Positions 1 to 64,000 of a stretch of 64,000 nucleotides of DNA are shown here, piece after piece (position 1 is the first letter of the stretch; each line of letters opens with the position of its first letter). The notes below the pieces were generated by a model that saw only the letters and a program-made list of their open reading frames with translations, had not been told where the DNA came from and ran no database searches. This DNA is from a gamma proteobacterium symbiont of Stewartia floridana. GTDB taxonomy: Bacteria; Pseudomonadota; Gammaproteobacteria; Chromatiales; Chromatiaceae. The DNA is taken from positions 62,001-126,000 of the forward strand of contig NAUB01000026.1 in the NCBI GenBank assembly GCA_003676145.1. The letters run 5' to 3'. A program made the position numbers and the translations under genes.

Positions 1-1089
1 CTCGATGCGCTTCTCGAGTTGATCGCGGCGTTCAGTCAAATAGGCAAAAACCTTTTCGCTTTCTGTCTTGCGGGTGCGGACAAGCTCAGGAGGATTCGGG
101 GTACCAAAGTAGCGCGCAGATGCCACCTCGACCAATCGATTCACCAGGGCGGAAAAATCGAGTCCCATCGCCTCTGCCGCAGCCACATAGGAGCCGTGTT
201 CGCCCAGGCTGGGTAGACTATTGACTTCTAGAACATAAAGCTTGCCGTCGGAATCCATGCGCATATCCACACGCGCGCAGTCATAGCAGCCGAGAACGGT
301 AAAGGCCTTGCGGGCAATTGCCTGGGCCTCAGCGGTGATTTCTTTATCTAGTGATGCGGGACAGGTGACACCGATTTCACGGCCGGATACGCGTCGTTTA
401 TCATCCTCGGTATAGATATTCGGTCCACCTTCACCAAAGAGCAGTTCGGCGGGATGAAAAGTCTCGAGTGTCGAACCATTTCCAAGCAGTCCGACGTTGA
501 TTTCTCGCCCCTCGATATACTGCTCCGTGAGCACGGGTTGTTCGAATTCTTTGAAAATGATGTCCGCGGCTTCCCGCAGCTCCTTCTCGTTTTTGACGAT
601 GCGGATGCCGAATGAAACCGCCTCATTTTTCGGTTTGACGATGAGGGGAAAATTAAGCTCCGGTAATTCAAAACCCGGCGCATCGAGTACTGTAAAGGCC
701 GGGGTGGGGACGCCATTTTGTACAAACAGCATCTTTGCCACCACCTTGTCCAGGGCGAGAGAATGGGCAAGCGGGCCTGAACCAACATAGGGTACCCCCA
801 CCATCTCCAGGATGCTGGGAACATGGGTGTATCGCGCCTGGCCCTGAATGCCGTAACTCAAATTGAAGGCCATACCGGGGCGCTCACCAACCAGGGTGCG
901 GGGCATGAACTCCTCAAGACTGTCAATCAGGTCCTTGTCACCCTCAAATGCCTTAACTTGATGACCGCCTTTTTTGAGCGAGGTGGTGATACGGCGAATA
1001 GCTGCCAAGCCGTATTTCTCTCGGTTCGGTTGACCAAAAAGATTGATTACTTTCTGTGATTCACGGTTATAAATAACGGCAACTTTCAT
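1..1089 (-). CDS. ATP-grasp ligase, D-alanine--D-alanine ligase family (3' end cut by window)
   Basis: An open frame of 363 codons runs from an ATG at 1087-1089 to the window edge, so the C-terminus is missing. The protein starts MKVAVIYNRE and carries the features of the D-Ala-D-Ala ligase / ATP-grasp fold: an N-terminal preATP-grasp part, the VPYVGSGPLAHSLALDK segment, an LPLIVKP-like nucleotide-binding strand (FPLIVKPKNEA) and the metal/substrate segment YVLEVNSLPSLGEHGSY near residues 310-330. Family members ligate D-Ala or other amino-acid-like substrates using ATP. The sequence is more like the broad D-ala-D-ala-ligase-like group than a sure Ddl, because the VNTMPG-type motif of Ddl reads VNSLPS. 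No cell-wall neighbours are visible. Confidence 0.85.
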   Translation of the reverse strand, partial: MKVAVIYNRESQKVINLFGQPNREKYGLAAIRRITTSLKKGGHQVKAFEGDKDLIDSLEEFMPRTLVGERPGMAFNLSYGIQGQARYTHVPSILEMVGVPYVGSGPLAHSLALDKVVAKMLFVQNGVPTPAFTVLDAPGFELPELNFPLIVKPKNEAVSFGIRIVKNEKELREAADIIFKEFEQPVLTEQYIEGREINVGLLGNGSTLETFHPAELLFGEGGPNIYTEDDKRRVSGREIGVTCPASLDKEITAEAQAIARKAFTVLGCYDCARVDMRMDSDGKLYVLEVNSLPSLGEHGSYVAAAEAMGLDFSALVNRLVEVASARYFGTPNPPELVRTRKTESEKVFAYLTERRDQLEKRIE

Positions 1090-1733
1090 TGAACGCCCCA
1101 AAACATTTACTCTGATAACAGAAGTGGCTTTTTTTAAGTGGCCTTCTGACCTTTACCTACATAATTAGACTCTACAAGCAGCATGTTAATACACGGCTAT
1201 TCTCTGATCTATTGAAATATTGAATTGATGTGCAGAAGTGATGTTCGACTGTTATGGAGATATAGGTTTTTAGGCTACATGCCACTGAGGTTGACCATGG
1301 AAGCCGGAAACCCACGGTAGCCCGAAGGGCAATGTTGGACTCCCCAGTGTGTGCAACACCAGAGTTGACCCACTGATCATTCGGGTGCCTCCACCAGAAC
1401 CTGCATAAAGCCTGAATGCCGTGTAGCGTGGCACTGATAGGTAGGTTCTCGTTTATGCAGAACGAGGATTTTCACAATTTTACAGGCCACACCTCAAGAC
1501 TGATGCACAATGAGACTTTTCAGGTTTTGCGATCACTTTTGTCGACCTGCCGGCTGATGTTATCACCGAGGGATATCAGATGATGAATATGGCTCTCAAA
1601 GAGAGAGTTGAAGCAGGCATGTGACCGCAACTCAGCCAGCAGCTTTGGTGTTGGCAAGTTCCGATTCAGCGAAAGATTCTCTGGGACTTCTTCGCCCAAG
1701 CTCAGTAATCAGGTAAAAAAACGATATAGTCAA
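1090..1733. other. Intergenic region without a supported gene
   Basis: About 640 bases separate the ATP-grasp gene start from the end of the zinc-type operon. No long frame with a start and ribosome site is present. A short plus-strand stretch around 1555-1620 reads like protein (ADVITEGYQMMNMALKERV) but has no start and stops at once, so it could be a worn gene end. The upstream promoter of the ATP-grasp gene must lie close to 1100-1200; I see no convincing -35/-10 pair. Confidence 0.4.
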
Positions 1734-2033
1734 TCAAGGCAGCAGTTCAGGTCGATTCCTTGAGGAAGAGAAATCAGTCGGGCTGCTGTTCTCCTGAAAA
1801 CTGATCCCGCTTTGAGGGCAATGGCATCGGCCTCTGTTGCTGAAGCTTCGCAGATTGAGCTGCGCACATTCCGAGGGGTTACCCACCGCGGGGATCACCA
1901 GGGGTTGCTTGCTGAACTTGTTGTAGTCTGCAGGAGTATGCAGGTGGCAGGTAACCTCCTTGGCCTGAAGCGGACTGCAGAAAAGCACGCTGCACAGGCT
2001 GATACCTGTAAGCAGACGAGCCTGGTTACTCAT
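1734..2033 (-). CDS. Small exported Cys-containing protein at end of Zur operon
   Basis: This 99-residue frame starts at the ATG at 2031-2033, which overlaps the end of the DUF3299 gene by 8 bases, so translation is probably coupled. Residues 1-24 form a signal peptide (SNQARLLTGISLCSVLFCSPLQA). The mature part has conserved-looking cysteines (VTCHLHTPADY, NPSECAQLN, RGRCHCPQ). The last 25 residues are Ser/Asn-rich and of low character, which may mean a frameshifted end. It is the last gene of the ABC transporter / ZrgA-type operon and by position could be the fifth member of a Vibrio ZrgABCDE-like system. I do not recognise a biochemical function. Confidence 0.6.
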   Translation of the reverse strand: MSNQARLLTGISLCSVLFCSPLQAKEVTCHLHTPADYNKFSKQPLVIPAVGNPSECAQLNLRSFSNRGRCHCPQSGISFQENSSPTDFSSSRNRPELLP

Positions 2034-2553
2034 CGTAAGGCGCGACCTCTTCTGCCTGCAGTTGATATCCGGCGGTGGCAAGGTCACTGTCGAAGGACTT
2101 GGCGCTGAGAACCCCGGTGACCCAGACAGTATCGAAAGCCTGGCGGATCTTTGCATCTCTCTTCGGGACTTTTACATAGACTGTCTGGTTGGCGGGCGGA
2201 GGCGGTACGTGAATGCAGGCGCCGTAGTAGGGTACCAGGAGAAATTCGCTCAGTTTCTTGCCATCGCCTTCAATAGGCACCACAAAGCCGGGTATTTTGA
2301 CTCGTTTACCATCCAGACTCTCGACCACGGGCGCCACCTTCCAGGCCGCCTCGAGTTCATCCATGATTTTCTGTGCCCTGGGGTCATTATCATCAAGCTC
2401 ACTGATATCCCCGAACTGATTCATGATTTTGTCTGGCCGGTAGTCCTCCGGGATCATCGCATCCCACTCCAGTTCCTGGGCTGTTTCCGCCTGTATGGGG
2501 CCCAGAGAGAGCAAAAATACAGTACCAATCAGTATGCCAAACCAGTTTTTCAT
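2026..2553 (-). CDS. DUF3299 family periplasmic protein
   Basis: The 175-residue protein has an N-terminal signal peptide ending at IQAE (residues 1-22) and the DUF3299 core: KIPGFVVPIEGDG, then LVPYYGACIHVPPPPANQTVYV near residues 105-130, which holds a Cys-His pair (GACIHVPPPP) typical of the family. Proteins of this family are exported and often accompany FtsX-type ABC transporters; their chemistry is unknown to me, although a metal-binding role fits the Cys/His pair. It is the fourth gene of the operon read from the Zur box, 51 bases below the permease gene, and overlaps the next small gene. Confidence 0.85.
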   Translation of the reverse strand: MKNWFGILIGTVFLLSLGPIQAETAQELEWDAMIPEDYRPDKIMNQFGDISELDDNDPRAQKIMDELEAAWKVAPVVESLDGKRVKIPGFVVPIEGDGKKLSEFLLVPYYGACIHVPPPPANQTVYVKVPKRDAKIRQAFDTVWVTGVLSAKSFDSDLATAGYQLQAEEVAPYDE

Positions 2554-2604
2554 CTGTCGACCTCAAGTCTCTTTTAACCCAGCGATCAGATGGTTAACAG
2601 CACA

Positions 2605-3864
2605 TCAGATACGCATGCTCATACCGTCTGAGAGGGAGTAGCGATAGGCACGATAACCGGGTATTAGGCCAATAATCAAACTGGAAGTTCCAACCAGGCC
2701 CAGGATAATCCACTCCCGCATCGAGGGAATGCCGATTGGCAAGTGTAGGCCATAGCGACTTTCGATGACAGGCTGACCGAGCAACAGGCCGGAATAGAGC
2801 AGCAGTAAGCCAAGCGCGATGCCAATCAGGCTGAGCAACAGGCTCTCGCCGGTGACCAGCAGCAGGATATGTGCCGGGCGGGCCCCCACCGAGCGCAGTA
2901 TCGCCATCTCCCGGCGTCGCTCATTGAGACCGGCAAGCATCACAGTGAGCATCCCAATCAGGCCTACAAACACCACCAGGACCGTGACGACCAGTAACGC
3001 ATTCTCAGCCACTCCCATCATATCCCAGAGCTGCTGCAACGCCACCCCGGGGAGGATCGCCAGCAGAGGTTCCTTACGGTAGTCGTTGATCTCCCGTTGA
3101 ACCCGGAAGGTGGCGATTTTGCTCTTCAGTCCGACCAGAAAGGCGGTGATCGCCTTCGGTGTCAGGTTCTTTTCCAGTGCCTCCTCAGCACTGATCTTCA
3201 AGCCGGCAACCTGCCTACCGCCAATCCAGTCTTTATGGATCGCCTCGATGCCTTCCAGGGGAACGTGGACGGTACGATCCACAGGTGTGCCGGTGGGTTC
3301 GAGTATGCCCACCACCTCGAACGGTTTGTCATCATGCATTGTGAAACTGGTCTTTCCCGCACCATGGGCGATGATGATCTTCTCACCGACCTGGTAACCG
3401 AGTTCACGGGCCACCTCCTGTCCCAATACGGCGTGGTAGACCTGCTCGAAAGGTTGGCCCTGATTGAAAGCCAGGCTGTTTTTGTTGCCATATTTGTAGT
3501 ATCGGAAATAGTCCTGATTGGTACCCATCACACGATAACCTTTGTGCGAATCCCCCAGAGAGATAGGGATCGTCCACTTCACCAGATCGTGTTCGGCAAA
3601 CTTTTTATAGCTCTTCCAGGAGATGTTGTTGGTGGCGTCACCGATGCGGAATATGGAGTAGAGCAACAGGTTGATCGAACCGCTGCGGGCGCCAACCACC
3701 AGATCCGTGCCGGATATGGTGTGTGCAAAACTGTTGCGTGATTCCACCCGTAACCGCTCGACAGCCAGCAGCAGTGAGACACTCAGGGCGATGCTGATCA
3801 GGATCAGCCCGGCCGTGTAACGGCGGTTGAACAGGCTTTTCAAGGCAAGTGAAAGGATCGCCAT
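2605..3864 (-). CDS. ABC transporter permease, FtsX/MacB type
   Basis: The 419-residue protein has the MacB/FtsX architecture: one N-terminal membrane segment (about residues 15-33), a large periplasmic MacB-like domain (about 40-270), and three C-terminal membrane segments (about 287-312, 340-360 and 387-407) with the NERRREMAILRSVGARPAHI cytoplasmic loop between them. Such permeases do not usually form an import channel but couple ATP use to periplasmic or outer-membrane events. The stop codon overlaps the start of the ATPase gene at 3864, so the pair is translationally coupled. In this operon it is probably the permease of a Zrg-like zinc-responsive system. Confidence 0.92.
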   Translation of the reverse strand: MAILSLALKSLFNRRYTAGLILISIALSVSLLLAVERLRVESRNSFAHTISGTDLVVGARSGSINLLLYSIFRIGDATNNISWKSYKKFAEHDLVKWTIPISLGDSHKGYRVMGTNQDYFRYYKYGNKNSLAFNQGQPFEQVYHAVLGQEVARELGYQVGEKIIIAHGAGKTSFTMHDDKPFEVVGILEPTGTPVDRTVHVPLEGIEAIHKDWIGGRQVAGLKISAEEALEKNLTPKAITAFLVGLKSKIATFRVQREINDYRKEPLLAILPGVALQQLWDMMGVAENALLVVTVLVVFVGLIGMLTVMLAGLNERRREMAILRSVGARPAHILLLVTGESLLLSLIGIALGLLLLYSGLLLGQPVIESRYGLHLPIGIPSMREWIILGLVGTSSLIIGLIPGYRAYRYSLSDGMSMRI

Positions 3865-4577
3865 TACTGCCCCTCCTGATCGGCCTGGTTGATCTCATCC
3901 AGGGCGATATGGCGCTCGAACAGGGAGGCGAGCTGACGGTCATGGCTGACGAACAGCAGCGTCGATCCGGTATCGTCACACTCCTGGAACAGCAACCTTA
4001 GAAATGCCTGTCGCATATCACTGTCGAGGGCGGAGGTAGGCTCATCTGCAATGATGATCTCTGGGGCACCGATCAAGGCCCGGGCCGTGGCGACCCGTTG
4101 CTGTTGTCCAACACTGAGTTCAGTCACCGGGCGATGGATGAGACTCTCGTGGGCCATATCCAGGTGGGTCAGCAGCCGCATCGCCTCTGTCTGAAGATCG
4201 CCACCCGCTTCGATGGCCTTTTGCCTGCGCAGATGTGAGAAACGGCAGGGCAGGGTGACATTCTCCAACACCGAAAGATAGGGGATAAGATTGAACAGCT
4301 GGAAGACAAACCCGATGTGATCGGAGCGGAAATGGTCCCGCCTGGCACCACTGAGACGGTTGATTGCCTCGCCAAGAACCCTCACCTCACCCTGGGTCGG
4401 CAGATTGACCCCGGCGAGCAGAGCCAGCAGGGTGCTCTTGCCGCTACCACTGGCACCTCCGATGAAGATTCGTTCACCCCGGGGCACTTCAAGATCCGCT
4501 ATGTGCAATACCTCAGGCAGGTTTTTACGCCAGCCAAAACGTAGATCTTTCAACAGTATGGCAGCGGTTTGCGGCAT
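3864..4577 (-). CDS. ABC transporter ATP-binding protein, LolD/MacB-type
   Basis: A 237-residue ABC ATPase with Walker A GGASGSGKSTLL (about residues 39-50), Q-loop FVFQLFNLIPYLSVLENV, signature LSVGQQQRVATARAL and Walker B IIIADEPTSALD followed by a His switch (LFVSHD). Size and loops match the LolD/MacB/FtsE group that pairs with FtsX-type permeases. It lies 8 bases after the His/Asp-repeat gene and overlaps the permease gene by one base. The operon carries a Zur box, so its expression should rise when zinc is short. Confidence 0.93.
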   Translation of the reverse strand: MPQTAAILLKDLRFGWRKNLPEVLHIADLEVPRGERIFIGGASGSGKSTLLALLAGVNLPTQGEVRVLGEAINRLSGARRDHFRSDHIGFVFQLFNLIPYLSVLENVTLPCRFSHLRRQKAIEAGGDLQTEAMRLLTHLDMAHESLIHRPVTELSVGQQQRVATARALIGAPEIIIADEPTSALDSDMRQAFLRLLFQECDDTGSTLLFVSHDRQLASLFERHIALDEINQADQEGQ

Positions 4578-4585
4578 TAAAGGTC

Positions 4586-5353
4586 TCAGAGTTCCAGGGT
4601 GTTGTTCCCTGCTGTTAAGTCTATCTTCTGCTGACCCTTTTTAGAAATACTCTGTACCTCAAGCTGTTCGGTGCCAGGGAAACGTTTAAAGAGATCAAAT
4701 TCAATCTTCTTCAGCTCTGAAGGTTGCTCGCATCGAAAACTGTAGTGTGCGGTGAAGTCACTATGGCTCTCTGCCTCGTGCTTGTGATCGTCGTCATGCT
4801 TGTGATCGTCGTCATGCTTGTGATCGTCATCGTGCTTGTGATCGTCATCGTGCTTATGATCGTCATCGTGCTTATGATCGTCATCGTGCTTATGATCGTC
4901 ATCGTGCTTATGATCGTCATCGTGCTTATTATCGTCATCGTGCTTATTATCGTCATCGTGCTTATGATCGTCATCATGCTTATGATCATGGTCGTGGTCG
5001 TGCTCATCCCCGTCATACTTGGCCAGGGGAGACTCCACTTCGATTGACACAGGATTGCATTGAGCGTCAGAAGAGAGGGTGAATATCTGCTTGGGCTGTT
5101 TCAGGGTCTCCATCGCGGCTTTTACTGCATTGACCTGTTTCTCGGATTTCGGCTGATGCTCAAAACCGACAATATTCATCGCAGGAGACTTAAACTCGAG
5201 TTCAAGGCTGGTACCGTCCAACGCAATCAACATCTGTGCCTCGCCATGGACATGGGCGTCATGCTGTTCGTGGTCTGAATCCGCCTGGAGCTGGTTGGAA
5301 GCGGCCAACAGTGGGATTGAAAGAAGGATGAGACTCTGATTGGTCTTGGTCAT
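4586..5353 (-). CDS. zrgA: ZrgA-like DUF2796 zinc-binding periplasmic protein with His/Asp repeat
   Basis: The 255-residue protein has a signal peptide (residues 1-24), a DUF2796 domain (HDAHVHGEAQMLIALDGTSLELEFKSPAMNIVGFEHQP), then a long low-complexity metal-binding loop made of eleven HKHDDD/NKHDDD hexapeptides, and a C-terminal DUF2796 part (HYSFRCEQPSELKKIEFDLFKRFPG). DUF2796 proteins include Vibrio cholerae ZrgA, a zinc-responsive solute-binding protein. The gene is first behind a near-perfect Zur box, which supports the zinc role independently of homology. The repeat is encoded by an 18-bp tandem array that may vary in copy number. I use the symbol zrgA by family and context; orthology is not proven. 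Confidence 0.85.
   Translation of the reverse strand: MTKTNQSLILLSIPLLAASNQLQADSDHEQHDAHVHGEAQMLIALDGTSLELEFKSPAMNIVGFEHQPKSEKQVNAVKAAMETLKQPKQIFTLSSDAQCNPVSIEVESPLAKYDGDEHDHDHDHKHDDDHKHDDDNKHDDDNKHDDDHKHDDDHKHDDDHKHDDDHKHDDDHKHDDDHKHDDDHKHDDDHKHEAESHSDFTAHYSFRCEQPSELKKIEFDLFKRFPGTEQLEVQSISKKGQQKIDLTAGNNTLEL
4781..4978. repeat. Eleven tandem 18-bp repeats encoding HKHDDD
   Basis: On the plus strand the unit reads CTTGTGATCGTCGTCATG and repeats eleven times without a break in phase (4781, 4799, 4817 and every 18 bases to 4961). A twelfth, diverged unit follows to about 4996. Variants change single bases; two units (4925 and 4943) carry ATTATC for ATGATC and turn His into Asn. The array stays in frame inside the zrgA-like gene. 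Confidence 0.97.
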
Positions 5354-5384
5354 GGCGATATGATCTCCAGATGAAACGGTTTAA

Positions 5385-5403
5385 AATGTTATAACATAAC
5401 ATT
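5385..5403. promoter_or_regulatory. Zur box upstream of the zrgA-like operon
   Basis: An inverted repeat AATGTTAT-AAC-ATAACATT has two perfect 8-base arms around a 3-base centre. It matches the known gammaproteobacterial Zur operator pattern (GTTATAnnATAAC core). It lies 32 bases above the start codon of the DUF2796 gene, where it would overlap a promoter. Repression by zinc-loaded Zur is the expected result. Confidence 0.85.
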
Positions 5404-5835
5404 ATCAAAAAGTAATGAGACAAGCACACTTTTCAGAGATTGTCTTACAGTCACCAGTGAATTTGGAAGCCTGTTTTCGGGTATTGGTCGGCGATTCCTG
5501 TAGATTGAAACAAAACCGGCGGACAAAGTCAGATCTCGGGTTATCTCAATCTCATCGAATTGCTACTAATTAAGTAGTAATCTTCACTATGTATGGAATA
5601 CAAATTGTGACCTAACAATGACAGACATTTTGAGCTGCCAAAAATATAAAGGGCAGGGTGGTTATGCCCGACAAAAAACTTATTCAGTTAAGGTCAGTTC
5701 TAAATAGTGGAATGGATAAGAGAGCACAAACAGTCAAGTTAGTGATTTATTACCAATAGACAGATATAGAAATAGCTATACTGGTTACACAACCTACAAG
5801 GATAAAATAACAACGCATTTGAAGAGGATATCAGG
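5404..5835. other. Intergenic region between divergent genes
   Basis: The 430 bases hold the divergent promoters of the Zur operon and the DUF900 hydrolase. No frame of note is present. A small imperfect palindrome TACTAATTAAGTAGTA sits at about 5564-5579. Nothing else stands out. Confidence 0.4.
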
Positions 5836-6918
5836 ATGTATGTGGTGACCAATCGAGAAGTGATTCAGAATGCAAACGGCCTCGATCAGTTTGGTAAAAG
5901 GCCTAACGCCAAAGGACCCAATGAGCTGCGTTTGGCTGAAGTCAAAAAGAGAGGAACGGGCTGGTCTGTTAACTATCTGGATGACCAACTTAAGAAAACA
6001 GAAGTTGAAAAGTTAAAGAAAGAGTTCCGTTTAACTGTCGATACCAGTGAACCACACTACGTCAGCCTAAGAGTTGCCTGTGAGCTTACCCGAAGAGCGC
6101 GTAAGAATCGTCGTCATATCCTTTTCTTCATCCATGGCTTCAATAATGACCTGCAGGATGTAATAGAGACAGCCAGCTATCTGGAAAAGCACTACGGGGT
6201 GGAAGTTTTCACATTCTCCTGGCCGGCAGATGGTGGTGGTGTTTCCGGCGTCTTGAACTATAAATCAGACAAGCGGGATGCTCGTGCATCCGCCGGTGCT
6301 CTGGATCGCGTCCTGGCGATCAGTTTTCGCTATTTCAAGCTGCTCACAGAAGCGAGAAGGCTGGAACTCTACGAGATGGCTAAGAACAAGCACCCGGAGA
6401 ATGCCGCACAATGTGAGGATCTCTACGTTCGTCTGTTGGAAAAAGAGTGTCCTTTCACTGTCAATGCCATGTTTCACAGTATGGGTAACTATCTACTCAA
6501 ACAGGTGATTAAAAGTACAAGCAATGAAGGCAATCACTTGCTATTTGATAATGTCATTCTCTGCCAAGCGGATGCGAATAACCTTGAACATGATCAGTGG
6601 GTTGATCAGATCCGTTTTCGTAACCGTCTCTACGTCACCATAAATGAGAACGACTACGCCTTGCGTGCCTCACGAGCAAAGGCAGGTTCGGAACAGTTGG
6701 CCCGGCTCGGTCACTATGTACGCAATCTATCGAGTCGTGATGCCCATTACATCAATTTTACCGATGCATCCTGGGTCAGATTCTCACACGCGCCATTTAC
6801 CAAGCCGGCTGAGAAGAATGAGAAAGTCCACGAGTTCTTCGCCAGTGCTTTCAGTGGAGGTTCACCAGAAGGTGGTTTGCGATACTTCCCGGAAGGTAAC
6901 TTCTTTTCCCTTGGATAA
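5836..6918 (+). CDS. Alpha/beta hydrolase, DUF900 family
   Basis: The 360-residue protein has an alpha/beta-hydrolase core: the oxyanion strand ILFFIHGFNNDLQD (about residues 95-108), the VEVFTFSWPADG strand, and a nucleophile elbow FHSMGNYLL near residue 217, in which Ser is the likely nucleophile. DUF900 proteins are lipase- or esterase-like with unknown substrates. No signal peptide is seen, so it should be cytoplasmic. An AGGATATCAGG segment precedes the ATG at 5836. It stands alone and converges on the unknown gene below, with an inverted repeat between them. Confidence 0.85.
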   Translation: MYVVTNREVIQNANGLDQFGKRPNAKGPNELRLAEVKKRGTGWSVNYLDDQLKKTEVEKLKKEFRLTVDTSEPHYVSLRVACELTRRARKNRRHILFFIHGFNNDLQDVIETASYLEKHYGVEVFTFSWPADGGGVSGVLNYKSDKRDARASAGALDRVLAISFRYFKLLTEARRLELYEMAKNKHPENAAQCEDLYVRLLEKECPFTVNAMFHSMGNYLLKQVIKSTSNEGNHLLFDNVILCQADANNLEHDQWVDQIRFRNRLYVTINENDYALRASRAKAGSEQLARLGHYVRNLSSRDAHYINFTDASWVRFSHAPFTKPAEKNEKVHEFFASAFSGGSPEGGLRYFPEGNFFSLG

Positions 6919-6974
6919 GGTTAAAACCAAATACCGTGACGGTAACTGGCACTAAATGTGATGGAAGGGCGTGT

Positions 6975-7027
6975 CTACGTGAAATCCACTCGACTTAACA
7001 AAGGTAAGTGAGGTGGATTTTACGTAG
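6975..7027. terminator. Inverted repeat between convergent genes, probable bidirectional terminator
   Basis: CTACGTGAAATCCAC (6975-6989) pairs with GTGGATTTTACGTAG (7013-7027), 15 bases per arm with a single G-T type mismatch, around a 23-base loop. It sits between the ends of two convergent genes. There is an A-rich run at 7034-7040 but no strong U tract, so a terminator is likely rather than certain; it could also be a palindromic dispersed repeat. Confidence 0.5.
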
Positions 7028-7060
7028 CACGGGATAAAAAAGGGCTATTTCGGATAAAAT

Positions 7061-7528
7061 CTAGAATGACGGTTCTACATCAGGATCAGTGCCTGAAAGA
7101 ACATTATCGATCTGAATCATGGCGTTCATCTTCAATATGATCTCTTCCAGTGCACTCAGACCTTCGAGTGATTCATAGGTTTTGTCCTTGATCGAGAAAC
7201 TGATGGAGACATTCAGTTTTTGTTCTTTTTCATCGAAAACAGGCTCGATGTCCACGTTTCCACCAGAAGCAGCAAACGCATCCAGAGTGGATTTCAGGTG
7301 CTTGGTCGGCTTCATCTTCTGGAACTCATTATAGAGGTCAGCAAATTCGAAGTCGTCTATGTCATATTTACTCTTTAATTCGCTATATTGAGAATCAGTG
7401 AGACTGGCATTGACCTCATGGCTGTTATCGACATATTTCTTGCCTAACTCATTCTCCATGTTTTCAAGATAGAAGTTGGCCATTTCGACAACAAGCTCAT
7501 CGTGCTGTTCTACAAGTAAGGTAGTCAT
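7061..7528 (-). CDS. Hypothetical protein, acidic, 155 aa
   Basis: The protein is soluble and acidic, with no signal peptide or membrane segment. It begins MTTLLVEQHDELVVEMANFYLENME and ends with a helical LSALEEIILKMNAMIQIDN part. Codon phase and composition look coding and there is no overlap with another gene. I recognise no family. Its neighbour on the other side of the inverted repeat is the DUF900 hydrolase; no operon partner is visible upstream, where about 590 AT-rich bases lack genes. Confidence 0.65.
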   Translation of the reverse strand: MTTLLVEQHDELVVEMANFYLENMENELGKKYVDNSHEVNASLTDSQYSELKSKYDIDDFEFADLYNEFQKMKPTKHLKSTLDAFAASGGNVDIEPVFDEKEQKLNVSISFSIKDKTYESLEGLSALEEIILKMNAMIQIDNVLSGTDPDVEPSF

Positions 7529-8115
7529 ACTGGATCACATATCCGTAAAAGTGGGATTTGGAAAGGGCGCTATTTTACCCATGTTTGAACTGATCACAAA
7601 ATAATTCCATTAAGGCATGGATGGTTTATACGGGTACTAGTAAAGACCGGTTGGAGTTTCATACAACCTGAGGCTGATTCTGAAAAGTGATTCCAGAAGC
7701 GGATCACAATGCTTTTCACCAGGTAACTGCGGATCAATCATTGAGTGGAATAACAGATCAACACCAAAACCAGTTTTGCCATCCATACAGGTGGTTAGAG
7801 TCCTGAAGTCGTGCTCCTACGTGAAATGTAGAGAGTTCGTGCCAGGGGATAATGGTAGATTTGATGTAGAGCGCCATGATTATTGTTGTAAATCACAACT
7901 TACGATAAGTGATTGAGAGATCACTATAATAAGATATAAAACATAAAGATAAGAAGAATATACAGAATCAACATTAACAATTTTCTATCTATATGAGCTT
8001 ATTTCTAATATGTTCATAATGTATATTATGTTAAATTAGATATATCTCCCTATGATTCCTTATCCCTATTTGTGGACATCCAAGTATTTTCGTAAATAAA
8101 GTTGTAACCAGCGCA
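7529..8115. other. AT-rich intergenic region, ends with half of a palindromic repeat
   Basis: No supported gene is seen. The segment 7910-8060 is very AT-rich. At 8081-8101 lies CAAGTATTTTCGTAAATAAA(G), which recurs with one change at 12804-12824. This marks it as a copy of a dispersed repeat (see separate entries). Confidence 0.5.
8081..8101. repeat. Dispersed palindromic element, right half (copy 1)
   Basis: The 21 bases beginning CAAGTATTTTCGTAAATAAA are identical at 20 of 21 positions to 12804-12824. The preceding bases GGACATC (8074-8080) match the centre GGACGTC of the third copy at 13552-13558. The copy therefore looks like the right arm of a TTTAC...CGTAAA palindrome that has lost its left arm. 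Confidence 0.6.
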
Positions 8116-8481
8116 CTACTCTTTCACCCTCACACTAATCTTCTCAGACATCAGCACCGGATCTTTCGGTCTATGATCTTCGTCTCCTAGTAGTAGTTGT
8201 AACCTGTGGGTACCCGACTGTAGATCCACTACCGCTTCCGTCTCTCCATTGTCGTAATGGAGATGGTGTTCATCCCGAGGAATAGGACTGTCATGATTCG
8301 CGTGATCGATACATCCCGCTTTCCAATGGCAGGCAGTTGCATGCTGCCTGAGCTGAAGTCTCCGGCACAAGCTATTCTCCAGAATGATGAATAGATCAGA
8401 GGTTGCTGGGATTAACTTGATACTCAAGTAGTGGTATTCACAGATTGTGAATGGAAATGAGTTATTTTCAATCTGGGGCAA
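8116..8481 (-). pseudogene. DUF4399 gene remnant
   Basis: The C-terminal half reads as DUF4399: HHLHYDNGETEAVVDLQSGT, then HRLQLLLGDEDHRPKDPVLMSEKISV. The family normally has about 140 residues with a signal peptide and a conserved N-terminal beta-sandwich strand. Here the first 55 or so residues (NNSFPFTICEYHYLSIKL...) do not fit, no signal peptide is present, and the join near residue 50 looks like a frameshift or rearrangement. I call it a remnant; a short functional protein cannot be excluded. Confidence 0.55.
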
Positions 8482-8505
8482 CTCACGAGATTGAAGATAC
8501 TTTTC

Positions 8506-8811
8506 CTACACAAGATGACATTCAAGAATAAGAACAGAACCATCCTCTTCATAGATCTCGCTTTCTATGAGCGATTTGGCTGCTTGTTGTATAGAAAGTC
8601 GGTGCTTTGCCACAGATTTCATTGGGTCATCTTCTAAAGCGCCAAACGTGTTTTGTAAGGTCTTCTGCGAGATTCGGCAAAGCACACGCTGTTTGTTATA
8701 TTGCGCGGCAACGGTGGCTACTTTTGTCACACTATTCCAAGACTCAAGCTGAGGAAAGGAAATCCCGGAGTCTCCTGAGCTGATTGTTCGGCGGTAGTTG
8801 CTGAATTGCAT
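8506..8811 (-). CDS. DUF1488 family protein
   Basis: The 101-residue protein matches the small DUF1488 family by pattern: an N-terminal strand (SGISFPQLESWNSVTKVATVAAQ), a central RVLCRISQKTLQNTFGALEDDPMKSV part, and the helix FRLSIQQAAKSLIE-like segment (HRLSIQQAAKSLIESEIYEEDGSVLI). The family is cytoplasmic and of unknown function. It lies 24 bases from the DUF4399 remnant and is transcribed in the same direction. Confidence 0.7.
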   Translation of the reverse strand: MQFSNYRRTISSGDSGISFPQLESWNSVTKVATVAAQYNKQRVLCRISQKTLQNTFGALEDDPMKSVAKHRLSIQQAAKSLIESEIYEEDGSVLILECHLV

Positions 8812-8876
8812 ATCAAACCCTTTTCACTGGTGTAATTCGAAGTCTCTGTGACTATAGTTTGATAGATTAATAAGAG

Positions 8877-9005
8877 TCAACGTGCGCGTATATCATCAAA
8901 GAGTGATTTGGTCTCTTTTTTTGTCTTTTTCGCAGCCCGCTTCTCACGCAGCGTCATGCTTGGTTTCTTTTTCGCCTCTTTATTGCTTAGACGATTCTTG
9001 CTCAT
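8877..9005 (-). CDS. Small lysine-rich protein, 42 aa
   Basis: A short frame opens at the ATG at 9003-9005 and gives a 42-residue basic protein that starts MSKNRLSNKEAKKKPSMTLR and ends LFDDIRAR. It is rich in Lys and predicted to be helical. Ribosome-site-like AGGTGTATCC lies just above the start on the minus strand. Proteins of the pattern MSKN..NKE.KK.P..T.KEKRAAK are, as far as I recall, found widely in gammaproteobacteria; the function is unknown. Confidence 0.6.
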   Translation of the reverse strand: MSKNRLSNKEAKKKPSMTLREKRAAKKTKKETKSLFDDIRAR

Positions 9006-9212
9006 GGATACACCTCATTGTACTTAATGTGGTCCAGCTCTCTCTGTACCGAGACGGTTAACCACGTTTCAAGGTAAGCGACCTTTGACGCTTGCTGCAA
9101 TCAATTTCCTGCTCTTAGAAGATTTGTATGTGGTGCTGTTTTTGTTTGTGAGTGGTGATAAGCAGTTATGCTATTTGAGTCTGAACGCCCGCTCAGTATT
9201 TTCACAACCAGG

Positions 9213-9422
9213 TCAGTCTATCCACGAATCCCCGTATAGCTCCTTGCCTGAATCATTGAGAATGTAGAAACGGGATACGCCGCTCCTATTAGCATTTTTG
9301 CAAGCATCCACTGCTTTACTGAATTGAGGGAACTGTTTGATTTGGATTTGGCGATATAAAGGTAAGGATCCGGAAAGTATGTGGTTTAGGATCAACTTTT
9401 CTGACTTCATCAGACGATACAT
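9213..9422 (-). CDS. Small hypothetical protein or gene fragment
   Basis: The 69-codon frame contains a convincing C-terminal half (FSKAVDACKNANRSG followed by FYILNDSGKELYGDSWID) of the kind seen in short conserved proteins, while the N-terminal half (MYRLMKSEKLILNHIL...) looks untidy. It may be a fragment or a real short gene. I recognise no family and give it low weight. Confidence 0.4.
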   Translation of the reverse strand: MYRLMKSEKLILNHILSGSLPLYRQIQIKQFPQFSKAVDACKNANRSGVSRFYILNDSGKELYGDSWID

Positions 9423-9546
9423 TACTGTTTCCTTATGCTGCGCTAGGGCAAGATCCTTTGCAATTACAGGGATAGGACTATATCTCAGTATAGTTGAAGT
9501 TATGCCGGTTAACTTCTCTATTATTCAGATGTAATCTTGGCAGTGT

Positions 9547-9882
9547 CTACTTTTTAACCAGGTTTGCAATACGGTTGCCCTGTGAAATTGGACCACCTGG
9601 GAAAAGCCGGTGCAGATATTCGCTGCCGCCAAGAGCGGAGAATTTCTCATTGAGGGCATTTTCCAAAGTTAGGGATTTTATTGGACTGCCATGGTTAAGA
9701 TAGTATCTGCGTAGATATACGATCACAGCCCAGTGTTCGTCGGTTAGTTGAATTCCTTCATTTTGCGCCAAGTCAACAGATTTATTCCGGTCCCAGCTCT
9801 GGTCGGCCAGCTCTACGAAACGTATCGCAGTTTCACGATGGGATGTTTCGGTGTTTTGAGTATCTTTTGTGAATTGATTCAC
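9547..9882 (-). CDS. DsrC/TusE-family sulfur relay protein lacking all cysteines
   Basis: The 111-residue protein aligns by eye with DsrC/TusE: DLAQNEGIQLTDEHWAVIVYLRRYYLNHG in the middle and LGGSEYLHRLFPGGPISQGNRIANL at the C-terminus. True DsrC carries an invariant penultimate Cys and a second Cys in the last arm (pattern ..QACRIAGLPKP.GCV). Here the arm reads QGNRIANLVKK and stops, so both cysteines and the final residues are gone. Such proteins cannot carry persulfide or trisulfide like DsrC and may be regulatory or structural. Multiple dsrC-like paralogues are usual in sulfur oxidisers. It stands alone on the minus strand. Confidence 0.8.
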   Translation of the reverse strand: MNQFTKDTQNTETSHRETAIRFVELADQSWDRNKSVDLAQNEGIQLTDEHWAVIVYLRRYYLNHGSPIKSLTLENALNEKFSALGGSEYLHRLFPGGPISQGNRIANLVKK

Positions 9883-10371
9883 TGTGTTCTCCTGAGTTTA
9901 ACTCAGCAAGCAGCGTGACGTACTATTCTGACTAAAAGCAGGCCATCGCGACACATTGGTTGATCGATCAGAGTCTGTGAGAAATCAGTATGATGAGAAA
10001 TAGTCAGAGTGGTTACAGACAATGGTATACGCTCCACTATCCTCTCATTGTGGCTATCAAGCAAATTAACTGAGTTAATGAAGCGGGCCCTCCCCTACTC
10101 GCTCGATCAAACGATATATAAGCATTTTAGAAATCTTTGCCGAATACAAACCATAGTTTCCAGATGGACCTTTATCACTAAATAGAAACAGATCTTTACT
10201 TTGTTTTCATATATACTCATCATTAAGTTAGATAACCTTACCCCGACCGCGACCTCCTTCCTGAGATCCCTCTCCACCAGTCGTTGGTAATCACTTCTAA
10301 TCCCGGCTTTTATTGATTCCATATCAATGGGATTTGGCATCAATACACACTGACTGAACTGAGAATGGCTC

Positions 10372-11160
10372 ATGAATATTAATAGATGCCCAAATTCCAT
10401 TGGAATTCATTATCTGATAGTCATCTTGTTGGTGGCATTGGTTCCCTACCGAGCACTTGCCTTGGAAAGTTCTCTCGAGTTACCGGCAAATGCAAGTGCA
10501 TTAAAATATGGCAATGGATGGAAATGTGATCAAGGCTATCGAGAAGTGAATAAGCGCTGTATTGCCATCAAGACACCCGCTAACGCATACCTGACACACA
10601 AGTCCTACGGACAGGGATGGGAATGTAAATGGGGATATCGAGAACTAGATAAATCCTGTGTTGCGATCAATGTACCCCAGCACGGATATTTGACTGACTC
10701 CTCAAGCGGACCCAGTTGGAAGTGCGAACGTGGGTATAGAGCGGTCGGTAAGGAATGTGTAGCGATCAAAGTGCCAGCCAACGGATACTTGTCAGACTCT
10801 TCGTATGGGCCTAGTTGGAAGTGCGAACGTGGGTATAGAGCGGTCGGTAAGGAATGTGCAGCAATCAAAGTGCCAGCCAACGGATACTTGACAGACTCTT
10901 CGTATGGACCTAGTTGGCAGTGCGAACGTGGGTATAGAGCGGTCGGTAAGGAATGTGTGGCGATCAAAGTGCCAGCCAACGGATACTTGACAGACTCTTT
11001 GTATGGGCCTGGTTGGAAGTGCGATCGAGGATACATAGAGAAGAGAGATCTGTGTTTTGCTGTAGAAATGCCTGCTGAAGCTCATCTTGATTATACCGGC
11101 ACGAATTGGGTATGTAATCGTCCTTACCAAGTGAAACAGGATAAATGTGTGCTGCCCTGA
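10372..11160 (+). CDS. Secreted protein with seven 33-residue Cys repeats
   Basis: The 262-residue protein has a hydrophobic N-terminus (about residues 11-31, ending ALALE) that looks like a signal peptide. The mature part is seven repeats of about 33 residues with the pattern (V)PANGYLTDSSYGPSWKCERG then YRAVGKECVAIK; each repeat holds two cysteines spaced by about 14 residues and a GWxC and GYR signature. Repeats 3-6 are nearly identical in protein and DNA. The first and last are diverged. I recognise no enzyme domain; a surface or adhesin-like role is possible but not shown. A GTAATAT-like AT-rich zone lies above; the start ATG is at 10372. Confidence 0.8.
   Translation: MNINRCPNSIGIHYLIVILLVALVPYRALALESSLELPANASALKYGNGWKCDQGYREVNKRCIAIKTPANAYLTHKSYGQGWECKWGYRELDKSCVAINVPQHGYLTDSSSGPSWKCERGYRAVGKECVAIKVPANGYLSDSSYGPSWKCERGYRAVGKECAAIKVPANGYLTDSSYGPSWQCERGYRAVGKECVAIKVPANGYLTDSLYGPGWKCDRGYIEKRDLCFAVEMPAEAHLDYTGTNWVCNRPYQVKQDKCVLP
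10672..11067. repeat. 99-bp tandem repeats inside the secreted repeat gene
   Basis: GTGCCAGCCAACGGATACTT occurs at 10771, 10870 and 10969, exactly 99 bases apart, with near-identical sequence in between. A diverged unit begins at about 10672. The repeat stays in frame (33 codons), so copy number could change by slippage or recombination without breaking the gene. Confidence 0.93.
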
Positions 11161-11247
11161 TTCGATCTAATATCAGCAATAACAGATTCTATACAGTGCG
11201 GTGGTTATCTATAAAATGAAATATAGCTTTTCCCAGAACATAAGCAG

Positions 11248-11556
11248 ATGAAATTACTTATACCAAGGATCAATGACAAGACAACACGAAAGGATATGAG
11301 GGATTTTGCCAACAGAGTTCTCGAAAAGTGGATTCGCCTCCCTTTCTCTTCACAACCAAGAATTGTCAGCTGCAAAATTATATCTATCACCAGTAATGTG
11401 GGTGTGATTCAACGTCATGGTTTGATTAATGTTATCCCTGATGACGCAGCGTTGAGGATCATTCGGAAATTAAACGGTGCGTACCTCAAAGGGAAGCGCG
11501 TTGGTGTAAAACAATACTACGGCATACCAAAAGAATCTGATCCCTATCTAACTTGA
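11248..11556 (+). CDS. Hypothetical protein with RRM-like C-terminal pattern
   Basis: The 102-residue basic protein has a C-terminal half that resembles an RNA-recognition-type beta-alpha-beta unit: VGVIQRHGLINVIPDDAALRIIRKLNGAYLKGKRVGVKQYY. The LNG..LKGKRV..K.Y signature is typical of the last part of an RRM. The N-terminal RNP2-like strand (MKLLIPRI) is weak. If real it would bind RNA in the cytoplasm. It is 87 bases below the repeat protein gene and may be read from the same promoter. Confidence 0.6.
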   Translation: MKLLIPRINDKTTRKDMRDFANRVLEKWIRLPFSSQPRIVSCKIISITSNVGVIQRHGLINVIPDDAALRIIRKLNGAYLKGKRVGVKQYYGIPKESDPYLT

Positions 11557-11841
11557 CTTGTTTTTATTTCTTGGTTATCCAGCATAGTCAGCCATTCAAC
11601 CTCATATCAGGCACTCCGTACATCAGGGTTTAGGATAGGTGTAGACCTGTGTCTCTCCCTCTGCGGGGCTGTGGCTAATGGAGAAAACTATGCTTTCGAG
11701 ATTGGCTTTTAAGGTAATGGTGCTCTCTTCATCTGACCAAGTTATGCCCAGCCAATTTTCAGAGATGAAAGATCATTGTTTGGTATCAGTAGATTGTCAG
11801 CTACTGTGGTTTGTAATTATTCTGATTGCTCAATGTATTGA

Positions 11842-12660
11842 TCAGGTGACGCTCTTGATCATGTAGCCACCCGACTTCTCATCCGCTTCCAGGATCAGTA
11901 AGTTTCGTTCCTGTGCCTCTTCAAGTAGCATGTTGAAAGTTCTGAATCCGTGATAGCGCTCACTGAACCCCGGTTTACGACGTTTCAGGGTCTGCTTGAC
12001 CATAGAGCCCCATATTTTTTCCGTAACGCCCCGCTCCTGTATCAGGTCCTCTACCGTGGCTGCGACAAGATCCAACGCCTCCTGTTTTCTCTTCTCGTCT
12101 TCACTTTGTGGTTTCTTTGGGGCCTTCTTTTTGGCGACCTTTTTGCCCGGGCTTTTACGTCTTTTTTGGGTGGGCTTATTACTTTCTCTCACCAGGTCAT
12201 CATAGAAGATGAACTCATCACAATTGGCGGTTAGGAGGTCTGATGTGGAGTTCTTAACGCCGACACCAATGACGAGCTTATTGTTCTCACGCAGTTTGCT
12301 GACGAGTGGAGAGAAGTCAGAATCTCCGCTGATAATGACGAAAGTATCCAGATGAAGCTTGGTGTAACAAAGATCCAGGGCATCAACAACCATGCGGATA
12401 TCTGCCGAGTTTTTGCCTGATTGACGCACATGGGGAATCTCTATCAATTCGAATGCTGCTTCATGCATGGTGGCCTTGAACTCTTTATACCGATCCCAAT
12501 TACAGTAGGCCTTCTTCACCACGATATTACCCTTGAGCAGCAGACGCTCCAGCACCTTCTGAATATTAAAGGCTGCATAATTAGCATCACGAACACCCAA
12601 TGCAACATTTTCGAAATCGCAAAATATTGCCATATTTTGAGTCGGGGTCAATTCGGGCAT
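11842..12660 (-). CDS. NYN-domain ribonuclease-like protein with OST-HTH/LOTUS domain
   Basis: I choose the ATG at 12658-12660 because AGGAA lies eight bases above it; a longer frame exists upstream but has no such site. The 272-residue protein opens with a NYN/LabA-type PIN-like domain: AIFCDFENVALG (acidic Asp-Glu pair), SADIRMVVDALDL, and FVIISGDSDFSPLV (acidic site), residues about 10-150. A Lys-rich linker (RKSPGKKVAKKKAPKKP) follows. The C-terminal 80 residues (LIQERGVTEKIWGSMVKQTLKRRKPGFSERYHGFRTFNMLLEEA) match an OST-HTH/LOTUS domain. The family is thought to act on RNA. Metal-binding Asp residues are all present. Confidence 0.85.
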   Translation of the reverse strand: MPELTPTQNMAIFCDFENVALGVRDANYAAFNIQKVLERLLLKGNIVVKKAYCNWDRYKEFKATMHEAAFELIEIPHVRQSGKNSADIRMVVDALDLCYTKLHLDTFVIISGDSDFSPLVSKLRENNKLVIGVGVKNSTSDLLTANCDEFIFYDDLVRESNKPTQKRRKSPGKKVAKKKAPKKPQSEDEKRKQEALDLVAATVEDLIQERGVTEKIWGSMVKQTLKRRKPGFSERYHGFRTFNMLLEEAQERNLLILEADEKSGGYMIKSVT

Positions 12661-12781
12661 TGATGATATTCCTAATATTTGGTGATTCGTAGGTAGAAAC
12701 GCTGAGATACTACGATAACAGAGGCCTCTAGTATATAGGGATTTGTAAGGTGTTTCTTGTAATAAGATAGGTTTTACGTAG

Positions 12782-12824
12782 TTTACATTCTTGCTTAGAC
12801 GAACAAGTATCTTCGTAAATAAAG
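12782..12824. repeat. Dispersed palindromic element, most complete copy
   Basis: The segment starts TTTACATTCTTGCTTAGACG and ends CAAGTATCTTCGTAAATAAA. Its right half is shared with 8081-8101 (20 of 21 bases) and its left half with 13537-13560. Joined together, the three copies suggest an ancestral imperfect palindrome of the form TTTACgAAgATACTTGGACG / CCAAGTATCTTCGTAAA. This is a small interspersed repeat and no transposase gene is near. Confidence 0.6.
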
Positions 12825-12974
12825 ATCTAAATTCTGCCCTATTCTCCATGTGTTTATGTGATTCTTGTAACCAGATCATCACTGTAGCAGGAAGCCATGC
12901 AGCATAGCCCTCCTACTGTTTATGAGTATCCGACACCAGTCTGACATCTGTGCCCTTGGTCTGGTGCGATCGCG

Positions 12975-13295
12975 TTGGGCTATGGCGCCAAACCGTCGGT
13001 CTGCCTCGATCTCGCCTTTGGCATCACTGTCGACACCACTAATCTCACCCATATTATGCGTGCGGTGATGGGGCTCTACCTTGGCATGGTTGTGCTGTGG
13101 TTGTGGGGCGCATTCAGGACTTCCATGCAGGGTCCAGCTCTCGTGGCTTGTGCGGTGTTCATGCTTGGTCTGGCGGCCGGGCGGATACTGAGTTTCGTGT
13201 TTGACGGCATGCCCCACTGGCTACTCATCGTATATGCGGTGCTTGAGATCGTACTCGGTCTAATTGCTGTTTTCCTTTACCGGGGAAGTCGGTAG
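12975..13295 (+). CDS. DUF4345 family membrane protein, N-terminus truncated or frameshifted
   Basis: The 106-codon frame begins at a TTG and gives GYGAKPSVCLDLAFGITVDTTNLTHIMRAVMGLYLGMV and two or three further membrane segments, a clear match to DUF4345. The family normally has one more N-terminal membrane helix. Upstream, in the same frame, an ATG with a good AGGAAGC site (12897) runs into a TGA at 12942-12944, and helix-like residues appear in a second frame. The gene therefore looks broken in its first 25 codons, unless a TTG start gives a working short form. Function of the family is unknown. Confidence 0.6.
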   Translation: MGYGAKPSVCLDLAFGITVDTTNLTHIMRAVMGLYLGMVVLWLWGAFRTSMQGPALVACAVFMLGLAAGRILSFVFDGMPHWLLIVYAVLEIVLGLIAVFLYRGSR

Positions 13296-13447
13296 TGCCC
13301 CAGGATTCCTGAAGGTATGCTGGTCTATGGGATGCACGAGGCTCGTGCCGGATTAAAATCGTCTGTTCTCAAATGAACTCGATCGTTCTCTTTCCTTCAA
13401 TTGTTTTCTGGTCATATTATTGACAAAAATAACTGGAGAACAAAGGG

Positions 13448-13466
13448 CGCACAGTTAAACTGTGCG
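13448..13466. promoter_or_regulatory. Palindrome CGCACAGTT-A-AACTGTGCG
   Basis: Nine-base perfect arms flank a single central A. It is too short-looped to be an efficient terminator stem and has no U run. It may be an operator or the stem of a decayed repeat. It lies about 150 bases below the DUF4345 gene and 260 above the end of the GGDEF-EAL gene. Confidence 0.4.
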
Positions 13467-13536
13467 TGTTGTGCAAATTTTTACAAAGATACTTGGAGTG
13501 CATCTTAAATAATTCAATGAGTTAGGCGCCGCTCCA

Positions 13537-13560
13537 TTTACATTCTTACTTGGACGTCCA
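13537..13560. repeat. Dispersed palindromic element, left half (copy 3)
   Basis: TTTACATTCTTACTTGGACG followed by TCCA matches 12782-12800 at its left arm and supplies the GGACGTCC centre that is missing from the other copies. No right arm follows. Confidence 0.55.
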
Positions 13561-13721
13561 GGATGGACGTGAAACTATTCAAGTTGATTGCGACGAATTG
13601 TATCCAGAACCAGATAACAACATTCAGATTTACTTACAGGACAACTGCTAAATTGTTCTCTGTAGATTATTAACTGATTGGGTGTACATAAAGCACCCTC
13701 TTCCTGAGCAGTTTAAGAGAA

Positions 13722-16100
13722 TCAATCAACGCCTTGCACCAGCGAGCTGACCATGGAAAATAGTCTGGCACTCGTTTCGTGGAGTTTTTCGATCTGGTTT
13801 TCCACCATGATCGTCTCATCATTTAAATGAAGGTTGACCACGTGGTTTGCGATTACGTGAATTTCATGGTGAAGCTGTTTGATCTCTTCAAATGACGAAT
13901 TGGATGCATACCGGTCCTCACCGGTACTCTTTAACCACCTGCCGAAGCGGCAGGCGGTTTCATCCAGTTGCGGCACTGAATCCTCTCCATTCTGGATATG
14001 CCGCTCTATTTCCTTTACCCAGGCACGATGCTCAACCGCTGCTATTAATGTGGGTACATCCTCTCGATCAATGCGCTGCTGACGACACCAGGATGGATCG
14101 GGTTGCCAGGCAGCGACCCAGTCGGGCAGTTTTTCCGCTGGCATGGGGTGTGCAATGGCATATCCCTGGGCCAGTTCATAGCCAAGTTGCAGTAGCAGCA
14201 CGCCTCTTTCAACCGTCTCGACACCTTCAGCAATGACTTCACGATCCAGCGCCCTTGCAAGATCGTGAACAGCTCCGAGAATAACCAGGTCCTCAGGATT
14301 ATCGAATACATCGCGCAGGAAGCTCCGGTCGACTTTGAGAAGATCGACCGGTAATCGTTTGACGTAGCTAAGTGACGAAAAGCCGGTACCAAAGTCATCC
14401 AAAGCAAATCGGATTCCAAATTCATCACATGCAGTGATTACATTTGAGACGTGTGAGACGTCTTCCAGCGCACTTGATTCCAGGATTTCCACTTCCAGTG
14501 ATTGGGGCCGGACGGCGGGATGGCTGGCCAATAACTCCTGAATACGCTGGATAAAGTCGCTCTGCTGCAGGTGTAGAGCTCCGATGTTGATGCTAACAGC
14601 CATATTGAGTCCATTGGACTGCCAAGACTCTATTTGGGTCAGAGCGGATTCCACCACCCACTCCCCGAGGTCGATAGAGAGTGGATGGGTCTCGATAATG
14701 GGCAGGAATTGCGATGGGAACTCCAGACCTTGTGTTGGATGATGTCGACGGATCAGGGCCTCGACCCCAACAACCTCACCGGTTCGCATATTGACCTTTG
14801 GTTGATAATATAACTGGAACTCATTTTGGATCAGAGCGCGGCGCAATGCCTCGATGATTTCGTGATGTTCACGGATCCCACGATCCTGCTGTTCGTCAAA
14901 AAATTGGAAACGGTTCTTTCCGATCAGTTTGGCCTGGTACATTGCCCGGTCGGCCTGCCGTAATAACTGGTCCGCGTCCACTTCCGCTTTTTGTGGATAG
15001 GTGGTAACGCCAATACTGGCCGAGACTTTCAGCATATGATCGTCCAATGGAACCGGGCGAGAGGCACAATCAAGCAGGCGATCGAGTAGAGGCACACAAT
15101 CCGTTGCCTCACATAGATCAATCAATACGGCCACGAATTCATCGCCACCGATACGACCGATGGAGTCACCTGAACGCAGTGTATCCCGCATACGTTTGGC
15201 GACCACGGTCAGAAGATAATCTCCTGCGGCGTGACCATATCTGTCGTTGATATCCTTGAATCCGTCGAGGTCGATGTAAGCGACTGCGAGTTGGCGACGG
15301 TGGCGCGATGACTGGGCTATAGCCATTTGCAGGCGGTCTACCGAGAGTGTTCGGTTTGGCAGGTCCGTTAAAGGATCGTGATGAGCAATGTACTCAAGCT
15401 CATCCTGGTGCGCTTTTTGTTCGCTGATGTCGGAAAACAGGCCAATATAGTGGGAGGTAGAACCGTCATCGTTGCAAACGGCTGAGATGGTCATATTCTC
15501 CGGATAAATCATGCCATCTTTACGCCGGTTCCAGATTTCACCACGCCAGCATTTCTCCTCCAGGAGTGATCGCCACATCTCCCTATAAAAGTCCTTGCCA
15601 TGTCGGCCAGAGGCAAGAATCCGTGGATTCTTCCCGAGTATTTCGTGCCGTGGGAAACCTGTTATACGACAGAAAGTATCATTGACTTCCAGAACGATAG
15701 CGTCTGGATCGGTTATCACGATTCCCTCTTGCGCATATTCGAAAACACTGGCTGCCTGCTTGAGTTTCTCTTCTGCCAGTTTACGCTCGGTGATGTTGTG
15801 CATGGAAACCAGCCAGGCATCCTCCCCTTCCCACGCTCCAAGCGCGACCGACATCTCTGCCTTTACGATGATGTTATTGGGTTGAATGACACTGATCTCG
15901 CTAGGTGTGCCGGATACGATGGGGAAAGAGAATGGTGTCCCGATCAGCTCAGTAATAGAACGTCCGAACAGATCCGCTGCTGCGTCATTGGCAAAAATGA
16001 TGACGCCCTCACCGTCAAGAACAAAAACACCATAGGACAGTGCTGCGACCAGTCGTTGCCAGTCCGATTCGTACTGTCTAACCTTCTTCTCCACGTTCAT
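13722..16100 (-). CDS. PAS-PAS-GGDEF-EAL-CZB cyclic-di-GMP enzyme
   Basis: The 792-residue protein has no membrane segment or signal peptide. Domains in order: PAS (about 15-110), PAS (about 118-232), GGDEF (about 240-405), EAL (about 415-670) and a C-terminal chemoreceptor zinc-binding (CZB) domain (about 690-792). GGDEF residues at 318-322 are intact (RIGGDEF) and an RxxD inhibition site (RSGD, 309-312) precedes them. The EAL motif is intact (VEALI, 447-449), as is DDFGTGFSSL. The CZB shows its His-Cys-His signature (EHRAW, ETACRFGRWL, LHHEIH). Both synthesis and breakdown of cyclic-di-GMP are possible. The gene overlaps the kaiB-like gene above by 23 bases and is therefore the output gene of the kai-like operon. 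Confidence 0.93.
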   Translation of the reverse strand: MNVEKKVRQYESDWQRLVAALSYGVFVLDGEGVIIFANDAAADLFGRSITELIGTPFSFPIVSGTPSEISVIQPNNIIVKAEMSVALGAWEGEDAWLVSMHNITERKLAEEKLKQAASVFEYAQEGIVITDPDAIVLEVNDTFCRITGFPRHEILGKNPRILASGRHGKDFYREMWRSLLEEKCWRGEIWNRRKDGMIYPENMTISAVCNDDGSTSHYIGLFSDISEQKAHQDELEYIAHHDPLTDLPNRTLSVDRLQMAIAQSSRHRRQLAVAYIDLDGFKDINDRYGHAAGDYLLTVVAKRMRDTLRSGDSIGRIGGDEFVAVLIDLCEATDCVPLLDRLLDCASRPVPLDDHMLKVSASIGVTTYPQKAEVDADQLLRQADRAMYQAKLIGKNRFQFFDEQQDRGIREHHEIIEALRRALIQNEFQLYYQPKVNMRTGEVVGVEALIRRHHPTQGLEFPSQFLPIIETHPLSIDLGEWVVESALTQIESWQSNGLNMAVSINIGALHLQQSDFIQRIQELLASHPAVRPQSLEVEILESSALEDVSHVSNVITACDEFGIRFALDDFGTGFSSLSYVKRLPVDLLKVDRSFLRDVFDNPEDLVILGAVHDLARALDREVIAEGVETVERGVLLLQLGYELAQGYAIAHPMPAEKLPDWVAAWQPDPSWCRQQRIDREDVPTLIAAVEHRAWVKEIERHIQNGEDSVPQLDETACRFGRWLKSTGEDRYASNSSFEEIKQLHHEIHVIANHVVNLHLNDETIMVENQIEKLHETSARLFSMVSSLVQGVD

Positions 16101-16368
16101 AAAGGTCCAGTCCTACCAGGATGCGCTCCCGGTCTGATAGATCACCAATGATTCTGCGCATGGGTTCCGGTAGCTTCTTGATCAGCACCGGTGTAGCGAG
16201 GATGCGCTCCTCCTCTGCCAGTGTGGGATTCTCAATCAGGTTGATGACTTCGAAATTGTAGGCGGCTGCAACTTCCGGCTCTTTGCATAGAGCCTTCAGG
16301 TTGTCGACAGCGCGTCGTGTCACGGGGGTATCACCTATTATATACAAACGTAGTGTGTATTTAGACAC
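16078..16368 (-). CDS. kaiB: KaiB-like protein 1
   Basis: The 96-residue protein matches KaiB: LRLYIIGDTPVTRRAVDNL, LCKE, FEVINLIENPTLAEEERILATPVLIKKLPEPMRRIIGDLSDRERILVGLDL. The conserved cis-Pro area (ATPVL), the RRIIGDL segment and the thioredoxin-like opening are all visible. KaiB binds the CI ring of KaiC. It starts 12 bases after the kaiC gene and overlaps the GGDEF-EAL gene. KaiA was not found in the window, as in other non-cyanobacterial kaiBC loci. Confidence 0.92.
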   Translation of the reverse strand: MSKYTLRLYIIGDTPVTRRAVDNLKALCKEPEVAAAYNFEVINLIENPTLAEEERILATPVLIKKLPEPMRRIIGDLSDRERILVGLDLYERGEEG

Positions 16369-16380
16369 GTATTAACCTCC

Positions 16381-18036
16381 TCAGTACCTCAGATCCTGCA
16401 TGACATCCCGTTTTTCCACCACCTGAGCGGCCTGTCGTTTCAGCTCATCGATCTTACGCATCAAATCCCGCTTCTCATTCTCGAATTCAGCTCCCAAAAC
16501 CCGTTGTCTCGACTCGTAGGCGGCCTGTAGGGTCGATAAGGCCTGCTCAATCTGTTCGAGTTCGTAACGTTTACGCTCTGCATTTTCCTGGTCCTGTTTG
16601 ATTCGCGAGATTTTGGCGCTACCGACGACCAGTTCTCCCTCGCCGATATAGGGGTCTTCCAGGGCAATGCCTTGATCTCCTATTGTGAACTCTTTGACCT
16701 GATTTGAGGTTTTCGAACCACGGGATTTCACCACATTGATAAGGCGGTTGAGCTCACCGTTACTCTCTACCTGGCGTAACCTGAACCAGGTGTCCACCAG
16801 GCTGGAGATGGCCAATTCGCTGTAGTCGTCGGATGAGTCGGGTAGAAGCTCGGTCAGAACCAGGGTTGTACCCAGTGCTTTTATGTAGGAGATAAATCGG
16901 ATCATCAACATCTTGACCATTTGTGATGATCCCATGTCGATCAGTGCCGAAACCGGATCGAGCACTAACAACGCCGGTGACTCTTGCTCAACGAGATCAA
17001 TCGTGTTGATCAGATGATCCTCAAGTCCCATCTCGATGGCACGACCAGAATGGATCACCAACTGTCCGTTACTGCTGAATCCCGCCAGATCGAGGCCCAC
17101 AGACTTCAGGTTGCGCCTTAGATCACTCTCCGACTCCTCAAATGAGACCAGAACGGCCTTCTGCCCCTGTTGCAGTACTTGATTCATCAGGGTACTGGCC
17201 AGTATCGTCTTGCCGCTGCCGGAACGTCCGCTGATCATCAGACTGGAGCCTGTGTAATAGCCCTCGCCTCCCAGCATACTGTCTATCCGAGGTATGCCGG
17301 TACTCGTTCTGACAACGCGCTCTCCACTTTCAAGACGGGTTGCTGTTATTGGCAACAGAGACACCCCGTTTTGGGTCAGACTGAAGGGGTAACTGTTGGA
17401 GCCGTGAGCAGAGCCACGCAGTTTCACAACCCGTAAATAGCGCGTCATCAGTTGGTTGGTGAGCACCTGCTCCAGATGTATGACGCAATCCACGGCATAC
17501 TCTTCAAGCAGGCTCTGCTGCAAACTTGTCTGCGATGCAGACATGGTCACGAGGGTGGCAATACCCTTCTCTCTTATCCAATCGAACAGCTCCAGAATTT
17601 CCTTTCTCGGCTCGGTTATGCCTAGACCCAAAAGCAGGTTTTGCAATGAGTCGATTACCAATACCTTGGAATCGCTGCTCTCAATGGCGTGACTGATGCG
17701 CAACAGAATGGGAGAAAGGTCATACTCACCCACCACCGTTTCATCCAGGTTCGGCCTGAAATCAAGAATCACCAATTGTCCTGAGGCAAGACGCTTGCTG
17801 CCCTCCATGCCAAACTCATCCATGTATCTCACCAGCCGTTCAGGTGACTCATCGCAGGTCGCGATCACGGATGAGCGCTCCTGCTGCAGCTGGGCGTTGA
17901 CAAAATTAAGACTGTATACGGTTTTTCCAGTACCGGGCCCACCCTTGATCAAGGTTGGACTGGCGACCGGATAGCCTCCATGCAAAATGGTGTCAAGGCC
18001 CTTCAGGCCGGATGTGATTTTGAGTTTGTCCATCAC
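16381..18036 (-). CDS. kaiC: KaiC-like double-RecA ATPase with C-terminal coiled coil
   Basis: The 551-residue protein has two RecA-type domains. Walker A boxes are GGPGTGKT (32-39) and GRSGSGKT (270-277). The catalytic Glu pair in the second domain is present (SFEESESDL); the first domain has CDESPERL. In cyanobacterial KaiC the autophosphorylated pair Ser431-Thr432 sits in HIST-ITDT; the matching position here is AISS-LVDT, that is Ser411-Ser412, so both residues can be phosphorylated. A charged coiled coil (about 478-545) replaces the usual short C-terminal tail. The gene sits 30 bases below kaiB-like 2. It is probably an environmental or redox timer rather than a full clock, since no KaiA is seen. 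Confidence 0.93.
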   Translation of the reverse strand: MMDKLKITSGLKGLDTILHGGYPVASPTLIKGGPGTGKTVYSLNFVNAQLQQERSSVIATCDESPERLVRYMDEFGMEGSKRLASGQLVILDFRPNLDETVVGEYDLSPILLRISHAIESSDSKVLVIDSLQNLLLGLGITEPRKEILELFDWIREKGIATLVTMSASQTSLQQSLLEEYAVDCVIHLEQVLTNQLMTRYLRVVKLRGSAHGSNSYPFSLTQNGVSLLPITATRLESGERVVRTSTGIPRIDSMLGGEGYYTGSSLMISGRSGSGKTILASTLMNQVLQQGQKAVLVSFEESESDLRRNLKSVGLDLAGFSSNGQLVIHSGRAIEMGLEDHLINTIDLVEQESPALLVLDPVSALIDMGSSQMVKMLMIRFISYIKALGTTLVLTELLPDSSDDYSELAISSLVDTWFRLRQVESNGELNRLINVVKSRGSKTSNQVKEFTIGDQGIALEDPYIGEGELVVGSAKISRIKQDQENAERKRYELEQIEQALSTLQAAYESRQRVLGAEFENEKRDLMRKIDELKRQAAQVVEKRDVMQDLRY

Positions 18037-18066
18037 TTCCCCTCAATTGTAAGGTTGTGTTTTTAT

Positions 18067-18426
18067 CTATTTGAATTTACTTTTATAATTAATGATATTC
18101 TGCTTCATTTTAGTCGCATTTTGCTGCATGTTTTCCGCATTCAGAAACATGCCGGTGGCAACTATGAACGATTTCGAAGCGGTTAGGTCACCAACAAATC
18201 GATGCTTCTGCGACTGTGGCGTAGTGACATCCAGAGTAGGAACAGCAATGATACGACGCTGCTCTAGGAGTGCCGGTTCTTTCCGGAGATCTATCACCTC
18301 AAGTGTAAAGGATTTGGAAAGATGCCGCTTACAGAGTTGACGAAGTCTATGGCTGATATCGAATGATCTCGGCTTGGCAGTGTCGATATACAGAACCAAA
18401 TGATAGTGATCATCAATACTACTCAT
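18067..18426 (-). CDS. KaiB-like protein 2, first gene of kai operon
   Basis: The 119-residue protein has the KaiB thioredoxin-like core: YHLVLYIDTAKPRSFDISHRLRQLCKR, FTLEVIDLRKEPALLEQRRIIAVPTL, KHRFVGDLTASKSFIVA. It is longer than KaiB 1 at the C-terminus, with an Asn/Lys-rich tail (NATKMKQNIINYKSKFK) that is locally AT-rich. It is about 30 percent alike to KaiB 1 by eye and probably binds the same KaiC. It opens the four-gene operon; the promoter should be in the AT-rich sequence 18430-18600. Confidence 0.88.
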   Translation of the reverse strand: MSSIDDHYHLVLYIDTAKPRSFDISHRLRQLCKRHLSKSFTLEVIDLRKEPALLEQRRIIAVPTLDVTTPQSQKHRFVGDLTASKSFIVATGMFLNAENMQQNATKMKQNIINYKSKFK

Positions 18427-18855
18427 AAGTAGGCCAGCTTAGAAAGTCCAGGTTGGATCTCATTGCTAGTATTATAGATGAACTTAGGATGTAAATTGTT
18501 TATTTCAGAGTAAAAAATAGGTCATGCAGAACAATAAAACTTGAAAATCGTACACCTATTCTTGCTGAATCAGATTGTGTAAAAGCTTCAAAATTCTGTT
18601 AAGTATTTTTAATATTCTTTCATGACTTTACAATCGTCACTCTTTCAGAGTATGTGACCCCATCAGGCTTGTTCTACAGAAATGCGTTTTGTCTCCAGAC
18701 GTACGTTTCTTCCCTTATCAGCCGCTGCTCAAACTTCTGGATGAATAATCAATAATCATGGATGTTTGAGCATTCAATATCCACTCAGGTCCAACCATAC
18801 TGGTTAACACCTAACCCATTAGTCAGTTTGGATCATCCTTATTCAGGAGCGCAAC
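18427..18855. other. Divergent promoter region, kai operon and SnoaL-like gene
   Basis: The 430 bases are AT-rich near the kai end and contain no supported gene. A TTGTTTATTTCAGAG / TAAAAAAT area near 18496-18520 could hold a promoter but cannot be assigned with confidence. Confidence 0.35.
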
Positions 18856-19245
18856 ATGAACACTCAACTCACAGATCTGCATCAGGAGTTCGATACGATT
18901 ATGCACAACTTCCAACGCCTGTTCAGCGATGGCGAGATGTCCGAAGTGGCCCGATTCTATTCCGATAATGCGATGCTGATGCCTGTGGGTAGTGACTTGG
19001 TCAAGGGGCGCCAGGCGATCGAGGCCTACTGGCAGGAGGCCGTCGACATGGGGATAAGGCACATCAGGATCGATCTTATGGAACTGGAGCAGCATGGCGA
19101 CTCAGCCACTGAGGTCAGCCGTTACACCATGCTCGATGCCGATGAGGCTGTGGTGGATCATGGTAAGGGCATCATGATCTGGAAGCATGATGGCAAGTCC
19201 TGGAAGATGCACCGGGACATCTGGACGAGTAATTCAGCCTGTTAG
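18856..19245 (+). CDS. SnoaL-like / DUF4440 family protein
   Basis: The 129-residue protein matches the NTF2-like fold in its DUF4440 form: EFDTIMHNFQRLFSDGEMSEVARFYSDNAMLMPVG, a VKGRQAIEAYWQE helix, and the last strands GKGIMIWKHDGKSWKMHRDIWTSN. Family members are small, cytoplasmic, and of varied or unknown role. The gene is convergent with a LysR gene and overlaps it by 4 bases. A good AGGAG site (18844-18848) precedes the ATG. Confidence 0.88.
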   Translation: MNTQLTDLHQEFDTIMHNFQRLFSDGEMSEVARFYSDNAMLMPVGSDLVKGRQAIEAYWQEAVDMGIRHIRIDLMELEQHGDSATEVSRYTMLDADEAVVDHGKGIMIWKHDGKSWKMHRDIWTSNSAC

Positions 19246-20171
19246 GAATCAGACAATAGATCCTCTTTAAGTGGTATTGGACGTTGTTGAATCCACAACT
19301 GGATATATGCCAGAAATTCGCTCAGTGCCGGCGGTTGGTGCTTTCTTGTCGCGTAGATGAGATAGATCGATTGATAATCTTTCAACTGGATATCCGGAAG
19401 AACAATCCGGAGCTTGTTGTTTTTTATCTCATCCAACACTGTGTATGTGGGCAGGAGTGCCACACCATATCCTGCGACGCATGCATCCAGTAGCAGTTGA
19501 GCGTCGTTGGTCTTGAATGACGACTGAACCTTGACGATTTGTTCACGACCATGCTCAACGTATACCCAGTTATCAACTGTGGTCTCATCACTTTCATAGA
19601 TGACACAGGGTGTATGCTCCAACTCCCGTATGGTGCTCGGGTTTCCATGGCGTGATAAGAACGCCGGTGAAGCAACCATCACCACTGGATTGCCGCAGAG
19701 CTTCCGGCCTACCAGTCTGGAGTCCCGTAAGTTGCCGATACGTATCGCCAGATCGATGTTTTCCGAAATGATGTCGCTGGCCTGGTCACTCAGTTGCAGG
19801 TTTGGTGTGACCAGGGGGAACCGCTCCGTGAAACCACGGATCGCACTGGGCAACAGATATCGCCCGAAATGCATCGATGCGGTAATTCGCAGCTCACCAC
19901 TGACTTGTTGGCTGAGTTCAGCGATCAGCGCCTCAGTCTCTTTTTGGTTTTCCCGAATCCGTTGGGCTTGCTCATACAACATCCGCCCTGGACCGGTGAG
20001 TGACATGCTCCTGGTATTCCGGTTTAACAGGCGTACGGCTGTCTCCTGCTCCAGTTTGGCCAGTTGCTTACTGATTGCCGATCTTGTCATTCCCATGGAG
20101 CGTGCCGATGCCGCGATACTCCCCTTCTCCACAATATCGGCAAATAGAACAAGGCGTTGGATGAGATCCAT
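19242..20171 (-). CDS. LysR-family transcriptional regulator
   Basis: The 309-residue protein has an N-terminal winged HTH (VEKGSIAASARSMGMTRSAISKQLAKLEQETAVRLLNRNTRSM, about residues 15-57) and a substrate-binding domain of LysR type. The CrgA/DsdC-like start (LIQRLVLFADIVEKGS) is typical. It is read away from the aldo-keto reductase gene, with 103 bases between, so it probably controls that gene, which is the usual LysR arrangement. The effector is unknown. The stop overlaps the convergent SnoaL-like gene. Confidence 0.93.
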   Translation of the reverse strand: MDLIQRLVLFADIVEKGSIAASARSMGMTRSAISKQLAKLEQETAVRLLNRNTRSMSLTGPGRMLYEQAQRIRENQKETEALIAELSQQVSGELRITASMHFGRYLLPSAIRGFTERFPLVTPNLQLSDQASDIISENIDLAIRIGNLRDSRLVGRKLCGNPVVMVASPAFLSRHGNPSTIRELEHTPCVIYESDETTVDNWVYVEHGREQIVKVQSSFKTNDAQLLLDACVAGYGVALLPTYTVLDEIKNNKLRIVLPDIQLKDYQSIYLIYATRKHQPPALSEFLAYIQLWIQQRPIPLKEDLLSDS

Positions 20172-20274
20172 ATTGTTTCCTTTATGGAATCACTGGGTTT
20201 CCAGTATGTAGTCTACACGGAACCACTCTAAGCGCATAGGCTTTGAGTTAAACCACGCAACCGGAGATTGAGGG

Positions 20275-21255
20275 ATGATTAAATCTGCACTTGGGAACAA
20301 CGGGCCTCTGCTGCCACGGCTCGGTTACGGGGCCATGGTTCTGGAAGGGTTCTATGGCGAAGCGAAGCATTCAAGTGCGCTGAGCACACTGCATCATGCC
20401 ATGGATCAAGGCATCATGATCGACACAGCGGATGCCTATGGTGATGGGCACAATGAACGGCTCATCGGAGAAGTGGTTCAGGCACGCAAGGATGATCCTT
20501 TCATCGCTACGAAATTCGGCATCGTGTTTGATCCTGAACAACCAAGTCGGGAGATCAAAACGGGCTGGGGCTTTTCGCTGAACATCAATGCATCACCGGA
20601 GTATGCGCAAAAAGCCCTGGATGACTCCCTGCAGCGTTTGGGTGTGGATGCGATAGACCTTTGGTATATGCACTATCCCGACCCCAGCGTACCGATTGAG
20701 GAGAGTGTTGGGGCCATGGCGGATGCCGTGAAACAAGGCAAGGTGCGCTACCTGGGACTGAGCAATGTCACCGCCGATCAAATCCGAAAGGCTTCAGCTA
20801 TTCACCCGATCAATGCGGTTCAGTATGAATACTCCCTGTGGCGCCGGGAGGCGGAATCGGAACTCTTGCCAACCCTTCGTGACCTGGGGATTGTTCTGGT
20901 TGGCTGGTCACCGCTGGGCAGCGGTTTCCTGACTGGAAATCTGCAGAAACTCGATAGCAGTGACTTTCGTAACACCAATCCAGAGATGAGAGGTGAGAAT
21001 TTTGACTCGAACAAGGCACGGGTTGAAGAGATCAACCAGATCGCGGCCAGACTCAATCTCACTACTGCACAGGTTTCCTTGGCGTGGCTTCTGGCTCAGG
21101 GCGATGATATTTTCCCTATTCCTGGAACACGCAGAACTTCACGCATCGATGAAAACCTGTTGGCGGCATCTGTGGATCTGACTCCGGATGTCATTGAAGA
21201 GATCGATCGACTCACCAGGCCCGGCACATTCGCTGGTGGAACCTTGCTTGATTAA
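20275..21255 (+). CDS. Aldo/keto reductase
   Basis: The 326-residue protein is a complete (beta/alpha)8 aldo-keto reductase. The catalytic Asp and Tyr lie in DTADAYGDGHNE, the Lys in FIATKFGIV, and the His in LWYMHYPDP. The C-terminal NADP-binding IPGTRRTSRIDENL is intact. These enzymes reduce aldehydes and ketones with NADPH; the substrate cannot be told. It is divergent from a LysR gene. A GGAG site precedes the ATG. Confidence 0.93.
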   Translation: MIKSALGNNGPLLPRLGYGAMVLEGFYGEAKHSSALSTLHHAMDQGIMIDTADAYGDGHNERLIGEVVQARKDDPFIATKFGIVFDPEQPSREIKTGWGFSLNINASPEYAQKALDDSLQRLGVDAIDLWYMHYPDPSVPIEESVGAMADAVKQGKVRYLGLSNVTADQIRKASAIHPINAVQYEYSLWRREAESELLPTLRDLGIVLVGWSPLGSGFLTGNLQKLDSSDFRNTNPEMRGENFDSNKARVEEINQIAARLNLTTAQVSLAWLLAQGDDIFPIPGTRRTSRIDENLLAASVDLTPDVIEEIDRLTRPGTFAGGTLLD

Positions 21256-21318
21256 GAGTATTGAGCTTGGAAATTTGCGTGTATCATCAGTGGTCCAACC
21301 GACAGATCAACAAAATCC

Positions 21319-21338
21319 ATCCCGGCCAATGCCGGGAT
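21319..21338 (+). terminator. Hairpin below aldo/keto reductase gene
   Basis: ATCCCGGC pairs perfectly with GCCGGGAT around a CAAT loop, about 65 bases after the stop codon. The stem is GC-rich but no U run follows, so a Rho-independent terminator is only possible. Confidence 0.45.
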
Positions 21339-21494
21339 AGAGGTGCGGACTCCAGGTGGAATGACCATTGTGTGTTCTACACTTCATTTGGGGCCATTTA
21401 CTCATATCACATAGGGCTGGGTGCATTAGAATTCGTGAAGCTGTTTTGAGCGTGGCTAGGCCTATCCGCATTTCCTAAATTTGGTCGAAATACT

Positions 21495-22409
21495 ATGGTC
21501 AGATCCATCGAAACCACAATCATAGCCACCCTACTCTCACTCTTTGCCCTCTTTTCACAACCGGCTGTCAGTGATGACGGAGTAACAAAACTGGCCGATA
21601 CCCATCTGCACTGGAAGTGGAATCAAAAAGAGGTCACTGAACCTGAGCAGGCGATAAAAATCCTGCGTGATAACCAGGTCGCCTTGGCGGTGGTTACCGG
21701 CACTCCACCGGAACTGGCACTGGAGCTGCATCAGTTGGCACCTGACCTGGTGATACCCATTTATGGGGTTTATCAGGGCCGGATCGACTGGTCGAACTGG
21801 TATCGGGATAAGTCTATGGTCGGGCGTGTCCGGCAGGCACTGGCAACGGGACGCTACCGGGGTATTGGTGAGCTGCATATGATCGGTGGCTTCATATCGG
21901 ATTGGAAACATCCGAATATCGCTGCTCTGTTTCAACTTGCCGCAGAGTTTGATGTGCCAGTGCTGGTCCACACCGAGTTTTCCAGGGCCAATTATCTGAT
22001 TGGTTTCTGCAATGCACATCCTGAAACCCGTTTTTTATGGGCACATGCGGGTTCTGTCGTTAAGCCCGCTGAGGTGGCGAGAGCATTAGACCAATGTGAC
22101 AACCTGAGTGTGGAGCTATCAGCTCGTGATCCATGGCGACATGTGGGTATGCGTATTGCGGATGATTCGGGACGGTTGAAAAAGGAGTGGCGTGATCTGG
22201 TCATCACACACTCAGACCGGTTCATGATCGGCTCAGACCCGGTCTGGCCAGTTGAACAACTCAATCCCTGGGACGAACCTGATACAGGTTGGCAGCATCT
22301 TACACGTTTCCTCGATTTTCATCGCAACTGGTTACAGCTGCTGCCTGAGGAAGTTGCCAAAAAAGTGGCTTATCAAAATGCATTGAACTACTTTAAATCG
22401 CATAAATGA
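21495..22409 (+). CDS. Exported amidohydrolase-family (TIM-barrel) protein
   Basis: The 304-residue protein has a signal peptide (residues 1-28, ending QPAVSDDG) and an amidohydrolase-2-like barrel: ADTHLHWKWN (metal HxH), YRGIGELHMIGG, VPVLVHTEFSRA, FLWAHAGSV and FMIGSDPVWPVE (final Asp). The set HxH...E/H...H...D is what metal-dependent hydrolases use. The exported location is unusual for the family, but similar proteins are found. Substrate unknown. It stands alone between the aldo-keto reductase and mqo. Confidence 0.85.
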   Translation: MVRSIETTIIATLLSLFALFSQPAVSDDGVTKLADTHLHWKWNQKEVTEPEQAIKILRDNQVALAVVTGTPPELALELHQLAPDLVIPIYGVYQGRIDWSNWYRDKSMVGRVRQALATGRYRGIGELHMIGGFISDWKHPNIAALFQLAAEFDVPVLVHTEFSRANYLIGFCNAHPETRFLWAHAGSVVKPAEVARALDQCDNLSVELSARDPWRHVGMRIADDSGRLKKEWRDLVITHSDRFMIGSDPVWPVEQLNPWDEPDTGWQHLTRFLDFHRNWLQLLPEEVAKKVAYQNALNYFKSHK

Positions 22410-22779
22410 CCTCTCAAACCTGTCCGCATGATCTTTGTTTTATATAAATGATTATTTATCAATAGCTTAAACAATAACTTATGGGTGAATGCCAGATTGC
22501 ACTGCAACATCACCGATACCCTAAAAAGCTCTTCACTCATTAAATTCGTAATGCAAACAAGCAGTTAATAACCATCAGGTAGGCGGGGTAAAGATCGCTG
22601 CAAAATTAGCCTCTATCGTTGATTTTAACGTTAAATGTCGACAATTTACCCTTGTATTGCATATATCAACACTAAATATCGTTAAATTTAACGTGAAATG
22701 TCGACAGATATCCTCTATATTGCGCCGCAGCATCTGTACCCTACCCATTTTAGTGTTTGATGAAACCGGAGGCAGCCGT
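22410..22779. other. Upstream region of mqo with paired 20-bp repeats
   Basis: No gene is seen in the 370 bases. The 100 bases above mqo hold two 20-base direct repeats 63 bases apart and a perfect palindrome CGTTAAATTTAACG (22680-22693). Confidence 0.6.
22624..22706. promoter_or_regulatory. Two 20-bp direct repeats upstream of mqo
   Basis: TTTAACGTTAAATGTCGACA (22624-22643) recurs as TTTAACGTGAAATGTCGACA (22687-22706), 19 of 20 bases the same. The start-to-start distance is 63 bases, close to six helical turns, which suits two regulator molecules on one face of the DNA. The regulator is unknown. The second site ends 73 bases above the mqo start codon. Confidence 0.65.
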
Positions 22780-24306
22780 ATGACGATGCATAAGACCGAT
22801 GTGCTTTTGATTGGTGGTGGCATCATGAGCAAAACACTGGCCATGCTGGTGACGCAGCTCGACTCCTCCCGTCATATCACGGTGGTCGAGCAAGCGGCAA
22901 CATTAGCCACCGAGAGCACGCATGCCTGGAACAACGCAGGCACCGGACACGCGGGCTACTGCGAACTCAACTACACCCCTCAGCAAAGCAATGGTGAGAT
23001 CGCCATTGAAAGAGCGCTGGGGATAAACGCCCGCTTCGAGGAGTCCCTGCAGTTTTGGAGCGGATTGGTTCGCAAGGGTGCTCTGTCAAAACCATCGGCC
23101 TTTATCAATCCGGTCCCCCATATGAGCTGGGTGGAGGGAAAAGAGAGCGTCAACTACCTCAAGCAACGCCAGCAAGCACTGGTCACCCATCCTCTGTTCG
23201 AGGAGATGGAATACGCGGATGATCCGACCACTCTGATGGAGTGGTTACCTCTGATGATGGCTGAGCGTGATATGGGGCAGCCCATGGCAGCCACTCGGGT
23301 GGCACACGGAACCGACATCAATTTCGGCGAATTGACCCGCTCGATGGGTGAGCATCTTTCCCATGAGGAGTCCGTCGACTATTGGCTTTCAACCGAGGTC
23401 TTGGGATTGAAGAAGGTGGGAGATCGCTGGCATGTGACAACCAAGCACGCACTTGCAGGAAAACGTACCATCGAGGCGCGTTTCGTATTTGTCGGTGCCG
23501 GTGGTTGCGCCCTCTCTCTGATGCAAAAGTCAGGTGTGGATGAGGTTCGAGGTTATGGCGGTTTCCCGGTCTCTGGGATCTGGCTTGCCAGTGAAAACAT
23601 CAAAGCGGCGGCGACCCACAACGCCAAGGTTTACGGCTTACCACCCGTCGGCGCTCCGCCAATGTCGGTACCCCATCTCGATACCCGGGTGATCGATGGT
23701 CGCCCTGCCCTGCTGTTTGGACCCTTTGCCGGCTTCACCACACGCTTTCTGAAAAGCAGCAGTCTTTTTGATTTGATCAATTCGATACGCTCTCACAATC
23801 TGAAGCCGATGATGGAAGTCGCCAAAGAACATTGGGCGTTAACCCGCTATCTGATCAAAGAAGCCATCAGTTCTGGCGACCAGCGTCTCGAACAACTACG
23901 CACCTTCATGCCTTCGGTAAAAGCGGGAGAGTGGCATCTTCGTCCAGCGGGACAGCGGGTTCAGATCATCAAACTGGATAAGAAAGGTCGTGGCAAGTTG
24001 CAGTTCGGAACCGAGGTGATCAAGACAGCCGACCGCTCTCTGGCCGCCTTGCTGGGCGCTTCCCCTGGTGCCTCTGTGAGTGTCTCAGCCATGATGGATG
24101 TCATCGAGGACTGTCTGCCGGATTTGGTACAAGGTGAAGCAAGACAGCGTCTTGAAGAGCTGATCCCTTCCTATGGCCACTCATTGGACGATGATCTCGA
24201 TTTGGTACATGCGGTAAGACGCTATACTTTGGAGACTCTGGACCTGGATGACCGAAAACCTGCAGCACTGCCGGAAGAGGATGGGTATTTAAAAACTGGC
24301 AGTTGA
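22780..24306 (+). CDS. mqo: Malate:quinone oxidoreductase
   Basis: I choose the ATG at 22780 (MTMHKTDVLLIGGGIMSK), preceded by CCGGAGG, over a longer frame that reads through the repeats. The 508-residue protein has the FAD-binding GGGIMSKTLAML at its start, THAWNNAGTGHAGYCELNYTP, and the family block LRPAGQRVQIIKLDKKGRGKLQFGTEVI with LAALLGASPGAS in its C-terminal part, all diagnostic of membrane-associated Mqo. It oxidises malate to oxaloacetate and passes electrons to quinone in the citric-acid cycle. It is monocistronic, with paired repeats upstream that suggest control. Confidence 0.96.
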   Translation: MTMHKTDVLLIGGGIMSKTLAMLVTQLDSSRHITVVEQAATLATESTHAWNNAGTGHAGYCELNYTPQQSNGEIAIERALGINARFEESLQFWSGLVRKGALSKPSAFINPVPHMSWVEGKESVNYLKQRQQALVTHPLFEEMEYADDPTTLMEWLPLMMAERDMGQPMAATRVAHGTDINFGELTRSMGEHLSHEESVDYWLSTEVLGLKKVGDRWHVTTKHALAGKRTIEARFVFVGAGGCALSLMQKSGVDEVRGYGGFPVSGIWLASENIKAAATHNAKVYGLPPVGAPPMSVPHLDTRVIDGRPALLFGPFAGFTTRFLKSSSLFDLINSIRSHNLKPMMEVAKEHWALTRYLIKEAISSGDQRLEQLRTFMPSVKAGEWHLRPAGQRVQIIKLDKKGRGKLQFGTEVIKTADRSLAALLGASPGASVSVSAMMDVIEDCLPDLVQGEARQRLEELIPSYGHSLDDDLDLVHAVRRYTLETLDLDDRKPAALPEEDGYLKTGS

Positions 24307-24470
24307 ATGGGCTTTTGATGTTTTTTTTGAAACCCTGGTTTACTCTCATACCACTTTTGTGAACAAAAACCACTCAATGTCTGAGTGTGCAGCCCACCAC
24401 GCCAAGAGTGCCTGTTATGGTTTACAGGAGCATTTGTGGAAACAGCGCTGATTCCGGGAATGCTCCTTAA

Positions 24471-25142
24471 TCACTTACTCTCATCAATCTTAACTGTCAC
24501 GGGTAGCGACATGGCTGTTTTTTCTGCCGTTGCGATTTCATCTCGAGCTTGAACGACAATGGAAATAGCTGAACTGATTGCGAGCCCGGAGACCACAGCC
24601 GCTACAATTAGATCAGGCCAGCGGGTTTCTGTCCCCAATACACCGAGCGCCGCAAGTATGATCATCAAATTCACGATCGAATCATTCCGACTGCAGAGCC
24701 AGACTGAACGCATGTTTGCGTCACCGTCACGAAATCTATAAAGCATGATTGCGACACTCAGATTGGCAACAAGTGCGACCAGGCCTATCAGTCCCATGGT
24801 ATAAGCTTCGGGTGCTGACCCATAAAGACTGGCCCACGCCGTCTTGCCAACAACGAGTAATCCGTAAGCACCCATTGTCATACCCTTGATCAAGGCTGCT
24901 CTTGCACGCCAAAGCAGTCCTAATGAGAGCACACTCAACGAGAGCGCATAATTTGCAGCATCCCCTGCAAAATCCACGGCATCCGCCAGAAGTGACACTG
25001 AACTTGCATAGAGGCCTCCAACAATCTCAATATTGAACATGATCAGGTTAACAATAAGCGCTATCCATAATGCCTTACGAAATTCCGGACTAACCGCTGC
25101 GCTGCCGTCTGTACATTGAGTGGATGAACAACAATTTTGCAT
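24471..25142 (-). CDS. Cation diffusion facilitator-like transporter
   Basis: The 223-residue protein has six membrane segments of CDF type. Its metal-site motifs are ADAVDFAGD in helix II and CSRNDSIVN in helix V, in place of the classic HxxxD/DxxxD pairs. The C-terminal cytoplasmic domain is short. The N-terminus has a CCSSTQC stretch that could bind metal. Family members export Zn, Fe, Mn or Co from the cytoplasm. It is alone, divergent from the Ser-rich gene next to the type III cluster. Confidence 0.85.
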   Translation of the reverse strand: MQNCCSSTQCTDGSAAVSPEFRKALWIALIVNLIMFNIEIVGGLYASSVSLLADAVDFAGDAANYALSLSVLSLGLLWRARAALIKGMTMGAYGLLVVGKTAWASLYGSAPEAYTMGLIGLVALVANLSVAIMLYRFRDGDANMRSVWLCSRNDSIVNLMIILAALGVLGTETRWPDLIVAAVVSGLAISSAISIVVQARDEIATAEKTAMSLPVTVKIDESK

Positions 25143-25552
25143 AGGATTCTCAGATTGTATGATTCAAGCGGTTTGACAGAAAATTGGGGATCTACTGCAT
25201 AAATCTTAAATCAATGAATATGTCATGAGCATTGTTGAATTGCGTATGGATTTCAATATTGAAATTGATATACGAGTTCATTGAGTTATTAAATTTCAGC
25301 GCCTGCTTGGATACGAATGCATCGACGTAGAAATTTCACCTAGTGTGAGGGCAGAATAAAAGAAGTAATTATACAACGATCAGCCTAATTATCCTGGTAA
25401 AATATTAATGATTAACTTATTAAACAGATAGTTATAATGGTTTTCTAAAGTTATTCTATAATTGGTGCCATTCAGAGCCTAGGGGTTATCACCTATTTGA
25501 GATATTTCCTGGTGAGATTAGTATTAGCACAGAGATACAGGGAGAGAAATCG
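25143..25552. other. AT-rich intergenic region at the edge of the type III cluster
   Basis: The 410 bases have no gene. A perfect 16-base palindrome ATTTCAATATTGAAAT is at 25250-25265. Both flanking genes are read outward, so promoters for both lie here. Confidence 0.5.
25250..25265. promoter_or_regulatory. Perfect palindrome ATTTCAATATTGAAAT
   Basis: Sixteen bases are equal to their own reverse complement. It lies 288 bases above the Ser-rich gene and about 110 above the CDF gene. It could be an operator; no known family consensus is matched with certainty. Confidence 0.4.
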
Positions 25553-25780
25553 ATGTCCACCATCAGCCAGATCAGTCATATAAGCAGTGCATCCGCAGCT
25601 CAACTAAGCAGCAGCGAGAGCATCAGTGGATCATCCTCTCAAAACTGTAGCGATTGGTTTACCGATAGTTCAGTTGATTCCTCGCGATCAATTACCGCAT
25701 CGAACTGTTTTGATGCGGGTACCTCTATCGATCAAATGAGCCAGAGCATCCTGTCTTGTCTCAGTGGCAGTTCACTTTAG
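25553..25780 (+). CDS. Small Ser-rich protein next to type III cluster
   Basis: The 75-residue protein is 37 percent serine (28 of 75) with three cysteines and no hydrophobic signal. GGGAGAGAAATCG precedes the ATG, a good ribosome site. Ser-rich, unstructured N-termini are common in type III secreted proteins and in Hrp pilins, so a secreted substrate or filament role is possible. This is inference from composition and position only. It lies 28 bases above the unknown 222-residue gene, so both are probably co-transcribed. Confidence 0.6.
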   Translation: MSTISQISHISSASAAQLSSSESISGSSSQNCSDWFTDSSVDSSRSITASNCFDAGTSIDQMSQSILSCLSGSSL

Positions 25781-25807
25781 TCATTCTTTAGTCAATCCCA
25801 GAGCCCG

Positions 25808-26476
25808 ATGTCTCAGTTTCGTGTCAGTGACAGGCCTGATTGGAGCGGTGCCGCTCAACAATTGGTAAGCGGTTGTAAAACGCTGGAAGACTTGAACCAA
25901 CGTATATCGTTGATGGAGAAAGTCTGTGATAGCCTTGGAGATGAGCTCTACCCCGCCTTCTTGAAAATACTATGTATTGTCGGTAGAAATGGTGACAAGG
26001 AAGCCAAACAACTGATTACAGAAACCCTTGTGCAGACGTTACTTACCGGACGTCTACCCTCAGGAAGAATGAGTGCCTGGGGAGCCGAAAATTCACGTGG
26101 TAACCACTTATTCGGGCAGACCAGGAGTTTAGGGCCACTAGAGTATGTGTTCACCTGGTATGCTCAACCATCTGGCAGGAGTCCCTTGCCAATTCATAGT
26201 TTTCATCATGCCGCTTCCGATTTATTGGAACTGATCTCTTCAAACCCTAAAGCCAAGAAACTCTACTGCAGCAAACTTTCTGCAGATATCGAAGACCCTC
26301 TTGACGGATCTCTATCGAGAAAGTCCCGTTATGCGATCGGTAAATTCATTGAAAACTGGGCTTCGGACAAGTCGACAGAAGAGGTTTTATCCAGCTTTTT
26401 GGATACGCTTCATGGCGACAGTTTAAGACGAATGGATAATCTCCTGTCACTCTACAATACGACCTTGAACCGATAA
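25808..26476 (+). CDS. Unknown soluble protein, 222 aa, next to type III cluster
   Basis: The protein is soluble and mostly helical, without signal peptide. Segments such as AWGAENSRGNHLFGQTRSLGPLEYVFTWYAQP and SLSRKSRYAIGKFIENWASDKS are distinctive but I know no family. It is read toward the sct operon (convergent with sctT, 48 bases apart). With the Ser-rich gene above it, it could be an effector/chaperone or regulator pair. I give no function. Confidence 0.65.
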   Translation: MSQFRVSDRPDWSGAAQQLVSGCKTLEDLNQRISLMEKVCDSLGDELYPAFLKILCIVGRNGDKEAKQLITETLVQTLLTGRLPSGRMSAWGAENSRGNHLFGQTRSLGPLEYVFTWYAQPSGRSPLPIHSFHHAASDLLELISSNPKAKKLYCSKLSADIEDPLDGSLSRKSRYAIGKFIENWASDKSTEEVLSSFLDTLHGDSLRRMDNLLSLYNTTLNR

Positions 26477-26524
26477 GCTAGGTTGTGATCACTGAATAGT
26501 GTTCCCAGGTAGACAGTAACACGA

Positions 26525-27322
26525 CTAGCCCCCATAGAGTTGTTGAAGTATCGATGGCGCCTCATCTGCGTGTTTATGCAACTCGGTTATAAGCAGTTGT
26601 ATCAGTGAGGTAATTGTTATGAAAAGAACCACAATTGCGGCTAACATCTTGAGGGACATAGAGAGAAAGAAGACATTAAACTGTTGAGCATAGCGATTAA
26701 CAAGCCCCATAATGCTATCGATCATTAGAATCACTACAAGCATTGGTGATGCGATTAACAGGGTCAGTTTAAAGTAATAATAGAATTCTGACCCAAGCAC
26801 AGAAACGCCTGCTGTTTTTAAATCCGGTAGACCACTTTCTATGGGCCATATCAGATAACTCTCAAACAAAACACCATTAAGTAACAATAAACCCCCAGCT
26901 GTTACAAAAATGTAGTTGGCAAGACGGGCGAGAAAAGAGCCAATCAAAGTTGTTTGACTACCCGTCAGGGGATCCTGGACTTGAGCTATGGATGTACCGA
27001 TTTGGTTATCAATAATCTGTCCGGCAGTCTCAAATGCCCATAAATAGACACCAAATAATACTCCAATCGTAAGACCTACAACGGCTTCTTTAATGAAGAG
27101 ATTAAGCCAGGCTGTAGTATGAAGTTCTGCGAGTTCGAGTGAAGGCTGTATGACTACTACCATGATAGCCATGGATAAAAATATCGCGTTTCTGACCAAT
27201 GCAGGTACAAGTTCTGATGTAAAAAGCGGCAGTATTATAAATATGATCGCTATCCTTGTTGATGCCAAACTTATGGTTAAGGCATTTTCAGATAGATATT
27301 GCAGTAGGTCAAAACCATCCAT
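26525..27322 (-). CDS. sctT: Type III secretion export apparatus protein SctT
   Basis: The 265-residue membrane protein matches SctT/YscT/FliR: LPLFTSELVPALVRNAIFLSMAIMV, KEAVVGLTIGVLFGVYLWAFETAGQIIDNQIG (the conserved motif) and DPLTGSQTTLIGSFLARLANYIF. It is part of the SctRST core export gate in the inner membrane. It is the last gene of the long minus-strand sct operon, 9 bases after sctS. The AT-rich composition matches the rest of the operon. Confidence 0.96.
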   Translation of the reverse strand: MDGFDLLQYLSENALTISLASTRIAIIFIILPLFTSELVPALVRNAIFLSMAIMVVVIQPSLELAELHTTAWLNLFIKEAVVGLTIGVLFGVYLWAFETAGQIIDNQIGTSIAQVQDPLTGSQTTLIGSFLARLANYIFVTAGGLLLLNGVLFESYLIWPIESGLPDLKTAGVSVLGSEFYYYFKLTLLIASPMLVVILMIDSIMGLVNRYAQQFNVFFLSMSLKMLAAIVVLFITITSLIQLLITELHKHADEAPSILQQLYGG

Positions 27323-27331
27323 GGATAAATA

Positions 27332-27601
27332 CTACTGAACCAAGATAGCGAATTCTGAAAATATACGATCGGTAAAATGAAACAATGTGCTTCCAGCTAA
27401 AGAAGCTGTCACAAATATCGTAAGTATAATAGCAAAAAATTTAGCTGCATATTGAAATGTCTGTTCCTGTAATTGTGTCGCTGCCTGGATAAACGCTATA
27501 AATATCCCTACCAATGCGGCAACAATGACAGGGGGGCCAGCAAGAACGATAACAAACCATAAGGCCTGTTGTGTAATTTTTATGATTTCCTGATCGTACA
27601 C
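27332..27601 (-). CDS. sctS: Type III secretion export apparatus protein SctS
   Basis: The 89-residue protein has two membrane segments and the SctS/FliQ pattern (LWFVIVLAGPPVIVAALVGIFIAFIQAATQLQEQTFQYAAKF). The start is a GTG at 27599-27601. It lies between sctR and sctT with gaps of 4 and 9 bases, the conserved gate order. Confidence 0.96.
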   Translation of the reverse strand: MYDQEIIKITQQALWFVIVLAGPPVIVAALVGIFIAFIQAATQLQEQTFQYAAKFFAIILTIFVTASLAGSTLFHFTDRIFSEFAILVQ

Positions 27602-27605
27602 GTTA

Positions 27606-28265
27606 CTACAAATAGGATAATACTAAACCGTGTGCTAACTTTGCCCAGCCATCAACGAGCACAAACAGGAGCAGCTTGAAAGGCAACGAGATTACCGTTG
27701 GAGATAACATCATCATGCCCATAGCCATCAGTACATTTGCTATTACAAGGTCAATGACAATAAACGGTAAAAATATTAAGAAACCGATCTGGAATGCAGC
27801 AGTAAGTTCACTGATTGTAAAAGCAGGTATTAAAACGATAAAGTCGTCAACACGAACATCTTCTTCGTCTGCCTCTGAATTAGACACCATTCTCTTGATG
27901 GAAGTCAGAAAAAACTGACGCTCCTCAAGATCAGCATGTTTTGCCAAAAACTGCCTCATGGGTTCTTTTGAATTATTAACAATCTCAAGTATGGTTGCAG
28001 TGTCCTTAAGAGGATGATCAACTTGAGAGATGTCCTTATAGATTTGCGCACTCACCGGATACATCACATAAATTGACAACACCAGTGCCAAACCATTGAT
28101 GATCAGATTGGGTGGTACCTGCTGAAGTCCCAGCGCATTACGTAATAGGCTCAAAACAACAACGATCTTCGTAAAAGAAGTAATCATTACTGCTACAAAG
28201 GGTGCTAATGCAATAATTACTACTGTAATCAGTGCAGAAGAGGGAGAAAATTGTGTTAAATCCAT
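27606..28265 (-). CDS. sctR: Type III secretion export apparatus protein SctR
   Basis: The 219-residue protein has the SctR/FliP hallmarks: TSFTKIVVVLSLLRNALGLQQVPPNLIINGLALVLSIYVM, FIVLIPAFTISELTAAFQIGFLIFLPFIVIDLVIANVLMAMGMMMLSP. These form the inner ring of the export gate. FliP has a cleaved signal peptide; this protein has none. It is 6 bases below sctQ. Confidence 0.97.
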   Translation of the reverse strand: MDLTQFSPSSALITVVIIALAPFVAVMITSFTKIVVVLSLLRNALGLQQVPPNLIINGLALVLSIYVMYPVSAQIYKDISQVDHPLKDTATILEIVNNSKEPMRQFLAKHADLEERQFFLTSIKRMVSNSEADEEDVRVDDFIVLIPAFTISELTAAFQIGFLIFLPFIVIDLVIANVLMAMGMMMLSPTVISLPFKLLLFVLVDGWAKLAHGLVLSYL

Positions 28266-28271
28266 GTAACT

Positions 28272-29198
28272 CTATTCTGTATCGTCTATATAAACGCCAT
28301 ATCCATTGGATATTGGGATTAATCTTCCTTTAGCGATAGTTGTATTGTTATTACTAATAATTATCGAATAGTTATTAAGACTCTTCTCTAAAATATAGTG
28401 ACTTGTATCTTCCCATCCAAGTAGTAAATGAAAAGGTATTTCTATCTCACAATCGACTCTGATTTGCAGAGAACCATTGTAATTCTGAGTTTTTGAGACG
28501 TTGCTTGTTATGGAATCATTCTTTGTATTATCAATAACGATTGACTGTAGGTTGCCGTCTATTTTCAACGTTATATTATTATCTTTCAGTTCAAAAGCTG
28601 ATACCTGGCCTATCCAGTCTTCTGAAAAAGAGTTTGGTATCAGTAGAACATTTTCCTTCTTGATGGAATCAGCATACTGCTTATCTATGGTATAATTTGA
28701 TAATATTAATTTTGCAGGAATCCTACTCGAATCGATATAGAGATTTTGCTCTGCATGCCAGTTTGGCAGAGGGAGTTTAAATAGCAAATCTCTATCAATC
28801 TTAATGATAATAGTATTTTTAACGCTGTTCGCATTCTTATTATTTTTTGAAATACTTAAGGTATAGAGTGACCCTTCTAGTTTGTTAACAGGTCTTAAAT
28901 CGAGACCCTCTTCGAGCCAGTCCTCAATTTGTCTTATATTAGCCTCTTCTCTTGATAGAGTGATTATTCTCTCCAATACTGTATCTTTATAGTTTAGTCT
29001 TGCTGATTTATCTGTTTTTTCCCTTAGCAAACCTATATTGACCATACCATAATCTGTATGAGCCCTATACCAGTATACCATTTTATTGTTCTTATCCTGA
29101 GATAGAGTATCTTCTGTAGTTAACTCTGTCCCAAGATAGTTATCCACTATACTCATGCCATTCATTGTATCCATTACAGCTGATCTGCTAATTAACAC
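28272..29198 (-). CDS. sctQ: Type III secretion cytoplasmic ring/sorting protein SctQ
   Basis: The 308-residue protein ends in a SpoA domain (about 240-305: RVDCEIEIPFHLLLGWEDTSHYILEKSL...IAKGRLIPISNGYGVYIDD), the SctQ/FliN hallmark. The N-terminal 230 residues are diverged. The start is a GTG that overlaps the stop of the response regulator gene by 11 bases; an ATG eight codons later (VMDTM) is an alternative. It forms the sorting platform with SctK and SctL. Confidence 0.85.
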   Translation of the reverse strand: MLISRSAVMDTMNGMSIVDNYLGTELTTEDTLSQDKNNKMVYWYRAHTDYGMVNIGLLREKTDKSARLNYKDTVLERIITLSREEANIRQIEDWLEEGLDLRPVNKLEGSLYTLSISKNNKNANSVKNTIIIKIDRDLLFKLPLPNWHAEQNLYIDSSRIPAKLILSNYTIDKQYADSIKKENVLLIPNSFSEDWIGQVSAFELKDNNITLKIDGNLQSIVIDNTKNDSITSNVSKTQNYNGSLQIRVDCEIEIPFHLLLGWEDTSHYILEKSLNNYSIIISNNNTTIAKGRLIPISNGYGVYIDDTE

Positions 29199-29814
29199 TT
29201 TCCCTAATAACCATTTTTACGAGATCAGCAGCGGTTTTTGCTTGCATTTTATTCATCACCCTGGATCTGTGTAGTTCTACGGTTTTGACACTAATACCAA
29301 GATCCAAGGCTATTACTTTGTTCATCTTGCCTGACACTATCTCAGTTAATATCTGACTTTCTCTGGAAGTCAGTAAATTCAGGCGATGTTTATACTCGAC
29401 GTCTATATCTGCACTCTTATTGCACTGCTTACTGTTGTTGAATTCTGAAAACGCACCAGTGATTGCGGTATTTAACAACTTATAATCAATAGGTTTTTCG
29501 AGAAAAGTGATAGCGCCTTTTGACATTGCTTCAACAGCTAACGGAATATCTCCATGGCCCGTCATGTATATGATAGGTATATTGACACCATTTTTCAGTA
29601 GCTTTTCATGGAATTCGAGCCCGTTCATATCAGGCATTCGTATATCTAATAAACAACAACAGTTTGATTCTTGTAAATTATTTTGCAGTTGTGAAAAGCC
29701 CTTAATCGGGTCATCGATTGAAATAACACTATGTCCCTCGCCTTCAAGCACCCATCTGATAGATTCTCGAAATTCTTTGTTGTCATCTATAATATAGATC
29801 AGTGAATTTTGCAT
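29188..29814 (-). CDS. FixJ-like response regulator embedded in sct operon
   Basis: The 208-residue protein has a receiver domain with the acidic pair (YIIDDN), phospho-acceptor Asp in CLLDIRMPDMNG, and Lys in FLEKP. A LuxR-type HTH (LTSRESQILTEIVSGKMNKVIALDLGISVKTVELHRSRVM) ends it. The layout is FixJ/NodW-like. It overlaps sctQ and follows the sensor kinase by 9 bases, so it is part of the type III operon and probably controls it. Confidence 0.94.
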   Translation of the reverse strand: MQNSLIYIIDDNKEFRESIRWVLEGEGHSVISIDDPIKGFSQLQNNLQESNCCCLLDIRMPDMNGLEFHEKLLKNGVNIPIIYMTGHGDIPLAVEAMSKGAITFLEKPIDYKLLNTAITGAFSEFNNSKQCNKSADIDVEYKHRLNLLTSRESQILTEIVSGKMNKVIALDLGISVKTVELHRSRVMNKMQAKTAADLVKMVIRESVN

Positions 29815-29823
29815 GTTATATCC

Positions 29824-30912
29824 CTATACCATAAGTGGTAACCTGATATGTGATGTGCACCCTTCATCACTATTCCGAGATAACCATAATTTACCCTTGT
29901 GTAATTCTATAAATGACCTGCAGATATTTAGTCCTATTCCCATACCTGATGATTTATTTGAGGCAAATGGAATGAATATGTTATCCAGATCTTGTTCAGT
30001 CATACCCTTTCCATTATCTTTAATTAGTATTTCAATGTAGTTATCTTTTAATAAGGACTTTATGCTGATATTTGTTTTGGTGTTGATTTTCTCACTACCC
30101 GCATCGATCCCATTTCTTATTAAATTAACTATTACCTGTTGTAACATCACTTCATCACCAAGGATAGAGATATTCTCTGTTTCCTCATAGTAGCCGAATT
30201 CAATATTTATATTCTTTACTTCCCAATCCATTAGAGAAATACATTTGTTGACTAAAGAGCTTACTTTGACAGGTATAAAAGTGGGTTGCCTTGAATGAGT
30301 AAAATCACGAATTCTAGTAATAATGTCCGAAGTATACTTTATCTGCTCGACTGATTTATCCAGCGCAGTTGCAACTTCTTTACTATATGAACCATTTTCC
30401 AATCTTGATTTTATCCCAAAGATTAAATTACTGAGCGCGCCAATTGGTTGGTTCAATTCGTGAGCAAGTGTTGAAGCCATTTCGCTAACAGTAATACTTC
30501 TTGAAGTAAACAGTAGTTTTTCTCTATCCTCCAAGTGCCTAGAATTGGCCAACATCCTCACTTGACAGCCTCTAAGCCGTATCACACTAATTGCATTGTT
30601 TACATTATGTACTTCAGCTTCATACTCACCACTATTGATTTTAAATAAGTGGTAATTATGCGAATCTGTATCGAAGATACTGGGATTAAATTCAAGGGTA
30701 CTTAAAGAATTGACGGATAATGTACGGCATACAGCATTAAGATCGTCACCCACGGTGATTCCATTCAGAATTGAAGAAAATTTTTTTGATACCCACCCTA
30801 CCCGTCTTTCTTTTCTATCAATTACCATTAGAGGATCTAGAAAATCTAATACTTCAAGTAAATCATAATTTGAATCGCATATCCCTTGCTTATCATACAT
30901 AATCACGTCCAC
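29824..30912 (-). CDS. Cytosolic sensor histidine kinase embedded in sct operon
   Basis: The 362-residue protein has no membrane segment. A PAS-like N-terminal domain (about 1-115) leads to HisKA (MASTLAHELNQPIGALSNLIFG) and HATPase_c (LIRNGIDAG, IKDNGKGMTEQ, GMGIGLNICRSFIELHKGKLWL). The H-box HELNQPIGAL is of the FixL/NtrB-like type. The start is a GTG that overlaps the gene above by 10 bases; an ATG at 30898-30900 is an alternative. It is the partner of the FixJ-like regulator. The signal is presumably cytoplasmic. Confidence 0.93.
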   Translation of the reverse strand: MDVIMYDKQGICDSNYDLLEVLDFLDPLMVIDRKERRVGWVSKKFSSILNGITVGDDLNAVCRTLSVNSLSTLEFNPSIFDTDSHNYHLFKINSGEYEAEVHNVNNAISVIRLRGCQVRMLANSRHLEDREKLLFTSRSITVSEMASTLAHELNQPIGALSNLIFGIKSRLENGSYSKEVATALDKSVEQIKYTSDIITRIRDFTHSRQPTFIPVKVSSLVNKCISLMDWEVKNINIEFGYYEETENISILGDEVMLQQVIVNLIRNGIDAGSEKINTKTNISIKSLLKDNYIEILIKDNGKGMTEQDLDNIFIPFASNKSSGMGIGLNICRSFIELHKGKLWLSRNSDEGCTSHIRLPLMV

Positions 30913-31745
30913 ACTTTAGAAAAATCAGAAATATATAGAGTACACTTAGACAGGTCGAGCTTGTCATCTAATAAATCGTTAGCTTTGTTAATTGCGATTC
31001 CTTTTAAGGTGGTGTCTTTATAATTAACGCTAAACTTGAAAAGTGTATTATCCAAATTGACTCTTTCTACATTCTCAATAGTTATCCAATCATTGGTATA
31101 GGTAATTTTCCCCTTATGAAGACAGATGATTTTACTATGTTTGCAAAGTTCACCCGTTCTGGAGATTGTAGTTATCTCTGTAATAGATCTTTCCGGAATG
31201 CCCTTCACAACAGGTATCGCGGTGACAAGTTGCTTATTGATTAAATCAGTATTCTGTATTTGATCATATATAATGATTATGACGTAGTCACTGTAGTTAG
31301 ATTCTTGCCTGTCAATGTTGAAATAAAGTTGTTTCATCAAATTAATATGATAAACATCAATCTTACTTAGAGACGGTTCTACGTACTCACTGCTATCGGA
31401 TTGCTGATGATCTGGGTCACCATTATTGTCTTGGTTACGATTATTATATGCACTTACAATCTGCTTATTCTTTGAGATTCCAAGGGTAGCTTCCAGGCGC
31501 ATTTTATCAATTTGCATTTTTGTTAAATTTAAATTAGCAACACAATTTGATATCTTATGACTATAACTGTTGTTCTTTGACTGATACTGACTTGATACAA
31601 TATTATTATCTAGCGGTTTAATTGCATTGAACCTTATTTGATTTTTTACACTACCTAGGTTAGCAAACTCAGTATTATGCTGACTACTGGAATTCAATTT
31701 GTGTACGCAATTAACTAAGCTCGGTATTTTTAGATCGATCGACAT
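30903..31745 (-). CDS. Unknown protein, 280 aa, inside sct operon
   Basis: The protein is soluble with no signal or membrane segment. The first 110 residues are Asn/Ser/Lys-rich and probably disordered; the rest holds beta-strands (SDYVIIIIYDQIQN, KHSKIICLHKGKITYTNDWITIENVE). It lies between the SctP-like gene and the sensor kinase, a slot with no standard sct gene. It may be a diverged SctP/SctQ partner, regulator or secreted substrate. I recognise no family. Its codon use and base composition are as AT-rich as the neighbours. Confidence 0.7.
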   Translation of the reverse strand: MSIDLKIPSLVNCVHKLNSSSQHNTEFANLGSVKNQIRFNAIKPLDNNIVSSQYQSKNNSYSHKISNCVANLNLTKMQIDKMRLEATLGISKNKQIVSAYNNRNQDNNGDPDHQQSDSSEYVEPSLSKIDVYHINLMKQLYFNIDRQESNYSDYVIIIIYDQIQNTDLINKQLVTAIPVVKGIPERSITEITTISRTGELCKHSKIICLHKGKITYTNDWITIENVERVNLDNTLFKFSVNYKDTTLKGIAINKANDLLDDKLDLSKCTLYISDFSKVWT

Positions 31746-31754
31746 GGAATTATT

Positions 31755-32372
31755 CTATTTCTTATTGACTATTTTGTGCACAACATAATTATTAGTTTTA
31801 TCATCAGGTTGAATTACCCATCCCTTTTTGGTGAGTCTTTGATTTAATTCTTGTAAATAGCTAGCAATATTGTCAATTGAGATGGCACACGCTACAGAAA
31901 ACAGTTTTGCATTAATCTTTGATATAACGAAGTCTATAGTAACACCACTATTATCAAGATAACTGATCGACCATGTTGATGGTAATGGATCACTATGTTT
32001 ACCATTTAATAGATGGCTCTCGAATATTAAAGATAATTCATCAATAGAACTTACAGAAACATTATTGCAATCTATATACTGACCTGAGTTTTTAACAGGA
32101 AGATCAGTGTTGTTTATATATCCATCTATTGATGTCACACAAGAACTCAAGTCATCTTTCTCCTTTGTACAGAGTTCTTCGATGAAATTAAGATTTGTTG
32201 TATCAGGTAGAAATGCAACATTATGATCTTCACAAGAGTTCTCATTATCCGATAATGATTTTTCCAACATCTCTATTTTCTGACTAAAATAACTACTATC
32301 TTCAGCTTTATCAGCTTTCCTACTACTTAGATGAGAATGTTTATTTTGTGGATAAGGTGTTATATTATTCAT
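31755..32372 (-). CDS. SctP-like needle-length / substrate-switch candidate
   Basis: The 205-residue protein has a disordered N-terminal 115 residues and a folded C-terminal domain (STWSISYLDNSGVTIDFVISKINAKLFSVACAISIDNIASYLQELNQRLTKKGW). Its strand-helix pattern and its place just below sctO suit SctP/HpaP, the ruler and switch protein. Sequence likeness is weak, so I rate this as inference from position. It is 10 bases below sctO. Confidence 0.55.
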   Translation of the reverse strand: MNNITPYPQNKHSHLSSRKADKAEDSSYFSQKIEMLEKSLSDNENSCEDHNVAFLPDTTNLNFIEELCTKEKDDLSSCVTSIDGYINNTDLPVKNSGQYIDCNNVSVSSIDELSLIFESHLLNGKHSDPLPSTWSISYLDNSGVTIDFVISKINAKLFSVACAISIDNIASYLQELNQRLTKKGWVIQPDDKTNNYVVHKIVNKK

Positions 32373-32382
32373 AATCTTTTAA

Positions 32383-32841
32383 CTATTTAATCATGTTTTC
32401 TTGACAAAGCTCATCTTCTCTATTTTCATTGTATGAATTATCTTTCGAAAGTAATTTTGTTCGTATCAAGGAGAGTTGTTCATTTTTCAATTTCTGTTTA
32501 TACCACTGTTTTTTTTCAGTTTGGTATTCCGAATGATTTATGTTTTTTTCATCAATTTCTTGTGCTAAATAGTATTCGTGCATTTCCAAGTCATAATTCA
32601 ACCAAAACTTTCTAATCTTTACATACTCTCTTTTTATCGGTGACTTTGATGTGGTCTGTAATGATAAGTAGTCTAGTAACTCTTTATTTTCGGAATTAAT
32701 TTGATTAATTTGAATATTTCTACTATCAACTTTTTTACATGATTCTACATAGGTCATTTTTGCTTGTGTTAGCTTCTTCTCTTGCCTTCTAATTCGAATT
32801 ATATTCAACTTAATTAGCTTGTTTGCTTGTGATTTTTTCAT
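32383..32841 (-). CDS. sctO: Type III secretion stalk protein SctO
   Basis: The 152-residue protein is highly charged and almost wholly helical (KKSQANKLIKLNIIRIRRQEKKLTQAKMTYVESC), as in SctO/YscO/FliJ, which forms the coiled-coil stalk of the export ATPase. Its place 8 bases below sctN is standard. The low-complexity sequence limits the call to fold and position. Confidence 0.75.
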   Translation of the reverse strand: MKKSQANKLIKLNIIRIRRQEKKLTQAKMTYVESCKKVDSRNIQINQINSENKELLDYLSLQTTSKSPIKREYVKIRKFWLNYDLEMHEYYLAQEIDEKNINHSEYQTEKKQWYKQKLKNEQLSLIRTKLLSKDNSYNENREDELCQENMIK

Positions 32842-32849
32842 AATTAAAT

Positions 32850-34172
32850 TCAGTTATTTACGATTTTACTGAGACTCTCTATCACGTCATTCATTGGGTA
32901 ATAATCGTTTATCTCTTGCTTTAGAAAGTTTTTTATACTCTTTATCTTTGCTATGGCTTCATCTGCAGCATGATCGCTACCTTCTTCGTATTCTCCTACC
33001 TGTACTAAAAATTCAATCTCATCATACTTTGATAAGAGAGTTCTTAGTTTTGATATAGCAGCTCTGTGGTCATTATCTGTTATGTGATTAATCAATCTAC
33101 TCGTGCTGTTCAGAATATCAATCGCTGGATAGTGATTCTCCTGTGCTAGCTTTCTGGTTAGAACGATGTGAGCATCTAAAAGCGATCTTACTTCTTCTGC
33201 TATAGGATCATTCGTCTCTTCATCTTCAACTAAAACTGTATAAAAAGCTGTCATAGTTCCTTTGTCATCATTACCAGATCTTTCAAATAGCTTAGGTAAT
33301 TCAGCAAATACTGATGATGGGAAACCTCTTCTTACGGGTGGTTCACCCACTGACAAGCCAATTTCTCTAAGCGCTCTGGCAAATCTCGTGACAGAATCCA
33401 TCAGGAGGAGCACCTGTTTTCCTTCTGATCTAAAACCCTCAGCAATTGCTGTTGCAGTATAGGCGGCTCGCAATCTTTCCATAGCAGGGCGATCTGATGT
33501 GGATATAACGAGTACTGATCGTGACAACCCCTCTTCAGATAAGGTATGTTCCAGAAATTCTCTAACTTCTCTCCCTCTCTCACCAATTAATGCAATAACA
33601 ATCACGTCTGTTTCTGAGTATCTTGCAATCATCGACAGAAGCGTGGACTTCCCTCCTCCTGCAGGAGCAAATATTCCTGTACGTTGACCAATACCGAGGG
33701 TCAATGTGGAGTCAATGGACCTTACGCCAGTTGTAATAGGCTCGTTGATAGGTTTTCTTGTAAGGGGTGAAGGGGCATCACAATATATTGGTATATCTCT
33801 CGATTCGGGAGGAAGTTCTTTGTTATCCAATGGTCTTCCCATACCATCCAGTATTCTACCAACCAGCTTTGGTGAATACTTAATAGTTGATTTTTCGTTG
33901 ATAACTTTAACTTCAGAATTTTGAGCAATTCCGTGAATACTACCTAGTGGAAGCAAAATGGCATTCTCTCCCGATATCCCGACAACATCCGCATAGATTT
34001 CGTGAGAATTACTTTTGTCTGTTATGACACACTGTTGTCCTATTCTTGCATTAATACCTGAGACCTTAATAGAGGTTCCATAAGCCTCAACGACACGACC
34101 TTTTCTGTACAAAGAATCAATATCATCAAGTACGTTCGTAAGGCGCCGGGCATTTACTTGATTCTTTATCAT
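32850..34172 (-). CDS. sctN: Type III secretion ATPase SctN
   Basis: The 440-residue protein is a full SctN/FliI ATPase: Walker A FAPAGGGKSTLL, the GERGREVREFLE motif, Walker B VLLLMDSVTRFARALREIGL and the catalytic region EPPVRRGFPSSVFAELPKLFERSG. It unfolds and releases chaperone-bound substrates at the base of the injectisome. It lies between sctL and sctO. Confidence 0.98.
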   Translation of the reverse strand: MIKNQVNARRLTNVLDDIDSLYRKGRVVEAYGTSIKVSGINARIGQQCVITDKSNSHEIYADVVGISGENAILLPLGSIHGIAQNSEVKVINEKSTIKYSPKLVGRILDGMGRPLDNKELPPESRDIPIYCDAPSPLTRKPINEPITTGVRSIDSTLTLGIGQRTGIFAPAGGGKSTLLSMIARYSETDVIVIALIGERGREVREFLEHTLSEEGLSRSVLVISTSDRPAMERLRAAYTATAIAEGFRSEGKQVLLLMDSVTRFARALREIGLSVGEPPVRRGFPSSVFAELPKLFERSGNDDKGTMTAFYTVLVEDEETNDPIAEEVRSLLDAHIVLTRKLAQENHYPAIDILNSTSRLINHITDNDHRAAISKLRTLLSKYDEIEFLVQVGEYEEGSDHAADEAIAKIKSIKNFLKQEINDYYPMNDVIESLSKIVNN

Positions 34173-34180
34173 GTGAACTT

Positions 34181-34837
34181 TTATGTATGTGTAGAATTGG
34201 TAGTATGGTTAGACAATTCATCAAGCATATTATCTTTGATCAAATTCAGTTGATCAGAAAAACTGGCTATTGTTTCTCCTGACTGTGATTTTATGATGAT
34301 ATCAAGTTGACCTAATGTCTTATCTGGTCTGACATCAATTGCAAAATGTTCTTCAGTTCCATCTTTATTCAGTGAACGAATCGTTTTTTGAAGCTCTTCA
34401 ACATACTGTGGATTTACATTAATCTGTAGTTCTCTTTTGTATTGAAGCTTATTTATTGCTGAAACTGCCATACATTGAAGCATTTCATTTGGTTTTATAT
34501 TTGACGCAATTTTGTTAATGACTTCACATGCCAGATCTATGATTTCCTGGTCTGTTTCGATTCGATTAATACTTATATTATTAATCAACTCAGTAAGAAA
34601 TGATTCAAATTTTAGATTAAGATCTTCTTCAGACTTTGTTAGTCCTTCTTTATATCCGGCTTCATAACCTTCTTGTATTGATTTTTTAAGCTTGGATTCC
34701 TCAGATGTCTTCAATGACCTGATATACTCCAGAACATTTTCACTACTTGAAAGTTTAACTACATCATTAGCTGATAGAACCAAATTGTCACTACAGCATG
34801 TAAAATATTCATTCTTAAGGATGATAAGAAAACTCAT
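34181..34837 (-). CDS. sctL: Type III secretion stator protein SctL
   Basis: The 218-residue protein fits SctL/FliH: charged helical N-terminal half (EESKLKKSIQEGYEAGYKEGLTKSEEDLNLKF) and a C-terminal domain ending TLGQLDIIIKSQSGETIASFSDQL. SctL regulates the ATPase and links it to SctQ. It ends 8 bases above sctN. Confidence 0.87.
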   Translation of the reverse strand: MSFLIILKNEYFTCCSDNLVLSANDVVKLSSSENVLEYIRSLKTSEESKLKKSIQEGYEAGYKEGLTKSEEDLNLKFESFLTELINNISINRIETDQEIIDLACEVINKIASNIKPNEMLQCMAVSAINKLQYKRELQINVNPQYVEELQKTIRSLNKDGTEEHFAIDVRPDKTLGQLDIIIKSQSGETIASFSDQLNLIKDNMLDELSNHTTNSTHT

Positions 34838-34847
34838 AATCTCAAAG

Positions 34848-35363
34848 TTAAGTCGCGTAACGATTTTGATTTACCACAAATAGAGTATGTTTGATAATTT
34901 CAGAAGCTAACTCTGCGCCCAATTTTCCCTTTGGTTTAGGTATACTATTACTGATCCAAGGTCGAACTCTCATACTACTGCTCGATATAATGACTGCGGA
35001 GCCTGCTGCTAATAAATTATCTTTGATATTGTCAATATTCAGTAGTTTGATCATCTTGTTATCTATTTTTGTTGTCTTAAGTATGAGCTCAAACAGTTCT
35101 ATACCGATTAACTCTCTTACTTCTTGTATTTTCTTACCATCTATCCAGATTCGAATGGATGGTAAAAGAAATATAGTTCCAGCCGTCATCACAAGTTGCT
35201 CAATCTCTTTATCATCCCAAAGCAACCAAGTAGGGATGTCTTCTAGATCTGACCATTTTAGTGACTTGCCGAATTCGCTTACAGCATGCTCATTTGTTAC
35301 CATAAAGTCTGCAATACTGTATATCGTATTTCTGTAATATCGTATAGTTTCAATATTTGACAT
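34848..35363 (-). CDS. sctK: SctK-like sorting platform accessory protein
   Basis: The 171-residue protein sits exactly between sctJ and sctL, where sctK lies in Ysc/Psc-type clusters. It is helical and soluble, with DIPTWLLWDDKEIEQLVMTAGTIFLLPSIRIWIDGKKIQEVRELIG in the middle. SctK sequences are diverged and I rely on order and size for the name. SctK connects the sorting platform to SctD. Confidence 0.6.
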   Translation of the reverse strand: MSNIETIRYYRNTIYSIADFMVTNEHAVSEFGKSLKWSDLEDIPTWLLWDDKEIEQLVMTAGTIFLLPSIRIWIDGKKIQEVRELIGIELFELILKTTKIDNKMIKLLNIDNIKDNLLAAGSAVIISSSSMRVRPWISNSIPKPKGKLGAELASEIIKHTLFVVNQNRYAT

Positions 35364-35374
35364 TGAATTGAGAC

Positions 35375-36133
35375 TCAGGTATTACCATTTGATATTTGAA
35401 GCTGGTTGTTCTGTTTTCTATTCCTGAATATCAAGAACACTGTGATTGTGCTCAAGAATAATATAAGAATAGTCATACCTAGAATCAGATAATCCTTCTT
35501 GACACCTGAAACTATAGTCAAATTACTCCCTTCAGTCTCATTCCTTTTTCGATTGATTGGAATCGGATTAGACGTGAACATAGCTACTGTAACATTCTCA
35601 TAGGGTAGACCAGAGATACTGTTTACAAGCAAAGCCTTGATTTGAGACTCTCTGTCACTTAGATCTATACCACGCCTATGTTTTATGAATACAGAGGCGG
35701 ACGACGGTTTAACCTCTGATTCCAGCTTATTATCTTTTGGGATTGCAAGATGGACTCTAGCGAGAATTACACCGTCTATGCTCTCTATTGTTCTGGATAG
35801 TTCCTGGGATTGCGCATAGTTCAACCTTGCTCGCTCTTCTAAAGGCGAAGACACAAATCCCTCTTTCTTAAAAACGTCGCCCAAACTTTCAAAACGATTT
35901 TTTGGGTACCCATTTGTTTTTAAAAGATCTATTGCGTCGGCAAAATTATTTCTATTAGTAGCAACTGTGTATTTTTCATCGCTATTCTGTGTCTTGTAAG
36001 AAATAATCCCTGCATTTGAGAGTAGTGCAATAATCTCATTCGCCTCTACCTCATCGAGACCTGAATAGAGAGACTCGTCATTACACCCTGATAATAGCAG
36101 GAAAGTGATAGCGAATAGGAGTAATCTTGTCAT
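35375..36133 (-). CDS. sctJ: Type III secretion inner-membrane ring lipoprotein SctJ
   Basis: The 252-residue protein has a lipobox (LLLSGC, Cys at residue 17), the two ring-building domains (LYSGLDEVEANEIIALLSNAGI and ERARLNYAQSQELSRTIESIDGVILARVHLAIP) and a C-terminal membrane segment (about 216-236). This is SctJ/YscJ/PrgK. It stops 11 bases above sctK. Confidence 0.96.
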   Translation of the reverse strand: MTRLLLFAITFLLLSGCNDESLYSGLDEVEANEIIALLSNAGIISYKTQNSDEKYTVATNRNNFADAIDLLKTNGYPKNRFESLGDVFKKEGFVSSPLEERARLNYAQSQELSRTIESIDGVILARVHLAIPKDNKLESEVKPSSASVFIKHRRGIDLSDRESQIKALLVNSISGLPYENVTVAMFTSNPIPINRKRNETEGSNLTIVSGVKKDYLILGMTILILFLSTITVFLIFRNRKQNNQLQISNGNT

Positions 36134-36135
36134 TT

Positions 36136-36540
36136 TTAGCTTTGTTGCCTGAAAAGTTGTTGCAATCCATCAGATGTCCTATTGGCAATATTGGAAGTCA
36201 ATTGGCAATGAAACATAAATTCGTGACTTCTTGCAGTCAGCATCACTATCTCACTTGGCGTCAGTTCATTCCCGCTCTCTACAGCGGACTTTGCGTAATT
36301 TACTATTTTTTCAGCTTCCTTATTGATGTAGTCCAACGGTTTAGATATGGCTTTTTCAGTATCTGATGGCCCTTCATTGCGAGTCGTATCAATCGAGTTT
36401 TTATGTACGTTATTTAAACTATTTTCAAAATTGGAAATATCAGTTAAGGACGCACCGTAACCGATCTCAAGATGATTACTCTCTCTGTTTATGGTTGCTG
36501 CATTAATTGCTTCAATAGCAGATATAACACTAGTATCCAT
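36136..36540 (-). CDS. sctI: Inner-rod protein SctI-like
   Basis: The 134-residue protein ends with VESGNELTPSEIVMLTARSHEFMFHCQLTSNIANRTSDGLQQLFRQQ, in line with the C-terminal helix of SctI/YscI rods. The N-terminal part is variable, as in the family. It lies 2 bases above sctJ, the canonical order. Confidence 0.8.
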   Translation of the reverse strand: MDTSVISAIEAINAATINRESNHLEIGYGASLTDISNFENSLNNVHKNSIDTTRNEGPSDTEKAISKPLDYINKEAEKIVNYAKSAVESGNELTPSEIVMLTARSHEFMFHCQLTSNIANRTSDGLQQLFRQQS

Positions 36541-36553
36541 GGTACACCTCTAT

Positions 36554-36844
36554 TTACTGTTTTCTTGCCATTGTCTCCAACGAGCTTCCTAAGCTGCTTA
36601 ATGCAGTGTGTGAGCTATTTGATAAAAATGTCATTTTTAGGGATTCTGCGGTTAATTGAGTTATTGCAGAGGGTGTTTCATTACCTTGATCGCCAATTTC
36701 AGTAGACATTGTCTCGATTCGCGAGGCTTGTCGATCTAATGCCTCACCCCAGGCCTCTGCCATCGCTTCAAACCAACTCCCATCAGAAGAATCGCTATTA
36801 GGTGTAGATGCCATAGCTGAATACAAGTTGTTATTTATCGTCAT
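36554..36844 (-). CDS. sctF: Needle protein candidate SctF
   Basis: The 96-residue protein is helical, with a SPS-like turn (NETPSAITQLTAESLKMTFLSNSSHTALSSLGSSLETMARKQ) that lines up end to end with the C-terminal helix of YscF-type needles. Size and position between sctD and sctI fit sctF. No signal peptide. Likeness is by pattern, so an alternative role as an early substrate cannot be excluded. Confidence 0.6.
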   Translation of the reverse strand: MTINNNLYSAMASTPNSDSSDGSWFEAMAEAWGEALDRQASRIETMSTEIGDQGNETPSAITQLTAESLKMTFLSNSSHTALSSLGSSLETMARKQ

Positions 36845-36896
36845 GTTATACTCCTTTTAACTGATCAAATAAGCAGATTTACTCAAATTTTGGATT

Positions 36897-37991
36897 TTAA
36901 AACTGTAGTGAGGTTTTCTTACCATCCTTTTCTAGAACTACCCTACTATCATATATGGATACGATTTTATGACCCGATGGAAGTAAAGCACCAATATAGT
37001 ATTTTGATTTATCATGGGTCATGATGTAAGGAGGTGAACCATTTACAACCATCACGATTCTTTTATCATTCTTGTTAAAACTTGTTTCACTACCTAATAT
37101 TTTTGATTTGTTGTCAGCGGTCAGAGACTCACTATCCAGCTCCTGCAAACTTGGTATTTCATTGATAGCAATGGCTTTAAGTCGTTCTAATTTTTTAATA
37201 TCACTATTCTTAGTTGTAACGATAACTTTCCCGTAGTTTAACACCCTGACTTCAGCTTCTACTCCATTCACACGATAAAGTTCTCTAACTTCAGCTGCCA
37301 AGTTATCACCGATAGACAAATCAAAAAGTACCGGAATGTCCTCTTGGTCTACAATCATTTCAACTTCAGATTTTTCTCGATTTGTCATCAAGAAACCGCT
37401 AATAGATAACTGGCCTGCTTCTGATTGATTGACAGACAGTGAAGAAAACCCGTGAGTGGTTAACAATTTAGTTAAGATGTTAAAATCACTTGTTTCTGCA
37501 ACTTCTACTTTATTCAACTGTGTATAAGTTATATATGTTACTGAAACTAAGGTAACAATTAATAAAATGGATAGAAAAAGGTAATAACGATTGGTTTTGA
37601 TCGTGCTCAGTAAACTATTTCTTGATTGTGAAGCCAACTCCAATGAGGCTACGCTATTTAAGATATCGCGCCATGATGCATCAATTTTTTTGCCGTAAGA
37701 AAAGATTGTAGAGCCAATCTTGATCTTTGTATATTCCGGCACTTTCAGAATATCGCCGCTTTTTAGAACGCTACCCTGTATTTGTATGTCTCCAGCCAAT
37801 ACTTGAATAAAAACATTGTTATCTTTAGTAATTAAGTTAAGTTTCTCTTGGTTAATTGTTGGATCCCTGAAAACAACATCGGTATCCATCTGACCAGATA
37901 TTGTAAACGTTGTATTATTATCAAGTATTCTTCTTGCACCGGCTTGTTCACCCGAAAGCACAAACATCTCGATTGGTGTAGTCGATTGCAT
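36897..37991 (-). CDS. sctD: Type III secretion inner-membrane ring protein SctD
   Basis: The 364-residue protein has a cytoplasmic FHA-like domain (about 1-110), one membrane segment (YYLFLSILLIVTLVSVTYITYTQ, about 133-155) and a periplasmic ring-building part. This is the SctD/YscD/PrgH layout. It is between sctC and sctF, 36 bases below sctC. Confidence 0.88.
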   Translation of the reverse strand: MQSTTPIEMFVLSGEQAGARRILDNNTTFTISGQMDTDVVFRDPTINQEKLNLITKDNNVFIQVLAGDIQIQGSVLKSGDILKVPEYTKIKIGSTIFSYGKKIDASWRDILNSVASLELASQSRNSLLSTIKTNRYYLFLSILLIVTLVSVTYITYTQLNKVEVAETSDFNILTKLLTTHGFSSLSVNQSEAGQLSISGFLMTNREKSEVEMIVDQEDIPVLFDLSIGDNLAAEVRELYRVNGVEAEVRVLNYGKVIVTTKNSDIKKLERLKAIAINEIPSLQELDSESLTADNKSKILGSETSFNKNDKRIVMVVNGSPPYIMTHDKSKYYIGALLPSGHKIVSIYDSRVVLEKDGKKTSLQF

Positions 37992-38027
37992 TCTCTCTAG
38001 CTACTTTTCTTGTTACAAATAATTGAT

Positions 38028-39848
38028 TTATATATCCAGAATCATTTGCCATGATTCTTTAACTTGTGAACTTTCCGGGGAACTAGTATTACTTTTATTT
38101 TGAGGCTGTGTCCTTTCTTCGGTATTAAAGTCTTCATTGATTAATCTGGATAACTTTTCGTTGGTCTGTAGTTTCTGTACGGCTAGTTTTGGTGATATCA
38201 AGAAAAGTCTTTCCACTCGCGTAGTCTGTTTGTTTGTCGTTTTGAACAGATTACCCATGATTGGGATATCACCAAGTAAGGGAATTTTATCCTCTGTATC
38301 TTTCTTGACTTCACGAACAAGTCCGCCGATTAAGACACTCTCGCCAGCGTTGATTAGTGCTTGGGTGTTGATTGCTGAGCGACTGACCACGGGTATATCA
38401 TCAACTTCCTGCTCAGTTTGTTGACCATCTTCTATGGTTACCAATAATTTAATTTTTGCTTCACCGTTATCTTTGAATACATGAGGGGTTACTCTTAGTG
38501 AAGTTCCTACCGATACATTATAGAGATCAACCTCTTCTCTTCCTGCGACTCTTACGTAAAAGGTTGAACTGGTATCAAAAATTGCCTCAACATTAGATAA
38601 GGTTATAACGTGAGGTCTTGAAACAATATGCGCCGCACCTTTTGACTCCAACGCATTGATTCGACCGATAAATTTAGCGTTATCACCCAAGACAAATGAT
38701 ATAAATCCACCTCTTCCAAAAGGAGTTATCGTTCCTCTGGTACTCAACTGTCGATCGGAGTTTTCTTCGCCACTGCCAAATAGAACCTCATCATCATTGT
38801 TTTGCCAACGCCAGTTAATACCGAGCTCCTTCAACTTTCCTGTATTGATATCGATAATTGTTGCTTCTATTTCAAGCATTTGCGGCTCGACATCAAGGGA
38901 ATCAATAAGGCTCTTGTATCGCGACATTCTGTCAGGAGAGTCTCTTATAATGATCGCATTAAGCCGTGGATCTGCCTGAATCCGAACCTTAGATGATTGT
39001 TCTATAATTTGAGAATTGGACGCTACATGATGTAAATATTGATCACTATGAGAGTTTGTCTGAACTATATCAGCCCGGTCTGGTAAGCCAACCCGGTCTG
39101 TATTACCAATACTATTCAAACCTTGACCTTTTAAGCCAGGAGTAGTTGGTCTTACCAGATTATCTTGCGACAGCGCGGAATATATAAAATGCGGGGACTC
39201 CTGTATCAGTTGGCGAAGAATCGTTGCAACACCTGGAATTACTACCTGTTTGCCTGCAAATGTCATGCTCACATCCTGTGCCCAGGCATATTTAAGATAG
39301 AATACCTTAAAGCCTACAGGTGCCTCATAATTCTTAAGGCCATTTTCTGCAGCAAACACCAACTCATCGACTTGTTCAATAAAGCGTTTCGTTCCAGTGA
39401 CTACGAGACCACCTTCAACAGCCTTTCTGATACTATTTCTTCTATCGGTTAAATTCAGATCTTTCGCAGCACGTACGATCCGTTTGGATATTGAGCTTGA
39501 AGCCGGAATGATTCTTCTGATTATATTGTTAGAGGTATAAATATAGAGTATTGCCCCATCATAATATTTAATTAAACCAAATGATTTCGATATGTCACTG
39601 AATATTTCATGGGCAGTAATATTTTCAAAACTACCATTTACAGTCCCTTTGACTGACTCATCGATAACGACAGGTATCGAGAGTTGGCCAAAGAGTTCCT
39701 TTAGAAAGGAATCTATAGGTTGTTCTCTCGCTATTATTGTAATGTTCTGACCTAAGTTGGGTGTTTCAGCAGCCTGACTATTTCCATATAGGATTATCAA
39801 ACAGATAATTGCTATGTATGATTTCCAATTTCTATTGAATAATTTCAC
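38028..39848 (-). CDS. sctC: Type III secretion secretin SctC
   Basis: The 606-residue protein has a signal peptide (MKLFNRNWKS...GNSQAAE), N0/N1 domains (about 35-180) and the secretin domain (about 310-560: IIDINTGKLKELGINWRW, VSRPHVITLSNVEAIFDTSSTFYVRVAG, INAGESVLIGGLVREVKKDTEDKIPLLGDIPIMGNLF, FLISPKLA). It forms the outer-membrane pore, which marks this cluster as an injectisome and not a flagellar system. The start is a GTG preceded by GGAAGTG. Confidence 0.97.
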   Translation of the reverse strand: MKLFNRNWKSYIAIICLIILYGNSQAAETPNLGQNITIIAREQPIDSFLKELFGQLSIPVVIDESVKGTVNGSFENITAHEIFSDISKSFGLIKYYDGAILYIYTSNNIIRRIIPASSSISKRIVRAAKDLNLTDRRNSIRKAVEGGLVVTGTKRFIEQVDELVFAAENGLKNYEAPVGFKVFYLKYAWAQDVSMTFAGKQVVIPGVATILRQLIQESPHFIYSALSQDNLVRPTTPGLKGQGLNSIGNTDRVGLPDRADIVQTNSHSDQYLHHVASNSQIIEQSSKVRIQADPRLNAIIIRDSPDRMSRYKSLIDSLDVEPQMLEIEATIIDINTGKLKELGINWRWQNNDDEVLFGSGEENSDRQLSTRGTITPFGRGGFISFVLGDNAKFIGRINALESKGAAHIVSRPHVITLSNVEAIFDTSSTFYVRVAGREEVDLYNVSVGTSLRVTPHVFKDNGEAKIKLLVTIEDGQQTEQEVDDIPVVSRSAINTQALINAGESVLIGGLVREVKKDTEDKIPLLGDIPIMGNLFKTTNKQTTRVERLFLISPKLAVQKLQTNEKLSRLINEDFNTEERTQPQNKSNTSSPESSQVKESWQMILDI

Positions 39849-39874
39849 GTAAACACTTCCATTATTACTAATAT

Positions 39875-41845
39875 TTAAACTGCTTCCAGCAGTAAGTCAG
39901 GCACATTCACACTCTCAAGAATATCAATGTTGATTGTAGGCAATAGTTCATTGTGCGATAAAACCGGAATATCAAATGCCTCATTTTCAATCATTTTTCT
40001 TATATGACGTCTTATCTGTACCGAAGTCACGACCGCAGTAGGATTATGCTTATGTAAGGAGGCAAGTATGTTAGCAATTATTTTCTCTGCTTCCTGTGGC
40101 TGCAATGACATTTGAACAACACCCGATGTAACTCGAACCGACTGTAATAGTTTCTCTTCCAGTTCTGGACTCAAAATTACCGCCTGTAGTACTCCTCCTG
40201 GAGCATACCGATGAGTTATTTGTCTACGTAGTGCAATTCTGGAGTACTCAGTCAGATTGTTGATATCCTTTTCATGTTGTCCAGTCTCGATCAACGCTTC
40301 CAATATTCCCCGCAAATTCCGAATTGGAATCTCTTCCTCAATAAGATTTCTGAGAATTGTCGATAGTGATTGCATAGGAACAATTCGTAGAACTTCCTTG
40401 ATAATATCCGGTATCTCGGAGGTCAACTGGGTTAACATTGTACTGGTTTCCTGTAACCCGAGAAAAAGCGTAATATTTCTCCTTAGTGCTTCCCGAATCT
40501 TATATGGCATTTCAAGAAGTGACTCTTGACCATCAAGGCTTTCGCTGATTATTGGTACCTCATATGCAAGTAGCTGCCATCCTGTTTTTTTGTCTCCATA
40601 CCAATGGAGGTTGATTTTTGGCAACAGTATGCCTATATCAACCTGATACTCATTAATTTTTTTCTCAATTTCAGCCATCAAATTTTTCGACTTTTCCGTA
40701 TCAGATAACTCAACAGGTAACTGTAAAAGTAAAGGGACGGCTGGTTTAACTTCACTAATAGGATTAACAACTTTCTCTAACTTATTCGTGGACTCCTTAG
40801 AGCTTAAAATAACCTCGAATGTAGGTTTAGTTACTTTTTCTATTTTCGACTTCCAAAATGGTACCAGTAGAGCGCCAGAGAGCAGCAACAGAACACCTAT
40901 TCCAACAAAGATACCACTGGGAAATCCAGGCACCAGTGCAAGCAACAGACACAATCCGCCAGCTACCAGGGTTACACGAGGAATTGCTGTTAACTGTTTT
41001 TGAATGGAATCACCCAGATGGCGATCAGATTTTTCATCAGTTGCACGTGTTACGATCAATCCGGCAGACATAGCGCCAAGCAGTGCTGGAATTTGCGCAA
41101 CCATCCCGTCACCAACCGTCAATATGGAGTACTTTGCCATTGCGGCACCCATATCCATATCGAGTTGCAGCACCCCGATAGCCAGTCCACCTATTAAATT
41201 TATTATAATGATCACTATTCCAGCAATCGCATCGCCTTTTACAAATTTCATGGCACCATCCATGCTGCCATGTAGCTTGCTCTCCAACTCAATCTCTCGC
41301 CTTTTACGCTTGGCTTCATCCTTGTCAATCAGTCCAGACCTGAGATCGGAATCTATCGATAACTGTTTACCTGGCATGGCATCAAGGGTAAACCTGGCAG
41401 CAACTTCAGCTACTCTCTCTGCCCCTTTGGCTATTACAATGAACTGTACCAATGTAATGATTAGAAATACGACAAGACCTACTACAATATTTCCGCCAGC
41501 AACCATATTTCCAAACGTGTCAATAATGTGTCCCGCATCTCCATGTAAAAGTATCATGCGGGTTGTTGCGACGGATAATGCGAGTCTATATAAAGTACTG
41601 ATTAACAAAACTGAAGGAAATACGGAAAATTGGAGTGGCGAGGTGATGTAGACACCCATTAACACCAAGATCAGACCAATCACTATATTAAGCGCGACCA
41701 ATGCATCCAGAACCAGCAGAGGCAACGGCAATACCATCAAGGCGATAATTGCGACGATTCCTACCGCCAAAAAGAGATCACTGACATTCGACAGAATACC
41801 ATGATCACTATTTTTCTCGGTATGTAAGAAAGCTTGGATACTCAC
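39875..41845 (-). CDS. sctV: Type III secretion export gate protein SctV
   Basis: The 656-residue protein has seven or eight N-terminal membrane segments and the FHIPEP/LcrD core: RMILLHGDAGHIIDTFGNMV, AERVAEVAARFTLDAMPGKQLSIDSDLRSG, and ALLGAMSAGLIVTRATDEKSD. The C-terminal cytoplasmic domain (about 350-656) contains the nonameric-ring region. It starts with GTG. It is separated by 26 bases from sctC and belongs to the same operon. Confidence 0.98.
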   Translation of the reverse strand: MSIQAFLHTEKNSDHGILSNVSDLFLAVGIVAIIALMVLPLPLLVLDALVALNIVIGLILVLMGVYITSPLQFSVFPSVLLISTLYRLALSVATTRMILLHGDAGHIIDTFGNMVAGGNIVVGLVVFLIITLVQFIVIAKGAERVAEVAARFTLDAMPGKQLSIDSDLRSGLIDKDEAKRKRREIELESKLHGSMDGAMKFVKGDAIAGIVIIIINLIGGLAIGVLQLDMDMGAAMAKYSILTVGDGMVAQIPALLGAMSAGLIVTRATDEKSDRHLGDSIQKQLTAIPRVTLVAGGLCLLLALVPGFPSGIFVGIGVLLLLSGALLVPFWKSKIEKVTKPTFEVILSSKESTNKLEKVVNPISEVKPAVPLLLQLPVELSDTEKSKNLMAEIEKKINEYQVDIGILLPKINLHWYGDKKTGWQLLAYEVPIISESLDGQESLLEMPYKIREALRRNITLFLGLQETSTMLTQLTSEIPDIIKEVLRIVPMQSLSTILRNLIEEEIPIRNLRGILEALIETGQHEKDINNLTEYSRIALRRQITHRYAPGGVLQAVILSPELEEKLLQSVRVTSGVVQMSLQPQEAEKIIANILASLHKHNPTAVVTSVQIRRHIRKMIENEAFDIPVLSHNELLPTINIDILESVNVPDLLLEAV

Positions 41846-41936
41846 TTTACTACGCTCACAATTCCTCTAGCTTATTGTCCTAGATTCTAAATAAACTACT
41901 CTTTGACAATGTTCCTTTAAATTCGCTATCTAAAAT

Positions 41937-42674
41937 CTACAAGCGATATGATTTGTCTTTTAACTGAAGATATCTTTCCATAACCTTTTTAACGTAGTTT
42001 TCTGTCTCTTTGTATGGCGGGATTCTGTAACCATATTTAATGACGGCATTTTCACCTGCATTATAGGCGGCAAGTATCAATGGTATATTGTTACCGAATA
42101 AGCTATGGAGTGATCTTATGTAATTGGAACTTATTCTAAGATTGCTTATTGGATTAAACAGTTCTTCGTGGGGGTTCCTCATACCAAAACGACGTGCAGT
42201 ATCCGGCATTACCTGCATCAATCCTTTTGCACCGGCCTTAGATACCGCATCAGCATTGAACGCTGACTCGATTTCGGCAATTGCGTGTAGCAGTAAAGGA
42301 TCGATATTGTATTCTTTCGATACAATGAATATATCTTCCACAAACTGATGATTTGGTACTGCCTTATCTATTCGGTACCGAAATTTGTCTTCATAGCCAA
42401 CCAGGTCTTGCAGGTTGGCATAACCTCGGTCTCTATCGATATGATTCAGATCAGAGGAGTTCGTCAGATCATGGTCTGCATACAAATCGAGTAACTGCGA
42501 CTCGATTGGAGAGGATTCCAACAGTTTGGGTCTTAGATAACCGGCAGGGAGTGGAAATAATCTACCGTTGTTGCCTACGATGTCATAGTTAAATTGATAT
42601 GGTGAGCCGTACGCGAGATGAATTGTAAATATCACTGATATTTTGGCAAAAAGCTTTAAGACTTCATGTCTCAT
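41937..42674 (-). CDS. Lytic transglycosylase of the type III cluster
   Basis: I choose the ATG at 42672-42674, since AAGGA lies 7 bases above it; a second ATG is two codons earlier. The 245-residue protein has a signal peptide and an SLT domain: HAIAEIESAFNADAVSKAGAKGLMQVMPDTARRFGMRNPHEELFNPISNLRI and ILAAYNAGENAV, with catalytic Glu in EIES. Such enzymes open peptidoglycan for injectisome assembly (IpgF/EtgA type). It is the first gene of the minus-strand sct operon. Confidence 0.9.
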   Translation of the reverse strand: MRHEVLKLFAKISVIFTIHLAYGSPYQFNYDIVGNNGRLFPLPAGYLRPKLLESSPIESQLLDLYADHDLTNSSDLNHIDRDRGYANLQDLVGYEDKFRYRIDKAVPNHQFVEDIFIVSKEYNIDPLLLHAIAEIESAFNADAVSKAGAKGLMQVMPDTARRFGMRNPHEELFNPISNLRISSNYIRSLHSLFGNNIPLILAAYNAGENAVIKYGYRIPPYKETENYVKKVMERYLQLKDKSYRL

Positions 42675-43241
42675 CGTCATTCCTTTGTTCCTTTTCACCC
42701 TATCCACCAGTGTCAATAATTCAGATCTGGGGATCTTAAGTAGTAAACATTACTACAACGTGACAGATATCGTACCTGTTTTTTTTATAGTGAGAATCGT
42801 GTCACACAGTATGGCCAATCCTTGGCGAATATACATTGACTATCAACCTCGTTTCCCACAACGAATCAAGCGCTAACCACTAGCCTGATGCGACGGCTAT
42901 GATTACCAAATTCATACGCGATTGCAATCACTTTCTATCAAAAATAATTAAGCACAAGTTTACTACTCTTTAACTGGAGTGAGTTCATTAACCAAACATA
43001 CATGAGAGTATGCAAGCAATGTCTACAACTGAGTCATTAATGAATAATGTAATATTACACTTCAATATTTCAACACGGTCATTTTCTATACATTGTTCAT
43101 GATATATCAGTATGTAACATAACGTTGTTTAGATCCTTTCAGTTAACCAGTCCAATACCACGCCTTTGAGTCATCATTCACAAATTTCTCTTAACAGGGT
43201 ATGCTTCAATCCAACAAACACACTATGCAACGGACGCATTG
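42675..43241. other. Divergent promoter region of the type III cluster
   Basis: The 560 AT-rich bases lie between the sct operon and sctU and carry no gene. Promoters for both should be here. No hrp box or other known operator is clear to me. Confidence 0.5.
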
Positions 43242-44399
43242 ATGGCTGATAAAAATGATAGTGGTGACAAGACAGAAAAGCCCACACCCAAAAAACTGAA
43301 AGATGCCAGAAAGAAAGGTGATGTAGCAAAAAGCAAGGATGTCTCGAGTACCGGTGTCATGATCCTTTGGATCGTCTTACTGGGCGTATCCCTCTACTAT
43401 ATTATCGATCGTTTTTCAGCACTTCTCAGTATTACATTGAGTGAGGCCGGAAGGAATGTGGACTTTAACCATTTACTGTCTGCTATTGGCAGAGAGTCAT
43501 ACGAAACACTCGTTGAGATTACAGCACTGTTGATCATTCCGGCAGCTATTCTTGGAACACTCGTTGAGTTCTTACAGGCGGGCCCGGTAATGACCCTCGA
43601 GAAGGTCAAACCCAAGATGGAGCACCTTAATCCAGCATCGGGTGTCAAAAGGATGTTCAGCATGGATAACCTGGTTGAGGTCATCAAATCCATTGCCAAA
43701 ACTGCTCTTTTATTTATCATTGGCTGGTTAATCCTCAAAACCTGGATACCTGACCTGGTCATATTGCCACAAACCATGACAGAGCTTATTGGCACCACTT
43801 TCTGGGGTATGCTGCTAAGTCTGTTGATCTGGTCAATCGGTATATTTCTGTTCATTGCAATACTGGATGCGGGTTACCAACGATTTTCCTACATAAAAAA
43901 ACTCCGTATGAGCATGCGCGATATCAAGCAGGAACATAAGGAAAACGAAGGTGACCCGATGATCAAGCAACAGAGGCGACAAGCACACCAGGAGTGGTCA
44001 CAGCAGAGTGCGGCAGAAGCAGCCGGATCCGCGAACGTGATTGTGGTAAATCCCACTCACCTTGCGGTTGCACTGGACTATGATCGGGAAAAAACACCTG
44101 TTCCGACCGTCTCTGCCAAGGGGGAGGATCTTGTAGCCAGGGCAATGCGTGAATCAGCACGGGATGCCCATGTTCCAATTCTACGTAATGTTGATCTTGC
44201 TCGAACTCTCTATGCCGATACCAAGGAAGGCGATGTCATTCCAAGTGAGTTGTTCGATGTTATGGCCGAAGTGATCTTATGGGCAACCCAGGTGAAAAAA
44301 AAGATCGATAATGACCTGGAAGATGGTGATAAGAGATCAAAACAGATCACAGCACCGGGGGAGGATTTAACCCACTATCCCGAAGAGGTGGTCAGTTAA
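43242..44399 (+). CDS. sctU: Type III secretion switch protein SctU
   Basis: The start is the ATG at 43242 (MADKNDSGDKTEKPTPKKL). The 385-residue protein has the SctU/FlhB opening (KTEKPTPKKLKDARKKGDVAKSKDV), four membrane segments and the self-cleavage site NPTH in IVVNPTHLAVALDYD. The phrase KTEKPTPKKLRDARKKGQ-type is of injectisome form rather than flagellar FlhB. It is on the plus strand, apart from the other sct genes, and its composition is visibly less AT-rich (27 G+C in 43321-43380). Confidence 0.95.
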   Translation: MADKNDSGDKTEKPTPKKLKDARKKGDVAKSKDVSSTGVMILWIVLLGVSLYYIIDRFSALLSITLSEAGRNVDFNHLLSAIGRESYETLVEITALLIIPAAILGTLVEFLQAGPVMTLEKVKPKMEHLNPASGVKRMFSMDNLVEVIKSIAKTALLFIIGWLILKTWIPDLVILPQTMTELIGTTFWGMLLSLLIWSIGIFLFIAILDAGYQRFSYIKKLRMSMRDIKQEHKENEGDPMIKQQRRQAHQEWSQQSAAEAAGSANVIVVNPTHLAVALDYDREKTPVPTVSAKGEDLVARAMRESARDAHVPILRNVDLARTLYADTKEGDVIPSELFDVMAEVILWATQVKKKIDNDLEDGDKRSKQITAPGEDLTHYPEEVVS

Positions 44400-44402
44400 A
44401 CG

Positions 44403-44696
44403 ATGGAAAATTACGCGCAAGAACTCCTGTATACTCTGATGGCGCTGATATTGGTGATCGCCCTTGCCTGGCTTTTTCTTAAAGCTCTAAAAGGACTTCA
44501 TACAAAACAAGGTGGTGCAGATCGCATAAATCTATTGTTAAACCTGCCGGTTGGATCCCGTGAACGGGTTGTGGTCGTCACTTATCGGCAGCATGAATAC
44601 CTGGTGGGAATTACAACGGGTGGTATGTCTTTGCTGGATAAACTGCCCATCGTCGAGCCGCTCGCTTCTGGCAACCAGGATGTTCCTGAAGGGTAA
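44403..44696 (+). CDS. FliO-like protein behind sctU
   Basis: The 97-residue protein has one N-terminal membrane helix (LLYTLMALILVIALAWLFLKALKGL) and a cytoplasmic domain LPVGSRERVVVVTYRQHEYLVGITTGGMSLLDKLP, the FliO/MopB signature. It is 3 bases below sctU and translationally linked. FliO is a gate-assembly factor of flagellar systems and is not a usual injectisome gene. Here it may help SctR/S/T assemble. The call on family is firm, the role is inferred. Confidence 0.85.
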   Translation: MENYAQELLYTLMALILVIALAWLFLKALKGLHTKQGGADRINLLLNLPVGSRERVVVVTYRQHEYLVGITTGGMSLLDKLPIVEPLASGNQDVPEG

Positions 44697-44796
44697 GAGA
44701 TCTAATTGCGTTTTCTGTAGGGAAAACAGGACTTTTTAAACCGATGGCCTGCCTGCAACTGTATGATTATCGCTATAAAGTTGTAAATACATATTA

Positions 44797-44810
44797 ACCC
44801 TAGCTAGGGT
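44797..44810. promoter_or_regulatory. Perfect palindrome ACCCTAGCTAGGGT upstream of repeat-protein gene
   Basis: Fourteen bases equal to their reverse complement lie 112 bases above the GGxGxD-protein start. It may be an operator of that gene. No known family site matches. Confidence 0.4.
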
Positions 44811-44921
44811 AATTCATAACTGGTCGTCAAGACTCCTCTCATGTTGAATAAGCAGTGGGTAATTCTAACTTTCCTTAAGAATCACCCAATCTCAAGATTA
44901 TTATTACATGGAGTAAGTGAT

Positions 44922-45944
44922 ATGACAGGAGTAAATGCAACAAACCAGTGTGGATGTCCAAATCCAATGGATGACACATCGGTAACCAGGGGCTGTGGAA
45001 AAACAGTTCTTGATGCAGGGAATGGTGATGACAACATTAACGTTCATACCAACTTCGATGGATCGGTTGATGTATGTGTTAATGGCAAAAACTACAGTTT
45101 CAGTGCACAAGAGGCACAAAATCTCGAAATCCGTGGTGGCAATGGTAATGACAACATCACCATGAGCGGCCAACAGCTCTGCGGTCCTAAAAACAATATT
45201 ACCCTGAATGGTGGTAATGGCAACGATACGTTACGCGGTGGATCGGGTAACGACACACTGATCGGTGGTAATGGTAATGATCGCATAAGCGGCGGCAGCG
45301 GCGATGACACGATCATTGGTGGTGCCGGCGACGATTGCATTCGTGGAGGGAGTGGTAATGACTCCATCTGGGGTGGTGGCGGCAATGACCGTATCAGTGG
45401 CGGCAGTGGCAATGACATCCTGGTGGGTGGTAGCGGTGATGACTGCATCCGTGGTGGTAGTGGAAACGACTCCATCTGGGGTGGTGCCGGCAACGACCGT
45501 ATCAGCGGCGGCAGTGGCAACGATCGACTGATTGGCGGTAGCGGAGATGATTGTATTCGCGGTGGTCGCGGAGATGACTCCATCTGGGGTGGCTCCGGTA
45601 ACGATCGTATCCATGGTGGTCGTGGCGATGACATGATCTCCGGCGGTTGTGGCAATGACAATATTCGCGGCGGTCGCGGCGACGACAGGATCTGGGGTGG
45701 TCATGGCAATGACGTCATCCGAGGTGGTCGTGGCAACGATACCATCCGTGGTGGTTGCGGAGATGACTACATCAACGGAGGAAGAGGTTGCGACGATATC
45801 TCTGGTGGCCCTGGAAATGACAAGATCCGTGGTGGCTTCGATCTGTTCAATCCTCTGTCACACCTTTCCTGCCTGCTGGGGGGCGGTGGTGGAAATCTGT
45901 TGGGCGGTGGAGGGTTTCCGCTGAACCTGATCTCTCCCAGATAA
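44922..45944 (+). CDS. GGxGxD repeat (RTX-like) calcium-binding protein, effector candidate
   Basis: I start at the ATG at 44922 (MTGVNATNQCGCPN) since GGAG lies 8-9 bases upstream; a longer frame exists. The 340-residue protein lacks a signal peptide. After a short Cys-containing head it has a domain DAGNGDDNINVHTNFDGSVDVCVNGKNYSFSAQEAQNLEIRGGNGNDNI, then about 20 nonapeptides of the GGSGNDxIxG form rich in GDD and GND, and a Cys- and Gly-rich end. RTX-type parallel beta-rolls bind calcium. The VNGKxYxFxxxEAxNLxIRGGxGxD domain also occurs, as I recall, ahead of catalytic domains in some type III effectors, so a type III substrate is possible. No RTX type I transporter is near. Confidence 0.85.
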   Translation: MTGVNATNQCGCPNPMDDTSVTRGCGKTVLDAGNGDDNINVHTNFDGSVDVCVNGKNYSFSAQEAQNLEIRGGNGNDNITMSGQQLCGPKNNITLNGGNGNDTLRGGSGNDTLIGGNGNDRISGGSGDDTIIGGAGDDCIRGGSGNDSIWGGGGNDRISGGSGNDILVGGSGDDCIRGGSGNDSIWGGAGNDRISGGSGNDRLIGGSGDDCIRGGRGDDSIWGGSGNDRIHGGRGDDMISGGCGNDNIRGGRGDDRIWGGHGNDVIRGGRGNDTIRGGCGDDYINGGRGCDDISGGPGNDKIRGGFDLFNPLSHLSCLLGGGGGNLLGGGGFPLNLISPR

Positions 45945-45955
45945 CTCAAGCCAGG

Positions 45956-45974
45956 GAGGAGCCATCGGCTCCTC
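45956..45974 (+). terminator. Hairpin after GGxGxD-protein gene
   Basis: GAGGAGCC pairs perfectly with GGCTCCTC around an ATC loop, 12 bases below the stop codon. The following sequence is not a clean U run. The hairpin lies between convergent ends of this gene and lexA, so it may stop both. Confidence 0.55.
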
Positions 45975-46020
45975 TCACTCAAACCATTAATCTAAATAAT
46001 TCTTTAATATCAATATGATA

Positions 46021-46620
46021 TTAGTAATATCTAATTAATCCTCTTAAGATTCCCTGGATCTGGATTTGATCAGGCTTGTAGATCATCGGACTCATGCTTG
46101 CATTGGCTGGGTGAAGAATAGTTTTACCTGGTTGTTGTTCAAGGCGTTTCAAGGTTGTCTCCTGCTGATCAATCAACGCAACCACGATGTCTCCGTTATC
46201 TGCTGCTGCAGACTGTTCAATGACGACATAATCTCCATCGAAGATTCCCTCATCGATCATCGAATCACCCGATACCTGGAGCGCATAGCGGGGTTTACTG
46301 GCCGCCATAGAGTCTGGCACTGAGATCTTTTCAGTTTGCTCAACGGCCTCGATGGGACGTCCGGCAGCGATCCGTCCCAACATAGGTATCCCCTGCTCTT
46401 GCTGTGCTGCTGATACCAGTCGAATGCCACGCTGTTTTCCGGCCATGGGTTCGACCAGGCCCGCCATTACCAGGGCCTGGATATGTTTGTGCAGGGATCC
46501 CCGCGAACTCAACCCCAGCCGTTGACAGAGTTCATCGTAGGTTGGTGGTCGCTGCATCATATCCGCATCACTGCGCAGAATATCGTAGATCTCTTGCTGT
46601 CTTCTGGTTAATCGCATCAT
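46021..46620 (-). CDS. lexA: LexA-family SOS repressor, divergent from mrfAB-like operon
   Basis: The 199-residue protein has an N-terminal winged HTH (RLTRRQQEIYDILRSDADMMQRPPTYDELCQRLGLSSRGSLHKHIQALVMAGLVEPMAGKQRGIRLV) and the S24 self-cleavage domain with cleavage site IAAGRP, catalytic Ser in GDSMIDEGIFDGD and Lys in ETTLKRL. All needed residues for RecA-triggered self-cleavage are present. The HTH (SSRGSLHKHI) differs from E. coli LexA, so a different operator is expected, and the divergent region carries GTTCTC/GAGAAC sites rather than CTGT-N8-ACAG. It may be a second LexA of the genome dedicated to the mrfAB pair. Confidence 0.9.
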   Translation of the reverse strand: MMRLTRRQQEIYDILRSDADMMQRPPTYDELCQRLGLSSRGSLHKHIQALVMAGLVEPMAGKQRGIRLVSAAQQEQGIPMLGRIAAGRPIEAVEQTEKISVPDSMAASKPRYALQVSGDSMIDEGIFDGDYVVIEQSAAADNGDIVVALIDQQETTLKRLEQQPGKTILHPANASMSPMIYKPDQIQIQGILRGLIRYY

Positions 46621-46631
46621 AGGGCTTGTTT

Positions 46632-46677
46632 GTTCTCCTGTTGTTCTCTATTCTAGACTAGAGAACGGATAGAGAAC
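46632..46677. promoter_or_regulatory. Symmetric four-half-site operator between lexA and mrfA
   Basis: GTTCTC occurs at 46632-46637 and 46643-46648; GAGAAC occurs at 46661-46666 and 46672-46677. The spacing is 11 bases in each pair and the whole 46 bases are symmetric about 46654/46655. The inner pair is GTTCTC-TATTCTAGACTA-GAGAAC. It fills almost the whole 63-base divergent gap, 12 bases from the lexA start and 6 from the mrfA start. It is the obvious binding site for the LexA-family protein. No E. coli-type SOS box is present. Confidence 0.85.
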
Positions 46678-46683
46678 AGACTG

Positions 46684-49095
46684 ATGAGCAGACCTGCAGA
46701 ATCGATTCACTCAGATACCGGCATCCCGCTTGGCCATTCTCCCGATCAATTTGCTGATCAACTGCGACAGCGCAATGGGGAGCGAATTACCGGTGAGCTG
46801 ACCATTCCGGCCCGCAGAGGCAAATTTGCTCCATTTCCTGATGATCTTGACCCTCGCTTGACCCGTGCCTTGATCAGCAGAGGAATTAAACAGCTCTACT
46901 CTCATCAGGCTGCTGCCTGGAGCGCGATTCAGTCGTTGCAACATACCGTGGTTGTCACGCCAACGGCTTCCGGAAAGACGCTCTGTTACAACCTGCCGGT
47001 TTTGCAGGCTGCACTGCAAGATCGAGCCAAATCCCTCTATCTGTTTCCCACGAAGGCACTGGCTCAGGATCAGGTCGCTGAAATCAATGAGATCAATCGC
47101 TCGGAATCGCTTGGTATACGGGCTTTCACCTTTGATGGTGATACCCCTGGTGATGCACGAAAAGCTGTCCGGACCAGAGGGGATATCGTGGTCTCAAATC
47201 CGGATATGCTGCATCAGGGCATTCTGCCTCACCACACTAAGTGGGCCCAGTTTTTTGAGAATCTTCGCTATGTGGTGATCGACGAGATGCACACCTATCG
47301 GGGTGTCTTCGGATCCCATGTGGCGAATGTAATCCGGCGTTTGCAGAGAGTCTGTAAATTCTATGGATCCGAACCGCAGTTTATTCTCTGTTCAGCCACC
47401 ATCGCCAATCCCGCCGAATTGGCCAGGGAGTTGATCCATGCCGACGTATCGGCGATTACCGAAAGCGGTGCGCCACAAGGAGCCAGGCATCTGCTGTTAT
47501 GGAATCCTCCGGTTGTGAACCATGATCTGGGTATACGGGCATCAGCCCGCTCCCAGAGTACACGGATTGCCAAGAGTGCCGTAAAACATGGTCTACAGAG
47601 TATCGTGTTTGCCCAGTCCCGACTGATGGTCGAGGTCCTGACCAAATATCTGAAAGACAATTTCGACCACGATCCCCGCTATCCATCACGGATTGCAGCC
47701 TATCGGGGAGGCTATTTACCCACCGAGCGCCGTTCGCTGGAGAAGCGACTGCGTCAAGGAGAGATCGATTGCGTGGTTTCGACCTCTGCGCTTGAGCTGG
47801 GGGTGGATATTGGTTCACTGGATCTCGCAATTCTCAACGGATATCCGGGCACCGTCGCCGCAACCTGGCAGAGATTGGGACGTGCGGGTCGACGTCAGCG
47901 TTCAGCAATCGGAGTCCTTGTCGCCAGCAGCCTGCCACTGGATCAATACATCATTCGCAATCCGGAGTTTTTCCTGGGAGCCGCACCGGAACAGGCTCGA
48001 ATCGATCCGGATCAATTACTGATTCTTTTGGATCACATCCGATGTGCGGCCTTTGAGCTGCCGTTCAAAGAGGGTGACTCTTTCGGCAAACAGGATTTGT
48101 CCGAGATGCTGAGCTATTTGGAAGAACATGGCATTTTACACCGGGAGGCTAAGCAGTGGCATTGGATGGCGGACAGCTACCCGGCCAACAGTGTCAGCCT
48201 TCGTTCTGTTGCAGAGGGTAACTTCGTGGTCATCGATACCACAGATGGAGATAAGCGAATCATTGCTGAAGTCGATTACAGTTCTGCCCCGATGACAATT
48301 TATGAGGGTGCCATCTATATGATTCAGTCGATGCCCTATCAGGTTGAAAGACTCGATTGGGAGGGACGAAAGGCTTTTGTAACCCAGACAAAGGCCGACT
48401 ACTACACCGATGCCATTGACTATACCCGACTTAAGATTCTGCAAAACTTCGAGTCACAAGAGCGTTTCCGCTATCAGGTATCCCAAGGGGAAGTTCACCT
48501 GGTTACCCGGGTTGCCGGTTACAAGAAGATCCGCTACTACACCCATGAAAACGTAGGATATGGCAAAATCGATCTGCCTGATCAGGAGATGCACACCACT
48601 GCGGTCTGGTGGCAGATCAACCCGATTGCACTGGATCAAGCTTTTGCCTCAAGGCAAGCGTCACTGGACGGATTTCTCGGTGCCGGTTACGCCATGCACG
48701 TTATCGCAACCATGCGCATGCTCTCAGAATCACGTGACATCGGTCGGGCCATTGGAGATGGTCAGGACCGCTGGTATGCGAGCCTGGAGAACAGTGGCCG
48801 CGGCACGCTGAGTGACCGCAGCGGGCAAAATATCGATCCAGACAGTCTGGATCAATTCACCCCAACACTGTTTCTCTACGACAACTATCCAGGTGGAATC
48901 GGCATAACAAATCCCCTTTTCGAACTTCGCTCCAGGATCGTTGCTGATGCACGAAGTCTGGTTGAGTCTTGTGACTGTGCCTGTGGTTGTCCTGGATGTA
49001 TCGGCCCGATACTGTCTGGCGACGAACAGGGTGGGAATTCAGCCAAACACTCTGCCTTGACCGTCCTGTCCCTGCTCTCGAACGATGAACCTTAA
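46684..49095 (+). CDS. mrfA: MrfA/YprA-like DExH helicase with four-Cys C-terminus
   Basis: The 803-residue protein is a superfamily-2 helicase of the MrfA/Hrq1 group: Walker A TPTASGKT (92-99), DExH box VIDEMHTYRG (199-205), SATIANPAELA, and motif VI YPGTVAATWQRLGRAGRRQRSAIG. The C-terminal MZB/DUF1998 domain ends in the metal-binding set CDCACGCPGCIGP. In Bacillus subtilis MrfA with its partner exonuclease MrfB repairs mitomycin crosslinks. The next gene, overlapping by 11 bases, is MrfB-like. Divergent LexA suggests damage-inducible control. Confidence 0.93.
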   Translation: MSRPAESIHSDTGIPLGHSPDQFADQLRQRNGERITGELTIPARRGKFAPFPDDLDPRLTRALISRGIKQLYSHQAAAWSAIQSLQHTVVVTPTASGKTLCYNLPVLQAALQDRAKSLYLFPTKALAQDQVAEINEINRSESLGIRAFTFDGDTPGDARKAVRTRGDIVVSNPDMLHQGILPHHTKWAQFFENLRYVVIDEMHTYRGVFGSHVANVIRRLQRVCKFYGSEPQFILCSATIANPAELARELIHADVSAITESGAPQGARHLLLWNPPVVNHDLGIRASARSQSTRIAKSAVKHGLQSIVFAQSRLMVEVLTKYLKDNFDHDPRYPSRIAAYRGGYLPTERRSLEKRLRQGEIDCVVSTSALELGVDIGSLDLAILNGYPGTVAATWQRLGRAGRRQRSAIGVLVASSLPLDQYIIRNPEFFLGAAPEQARIDPDQLLILLDHIRCAAFELPFKEGDSFGKQDLSEMLSYLEEHGILHREAKQWHWMADSYPANSVSLRSVAEGNFVVIDTTDGDKRIIAEVDYSSAPMTIYEGAIYMIQSMPYQVERLDWEGRKAFVTQTKADYYTDAIDYTRLKILQNFESQERFRYQVSQGEVHLVTRVAGYKKIRYYTHENVGYGKIDLPDQEMHTTAVWWQINPIALDQAFASRQASLDGFLGAGYAMHVIATMRMLSESRDIGRAIGDGQDRWYASLENSGRGTLSDRSGQNIDPDSLDQFTPTLFLYDNYPGGIGITNPLFELRSRIVADARSLVESCDCACGCPGCIGPILSGDEQGGNSAKHSALTVLSLLSNDEP

Positions 49096-50299
49096 AACCA
49101 GGCTCAGTCAGCTTCAGAACCAGGCAGGTGGTCGACAAAACTCCCCTGCCCTCTCTTGTCAACCGAATGGCTTGAAGATCCCGCATCGTGTCGGCCAACC
49201 GAACAGGGATAACAATCACAGGCGTCACTCAGACAGCAGGCTGGCCGAACGGCTTCGAGGCAAACTGATCGATGAGGGTGTGATCCAGATCGAAAAGCAG
49301 ATTCCACTGAACTCAACACATGGCGCCATGCCATTAAGTGAATTGCAATATGCTCCGCAACTGCCCGGCGATGATTGTCTGAAGCTGAAGAACGTCTATC
49401 TGGATACTGAAACCACCGGGCTTTCGGGGGGAAGCGGGACCCTGGCATTCCTGATTGGCTATGCCTGGCTGGAGCGATCAGCAATCTGCCTGCGTCAATT
49501 GTTGATCACCCGTTTCTCGGCTGAAGCTCAAATGCTCGAACAAACTGCCTCGGGGCTTGAGGCAGCAGAACGTCTGGTCAGTTACAACGGCAAAAGCTAC
49601 GACCTGCCCCTGTTGGTCAGCCGATTTCGCATCAACGCCCGTAAGCAAAATTTTGATCACCTGCCCCATCTCGATCTGCTGCATGCCACCCGGCGTCTGT
49701 TTCGTCACCATTGGCCGAATTGTCGTCTCACGACTCTGGAGCAACGCCTACTCGGATATTACCGGGTTGACGACCTACCCGGTTCAGAAGCACCTGCCGC
49801 CTGGTTTGACTACCTGCAGCGTGGCGCTGAGCAAAAACTGCTTAAGGTCGTCGAGCACAATCAAAGCGATATTATTTCATTGCTCGTGGCTCATACGGAA
49901 CTTGCGAGGATAACCCGAAACCCGGATCACTCTGATCTGGATCTCTACAGTCTGGCTCGTTGGATTGGGGAATTCGATAGAGAGCAGGCTTACGATCTGC
50001 TGAGGAGTCGAATCGATCAGGCCGATGAAAAGAGCAAAGGGTATCTGGCTCACCTCTTGCAGAAATCGGGAGACTGGCAGGGTGCCACCCGGCTGTGGCA
50101 ACAACTTGCTCTAAAACGCTGCCCGGAAGCGCTTGAAAAACTGGCAAAATACCACGAACACGTGAGCAAGGATCTGGACGCGGCGCGTTACTATTGCCGG
50201 CAGCTTCCAGATTGCCAGGCACGGACTCATCGCTTGAGACGGCTGCAGCGCAAGTCAGGGCTTTATCTGAGTCCAGACCACTCATCGACTATTCTTTAA
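49085..50299 (+). CDS. mrfB: MrfB/YprB-like exonuclease (ribonuclease H-like fold)
   Basis: The 404-residue protein has the YprB ribonuclease-H-like domain (about residues 95-275): NVYLDTETTGLSGGSGTLAFLIGYAWLE holds the first catalytic acidic pair (DTE), SYNGKSYDLPLLVSRFRIN, HLDLLHATRRLF holds a further Asp, and HNQSDIISLLVAH the last Asp. The C-terminal part is TPR-like helical (YLAHLLQKSGDWQGATRLWQQLALKRCPEALEKLAKYHEHVSKDL). It overlaps the helicase gene by 11 bases, as in the Bacillus pair. Damage repair is the expected role. Confidence 0.9.
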   Translation: MNLKTRLSQLQNQAGGRQNSPALSCQPNGLKIPHRVGQPNRDNNHRRHSDSRLAERLRGKLIDEGVIQIEKQIPLNSTHGAMPLSELQYAPQLPGDDCLKLKNVYLDTETTGLSGGSGTLAFLIGYAWLERSAICLRQLLITRFSAEAQMLEQTASGLEAAERLVSYNGKSYDLPLLVSRFRINARKQNFDHLPHLDLLHATRRLFRHHWPNCRLTTLEQRLLGYYRVDDLPGSEAPAAWFDYLQRGAEQKLLKVVEHNQSDIISLLVAHTELARITRNPDHSDLDLYSLARWIGEFDREQAYDLLRSRIDQADEKSKGYLAHLLQKSGDWQGATRLWQQLALKRCPEALEKLAKYHEHVSKDLDAARYYCRQLPDCQARTHRLRRLQRKSGLYLSPDHSSTIL

Positions 50300-50457
50300 A
50301 GCGATCAGTTTTATACTCCCCCAATCCTCCTGGCTTTGCAGATTGAATCCAACCTTAGTCCCACCGCGTACAATTATTAAAGTGCGGGGTTAATACTGAT
50401 AAGCCTGCCTGCGTAGTCGAATTGTCATTAATACAAAAGAAAGCGTGAGGTACTACA

Positions 50458-51402
50458 GTGAATTTTCGGATTGTGTGGATTGGTTTCTGTTTGCTGTTCA
50501 CTTCTGTTCAGAGCAGCGCAGGTTCAATCTATAAGAATGGCTTTGATGTTACAGATGCAACGATCGAGGTTTCTGAAATTCTACCTGGCGGACCACCCCG
50601 CGATGGAATTCCGTCAATTGATGAACCCCAGTTCGTGCCTGCCAAACAGGCAGACTTTTTAAAACCACAGGACCGAATACTGGGGGTGGTGAGGAATGGT
50701 GTCGTAAAGGCCTATCCAATCAATATTCTAAACTGGCATGAAATTGTCAATGACCGCTTCAGGCAGGAACCGATCGTCATCACTTTCTGTCCGCTCTGTG
50801 GTACGGGTATGGCATTCGAAGCAACAGTCAGAGGTGAACCCCTTAAGTTTGGTGTTTCCGGCCTGCTCTACAACAGCGATGTACTGCTGTATGACCGTGC
50901 CAGTGAGTCTTTGTGGTCACAAATCATGAAGCAGAGTATCAGCGGAAAGTATCAGGGGGATCGTTTACGCCATGTTCCCTTACAACACACCAATTGGGCT
51001 GACTGGTCTGATCGATATCCAGATACATTGGTACTATCTGATGAGACAGGCTTTTCAAGAGACTACAAGCGTTCACCCTATCGGGGCTACGACAAAAGCC
51101 GGGATCTCTACTTTCCGGTAGAGTTTCGTGCCAAGGGATACCATCCGAAGGAACGGGTACTCGGCTTGGAAGTTAATGGTGCTTACAAGGCCTACCCTTT
51201 CGTTGAGTTGTCTAAAACAGATGGATCGATCGAAGAGAGTCTGGCTGGCCAACAGTTGACAGTTAAGTATGATATGCAAAACCAGACGGCCAATGCCTAT
51301 GACCTGTCCGGTGATCTACTGCCAAGCACTACCGCATTCTGGTTTGCCTGGTATGCGTTTCATCCACAAACAGAGATTTTCAGAGCGACTGATAGAAAAT
51401 GA
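50458..51402 (+). CDS. DUF3179 domain protein, exported
   Basis: The start is a GTG at 50458-50460 with GTGAGG upstream. The 314-residue protein has a signal peptide ending SSAGS (about residue 22) and a DUF3179 domain with its signature blocks: LPGGPPRDGIPSIDEP, RVGVVRNGVVKAYPINILNWHEIVND-like stretch, ITFCPLCGTGMAF (CxxC), and FSRDYKRSPYRGYDKS. The Cys pair suggests a metal or disulfide. Function is unknown. Confidence 0.88.
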   Translation: MNFRIVWIGFCLLFTSVQSSAGSIYKNGFDVTDATIEVSEILPGGPPRDGIPSIDEPQFVPAKQADFLKPQDRILGVVRNGVVKAYPINILNWHEIVNDRFRQEPIVITFCPLCGTGMAFEATVRGEPLKFGVSGLLYNSDVLLYDRASESLWSQIMKQSISGKYQGDRLRHVPLQHTNWADWSDRYPDTLVLSDETGFSRDYKRSPYRGYDKSRDLYFPVEFRAKGYHPKERVLGLEVNGAYKAYPFVELSKTDGSIEESLAGQQLTVKYDMQNQTANAYDLSGDLLPSTTAFWFAWYAFHPQTEIFRATDRK

Positions 51403-51476
51403 AATAATCGTTTTAACTCATATTCAGGCTAATAGGACCTGCCAACATAAACTCAATCGGCCCTAGCGTGACTGTT

Positions 51477-52115
51477 CTATTCAGCTGAAAAGAAGATATC
51501 AGCGTACCAGGCCGTTGCCATAGATTCGGTATTGTCCGTATCGGTCATGATTGCAACCACATCAATGGTCTCTATCTCTTCGCCGAAATAATTCTTGAAA
51601 TCCTCACTGACATTTCGTTTTTCCGTTTGCCATTGACCTGCCTGCTGATCACCGGATTTAACCGCTACCATCATGGATTGACCGGTATAAGCGCTGGCCC
51701 AAACACTGCTCACAGGCTGACTGCTTGACCAGACATAGTTCATCGAACGTGTCCGCCAAGGGGCCCAGCCACCCTCTTTGACCACATAGATACGTGCCGG
51801 ATAGTCATCTCCTGATTTGGATCGCTCATCCGGCTTATCCAATACACGATCGATTTTCCAGCGCCAGTTCAGGTATGGGGTTTTATTCAGATCGACTTTG
51901 ATCCGTTTGGCCAATGCCGAGGCGCTGCTCTGACTGATCGCCTTCAGACTGGTTGGTTCGCCCGTCTCATCAATGACCTGATAGCCTGTATTGCCCTTGA
52001 AACTGACTTCGGTCCAATCCTCAACCGGCAATATATCGACTGTAATGGTCTGTTCTGCGAAGACGACAGCAGGCAGTAGCGCTAGAAGAGCGGGAAAACC
52101 GGTTTGTATTCGCAT
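51477..52115 (-). CDS. DUF3047 family exported protein
   Basis: The 212-residue protein has a signal peptide (residues 1-20, ending VVFAE) and a DUF3047 domain: YLNWRWKIDRVLDKPDERSKSGDDYPARIYVVKEGG, NYVWSS, RNVSEDFKNYFGEEIETIDVVAIMTDTDNTESMATAWYADIFFS. The domain has a lectin-like beta-sandwich look and unknown role. It is convergent with the DUF3179 gene; no operon partner is seen. It is the last gene before the nif cluster. Confidence 0.88.
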   Translation of the reverse strand: MRIQTGFPALLALLPAVVFAEQTITVDILPVEDWTEVSFKGNTGYQVIDETGEPTSLKAISQSSASALAKRIKVDLNKTPYLNWRWKIDRVLDKPDERSKSGDDYPARIYVVKEGGWAPWRTRSMNYVWSSSQPVSSVWASAYTGQSMMVAVKSGDQQAGQWQTEKRNVSEDFKNYFGEEIETIDVVAIMTDTDNTESMATAWYADIFFSAE

Positions 52116-52255
52116 CTGATTACCCTAATTATTCCGATGACCGCATTTTGGATACAGCCACTGTTAATCTGCGACAGTATAGACAGCCCCAGCACAAAGC
52201 GTACAAGGTCTATACTCACAAACCAACCATTAGGATTCAAAAATAGCTCTGTTCT

Positions 52256-53527
52256 TTATCCGGTTTGACGTTGTGTTGCTTCTTCATCACATGAGATTGT
52301 TACAGCAATCTCCTGGGTTACATGTTTTTCATCGATCAGACAGGCTTTGGCCCCATCAATGGATGGCATTTCATACATCACTTTTCGCAGCAGCCCTTCC
52401 ATCACGCCACGCAATCCTCTGGCGCCAGTGCCACGATCGAGAGCCTGACGGGCAATGGCGGTCAGTGCCTCGTCAGTAAACTCCAGTTTTACCCCCTCGA
52501 ACTCAAACAGCCTCTGATACTGTCGCTGCAGAGCATTTCGGGGTTGAGTGAGGATTTTCACCAAAGCCTGTTCATCCAGGTCATGCAAAGCTGTAATTAC
52601 CGGAAAACGGCCAATGAACTCCGGAATCAGGCCAAAATGGCGTAAATCCTCAGGTTGTACCTCTTCGAAGAGTCTCAGTTGATCGTAGGCCTTACTGGTG
52701 TCCGATAGATCGACATGGAATCCGATTCCCCCCTTACCGGTATTCATGCGTTTCTCAAGTAATCGCTCCAGCCCGGCAAAAGCCCCGCCTGCAATGAACA
52801 GAATGTTGCGTGTGTCGATGAAAAGCTCTTCACCCGACTCTTTACGACCCTTCTGATTGAGTTTCACCCGGGTACCTTCCACCAGTTTCAAGAGGGCCTG
52901 CTGCACTCCCTCGCCCGAGACATCCCGGGTTCCATGGGATGTTTCCCCGGATCGGGCCAACTTATCGATTTCATCGATATAGATAATGCCCCATTCGGCC
53001 AGTTCCCGATTGCCATCCGCACTGTCAAGCAGGCGCACTATGATGCTTTCCACATCTTCGCCCACATAACCAGCCTGGGTCAGGGTTGTCGCATCGGCAA
53101 TCACAAACGGTACTCCGACGATACGCGCCAGTGTACTTGCCAGCAGCGTCTTACCGGTACCAGAGGGGCCGAGCAACAGGATATTCGATTTCTCGATCTC
53201 CACATCCTGGTCGTTGCTGGTTGGCATCTGAGTGCTGTTTTGCTCCATACTGAGGCGTTTATAGTGATTGTAGACTGCCACTGCCAGGGTCTCTTTTGCC
53301 AGACCCTGATCAACCACATAGCGATCCAACTGCTCTTTCAGCTGGGTCGGCTTAAGCATATTTTCAAACGGTTTAGTGGTGGAGCGACGTCTACCCCAGC
53401 TGGCAACAACCTGAGCGGCAAGGCGTACGCACTCCTCGCAGATATGTCCCTCTATACCGGCAATCAGTGGGATATCCGGTGTCTGCTGTTCACCGCAGAA
53501 AGAGCAGTGTTTGTGATTATCAGTCAT
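52256..53527 (-). CDS. clpX: ClpX-like unfoldase of the nif cluster
   Basis: The 423-residue protein has an N-terminal zinc-binding domain (CSFCGEQQ...CEECV), Walker A LLGPSGTGKTLLA, Walker B IIYIDEIDKLARS, and the GYVGEDVE and sensor-2 segments of ClpX. The Azotobacter vinelandii nif cluster likewise ends in a clpX behind nifM. ClpX-type unfoldases work with ClpP; a role in turnover of nif cofactor proteins has been proposed for the Azotobacter copy. It is the last gene of the nifV operon, 19 bases after nifM. The main chromosomal clpX should lie elsewhere; divergence from it would mark a paralogue. Confidence 0.92.
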   Translation of the reverse strand: MTDNHKHCSFCGEQQTPDIPLIAGIEGHICEECVRLAAQVVASWGRRRSTTKPFENMLKPTQLKEQLDRYVVDQGLAKETLAVAVYNHYKRLSMEQNSTQMPTSNDQDVEIEKSNILLLGPSGTGKTLLASTLARIVGVPFVIADATTLTQAGYVGEDVESIIVRLLDSADGNRELAEWGIIYIDEIDKLARSGETSHGTRDVSGEGVQQALLKLVEGTRVKLNQKGRKESGEELFIDTRNILFIAGGAFAGLERLLEKRMNTGKGGIGFHVDLSDTSKAYDQLRLFEEVQPEDLRHFGLIPEFIGRFPVITALHDLDEQALVKILTQPRNALQRQYQRLFEFEGVKLEFTDEALTAIARQALDRGTGARGLRGVMEGLLRKVMYEMPSIDGAKACLIDEKHVTQEIAVTISCDEEATQRQTG

Positions 53528-53546
53528 TTCTACTCACGTTACCTGG

Positions 53547-54416
53547 CTAGGCAGGAAGTTTGGCTTGCAGACTGTTGAGCCAGGACTTCTGACAATTACG
53601 TCGCTGGCGTTCGGTAAGGATTTCGCGGATCCTTGGCGCTGCTTTTGATAAAGGGACACGTTTGGCCGGTTTGATCTTCTCGCAATAGAGGATGTGCAGC
53701 CCCATATCCGACTCCACGATCGGACTGATTTCATCCAACTGCATATTAAACAGCTCTGCATCCAGAGCTTCATAGAGTTGTCCCCTCGATATCTCGCCCA
53801 GCTTGCCCCCCTCCATGGCAGTGGGGCACTCAGAATAGCGTTTGGCAAACTGTTCAAATCGATTCACTCGACCGGCGAGTTTTTCAATTACGTTCTCCAT
53901 TCGGCTATAGGCCGCAGATCGGGTATTCTCAGGAAAATCCGGGTTAATCGTAATCAGAATGTGACGGGCTATGCGTGTTTCAGGTGTCTGAAAACGATCA
54001 TGATGCATTTCGTAAAACAACTGGATATCGAGATCATTGATATCTGCACCACGAGAGGCTACTTTCTGCATCACTCCATCAAACAGCAGTTCACGATAGA
54101 GTGCACTGCGCAGGCCATCCACATCCAATCCATTGTCCTGCAGGTCGCTGGTGAACTCCTCATTACTCTGATAACGTTCAGCCACTTCCTGAATCGCACT
54201 GTCCAACTGCTGCTCGGAGACAATCACCGTTTCAGCTTCTTTACTGGCGATCACCAGCGATTCAAGATCGAAACTTTTTTCCGCGATCTTGTAGACAGCT
54301 TCGTTCTCAACCGGGTTGAGTTGAGTCAGGTTCTTCTGGTACTTACTCAGTGCATTACGCAACATGTGATAGCTGAATACCGGTGAAACCTCTGGTTTTT
54401 TTTCAGCCAAATTCAT
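53547..54416 (-). CDS. nifM: Nitrogenase maturation prolyl isomerase NifM
   Basis: The 289-residue protein has a helical N-terminal half with a SurA-like part and a parvulin domain (about 165-265: ARHILITINPDFPENTRSA, FEQFAKRYSECPTAMEGGKLGEISRGQL, SDMGLHILYCEKI). NifM helps fold or activate the Fe protein NifH. Its start overlaps the nifZ stop by 4 bases (ATGA), showing coupling. Order nifZ-nifM-clpX is as in Azotobacter. Confidence 0.95.
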   Translation of the reverse strand: MNLAEKKPEVSPVFSYHMLRNALSKYQKNLTQLNPVENEAVYKIAEKSFDLESLVIASKEAETVIVSEQQLDSAIQEVAERYQSNEEFTSDLQDNGLDVDGLRSALYRELLFDGVMQKVASRGADINDLDIQLFYEMHHDRFQTPETRIARHILITINPDFPENTRSAAYSRMENVIEKLAGRVNRFEQFAKRYSECPTAMEGGKLGEISRGQLYEALDAELFNMQLDEISPIVESDMGLHILYCEKIKPAKRVPLSKAAPRIREILTERQRRNCQKSWLNSLQAKLPA

Positions 54417-54871
54417 GCTCCCTCCTCAAGTCCGGGATTCAGAAAATCCAATGCACTTTCAGGTACCAGCAGGGTCCTACCGTTAAAACGGGCATGATAT
54501 GCGGGACCGCCAGGATTATCTCTCAAGGTCTTTTCGATCTCACCTTCATCCCCTGGATTGGCAATCACATCGCCTTTCAGTACCAGCGGGATCTTTGGTG
54601 TGATCTTGTCTCTGAATTCAAAACGGGTTGGTATCCAGGGGTCACTCTCAAGTTGCAACTCCTGTTCACGACAGCCTACCCGCCTGTTCTGGTCGATAAA
54701 GTCAACTGTGTAGATCAATTGATCCTGCAGAAAGGTGCCCACATCCCTTACGTAACCGACACTGCCCCGACGGATTAACAGTCGACCGGTAACCTCACCG
54801 GGATAGGTGCCATCATTACGCAGGTTGCGAATCACGCGAACTGCTTCACCATATTCATACTTTGGGCGCAA
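54413..54871 (-). CDS. nifZ: Nitrogenase MoFe maturation protein NifZ
   Basis: I take the TTG at 54869-54871 as start because NifZ proteins begin RPKYEYGxxVRVIRN and that codon gives exactly this; an ATG further upstream (54908-54910) adds 13 odd residues that lie inside nifW. The 152-residue protein has RPKYEYGEAVRVIRNLRNDGTYPGEV and GSVGYVRDVGTFLQDQLIYTVDF, the two NifZ blocks. NifZ acts in P-cluster formation of the MoFe protein. It overlaps the end of nifW by 17 bases and nifM by 4. Confidence 0.9.
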   Translation of the reverse strand: MRPKYEYGEAVRVIRNLRNDGTYPGEVTGRLLIRRGSVGYVRDVGTFLQDQLIYTVDFIDQNRRVGCREQELQLESDPWIPTRFEFRDKITPKIPLVLKGDVIANPGDEGEIEKTLRDNPGGPAYHARFNGRTLLVPESALDFLNPGLEEGA

Positions 54872-55205
54872 AACTATCCACCTGCTGACTAAGATCCATG
54901 AGTGGCACACTGACTGTTACCGGCTCATGCATACGGAAAACTTTAAAGACCTTCTCGGTCAATGCATCAGATTCAACAAAATCACTGTATGCACTGCTCA
55001 ACATTCCCGCATAGAGTTGATACTTTTCATCATCACTTTCAGGCATCGAAGGAATGTCATCCAGGTAGTCATGAAAACGCTGCAGAATATGCAAACGATT
55101 GACATGCACCACTGAAGGGTCATACTCGATTTCAAAATATTCCAGGAAGTCCTCAGCGCTGCTGAGTTCATCCATATCCAGCTCGAATTCACTCTCACTC
55201 ATCAT
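54855..55205 (-). CDS. nifW: Nitrogenase stabilising protein NifW
   Basis: The 116-residue protein matches NifW: DELSSAEDFLEYFEIEYDPSVVHVNRLHILQRFHDYL, then KYQLYAGMLSSAYSDFVESDALTEKVFKVF. NifW protects or helps mature the MoFe protein. It is between a TPR gene and nifZ in the nifV operon. Confidence 0.94.
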   Translation of the reverse strand: MMSESEFELDMDELSSAEDFLEYFEIEYDPSVVHVNRLHILQRFHDYLDDIPSMPESDDEKYQLYAGMLSSAYSDFVESDALTEKVFKVFRMHEPVTVSVPLMDLSQQVDSFAPKV

Positions 55206-55224
55206 TCAGCTCCTGTATCTTATG

Positions 55225-55749
55225 TTATGCCGATACACTGTCGGTTTGACAGTTCAGCGCGTTACGGACAACTTCAAGCAGAGCCTGAGCACCAAGACGA
55301 TCCTTGGAATCAAGTTCTGCTACTTTTTCAAGGCGTTCCAGTGCGGATTCATAGTTACCCAGTCGCAATTCAAGAAACCCGGATCCTTTCAGTGCCAGCA
55401 TATAGAAACGGATCAGTGTCATCGAAATCATCACACCACTGCCCAAACGCCCTTCGCTCAGATCCCGCCAGTCGGTGGGAAATTCAAGCCTCTTGCCGAT
55501 CACCACCAGTACCCGCTCAGCGACGATCAGTGCCTCTGTCAAGCGATGCTGATAGTAGAAATAACGGTAGAGCGCCACCAGGATCATGGGATGTTCCGGT
55601 TCCAGGAAGTAGGCCCTGAGCAATTCCTTTTCCGCTCTCTCATCTCCATAATTTTCAGCCGCACTATCCAGACACTGTTTGGCCTCTGAATTTAAAGCTT
55701 CGTCGAAATAGAGGTCCTCGCTATCAAAATCGAGAAGATCTACTGTCAT
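55225..55749 (-). CDS. TPR-like nif-cluster protein A
   Basis: The 174-residue protein is mostly helical with one or two TPR-like units ([45 protein letters not shown] and [47 protein letters not shown]). It is encoded between cysE (overlap 4 bases) and nifW. A related protein is encoded at 62374-62919, with a matching YLYSLKALAFIRLRQEKLHEAESILHALSLIDPADQVGANVI region. No function is known to me; its context implies a role in nitrogenase assembly. Confidence 0.8.
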
Positions 55750-56543
55750 TTCACTGACTCCGTGACTACTGTCTCTGGGTTAACGGGTTCACAAACCAAC
55801 ATGGCATCACATTGGCGGCACTCATCCTCAGGTTTTTCACCACCGGGTAGACAACCGTACACCCCAACTTCCCCTTCCAGGATACGAATCCGTTCCAGCA
55901 GACAGTTGATCGCTTCGGCAACGGGATCCGGAATCAGATGGTGGTTCAAGTCAAAACCGTGCTCACTGCTAACACGCTGGGTTTGTACAACTTTGGCAGG
56001 TATGCCCACAACGGTTTTGTTAGCCGGCACAGCCGATACCACGACAGAATTGGCTCCGACCCTGACCTCTTCTCCAACCTCGATAGGACCGAGAATTTTT
56101 GCACCGGCACCAACCACCACCCGATCTCCAAGTGTCGGATGGCGCTTGCCTTTGTTCCAAGAGACACCACCGAGAGTAACACCATGGTAGAGCGTTACAT
56201 CGTCCCCCACGACAGCCGTCTCTCCGATCACCACCCCGGTGCCATGATCGATGAAAAAACGGCGGCCGATGGTTGCCCCGGGATGGATATCGATGCTGGT
56301 CCAGATCCGGCCGATGTATGAGATAAGTCTGGGAAGATAGCGCCAGCCCCTCCTCCATAGGCGATTCGCCATACGGTAGAGCATGATGGCATGTACCCCT
56401 GGATAGGTCGTGATGATCTCAATACGGGTACGTGCAGCAGGGTCACGATCGAATACACATCGGATATCCTCCCCCACCATTTGCCAGACTGAACCTGGAC
56501 TGGAGGGTGATTCAACTTCAGCAATCGCTTCACAGTTCATCAT
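55746..56543 (-). CDS. cysE: Serine O-acetyltransferase of the nif cluster
   Basis: I pick the ATG at 56541-56543, whose ATGA overlaps the nifV stop codon; a GTG 12 bases further up is possible. The 265-residue protein has a left-handed beta-helix acetyltransferase core: [40 protein letters not shown] (residues about 110-150), with the catalytic His in DHGTG and HGVTLGG. Nif-linked CysE makes O-acetylserine for extra cysteine, the sulfur source for NifS. The C-terminal region (about 205-265) adds a Cys-containing tail. Confidence 0.93.
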
Positions 56544-57694
56544 TGACGGGTCCACTTCTGTGATTCCTTATTGATCTCCAGATAGAAACGGCGAAGATCT
56601 CTTGGTCCTGGCGGTTGTTTGTTTTGTACCGCGTGGAGTCTCACCCGCATCAGGAGTGATTCTGCCTGCGCCCGATTGAGGGCCATTCCCATGTCGGCAT
56701 AAGCTTGTATGACCGCATGACTACCGGAGTGCTTGCCCAAGACAAATTCATGGTCGCGTCCCAATTCCGCCGGATCGACACCCTGATAATTGCGTCTATC
56801 CTTCATCAGACCATCCACATGGATGCCGGCTTCGTGTGTAAATACACCGGCGCCTACCAGGCTTTTCTGCCATCCAACCTTTCTACCGGAGGCGTACTCA
56901 ACCAATTCTGATAAGGAAGAGTATCGGGTCATGTCAATCTCATGCCCTTGATCGTGAAAGCGACGCAATCCCATTACCACCTCTTCAAGTGGCGCATTGC
57001 CTGCCCGTTCTCCCAGACCATGCACAGTTGTATTGACATGTGTCGCACCACCACGAATGGCGGCGAGGGTGTTTGCGGTGGCGAGACCCAGATCATCATG
57101 AGCATGCATCTCGATCTCAATATCGGAAACGGCACGAAGATCGCGGATGGCATCGTAGACCTGAAAAGGTTCCATGATCCCTACGGTATCAGCAAAGCGA
57201 AACCGTCTTGCACCGGCTAGTTCTGCCTGTTCGACTACCTGCCAGAGAAATTCCGGATCCGCTCGTGAGGCGTCTTCTCCACCAACGCAGACTTCAAGAC
57301 CTAGATCCAAGGCTTCCTTGACACAAGGCCCGATCTGTTCAAGTACCCACTCCCTGGTACGACCGAGCTTGTTACTGATCTGTTGATCGGAGACCGGCAT
57401 CGAGAGATCCACCATCTGAACACCTAAGCCACGACAGTGGTTGATATCCTGACTGTGCATACGACACCAGACCATCAGTCTGGCCTGAGTTACATTCGTG
57501 GCAATGGCCTGAATCGCTTCACGCTCTTCAGCCCCCATTGCCGGAATGCCGACTTCAAGCTCAGCGACACCCAACTCGTCCAGCGAGCGGCTGATGGCAA
57601 GTTTTTCCTGTAGGGTAAATGAGACCCCGGCAGACTGTTCACCGTCTCTGAGGGTGGTATCGTTGATCGTGACTTTGGATGGCTTGGATTGCAT
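56540..57694 (-). CDS. nifV: Homocitrate synthase NifV
   Basis: The 384-residue protein has the LeuA/NifV TIM barrel: [18 protein letters not shown], the [47 protein letters not shown] metal-site stretch and [37 protein letters not shown]. It makes homocitrate, a ligand of FeMo-cofactor, from acetyl-CoA and 2-oxoglutarate. It is the first gene of its operon, read from a sigma-54 promoter 27 bases above the ATG at 57692-57694. Confidence 0.96.
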
Positions 57695-57720
57695 AACGGT
57701 CTCCTTGTTAATAAGGAGTT

Positions 57721-57736
57721 TGCAATCACTGTGCCA
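57721..57736 (-). promoter_or_regulatory. Sigma-54 promoter of the nifV operon
   Basis: Read on the minus strand the sequence is TGGCAC-AGTGA-TTGCA, an exact match to the -24/-12 consensus. It lies 27 bases above the nifV start codon. Confidence 0.9.
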
Positions 57737-57809
57737 TGATATTTATATCTTATTTTTCAATAAGATAAAGAACTTGCGACAGGCGACGGAGTGTTTGGTT
57801 ACTACGAAT

Positions 57810-57825
57810 TGTAGGAAAGGTGACA
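57810..57825. promoter_or_regulatory. NifA upstream activator site of nifV
   Basis: TGT-AGGAAAGGTG-ACA fits the TGT-N10-ACA NifA site. It lies about 75 bases above the sigma-54 promoter, a usual distance for enhancer action. Confidence 0.75.
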
Positions 57826-58049
57826 ATACCGCCGTTGGTGCTATTGTCATCGATTGACCCCTGAGCCAGATAGATCCATGACGAATCTGCGGCAACACCA
57901 TTTTTACCGCTGTTGTTTGAGTTACCTGCTTTCAAGTCGTACAACAGCATGGCTGAAAGAGTCACACTCCACGATCAGGCACTTTTCTCCAAGGTTAGCG
58001 TCTCCAGATCCTCACTCAATAGATGAGAGAGTAAGCGCTGCAGATACGC

Positions 58050-58073
58050 AAAAAAAACCGCAGCAAGCTGCGG
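58050..58073 (-). terminator. Rho-independent terminator of iscA-nifU-nifS
   Basis: Read on the minus strand, CCGCAG-CTTG-CTGCGG is followed by eight T. It lies 37 bases below the nifS stop codon. This separates nifUS from the nifV operon. Confidence 0.9.
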
Positions 58074-58109
58074 TGAAGAACAGAGAGGAATCAGCCAATG
58101 CTGAATAAA

Positions 58110-59336
58110 CTATGCATAACTGGGTGCGAATGCCTTTTCTGGCTCATCCACAGGTCCATCGCCACTCCAGTAGGGCGAGAGCTGGCGTAGTTGAGCCACA
58201 ATTGGTGGCACCGCTTCAATGACCCGTTCTATTTCGTCCATGGTGTTGTAACGTGACAGGGATAACCTGACTGAGCCGTGTGCAGCAGTAAACGGAATAT
58301 CCATGGCGCGCATCACATGTGACGGTTCGAGGGAACCTGATGTACAGGCAGAGCCACTGGAGGCTGCGATTCCCATCTTGTTCAACAATAGGAGTATCGC
58401 TTCGCCTTCGATATACTCAAAAGCGATATTACAGGTATTCGGAAGCCGATTATTCGGATCTCCAGTTACGAAGCAGTGGCTTACTTTTTCAAGGATGCCC
58501 TGCTCCAAGTGATCGCGCATCGCCTTAACTGAGGACTTTTCGTATTCCATCGCTTGCATTGCCATTTCACAGGCCTTGCCAAGCGCAACGATCGATGCGG
58601 CATTTTCAGTACCCGCCCGACGCCCTCTCTCCTGGTGCCCACCCCTCAGGAGTGGACGGAAGCGCACACCTCTGCGCAGATAGAGTACGCCGATCCCTTT
58701 TGGAGCGTGTAATTTGTGTCCCGAAAGAGAGAGCATATCGATACAGGTCTCTTTCAGGTTAATCGGTAACTTGCCTACCGCCTGAACCGCATCTGTATGA
58801 AACAGCACGCCAGCCTGGCGCGCCAACTCGGCCATCTCTTCGACAGGGAAGAGTGTACCGCTCTCATTATTGGCCCACATGACAGAGACTATCGCAACAT
58901 TGTCTGACAACAGTTTGTAGTAAGCCTGAATATCGAGGCGTCCCTTGCTGTCCACCTCCAGATAGTGAACTTTGTAGCCCTCTTTCTCCAAATGCTCACA
59001 CAGGGTGAGTACGGCTGGATGTTCCACCACCGTGGTGATGATCTCTTTTCTGTCAGGTTGAGCCTTGAGTGCGGAGAGTATTGCAGTAGAGTCCGACTCG
59101 GTGCCACAGGATGTAAAGATGACCTCCGAGTCATGCTCTGCTCCGAGTAAAGTCTGCACCTGCTTGCGGGCTTTTTTCAGGGCTCGTCCTACCTTGTCGC
59201 CAAATTGATGCAAGGAAGAGGGATTACCAAACTGCTCAGTGAAATAGGGCAGCATCTCTTCGACGACTTCAGGTGCCACCATGGTGGTGGCATTATTGTC
59301 CAGATAGATGCCTTCAATTTTGTCTGTACCACTCAT
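58110..59336 (-). CDS. nifS: Cysteine desulfurase NifS
   Basis: The start is the ATG at 59334-59336 (MSGTDKIEGIYLDNNATT); a longer frame runs into nifU. The 408-residue protein is a class V aminotransferase: DNNATTMVAPEVVEEMLPYF, FHTDAVQAVGK with PLP, LSLSGHKLHAPKGIGVLYLR with the PLP Lys, and SSGSACTSGSLEPSHV with the catalytic Cys. NifS gives sulfur from cysteine to NifU. It is the last gene of the unit; a terminator follows. Confidence 0.96.
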   Translation of the reverse strand: MSGTDKIEGIYLDNNATTMVAPEVVEEMLPYFTEQFGNPSSLHQFGDKVGRALKKARKQVQTLLGAEHDSEVIFTSCGTESDSTAILSALKAQPDRKEIITTVVEHPAVLTLCEHLEKEGYKVHYLEVDSKGRLDIQAYYKLLSDNVAIVSVMWANNESGTLFPVEEMAELARQAGVLFHTDAVQAVGKLPINLKETCIDMLSLSGHKLHAPKGIGVLYLRRGVRFRPLLRGGHQERGRRAGTENAASIVALGKACEMAMQAMEYEKSSVKAMRDHLEQGILEKVSHCFVTGDPNNRLPNTCNIAFEYIEGEAILLLLNKMGIAASSGSACTSGSLEPSHVMRAMDIPFTAAHGSVRLSLSRYNTMDEIERVIEAVPPIVAQLRQLSPYWSGDGPVDEPEKAFAPSYA

Positions 59337-59338
59337 AT

Positions 59339-60229
59339 CTAGGCCTCCATTGCAGTTCGACGAGCCAGTTCTTCCGCAGGCAGGACCTGAATGAACTCTC
59401 CAAGACCTTCTGCAAGATGCTGTTGTATGCCACCCAAAGTCGTTGCCGCCATCTGGCAACCGGCACAGGCACCGATCATTTTCACATAGATGTATTTACC
59501 ATCGACTTCGACCAGTTCGACATCACCGTGATCTCGCTGCAGATTTGGTCGAATCTCATCCAGTAACTCTTCGATACGTTTCATCCGTTGCAGATTGGTC
59601 AGTCCGGACTTTGGTTTCTTTATCTCTCCAGCAACGGCATTTGGATCAAAGGTTTCACCCTTTTCTGCCAGAATACGGGTCAGAATCTCCTCGATCCCTT
59701 CATGGCAGGCGGAACAACCACCACCAGCCTTGGTATAGTTGGTTACCTCTTCCACTGTGCGTAATCCATTGGCTCGAACAGTCTCTTCGATCATCACTTC
59801 ATCGATGGCAAAACATTTACAGATCAATGCCCCCTCTTCATGATCATCCTTCCACTCCTCACCGCGGTAGTTGGCAACAGCTGCTTGAAGTGCTTCCCGG
59901 CCCATCACGGAGCAGTGCATCTTCTCAGGTGGAAGTCCGTCGAGATAATCGGCGATATCCTGATTACTGACACTCAGGGCATCATCGATTTTCATACCTT
60001 TGATTATCTCGGTTAAGGCTGAACTTGAAGCGATGGCTGAACCACAGCCAAAGGTTTGAAAACCTGCATCAAGAATCACTTCGCTGTCCGGATCGACCTT
60101 CAATGTCAGTCTCAAGGCATCGCCACATGAGAGAGACCCTACGTCACCAACAGCATTGGCATCATCGACGGCACCTGCATTTCTCGGGCTAAAGAAATGC
60201 TCCTGAACCTTTTCTGAATAGTCCCACAT
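59339..60229 (-). CDS. nifU: Fe-S scaffold NifU
   Basis: The 296-residue protein has the three NifU parts: IscU-like domain (about 1-125, cysteines in SCGDAL, FGCGSAI and HCSVMG), a central [2Fe-2S] part ([11 protein letters not shown]...[15 protein letters not shown]) and the C-terminal NifU domain ([27 protein letters not shown] with CxxC). NifU builds Fe-S clusters with NifS for nitrogenase. It is between iscA and nifS. Confidence 0.97.
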
Positions 60230-60247
60230 ATCTTTACTCCTGATTGA

Positions 60248-60571
60248 TTAGGCGGAAAATGAGTTGCCGCAACCACAGCTGTTGGTTGCATTTGGGTTTT
60301 CGAATTTGAAGCCACTGCCTTCCATGCTATCGAGGAAGTCAACGGTAACGCCATTCAGCATGGGAGCGCTGAGTGGATCGACAAAAATCTTCAGCTCGTC
60401 AATCTCGATTACTGCATCTTCATCATTGGCAGACTCTTCCAGAGCCATACCATATTGCAGCCCTGAGCAACCGCCACCGGTTACAGAGATTCGCAATCCC
60501 CCAACCGGGGTTTCAGAGCCCATGATGAAGCGGCTGATTGCCTTTTGAGCATTTTCTGTCAGTGTAAGCAT
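60248..60571 (-). CDS. iscA: A-type Fe-S carrier (IscA/HesB) of the nif cluster
   Basis: The 107-residue protein has the IscA/HesB pattern: GLRISVTGGGCSGLQYGMAL with the first Cys and NATNSCGCGNSF with the last two. The CGCG end is intact. It is first in the iscA-nifU-nifS unit, 51 bases below a sigma-54 promoter. The nif-type IscA helps cluster transfer to nitrogenase. Confidence 0.95.
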   Translation of the reverse strand: MLTLTENAQKAISRFIMGSETPVGGLRISVTGGGCSGLQYGMALEESANDEDAVIEIDELKIFVDPLSAPMLNGVTVDFLDSMEGSGFKFENPNATNSCGCGNSFSA

Positions 60572-60585
60572 GGTCGTTTTCTCCG

Positions 60586-60601
60586 TGGCAAGTCTCTTGC
60601 A
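60586..60601 (+). promoter_or_regulatory. Sigma-54-like promoter facing nifZ2
   Basis: TGGCAA-GTCTC-TTGCA on the plus strand keeps the GG and GC at -24 and -12, with A for C at one place. It faces the plus-strand NifZ-domain gene at 60764, about 165 bases away. It may be a weak promoter or chance, since it lies in the leader of iscA. Confidence 0.45.
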
Positions 60602-60621
60602 TCTTTACTTTCCAAGATAAC

Positions 60622-60637
60622 TGCAAGGCCTGTGCCA
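60622..60637 (-). promoter_or_regulatory. Sigma-54 promoter of iscA-nifU-nifS
   Basis: On the minus strand TGGCAC-AGGCC-TTGCA is an exact -24/-12 match. It lies 51 bases above the iscA ATG. Confidence 0.9.
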
Positions 60638-60701
60638 CGCGTCCAACACGTAGCTTAGTACTTGTTTTTAAAGAGATTGTCGTTTTGCTATCTAAATTTC
60701 A

Positions 60702-60717
60702 TGTTTGATAGCCGACA
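60702..60717. promoter_or_regulatory. NifA site between iscA and nifZ2
   Basis: TGT-TTGATAGCCG-ACA fits the NifA consensus. It is 65 bases from the minus-strand sigma-54 promoter and could act on both divergent units. Confidence 0.75.
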
Positions 60718-60763
60718 ATCCTCACAACTGACACGGGTAACAAAACCTACAATGGAAGAGAAA

Positions 60764-61027
60764 ATGACACTTGAACAACTGACTCCTGGCGATTTGGTCT
60801 ATGCGGCCAGTCATATCTATAACGATGGCGGTATACCGGATATTCCTCAGGATGCCTTACTTGCTGAACCCGGCACTAAAGGGGTGATCATCGAGACCGG
60901 TCATTTGGAAGAGAGCCCCGAAAGAGTACTCTATCTGGTACGATTTGAAGACTCAGAGCTCAATCTTGGTCCACCTACAGGATGTTGGCCTGAAGAGCTT
61001 TCAACGAGTGAAATCGAGAAAAACTAG
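60764..61027 (+). CDS. NifZ-domain protein (second copy)
   Basis: I start at the ATG at 60764 (MTLEQLTPGDLVYAASHIYN) because GGAAGAG lies 4-10 bases upstream; an ATG four codons earlier is possible. The 87-residue protein matches the NifZ family: GDLVYAASHIYNDGGIPDIPQDALLAEPGTKGVIIETGHLEESPERVLYLVRFEDSELNLGPPTGCWPEEL. It is a compact single-domain form, unlike the NifZ at 54413. It is on the plus strand, divergent from iscA, and shares its NifA region. Confidence 0.88.
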   Translation: MTLEQLTPGDLVYAASHIYNDGGIPDIPQDALLAEPGTKGVIIETGHLEESPERVLYLVRFEDSELNLGPPTGCWPEELSTSEIEKN

Positions 61028-61028
61028 T

Positions 61029-61406
61029 CTATCTTGACCAGCGGCGCCAATTGATCTCATCATGCCAGACGCCTGTTTGTATGATTTGTCTATCACGCAG
61101 ACTGCCCCGGTATAAGTAGATCCAGGCTTGACCCCAAGGGGTTGGAATGAGTTCTCTGGAATAGGCATGAGGATAACCTTCAAGCCTATCAAGATGGCTC
61201 ATGGTCAAGGTATCGACGAGATAGACCTCACCTGAAATCGCTGTGCTGCCGTTTTTCACCACACCAGGATAGCTGCCCAGATGGAACATCTTGTAGACAG
61301 GTTCGGTTTGGTGATCACCTAAATAGGGTGCGCTGCTGAGCAGATCGTGGTTGACCTGATTCTTTCTCAGGGTGCCGTAAACGAATACTCTTGATATCGA
61401 TTTCAT
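61029..61406 (-). CDS. Gamma-glutamylcyclotransferase-family protein
   Basis: The 125-residue protein has the GGCT fold signature: VFVYGTLRKNQVNHDLL, then FHLGSYPGVVKNGSTAISGEVYLVD and HLDRLEGYP-HAYSREL. Catalytic Glu lies in RLEGYP or GEVY. Such proteins are widespread in nif clusters, though the role is unclear. It converges with the NifZ-domain gene, with 1 base between. Confidence 0.85.
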   Translation of the reverse strand: MKSISRVFVYGTLRKNQVNHDLLSSAPYLGDHQTEPVYKMFHLGSYPGVVKNGSTAISGEVYLVDTLTMSHLDRLEGYPHAYSRELIPTPWGQAWIYLYRGSLRDRQIIQTGVWHDEINWRRWSR

Positions 61407-61477
61407 TGTAATAAAATCTATTTGATTTTATTCAGGCCTGTTCACAGACCCCAACTATACTGCTGATTCGTTAAGAA

Positions 61478-61502
61478 TTCACTCATCAGGCAGATGAGTG
61501 AA
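61478..61502. terminator. Perfect hairpin TTCACTCATC-AGGCA-GATGAGTGAA
   Basis: Ten-base perfect arms around a 5-base loop lie between the gene at 61575 and the GGCT gene. No strong U run follows on the minus strand. It may be a weak terminator or mRNA end. Confidence 0.5.
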
Positions 61503-61574
61503 GGAAACAGACTGGTATCGCTAAAGAATCAAAACCGAATTCCCCTGGATATCAGGTATCCGGAACTACCAGAA

Positions 61575-61985
61575 TCAACCGCCAAGTATCAGTTCGTAAG
61601 CGCTACGCAGAAGCTCAAGCTCCACAGCCGGCAGTCCTCTGGCTTGGGTAAGATCAATGAATTCCGCATTAGAGCTCTCCACTTCCACAAATGGCGGATC
61701 TGTAGTCATGATGCTGGCTAACAAGATATCGATATCCTCTCCGGGAACCTGCACTGTCTGCCGGTACTCACTTTCAAAAGCCAGAGTATCCCTTGCCAAT
61801 CCCAATCGTTTTTCAGTTTCAGTCAAAATCGCTTTTGGGTGAAACACTGTATCGGGTCGAGTGGCAACAACCGTTGACAGATTCGGTAGCGGGGCAAAGG
61901 CGCATACACTGTTGTTTTCAAACTTGAGAAACCGGGTGCGCGCACTGGTCGCCTGTTTATGATAGAGAATGACACGATGGTCCAT
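61575..61985 (-). CDS. Conserved nif-cluster protein, 136 aa
   Basis: The protein is soluble: VILYHKQATSARTRFLKFENNSVCAFAPLPNLSTVVATRPDTVFHPKAIL, then QVPGEDIDILLASIMTTDPPF and ARGLPAVELELLRSAYELIL. I recognise the pattern from other nif clusters but no named function. It belongs to the same minus-strand set as the genes to 64000. Confidence 0.75.
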   Translation of the reverse strand: MDHRVILYHKQATSARTRFLKFENNSVCAFAPLPNLSTVVATRPDTVFHPKAILTETEKRLGLARDTLAFESEYRQTVQVPGEDIDILLASIMTTDPPFVEVESSNAEFIDLTQARGLPAVELELLRSAYELILGG

Positions 61986-62006
61986 ATGACTGTTCTTTTA
62001 AAAACT

Positions 62007-62381
62007 CTATTTGGGAACGGCTAGAAGCCTGGGTTCCGCTTTGATTACAGCATCATTACCCCAGGCGTTGACCGCTTCGACAAACCAGTCCGGCTTGGTC
62101 GGATGTGGTAACACAATATCGTGTTCAACAAAAAAACTGCCATCCGCGTGAAACAGCAGCATACCGAGTCGGTTTCCCTGCTCGTTCATCCAGTCGCCGA
62201 CCAGACTGAATTCACTATTCGAAGGGTCACGTTCCAATCGATAACTCGCCTCTTCTGGTGATTTCAAGAGGATTTCAGATTTGGAAAAACCAAGTTTTGT
62301 CACTTCTTCATAGAGACGTTTGTGCACACTGTTGGCAAGTTCTTCTATCTTAAAAAAACGTATTGCAATTGTTTCATCCAT
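62007..62381 (-). CDS. Conserved nif-cluster protein, 124 aa
   Basis: I start at the ATG at 62379-62381, preceded by AGGAG; the longer frame lacks a site. The protein begins MDETIAIRFFKIEELANSVHKRLYEEV and has SYRLERDPSNSEFSLVGDWMNEQGNRLGMLLFHADGSFFVEHDIVLPHPTKPDWFVEAVNAWG. No family known to me. Its start overlaps the TPR gene above by 8 bases, so it is co-translated. Confidence 0.75.
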   Translation of the reverse strand: MDETIAIRFFKIEELANSVHKRLYEEVTKLGFSKSEILLKSPEEASYRLERDPSNSEFSLVGDWMNEQGNRLGMLLFHADGSFFVEHDIVLPHPTKPDWFVEAVNAWGNDAVIKAEPRLLAVPK

Positions 62382-62919
62382 TATTTTGCTCCTCAACAAT
62401 AGCATCTAACAGATCGCGAATAACATTTGCCCCCACCTGATCAGCCGGGTCGATCAAGCTCAATGCGTGCAGAATCGACTCTGCTTCATGCAGTTTTTCC
62501 TGACGCAGGCGAATAAAAGCAAGTGCCTTCAGGCTGTAAAGATAGAAACGCTCGGGGCCTCGTGGAGCATTCCAGTCAGCTGAACTTGGATTCAGTTGCA
62601 GCCAATCCCAATTGAAGTTACCTTGCTTCGCTGCCAGGCCCAATGTCTTGATAACCAGTTCTTCTGCTTTCTCGGTATCACCCTGGTAGAAGTGAAACTT
62701 GTAACGAGCGATCAGTACTTCGATCTGTTCTGGAGCAATTTGTTCCGCCTGAAGCAGCGCTTCAGAGGATGCCTCTCGTGAGGAGATCAGAGACGCCGCT
62801 CTCTGCAATTCTGCATGTGCACCCGGCTCTATATCGAAGCCGAAATGCACTTCATTGCCAACCATCTGGATGACATTCGATTGGCGCTCTGATCTGTTGG
62901 AGCTCTGATTCAAGCCCAA
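62374..62919 (-). CDS. TPR-like nif-cluster protein B
   Basis: The 181-residue protein has TPR-like helices: LLQAEQIAPEQIEVLIARYKFHFYQGDTEKAEELVIKTLGLAAKQGNFNWDW and FYLYSLKALAFIRLRQEKLHEAESILHALSLIDPADQVGANVIRDLLDAI. It resembles the TPR protein at 55225 in size and in the last 55 residues, so the two look like paralogues. Its end overlaps the next gene by 8 bases, its start overlaps the (2Fe-2S) gene by 10. Confidence 0.8.
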   Translation of the reverse strand: MGLNQSSNRSERQSNVIQMVGNEVHFGFDIEPGAHAELQRAASLISSREASSEALLQAEQIAPEQIEVLIARYKFHFYQGDTEKAEELVIKTLGLAAKQGNFNWDWLQLNPSSADWNAPRGPERFYLYSLKALAFIRLRQEKLHEAESILHALSLIDPADQVGANVIRDLLDAIVEEQNNG

Positions 62920-63236
62920 AATTCCTCAGCAACTTTAAGTCGCTCTACCGGTTGATCATTCAGCAGATGCTCATCGTAAATTGCTGCGACATCCTGTTTG
63001 GAGACGCCGCCATACATGATCCCTTCGGGATAGACCAATACAGATGGCCCTTCGCTGCAGGGACCGAGACAGCTGGTTGTCGTAACCTGTATCTGATCAA
63101 ACAGTTGGCGCTGTTGAAGCTGCCCATAGAACTCCTCAGCCACTTCAGCACAGTTTTTCTGACTGCAAGAGGGCCTTGGATGACCCATCGGTCGGCTCTG
63201 CACACAGACAAAGACATGTTTTTTCGGTTTAGGCAT
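62910..63236 (-). CDS. Thioredoxin-like [2Fe-2S] ferredoxin
   Basis: The 108-residue protein has the thioredoxin-like ferredoxin pattern: HVFVCVQSRPMGHPRPSCSQKNC with two Cys, then TTTSCLGPCSEGPSVLVYPEGIMYGGV with two Cys, the four cluster ligands being C-x(11-12)-C and C-x3-C. Ferredoxins of this type are common in nif clusters (Azotobacter FeSII-like and FdI-shethna-like). A protective or electron role is likely. It is 21 bases below the ferredoxin gene. Confidence 0.92.
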   Translation of the reverse strand: MPKPKKHVFVCVQSRPMGHPRPSCSQKNCAEVAEEFYGQLQQRQLFDQIQVTTTSCLGPCSEGPSVLVYPEGIMYGGVSKQDVAAIYDEHLLNDQPVERLKVAEEFWA

Positions 63237-63257
63237 GATTACACTCCCATGTCCTGT

Positions 63258-63593
63258 CTATGCAGCCACGTTTTGCGGCTGATGAGTAAAGCACTTTTTC
63301 GGACAGATACGCGCGCAGGAACCACAACCGATACAGTCCATGCTGTTCTTCAGACTCATGACCATAGCGGTATCATCGGAGAAACCGTCATCGTCATCCC
63401 CATAATCGTCATCATAGTCATCGTCGTCATCGAGCAGTCCTTCCACATCCTCCCGGTCGATCAGATCGAAGACATCTCGAGGACAGACCTTGAAACATCG
63501 ACCGCAACCAATGCAGTTCTGTTGATTGATTTCCATTACAAATGCGGGAGTGTACTCTTCACCACCACGGGTTAAACCGGTAATTACTGACAT
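63258..63593 (-). CDS. fdxB: Nif-specific 2[4Fe-4S] ferredoxin III with Asp-rich insert
   Basis: The 111-residue protein has two [4Fe-4S] motifs: CIGCGRCFKVCP and CIGCGSCARICP, separated by about 40 residues. The insert LLDDDDDYDDDYGDDDDGF is strikingly acidic (about 13 Asp of 20). FdxB proteins are nif-linked electron carriers. Ferredoxins of this family tend to have an acidic spacer; this one is long. It is in the same operon as the CCE_0567-like gene. Confidence 0.93.
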   Translation of the reverse strand: MSVITGLTRGGEEYTPAFVMEINQQNCIGCGRCFKVCPRDVFDLIDREDVEGLLDDDDDYDDDYGDDDDGFSDDTAMVMSLKNSMDCIGCGSCARICPKKCFTHQPQNVAA

Positions 63594-63603
63594 TGGTCTA
63601 TCC

Positions 63604-63819
63604 TCAATTCATCTCTGCAGCTGCTGCTTTGTAGGCTGCTTCGGCTTCAGCCCAGGCCTGGCATGCATCGTAAGTAGCTTGCGCAATTGCGGGTATCTCT
63701 TCATAGGCTGCGGGCAGACGGTCTTCTACCAGGTCATGAAGTTCGCCAGCTTTTTCAGTTGCGATCCGCTTGGCACGCTTGGAAGCTTTGTGTATGGCTT
63801 TCAACTCTTCTTCGGTCAT
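63604..63819 (-). CDS. CCE_0567-like small nif protein
   Basis: I use the ATG at 63817-63819 (MTEEELKAIHKASKRAKRIA); AGGAG lies 6-7 bases above. The 71-residue helical protein has TEEELKAIHKASKRAKRIATEKAGELHDLVEDRLPAAYEEIPAIAQATYDACQAWAEA, matching a small nif-linked metalloprotein family (CCE_0567/DUF683). The role is unknown. It precedes fdxB and follows the DUF269 gene, a common order. Confidence 0.85.
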   Translation of the reverse strand: MTEEELKAIHKASKRAKRIATEKAGELHDLVEDRLPAAYEEIPAIAQATYDACQAWAEAEAAYKAAAAEMN

Positions 63820-63829
63820 CATCAACTCC

Positions 63830-64000
63830 TCACATACCCGCAACTTTAGGATGCTGTCCGATGATCTCCAGAGCCACCGAGAGCAATTTGTCCGCCTCAT
63901 CTTTCATTTTCGAAAGTGAAGCAAAGCCAAAGCGATGCACATCGCGTAATGTTTTATCCATAACCACCAGCTTACCAACGGTAATCAACGCGCGACCAAA
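63830..64000 (-). CDS. NifX-associated DUF269 protein, C-terminal part
   Basis: A frame of 56 codons plus stop reads from the window edge: [55 protein letters not shown]. It matches the end of the NifX-associated DUF269 family (RDAHRFGF signature). The start lies beyond the window. It would be the upstream gene of the fdxB set. Confidence 0.85.

Follow-up and report, generated by a model that had tools for sequence, protein, structure and literature searches.

A LexA repressor gene faces an mrfAB-like repair pair across two direct-repeat operator sites in a gammaproteobacterial symbiont

The lexA–mrfAB locus and its intergenic operator

The window analysed here is a stretch of 64,000 nucleotides from the genome of a gammaproteobacterial symbiont of Stewartia floridana, and it contains a repressor gene that diverges from two repair-type genes. 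The lexA gene (46021..46620, minus strand) encodes a repressor, LexA1, with a helix-turn-helix and an S24 autoprotease domain (PF01726, PF00717), which scores 183 bits against TIGR00498 (cut-off 110.95). The Ala-Gly cleavage pair, Ser120 and Lys158 are all present, and the catalytic residues are kept in 48 of 48 LexA1 rows; the product is thus a true LexA, as the first-pass annotation of this DNA had called it. On the plus strand, mrfA (46684..49095) encodes an SF2 DNA helicase with an HRQ1-type winged helix and the MrfA Zn-binding (MZB) domain (PF00270, PF00271, PF22982, PF09369), and mrfB (49085..50299), whose first 11 bases lie within mrfA, encodes a DEDDh-type 3'-5' exonuclease (PF13482). 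The top PDB match of MrfA is Bacillus subtilis YprA/MrfA (6znp, E = 1.6e-222), and the sole PDB match of MrfB is the exonuclease MrfB (8un9, E = 1.9e-28), in an alignment that spans the DEDDh motifs. The identification of an mrfAB-like pair is therefore borne out by both domain profiles and structural matches. As in B. subtilis, an MZB-domain helicase is followed by a DEDDh exonuclease, whereas the symbiont pair is transcribed away from a lexA gene of its own, whose product apparently controls it. In PMC11194089, B. subtilis MrfAB is tied to mitomycin monoadducts and/or intrastrand crosslinks.

The helicase-nuclease pair could instead be a YprA-family antiviral system under SOS control, serving defence and not repair. 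In a defence-model search that covered three proteins of the window, MrfA matched 64 entries, mostly through its helicase core among the 25 of 64 matches listed. However, B. subtilis MrfA is by far its top PDB match and its domain order is that of MrfA, while MrfB matched the MrfB structure and no defence model, so that we give the antiviral explanation hardly any probability and treat the pair as a repair system.

The gap between lexA and mrfA measures 63 bases by ORF coordinates (46621-46683). It holds two GTTCTC half-sites (46632-46637 and 46643-46648) and two GAGAAC half-sites (46661-46666 and 46672-46677), with a period of 11 bases in either pair and exact mirror symmetry about 46654/46655; on recount, the four mirrored half-sites, their spacing and the length of the gap matched the earlier description to the base. 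Unit A (46632..46648, plus strand, GTTCTCCTGTTGTTCTC) faces mrfA, and unit B (46661..46677, GTTCTCTATCCGTTCTC as read on the minus strand) faces lexA. Each is an exact direct repeat and is kept in relatives. The pattern GTTCTC-N5..30-GAGAAC occurs twice in the window, both times in this gap, compared with a mean of 0.07 over 100 shuffled windows, none of which reached two. Genome-wide, exact GTTCTC-N5-GTTCTC is found three times, and two of these matches are the units of the lexA/mrfA operator. The operator centre also carries TCTAGA (46652-46657), a palindrome in its own right that was absent from the first-pass annotation. Both units contain the direct repeat GTTC-N7-GTTC by which alphaproteobacterial LexA operators are recognized (46632-46646 and 46663-46677). 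The Escherichia coli SOS box, CTGT-N8-ACAG, finds its nearest match in the gap with two mismatches in eight positions, in agreement with the claim that the operator is unlike that box.

The 12-base centre between the units (46649..46660) contains TATTCT (46649-46654), a candidate –10 element for mrfA; paired with a candidate –35 element, TTGTTT (46626-46631), it would make unit A the whole of a 17-base promoter spacer. At 26 MrfA loci fetched by means of the operator, TA follows the unit in 26 of 26, and T stands at the sixth place in 24. A generic sigma-70 promoter scan of 46500-46800 found no promoter.

Conservation of the operator and its repeating unit

Conservation of the operator next to lexA-mrfA orthologues had been named beforehand as a test that could refute the proposal, and the operator is conserved there. 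Among loci of the class outside the symbiont's own genome, it is present in 8 of 8 in which lexA is divergent from mrfA, and both units are exact in all 14 genus rows with LexA1 beside mrfA (own genome counted). Upstream DNA could be read at 11 further loci of the class; in 3 of them mrfA has no lexA next to it, and two of these three lack a clean operator. A gene-blind scan for the operator across 84,980 species returned 101 stretches, 76 of them no more than 240 bases from an outward-facing lexA, with MrfA divergent in 23 of the 76. Methylonatrum kenyense AMT 1 and the Ectothiorhodospiraceae isolate WFHF3C12, both apparently in culture, are among the carriers of the module. Thirteen of the 101 (12 from Bacteroidales, one from Lachnospiraceae) have no lexA nearby, and several of these are near-perfect hairpins; they were set apart.

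A second set of promoters was selected by protein and not by operator, and comprised 120 rows, reduced to 88 by a 90% identity cut. Scoring a unit as present when it had at most one core mismatch and lay at most 170 bases upstream, we found it in 49 of 54 promoters of LexAs with the helix S.G..H, compared with 2 of 28 for other LexAs and 0 of 6 for the alpha type. Exact TTCTC repeats at the 11-base period were found in 34 of the 54 S.G..H promoters and in 0 of 34 promoters of other LexAs. As a control, the lexA promoter of the alphaproteobacterium Cereibacter shows GAAC-N7-GAAC-N7-GAAC.

The first-pass annotation had taken GTTCTC-N12-GAGAAC as the motif, which raises the possibility that the true site is this palindrome, with one dimer spanning the two central half-sites, while the flanking ones only raise affinity. 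The exact mirror symmetry and near-perfect central palindrome in the window fit such a site, as do the inner spacings of 12–14 in 25 of 26 operators beside MrfA (10–16 allowed) and the predominance of spacings 12 and 13 in the protein-fetched promoters (24 of 68 pairings, counted within 5–25). However, the spacing is exactly 12 in only 3 of the 26, and it spreads over 10–16 in 40 LexA2 operators, while the 11-base half-site period is fixed; moreover, 14 of the 49 promoters have one direct repeat with no mirrored partner within two mismatches. A palindromic site is thus quite improbable, and the N12 palindrome was dropped as the conserved unit on the spacing count, although the narrow spacing beside MrfA speaks for the first-pass annotation and indicates that the mirrored arrangement is not random at those loci. 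As judged from the promoter sequences, the conserved unit is a direct repeat of 11-base period, GTTC-N7-GTTC, used once or twice. The same direct repeat is given as the alphaproteobacterial SOS box in PMC9578287 and PMC3323433. LexA1 resembles the Caulobacter-type LexA in this box, and the recognition helix of the latter, S-K-S-G-I-H-R, is likewise basic at helix places 2 and 7; LexA1 differs in that its sites often stand two back to back, with the core extended to GTTCTC and exact sites nearly limited to lexA loci.

LexA paralogues and the reach of the regulon

The recognition helix of LexA1 reads S-R-G-S-L-H-K-H (residues 39–46) and does not fit the E. coli-type pattern S-x-N-A-A-E-x-H. For the LexA tree, 137 proteins were extracted and 121 used, after exclusion of identical rows and those below 150 residues. 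Under a midpoint root, LexA1 falls with LexA2 and LexA3 into a group of 108 rows (support 98/93), and the single alphaproteobacterial row lies outside it on a long branch, its placement being unsure. By this tree, LexA1 is a separate gammaproteobacterial LexA clade that does not group with alphaproteobacterial LexA.

The genome holds three LexA proteins, located at mrfAB (LexA1), at a Y-family polymerase gene (LexA2) and at imuA-imuB-dnaE2 (LexA3), with direct-repeat sites at each. The scan for a second lexA suggested by the first-pass annotation thus revealed more than one, none of which is of the E. coli type: all three lie outside the E. coli-type rows of the tree, in a genome that is 97% complete. 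The idea of LexA1 as an extra copy beside an E. coli-type LexA was rejected on this count. At the LexA3 locus, TTTCTC-N5-TTTCTC occurs twice, and the cassette is complete, with ImuA (NF033429, 178 bits) and an error-prone polymerase (NF004225, 1459 bits) both above cut-off and an IMS-domain protein between them; its control by LexA is predicted from the site. In Pseudomonas putida, lexA2 is linked to imuA as well. According to PMC9578287, P. putida and Xanthomonas axonopodis each carry an additional LexA paralogue that recognizes a sequence of its own. The symbiont differs in that there are three paralogues, no E. coli-type LexA was found and LexA1 would guard mrfAB. In Acinetobacter, which has no LexA, the LexA-like protein UmuDAb is reported to repress genes for error-prone polymerases, whereas the symbiont proteins are full LexAs by TIGR00498 and have another operator.

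In the 88-row set, R or K at repressor residue 40 goes with G at half-site base 1 in 118 of 128 half-sites, and the eight proteins with Q, V or H there have G in 3 of 28, counts that are inflated by related rows even below 90% identity. Tentatively, the SOS response of these symbionts may be split among the three LexAs into separate circuits, each paralogue chiefly repressing the repair or mutagenesis operon next to it, while a general LexA is absent and recA is connected weakly if at all; the circuits, that of LexA3 at least, would be kept apart by residue 40 reading half-site base 1 (G for R/K, mostly T for V, A for H and a mixture for Q). We regard this split as doubtful but conceivable, and, if it is true, different operons could open at different levels of damage. 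Since the half-sites of LexA1 and LexA2 are almost identical, cross-talk is likely, and 'private' is perhaps too strong a word for the LexA1 switch.

A broader role has also to be weighed, in which the SOS response at large is repressed by LexA1, possibly together with LexA2; mrfAB would then be just one target, and others, recA among them, would be weaker. The genome has a recA gene, and 194 bases before its start lies GTACTC-AAAAT-GTTCTA, one mismatch from a LexA2-type unit. This imperfect unit is common to 6 of the 18 genus genomes examined, all six close relatives, and a match within one mismatch arose in 0.25% of rows after shuffling; recA may therefore be a further, weak target. In addition, LexA1-type genes face recA in two genomes (L104 and L115) and umuDC on a Methylobacter plasmid, indicating that this LexA type is not tied to mrfAB, and at six loci with no lexA nearby (L051, L066, L083, L087, L120 and L130) the operator lies beside a gene for a small membrane protein, which had no match in 22 genus genomes in a search run with no positive control. 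Against such a role, the remaining 12 recA promoters of the genus come no closer to the unit than three mismatches, and genome-wide the unit is not commoner than its reversed control (27 versus 32 at up to one mismatch, 285 versus 306 at two). Further, six genomes of the genus contain 21 exact units, 18 of which lie at lexA1 or lexA2; the remaining three are single and unshared, and about 0.5 exact matches per genome are estimated to arise by chance. The third exact unit of the symbiont genome precedes genes for a ribbon-helix-helix protein and a cytosine methylase and has no exact counterpart in five relatives; the two other stray units lie inside an ORF (L268) and just before one (L266). We judge a general SOS repressor unlikely. 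The first-pass suggestion of a small, separate regulon under its own LexA holds as far as exact sites elsewhere are few.

A proposed DNA-damage switch

These results point, with high probability, to a small autoregulated DNA-damage switch in which LexA1, acting on two direct-repeat sites, controls lexA1 and the divergent mrfAB. LexA1 would repress its own gene and mrfAB through back-to-back GTTCTC-N5-GTTCTC sites, one per promoter, each probably held by one LexA dimer, and a dimer on unit A, inside the candidate mrfA promoter spacer, would obstruct RNA polymerase. Once bound to single-stranded DNA, RecA would trigger self-cleavage of LexA1 and open the lexA1 and mrfAB promoters, after which the MrfA helicase and MrfB exonuclease may clear bulky adducts of the mitomycin type. 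Parallel modules in the same genome would pair LexA2 with the Y-family polymerase and LexA3 with imuA-imuB-dnaE2.

If this is true, the MrfAB repair pair falls under SOS-type control, and a second, widespread lineage of LexA that recognizes an alpha-type box would exist in the Gammaproteobacteria, the very class where the E. coli SOS box was established. Paralogues with their own operators would also offer a natural set for testing LexA specificity residue by residue.

The divergent lexA–mrfAB locus and its operator

The reverse-strand gene at 46021–46620 encodes LexA1 (199 residues), which matched TIGR00498 at 183 bits (cut-off 111), carries both Pfam domains and can be aligned to LexA chains of known structure along almost its whole length. 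The 803-residue product of mrfA (46684–49095, forward strand) has the MrfA domain order, i.e., DEAD, helicase C, HRQ1-type winged helix and MZB, and its closest solved structure is B. subtilis YprA/MrfA (E 1.6e-222). The mrfB gene (49085–50299, forward strand) overlaps mrfA by 11 bases; its product (404 residues) had exonuclease MrfB as sole PDB match (E 1.9e-28), with the Asp-x-Glu, Asp and His-x3-Asp motifs all inside the alignment. The named records closest to MrfA (L086 and L097, 98%) are labelled Candidatus Thiodiazotropha, symbionts of lucinid clams. Nearby, a 367-residue protein (44841–45944) consists mainly of RTX calcium-binding nonapeptide repeats, other recognised Pfam domains being absent, and clpX adjoins nifM (52256–54416), suggesting a ClpX copy within a nitrogen-fixation cluster.

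The four half-sites reported by the first-pass annotation (46632, 46643, 46661 and 46672) were recovered, all inside the 63-base lexA/mrfA gap. They form two mirrored units of the direct repeat GTTCTC-N5-GTTCTC, unit A (46632–46648, forward) and unit B (46661–46677, reverse). Both matches of the spaced motif in the window are this operator, and none of 100 shuffles gave two matches. Two of the three exact units in the genome lie here; the third, at C13:209695 (locus L006, 1500–2906), precedes genes for a ribbon-helix-helix protein and a C-5 cytosine methylase, possibly by chance.

In the window, TTGTTT (candidate –35), the 17-base unit A and TATTCT (candidate –10) follow one another contiguously. 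Among 26 operator-fetched MrfA loci (24 distinct operators), all have TA directly 3' of the mrfA-facing unit and 24 have T as the sixth base after it; the TATTCT-like candidates result from these conserved bases. Since a generic promoter scan of the lexA–mrfA region called no promoter, the candidate mrfA promoter layout rests on conservation.

The direct repeat as the conserved element

We compared 54 lexA promoters fetched by protein (recognition helix S.G..H, <90% identity). Exact TTCTC direct repeats had a period of 11 in 34 of these and each other period in at most two, and were found in none of 34 other LexA promoters. With one core mismatch allowed, a unit lay within 170 bases upstream of 49/54 S.G..H LexAs, as against 2/28 other and 0/6 alpha-type LexAs. 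A mirrored second unit (at most two mismatches, 5–25 bases from the first) was present in 35 of the 54 promoters and missing from 14, the other five having no unit at all. Inner spacing was spread, with 12–13 most frequent (24 of 68 pairings); it ranged from 10 to 16 in LexA2 operators, and beside MrfA (n = 26) was 13 in 14, 14 in eight, 12 in three and 10 in one. Because the period is fixed at 11 while the mirror partner is absent from 14 promoters and the spacing varies, the direct repeat, which amounts to GTTC-N7-GTTC, is the conserved element, and not the palindrome GTTCTC-N12-GAGAAC proposed earlier. The mirrored layout is frequent and fairly tight next to MrfA, yet dispensable. This repeat matches the alphaproteobacterial LexA box, given as GTTC-N7-GTTC in two papers (PMC9578287, PMC3323433); the Cereibacter lexA promoter, a control, has three consecutive GAAC spaced as in that box.

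Conservation of the operator

Among 274 class genomes, 13 (the window's own counted) yielded MrfA at E ≤ 1e-60. Upstream DNA was readable at 12 of these loci, and lexA is divergent at nine, i.e., our own and eight spread over seven other families; all nine carry at least one direct-repeat unit. At the three loci with no adjoining lexA, both units are retained (L037), a single half-site is present (L040) or paired half-sites were not found (L044). Within the genus, both units are mismatch-free in 14/14 rows with LexA1 beside mrfA (own counted). The operator is conserved next to lexA–mrfA.

A gene-blind scan of 84,980 species with GTTCTCN5GTTCT-N12..18-AGAACN5GAGAAC returned 101 stretches against ~0.1 expected by our own estimate at even base composition; some protein-found MrfA loci reappear among them, so that the two sets overlap. 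A LexA1-type gene lies beside 36 stretches (MrfA divergent in 23, RecA in two) and a LexA2-type gene beside 40 (27 of these 40 fetched pieces also encode a Y-family polymerase), and all 76 lexA genes face away from the operator at no more than 239 bases. Stretches whose fetched piece lacks lexA include three adjoining MrfA and one adjoining a Y-family polymerase, and 21 of the 101 are near none of LexA, MrfA and Y-family polymerase (12 Bacteroidales, one Lachnospiraceae, eight gammaproteobacterial). At least six near-perfect hairpins, GTTCTCCGATTGTTCTTCG...CGAAGAACAATCGGAGAAC, are scattered as a dispersed repeat through one genome of rumen Bacteroidales, RGIG5008 (L089, L095, L107, L108, L111, L122). 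In six lexA-free loci the paired operator adjoins a gene for a ~56-residue protein whose C-terminal part contains a single hydrophobic stretch (L051 1517–1690, L083 528–698, L087 621–872, L130 2022–2249, L120 1233–1436, L066 after 7894), several having a 65-residue protein and tex nearby. This protein, unmatched among 22 genus genomes, may be a small membrane protein made in response to damage, e.g., a division inhibitor.

Three LexA paralogues and the reach of LexA1

The search for further lexA genes suggested by the first-pass annotation found three LexA homologues in all in the genome (97% complete). A Y-family polymerase gene, closer to Pol IV than UmuC models and under both cut-offs, comes after lexA2; lexA3 diverges from a cassette of imuA, dnaE2 and, between these, an IMS-domain (imuB) gene. 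The 22 genus genomes (own counted) gave 0 to 3 LexA matches each, some weak, with none at E 0.001 in members G287 and G290 (93% and 99% complete). In a midpoint-rooted tree with several long branches, LexA1 (48 rows) forms one side of a branch (support 100/99), its neighbour group is LexA2 plus LexA3, the latter nested among LexA2, and E. coli-type, alpha and other rows fall outside LexA1–3 (98/93).

Genus LexA2 promoters carry units resembling GTTCTC-N5-GTTCTA, and those of LexA3 two copies of TTTCTC-N5-TTTCTC (5/5). Among half-sites of LexAs with R or K at residue 40 (second place in the recognition helix), 118/128 start with G; among those of the eight proteins with Q, V or H there, 3/28 do. 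The 90% identity cut lessens relatedness behind these counts, though some remains, and the pairing offers a clue to specificity.

Across six genus genomes, exact GTTCTCN5GTTCTM units numbered 21, of which 18 belong to the lexA1 or lexA2 loci and the other three are unshared (reversed control, 0); across five genomes, 10 of 14 exact TTTCTCN5TTTCTC units lie at lexA3–imuA (reversed control two, both in genome G281). In the window's genome, units numbered 27 versus 32 in the control at one mismatch and 285 versus 306 at two, so weaker sites are indistinguishable from chance by number. The recA promoter there has a one-mismatch unit, GTACTC-AAAAT-GTTCTA, 194 bases ahead of the start (C13:194744–194760, L151). 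Identical letters recur in 6/18 genus genomes (own counted), all close relatives, and the other 12 show at least three mismatches; shuffled genus recA promoters reached one mismatch or fewer in 0.25%. Since this unit is shared and rare in shuffles, recA may be a weak target in the close-relative group.

Among the matches listed in a literature search covering few subscription papers, no title or abstract start describes a LexA–MrfAB arrangement. LexA1 relatives also face recA (L104, L115) and, with one unit, umuDC on a Methylobacter plasmid, so LexA1 is commonly but not invariably partnered with mrfAB. The LexA–mrfAB switch with its direct-repeat operator is real and conserved, with binding, cleavage and induction predicted from sequence; it is one of three such modules in this genome, and none of the LexA proteins found there is of E. 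coli type.
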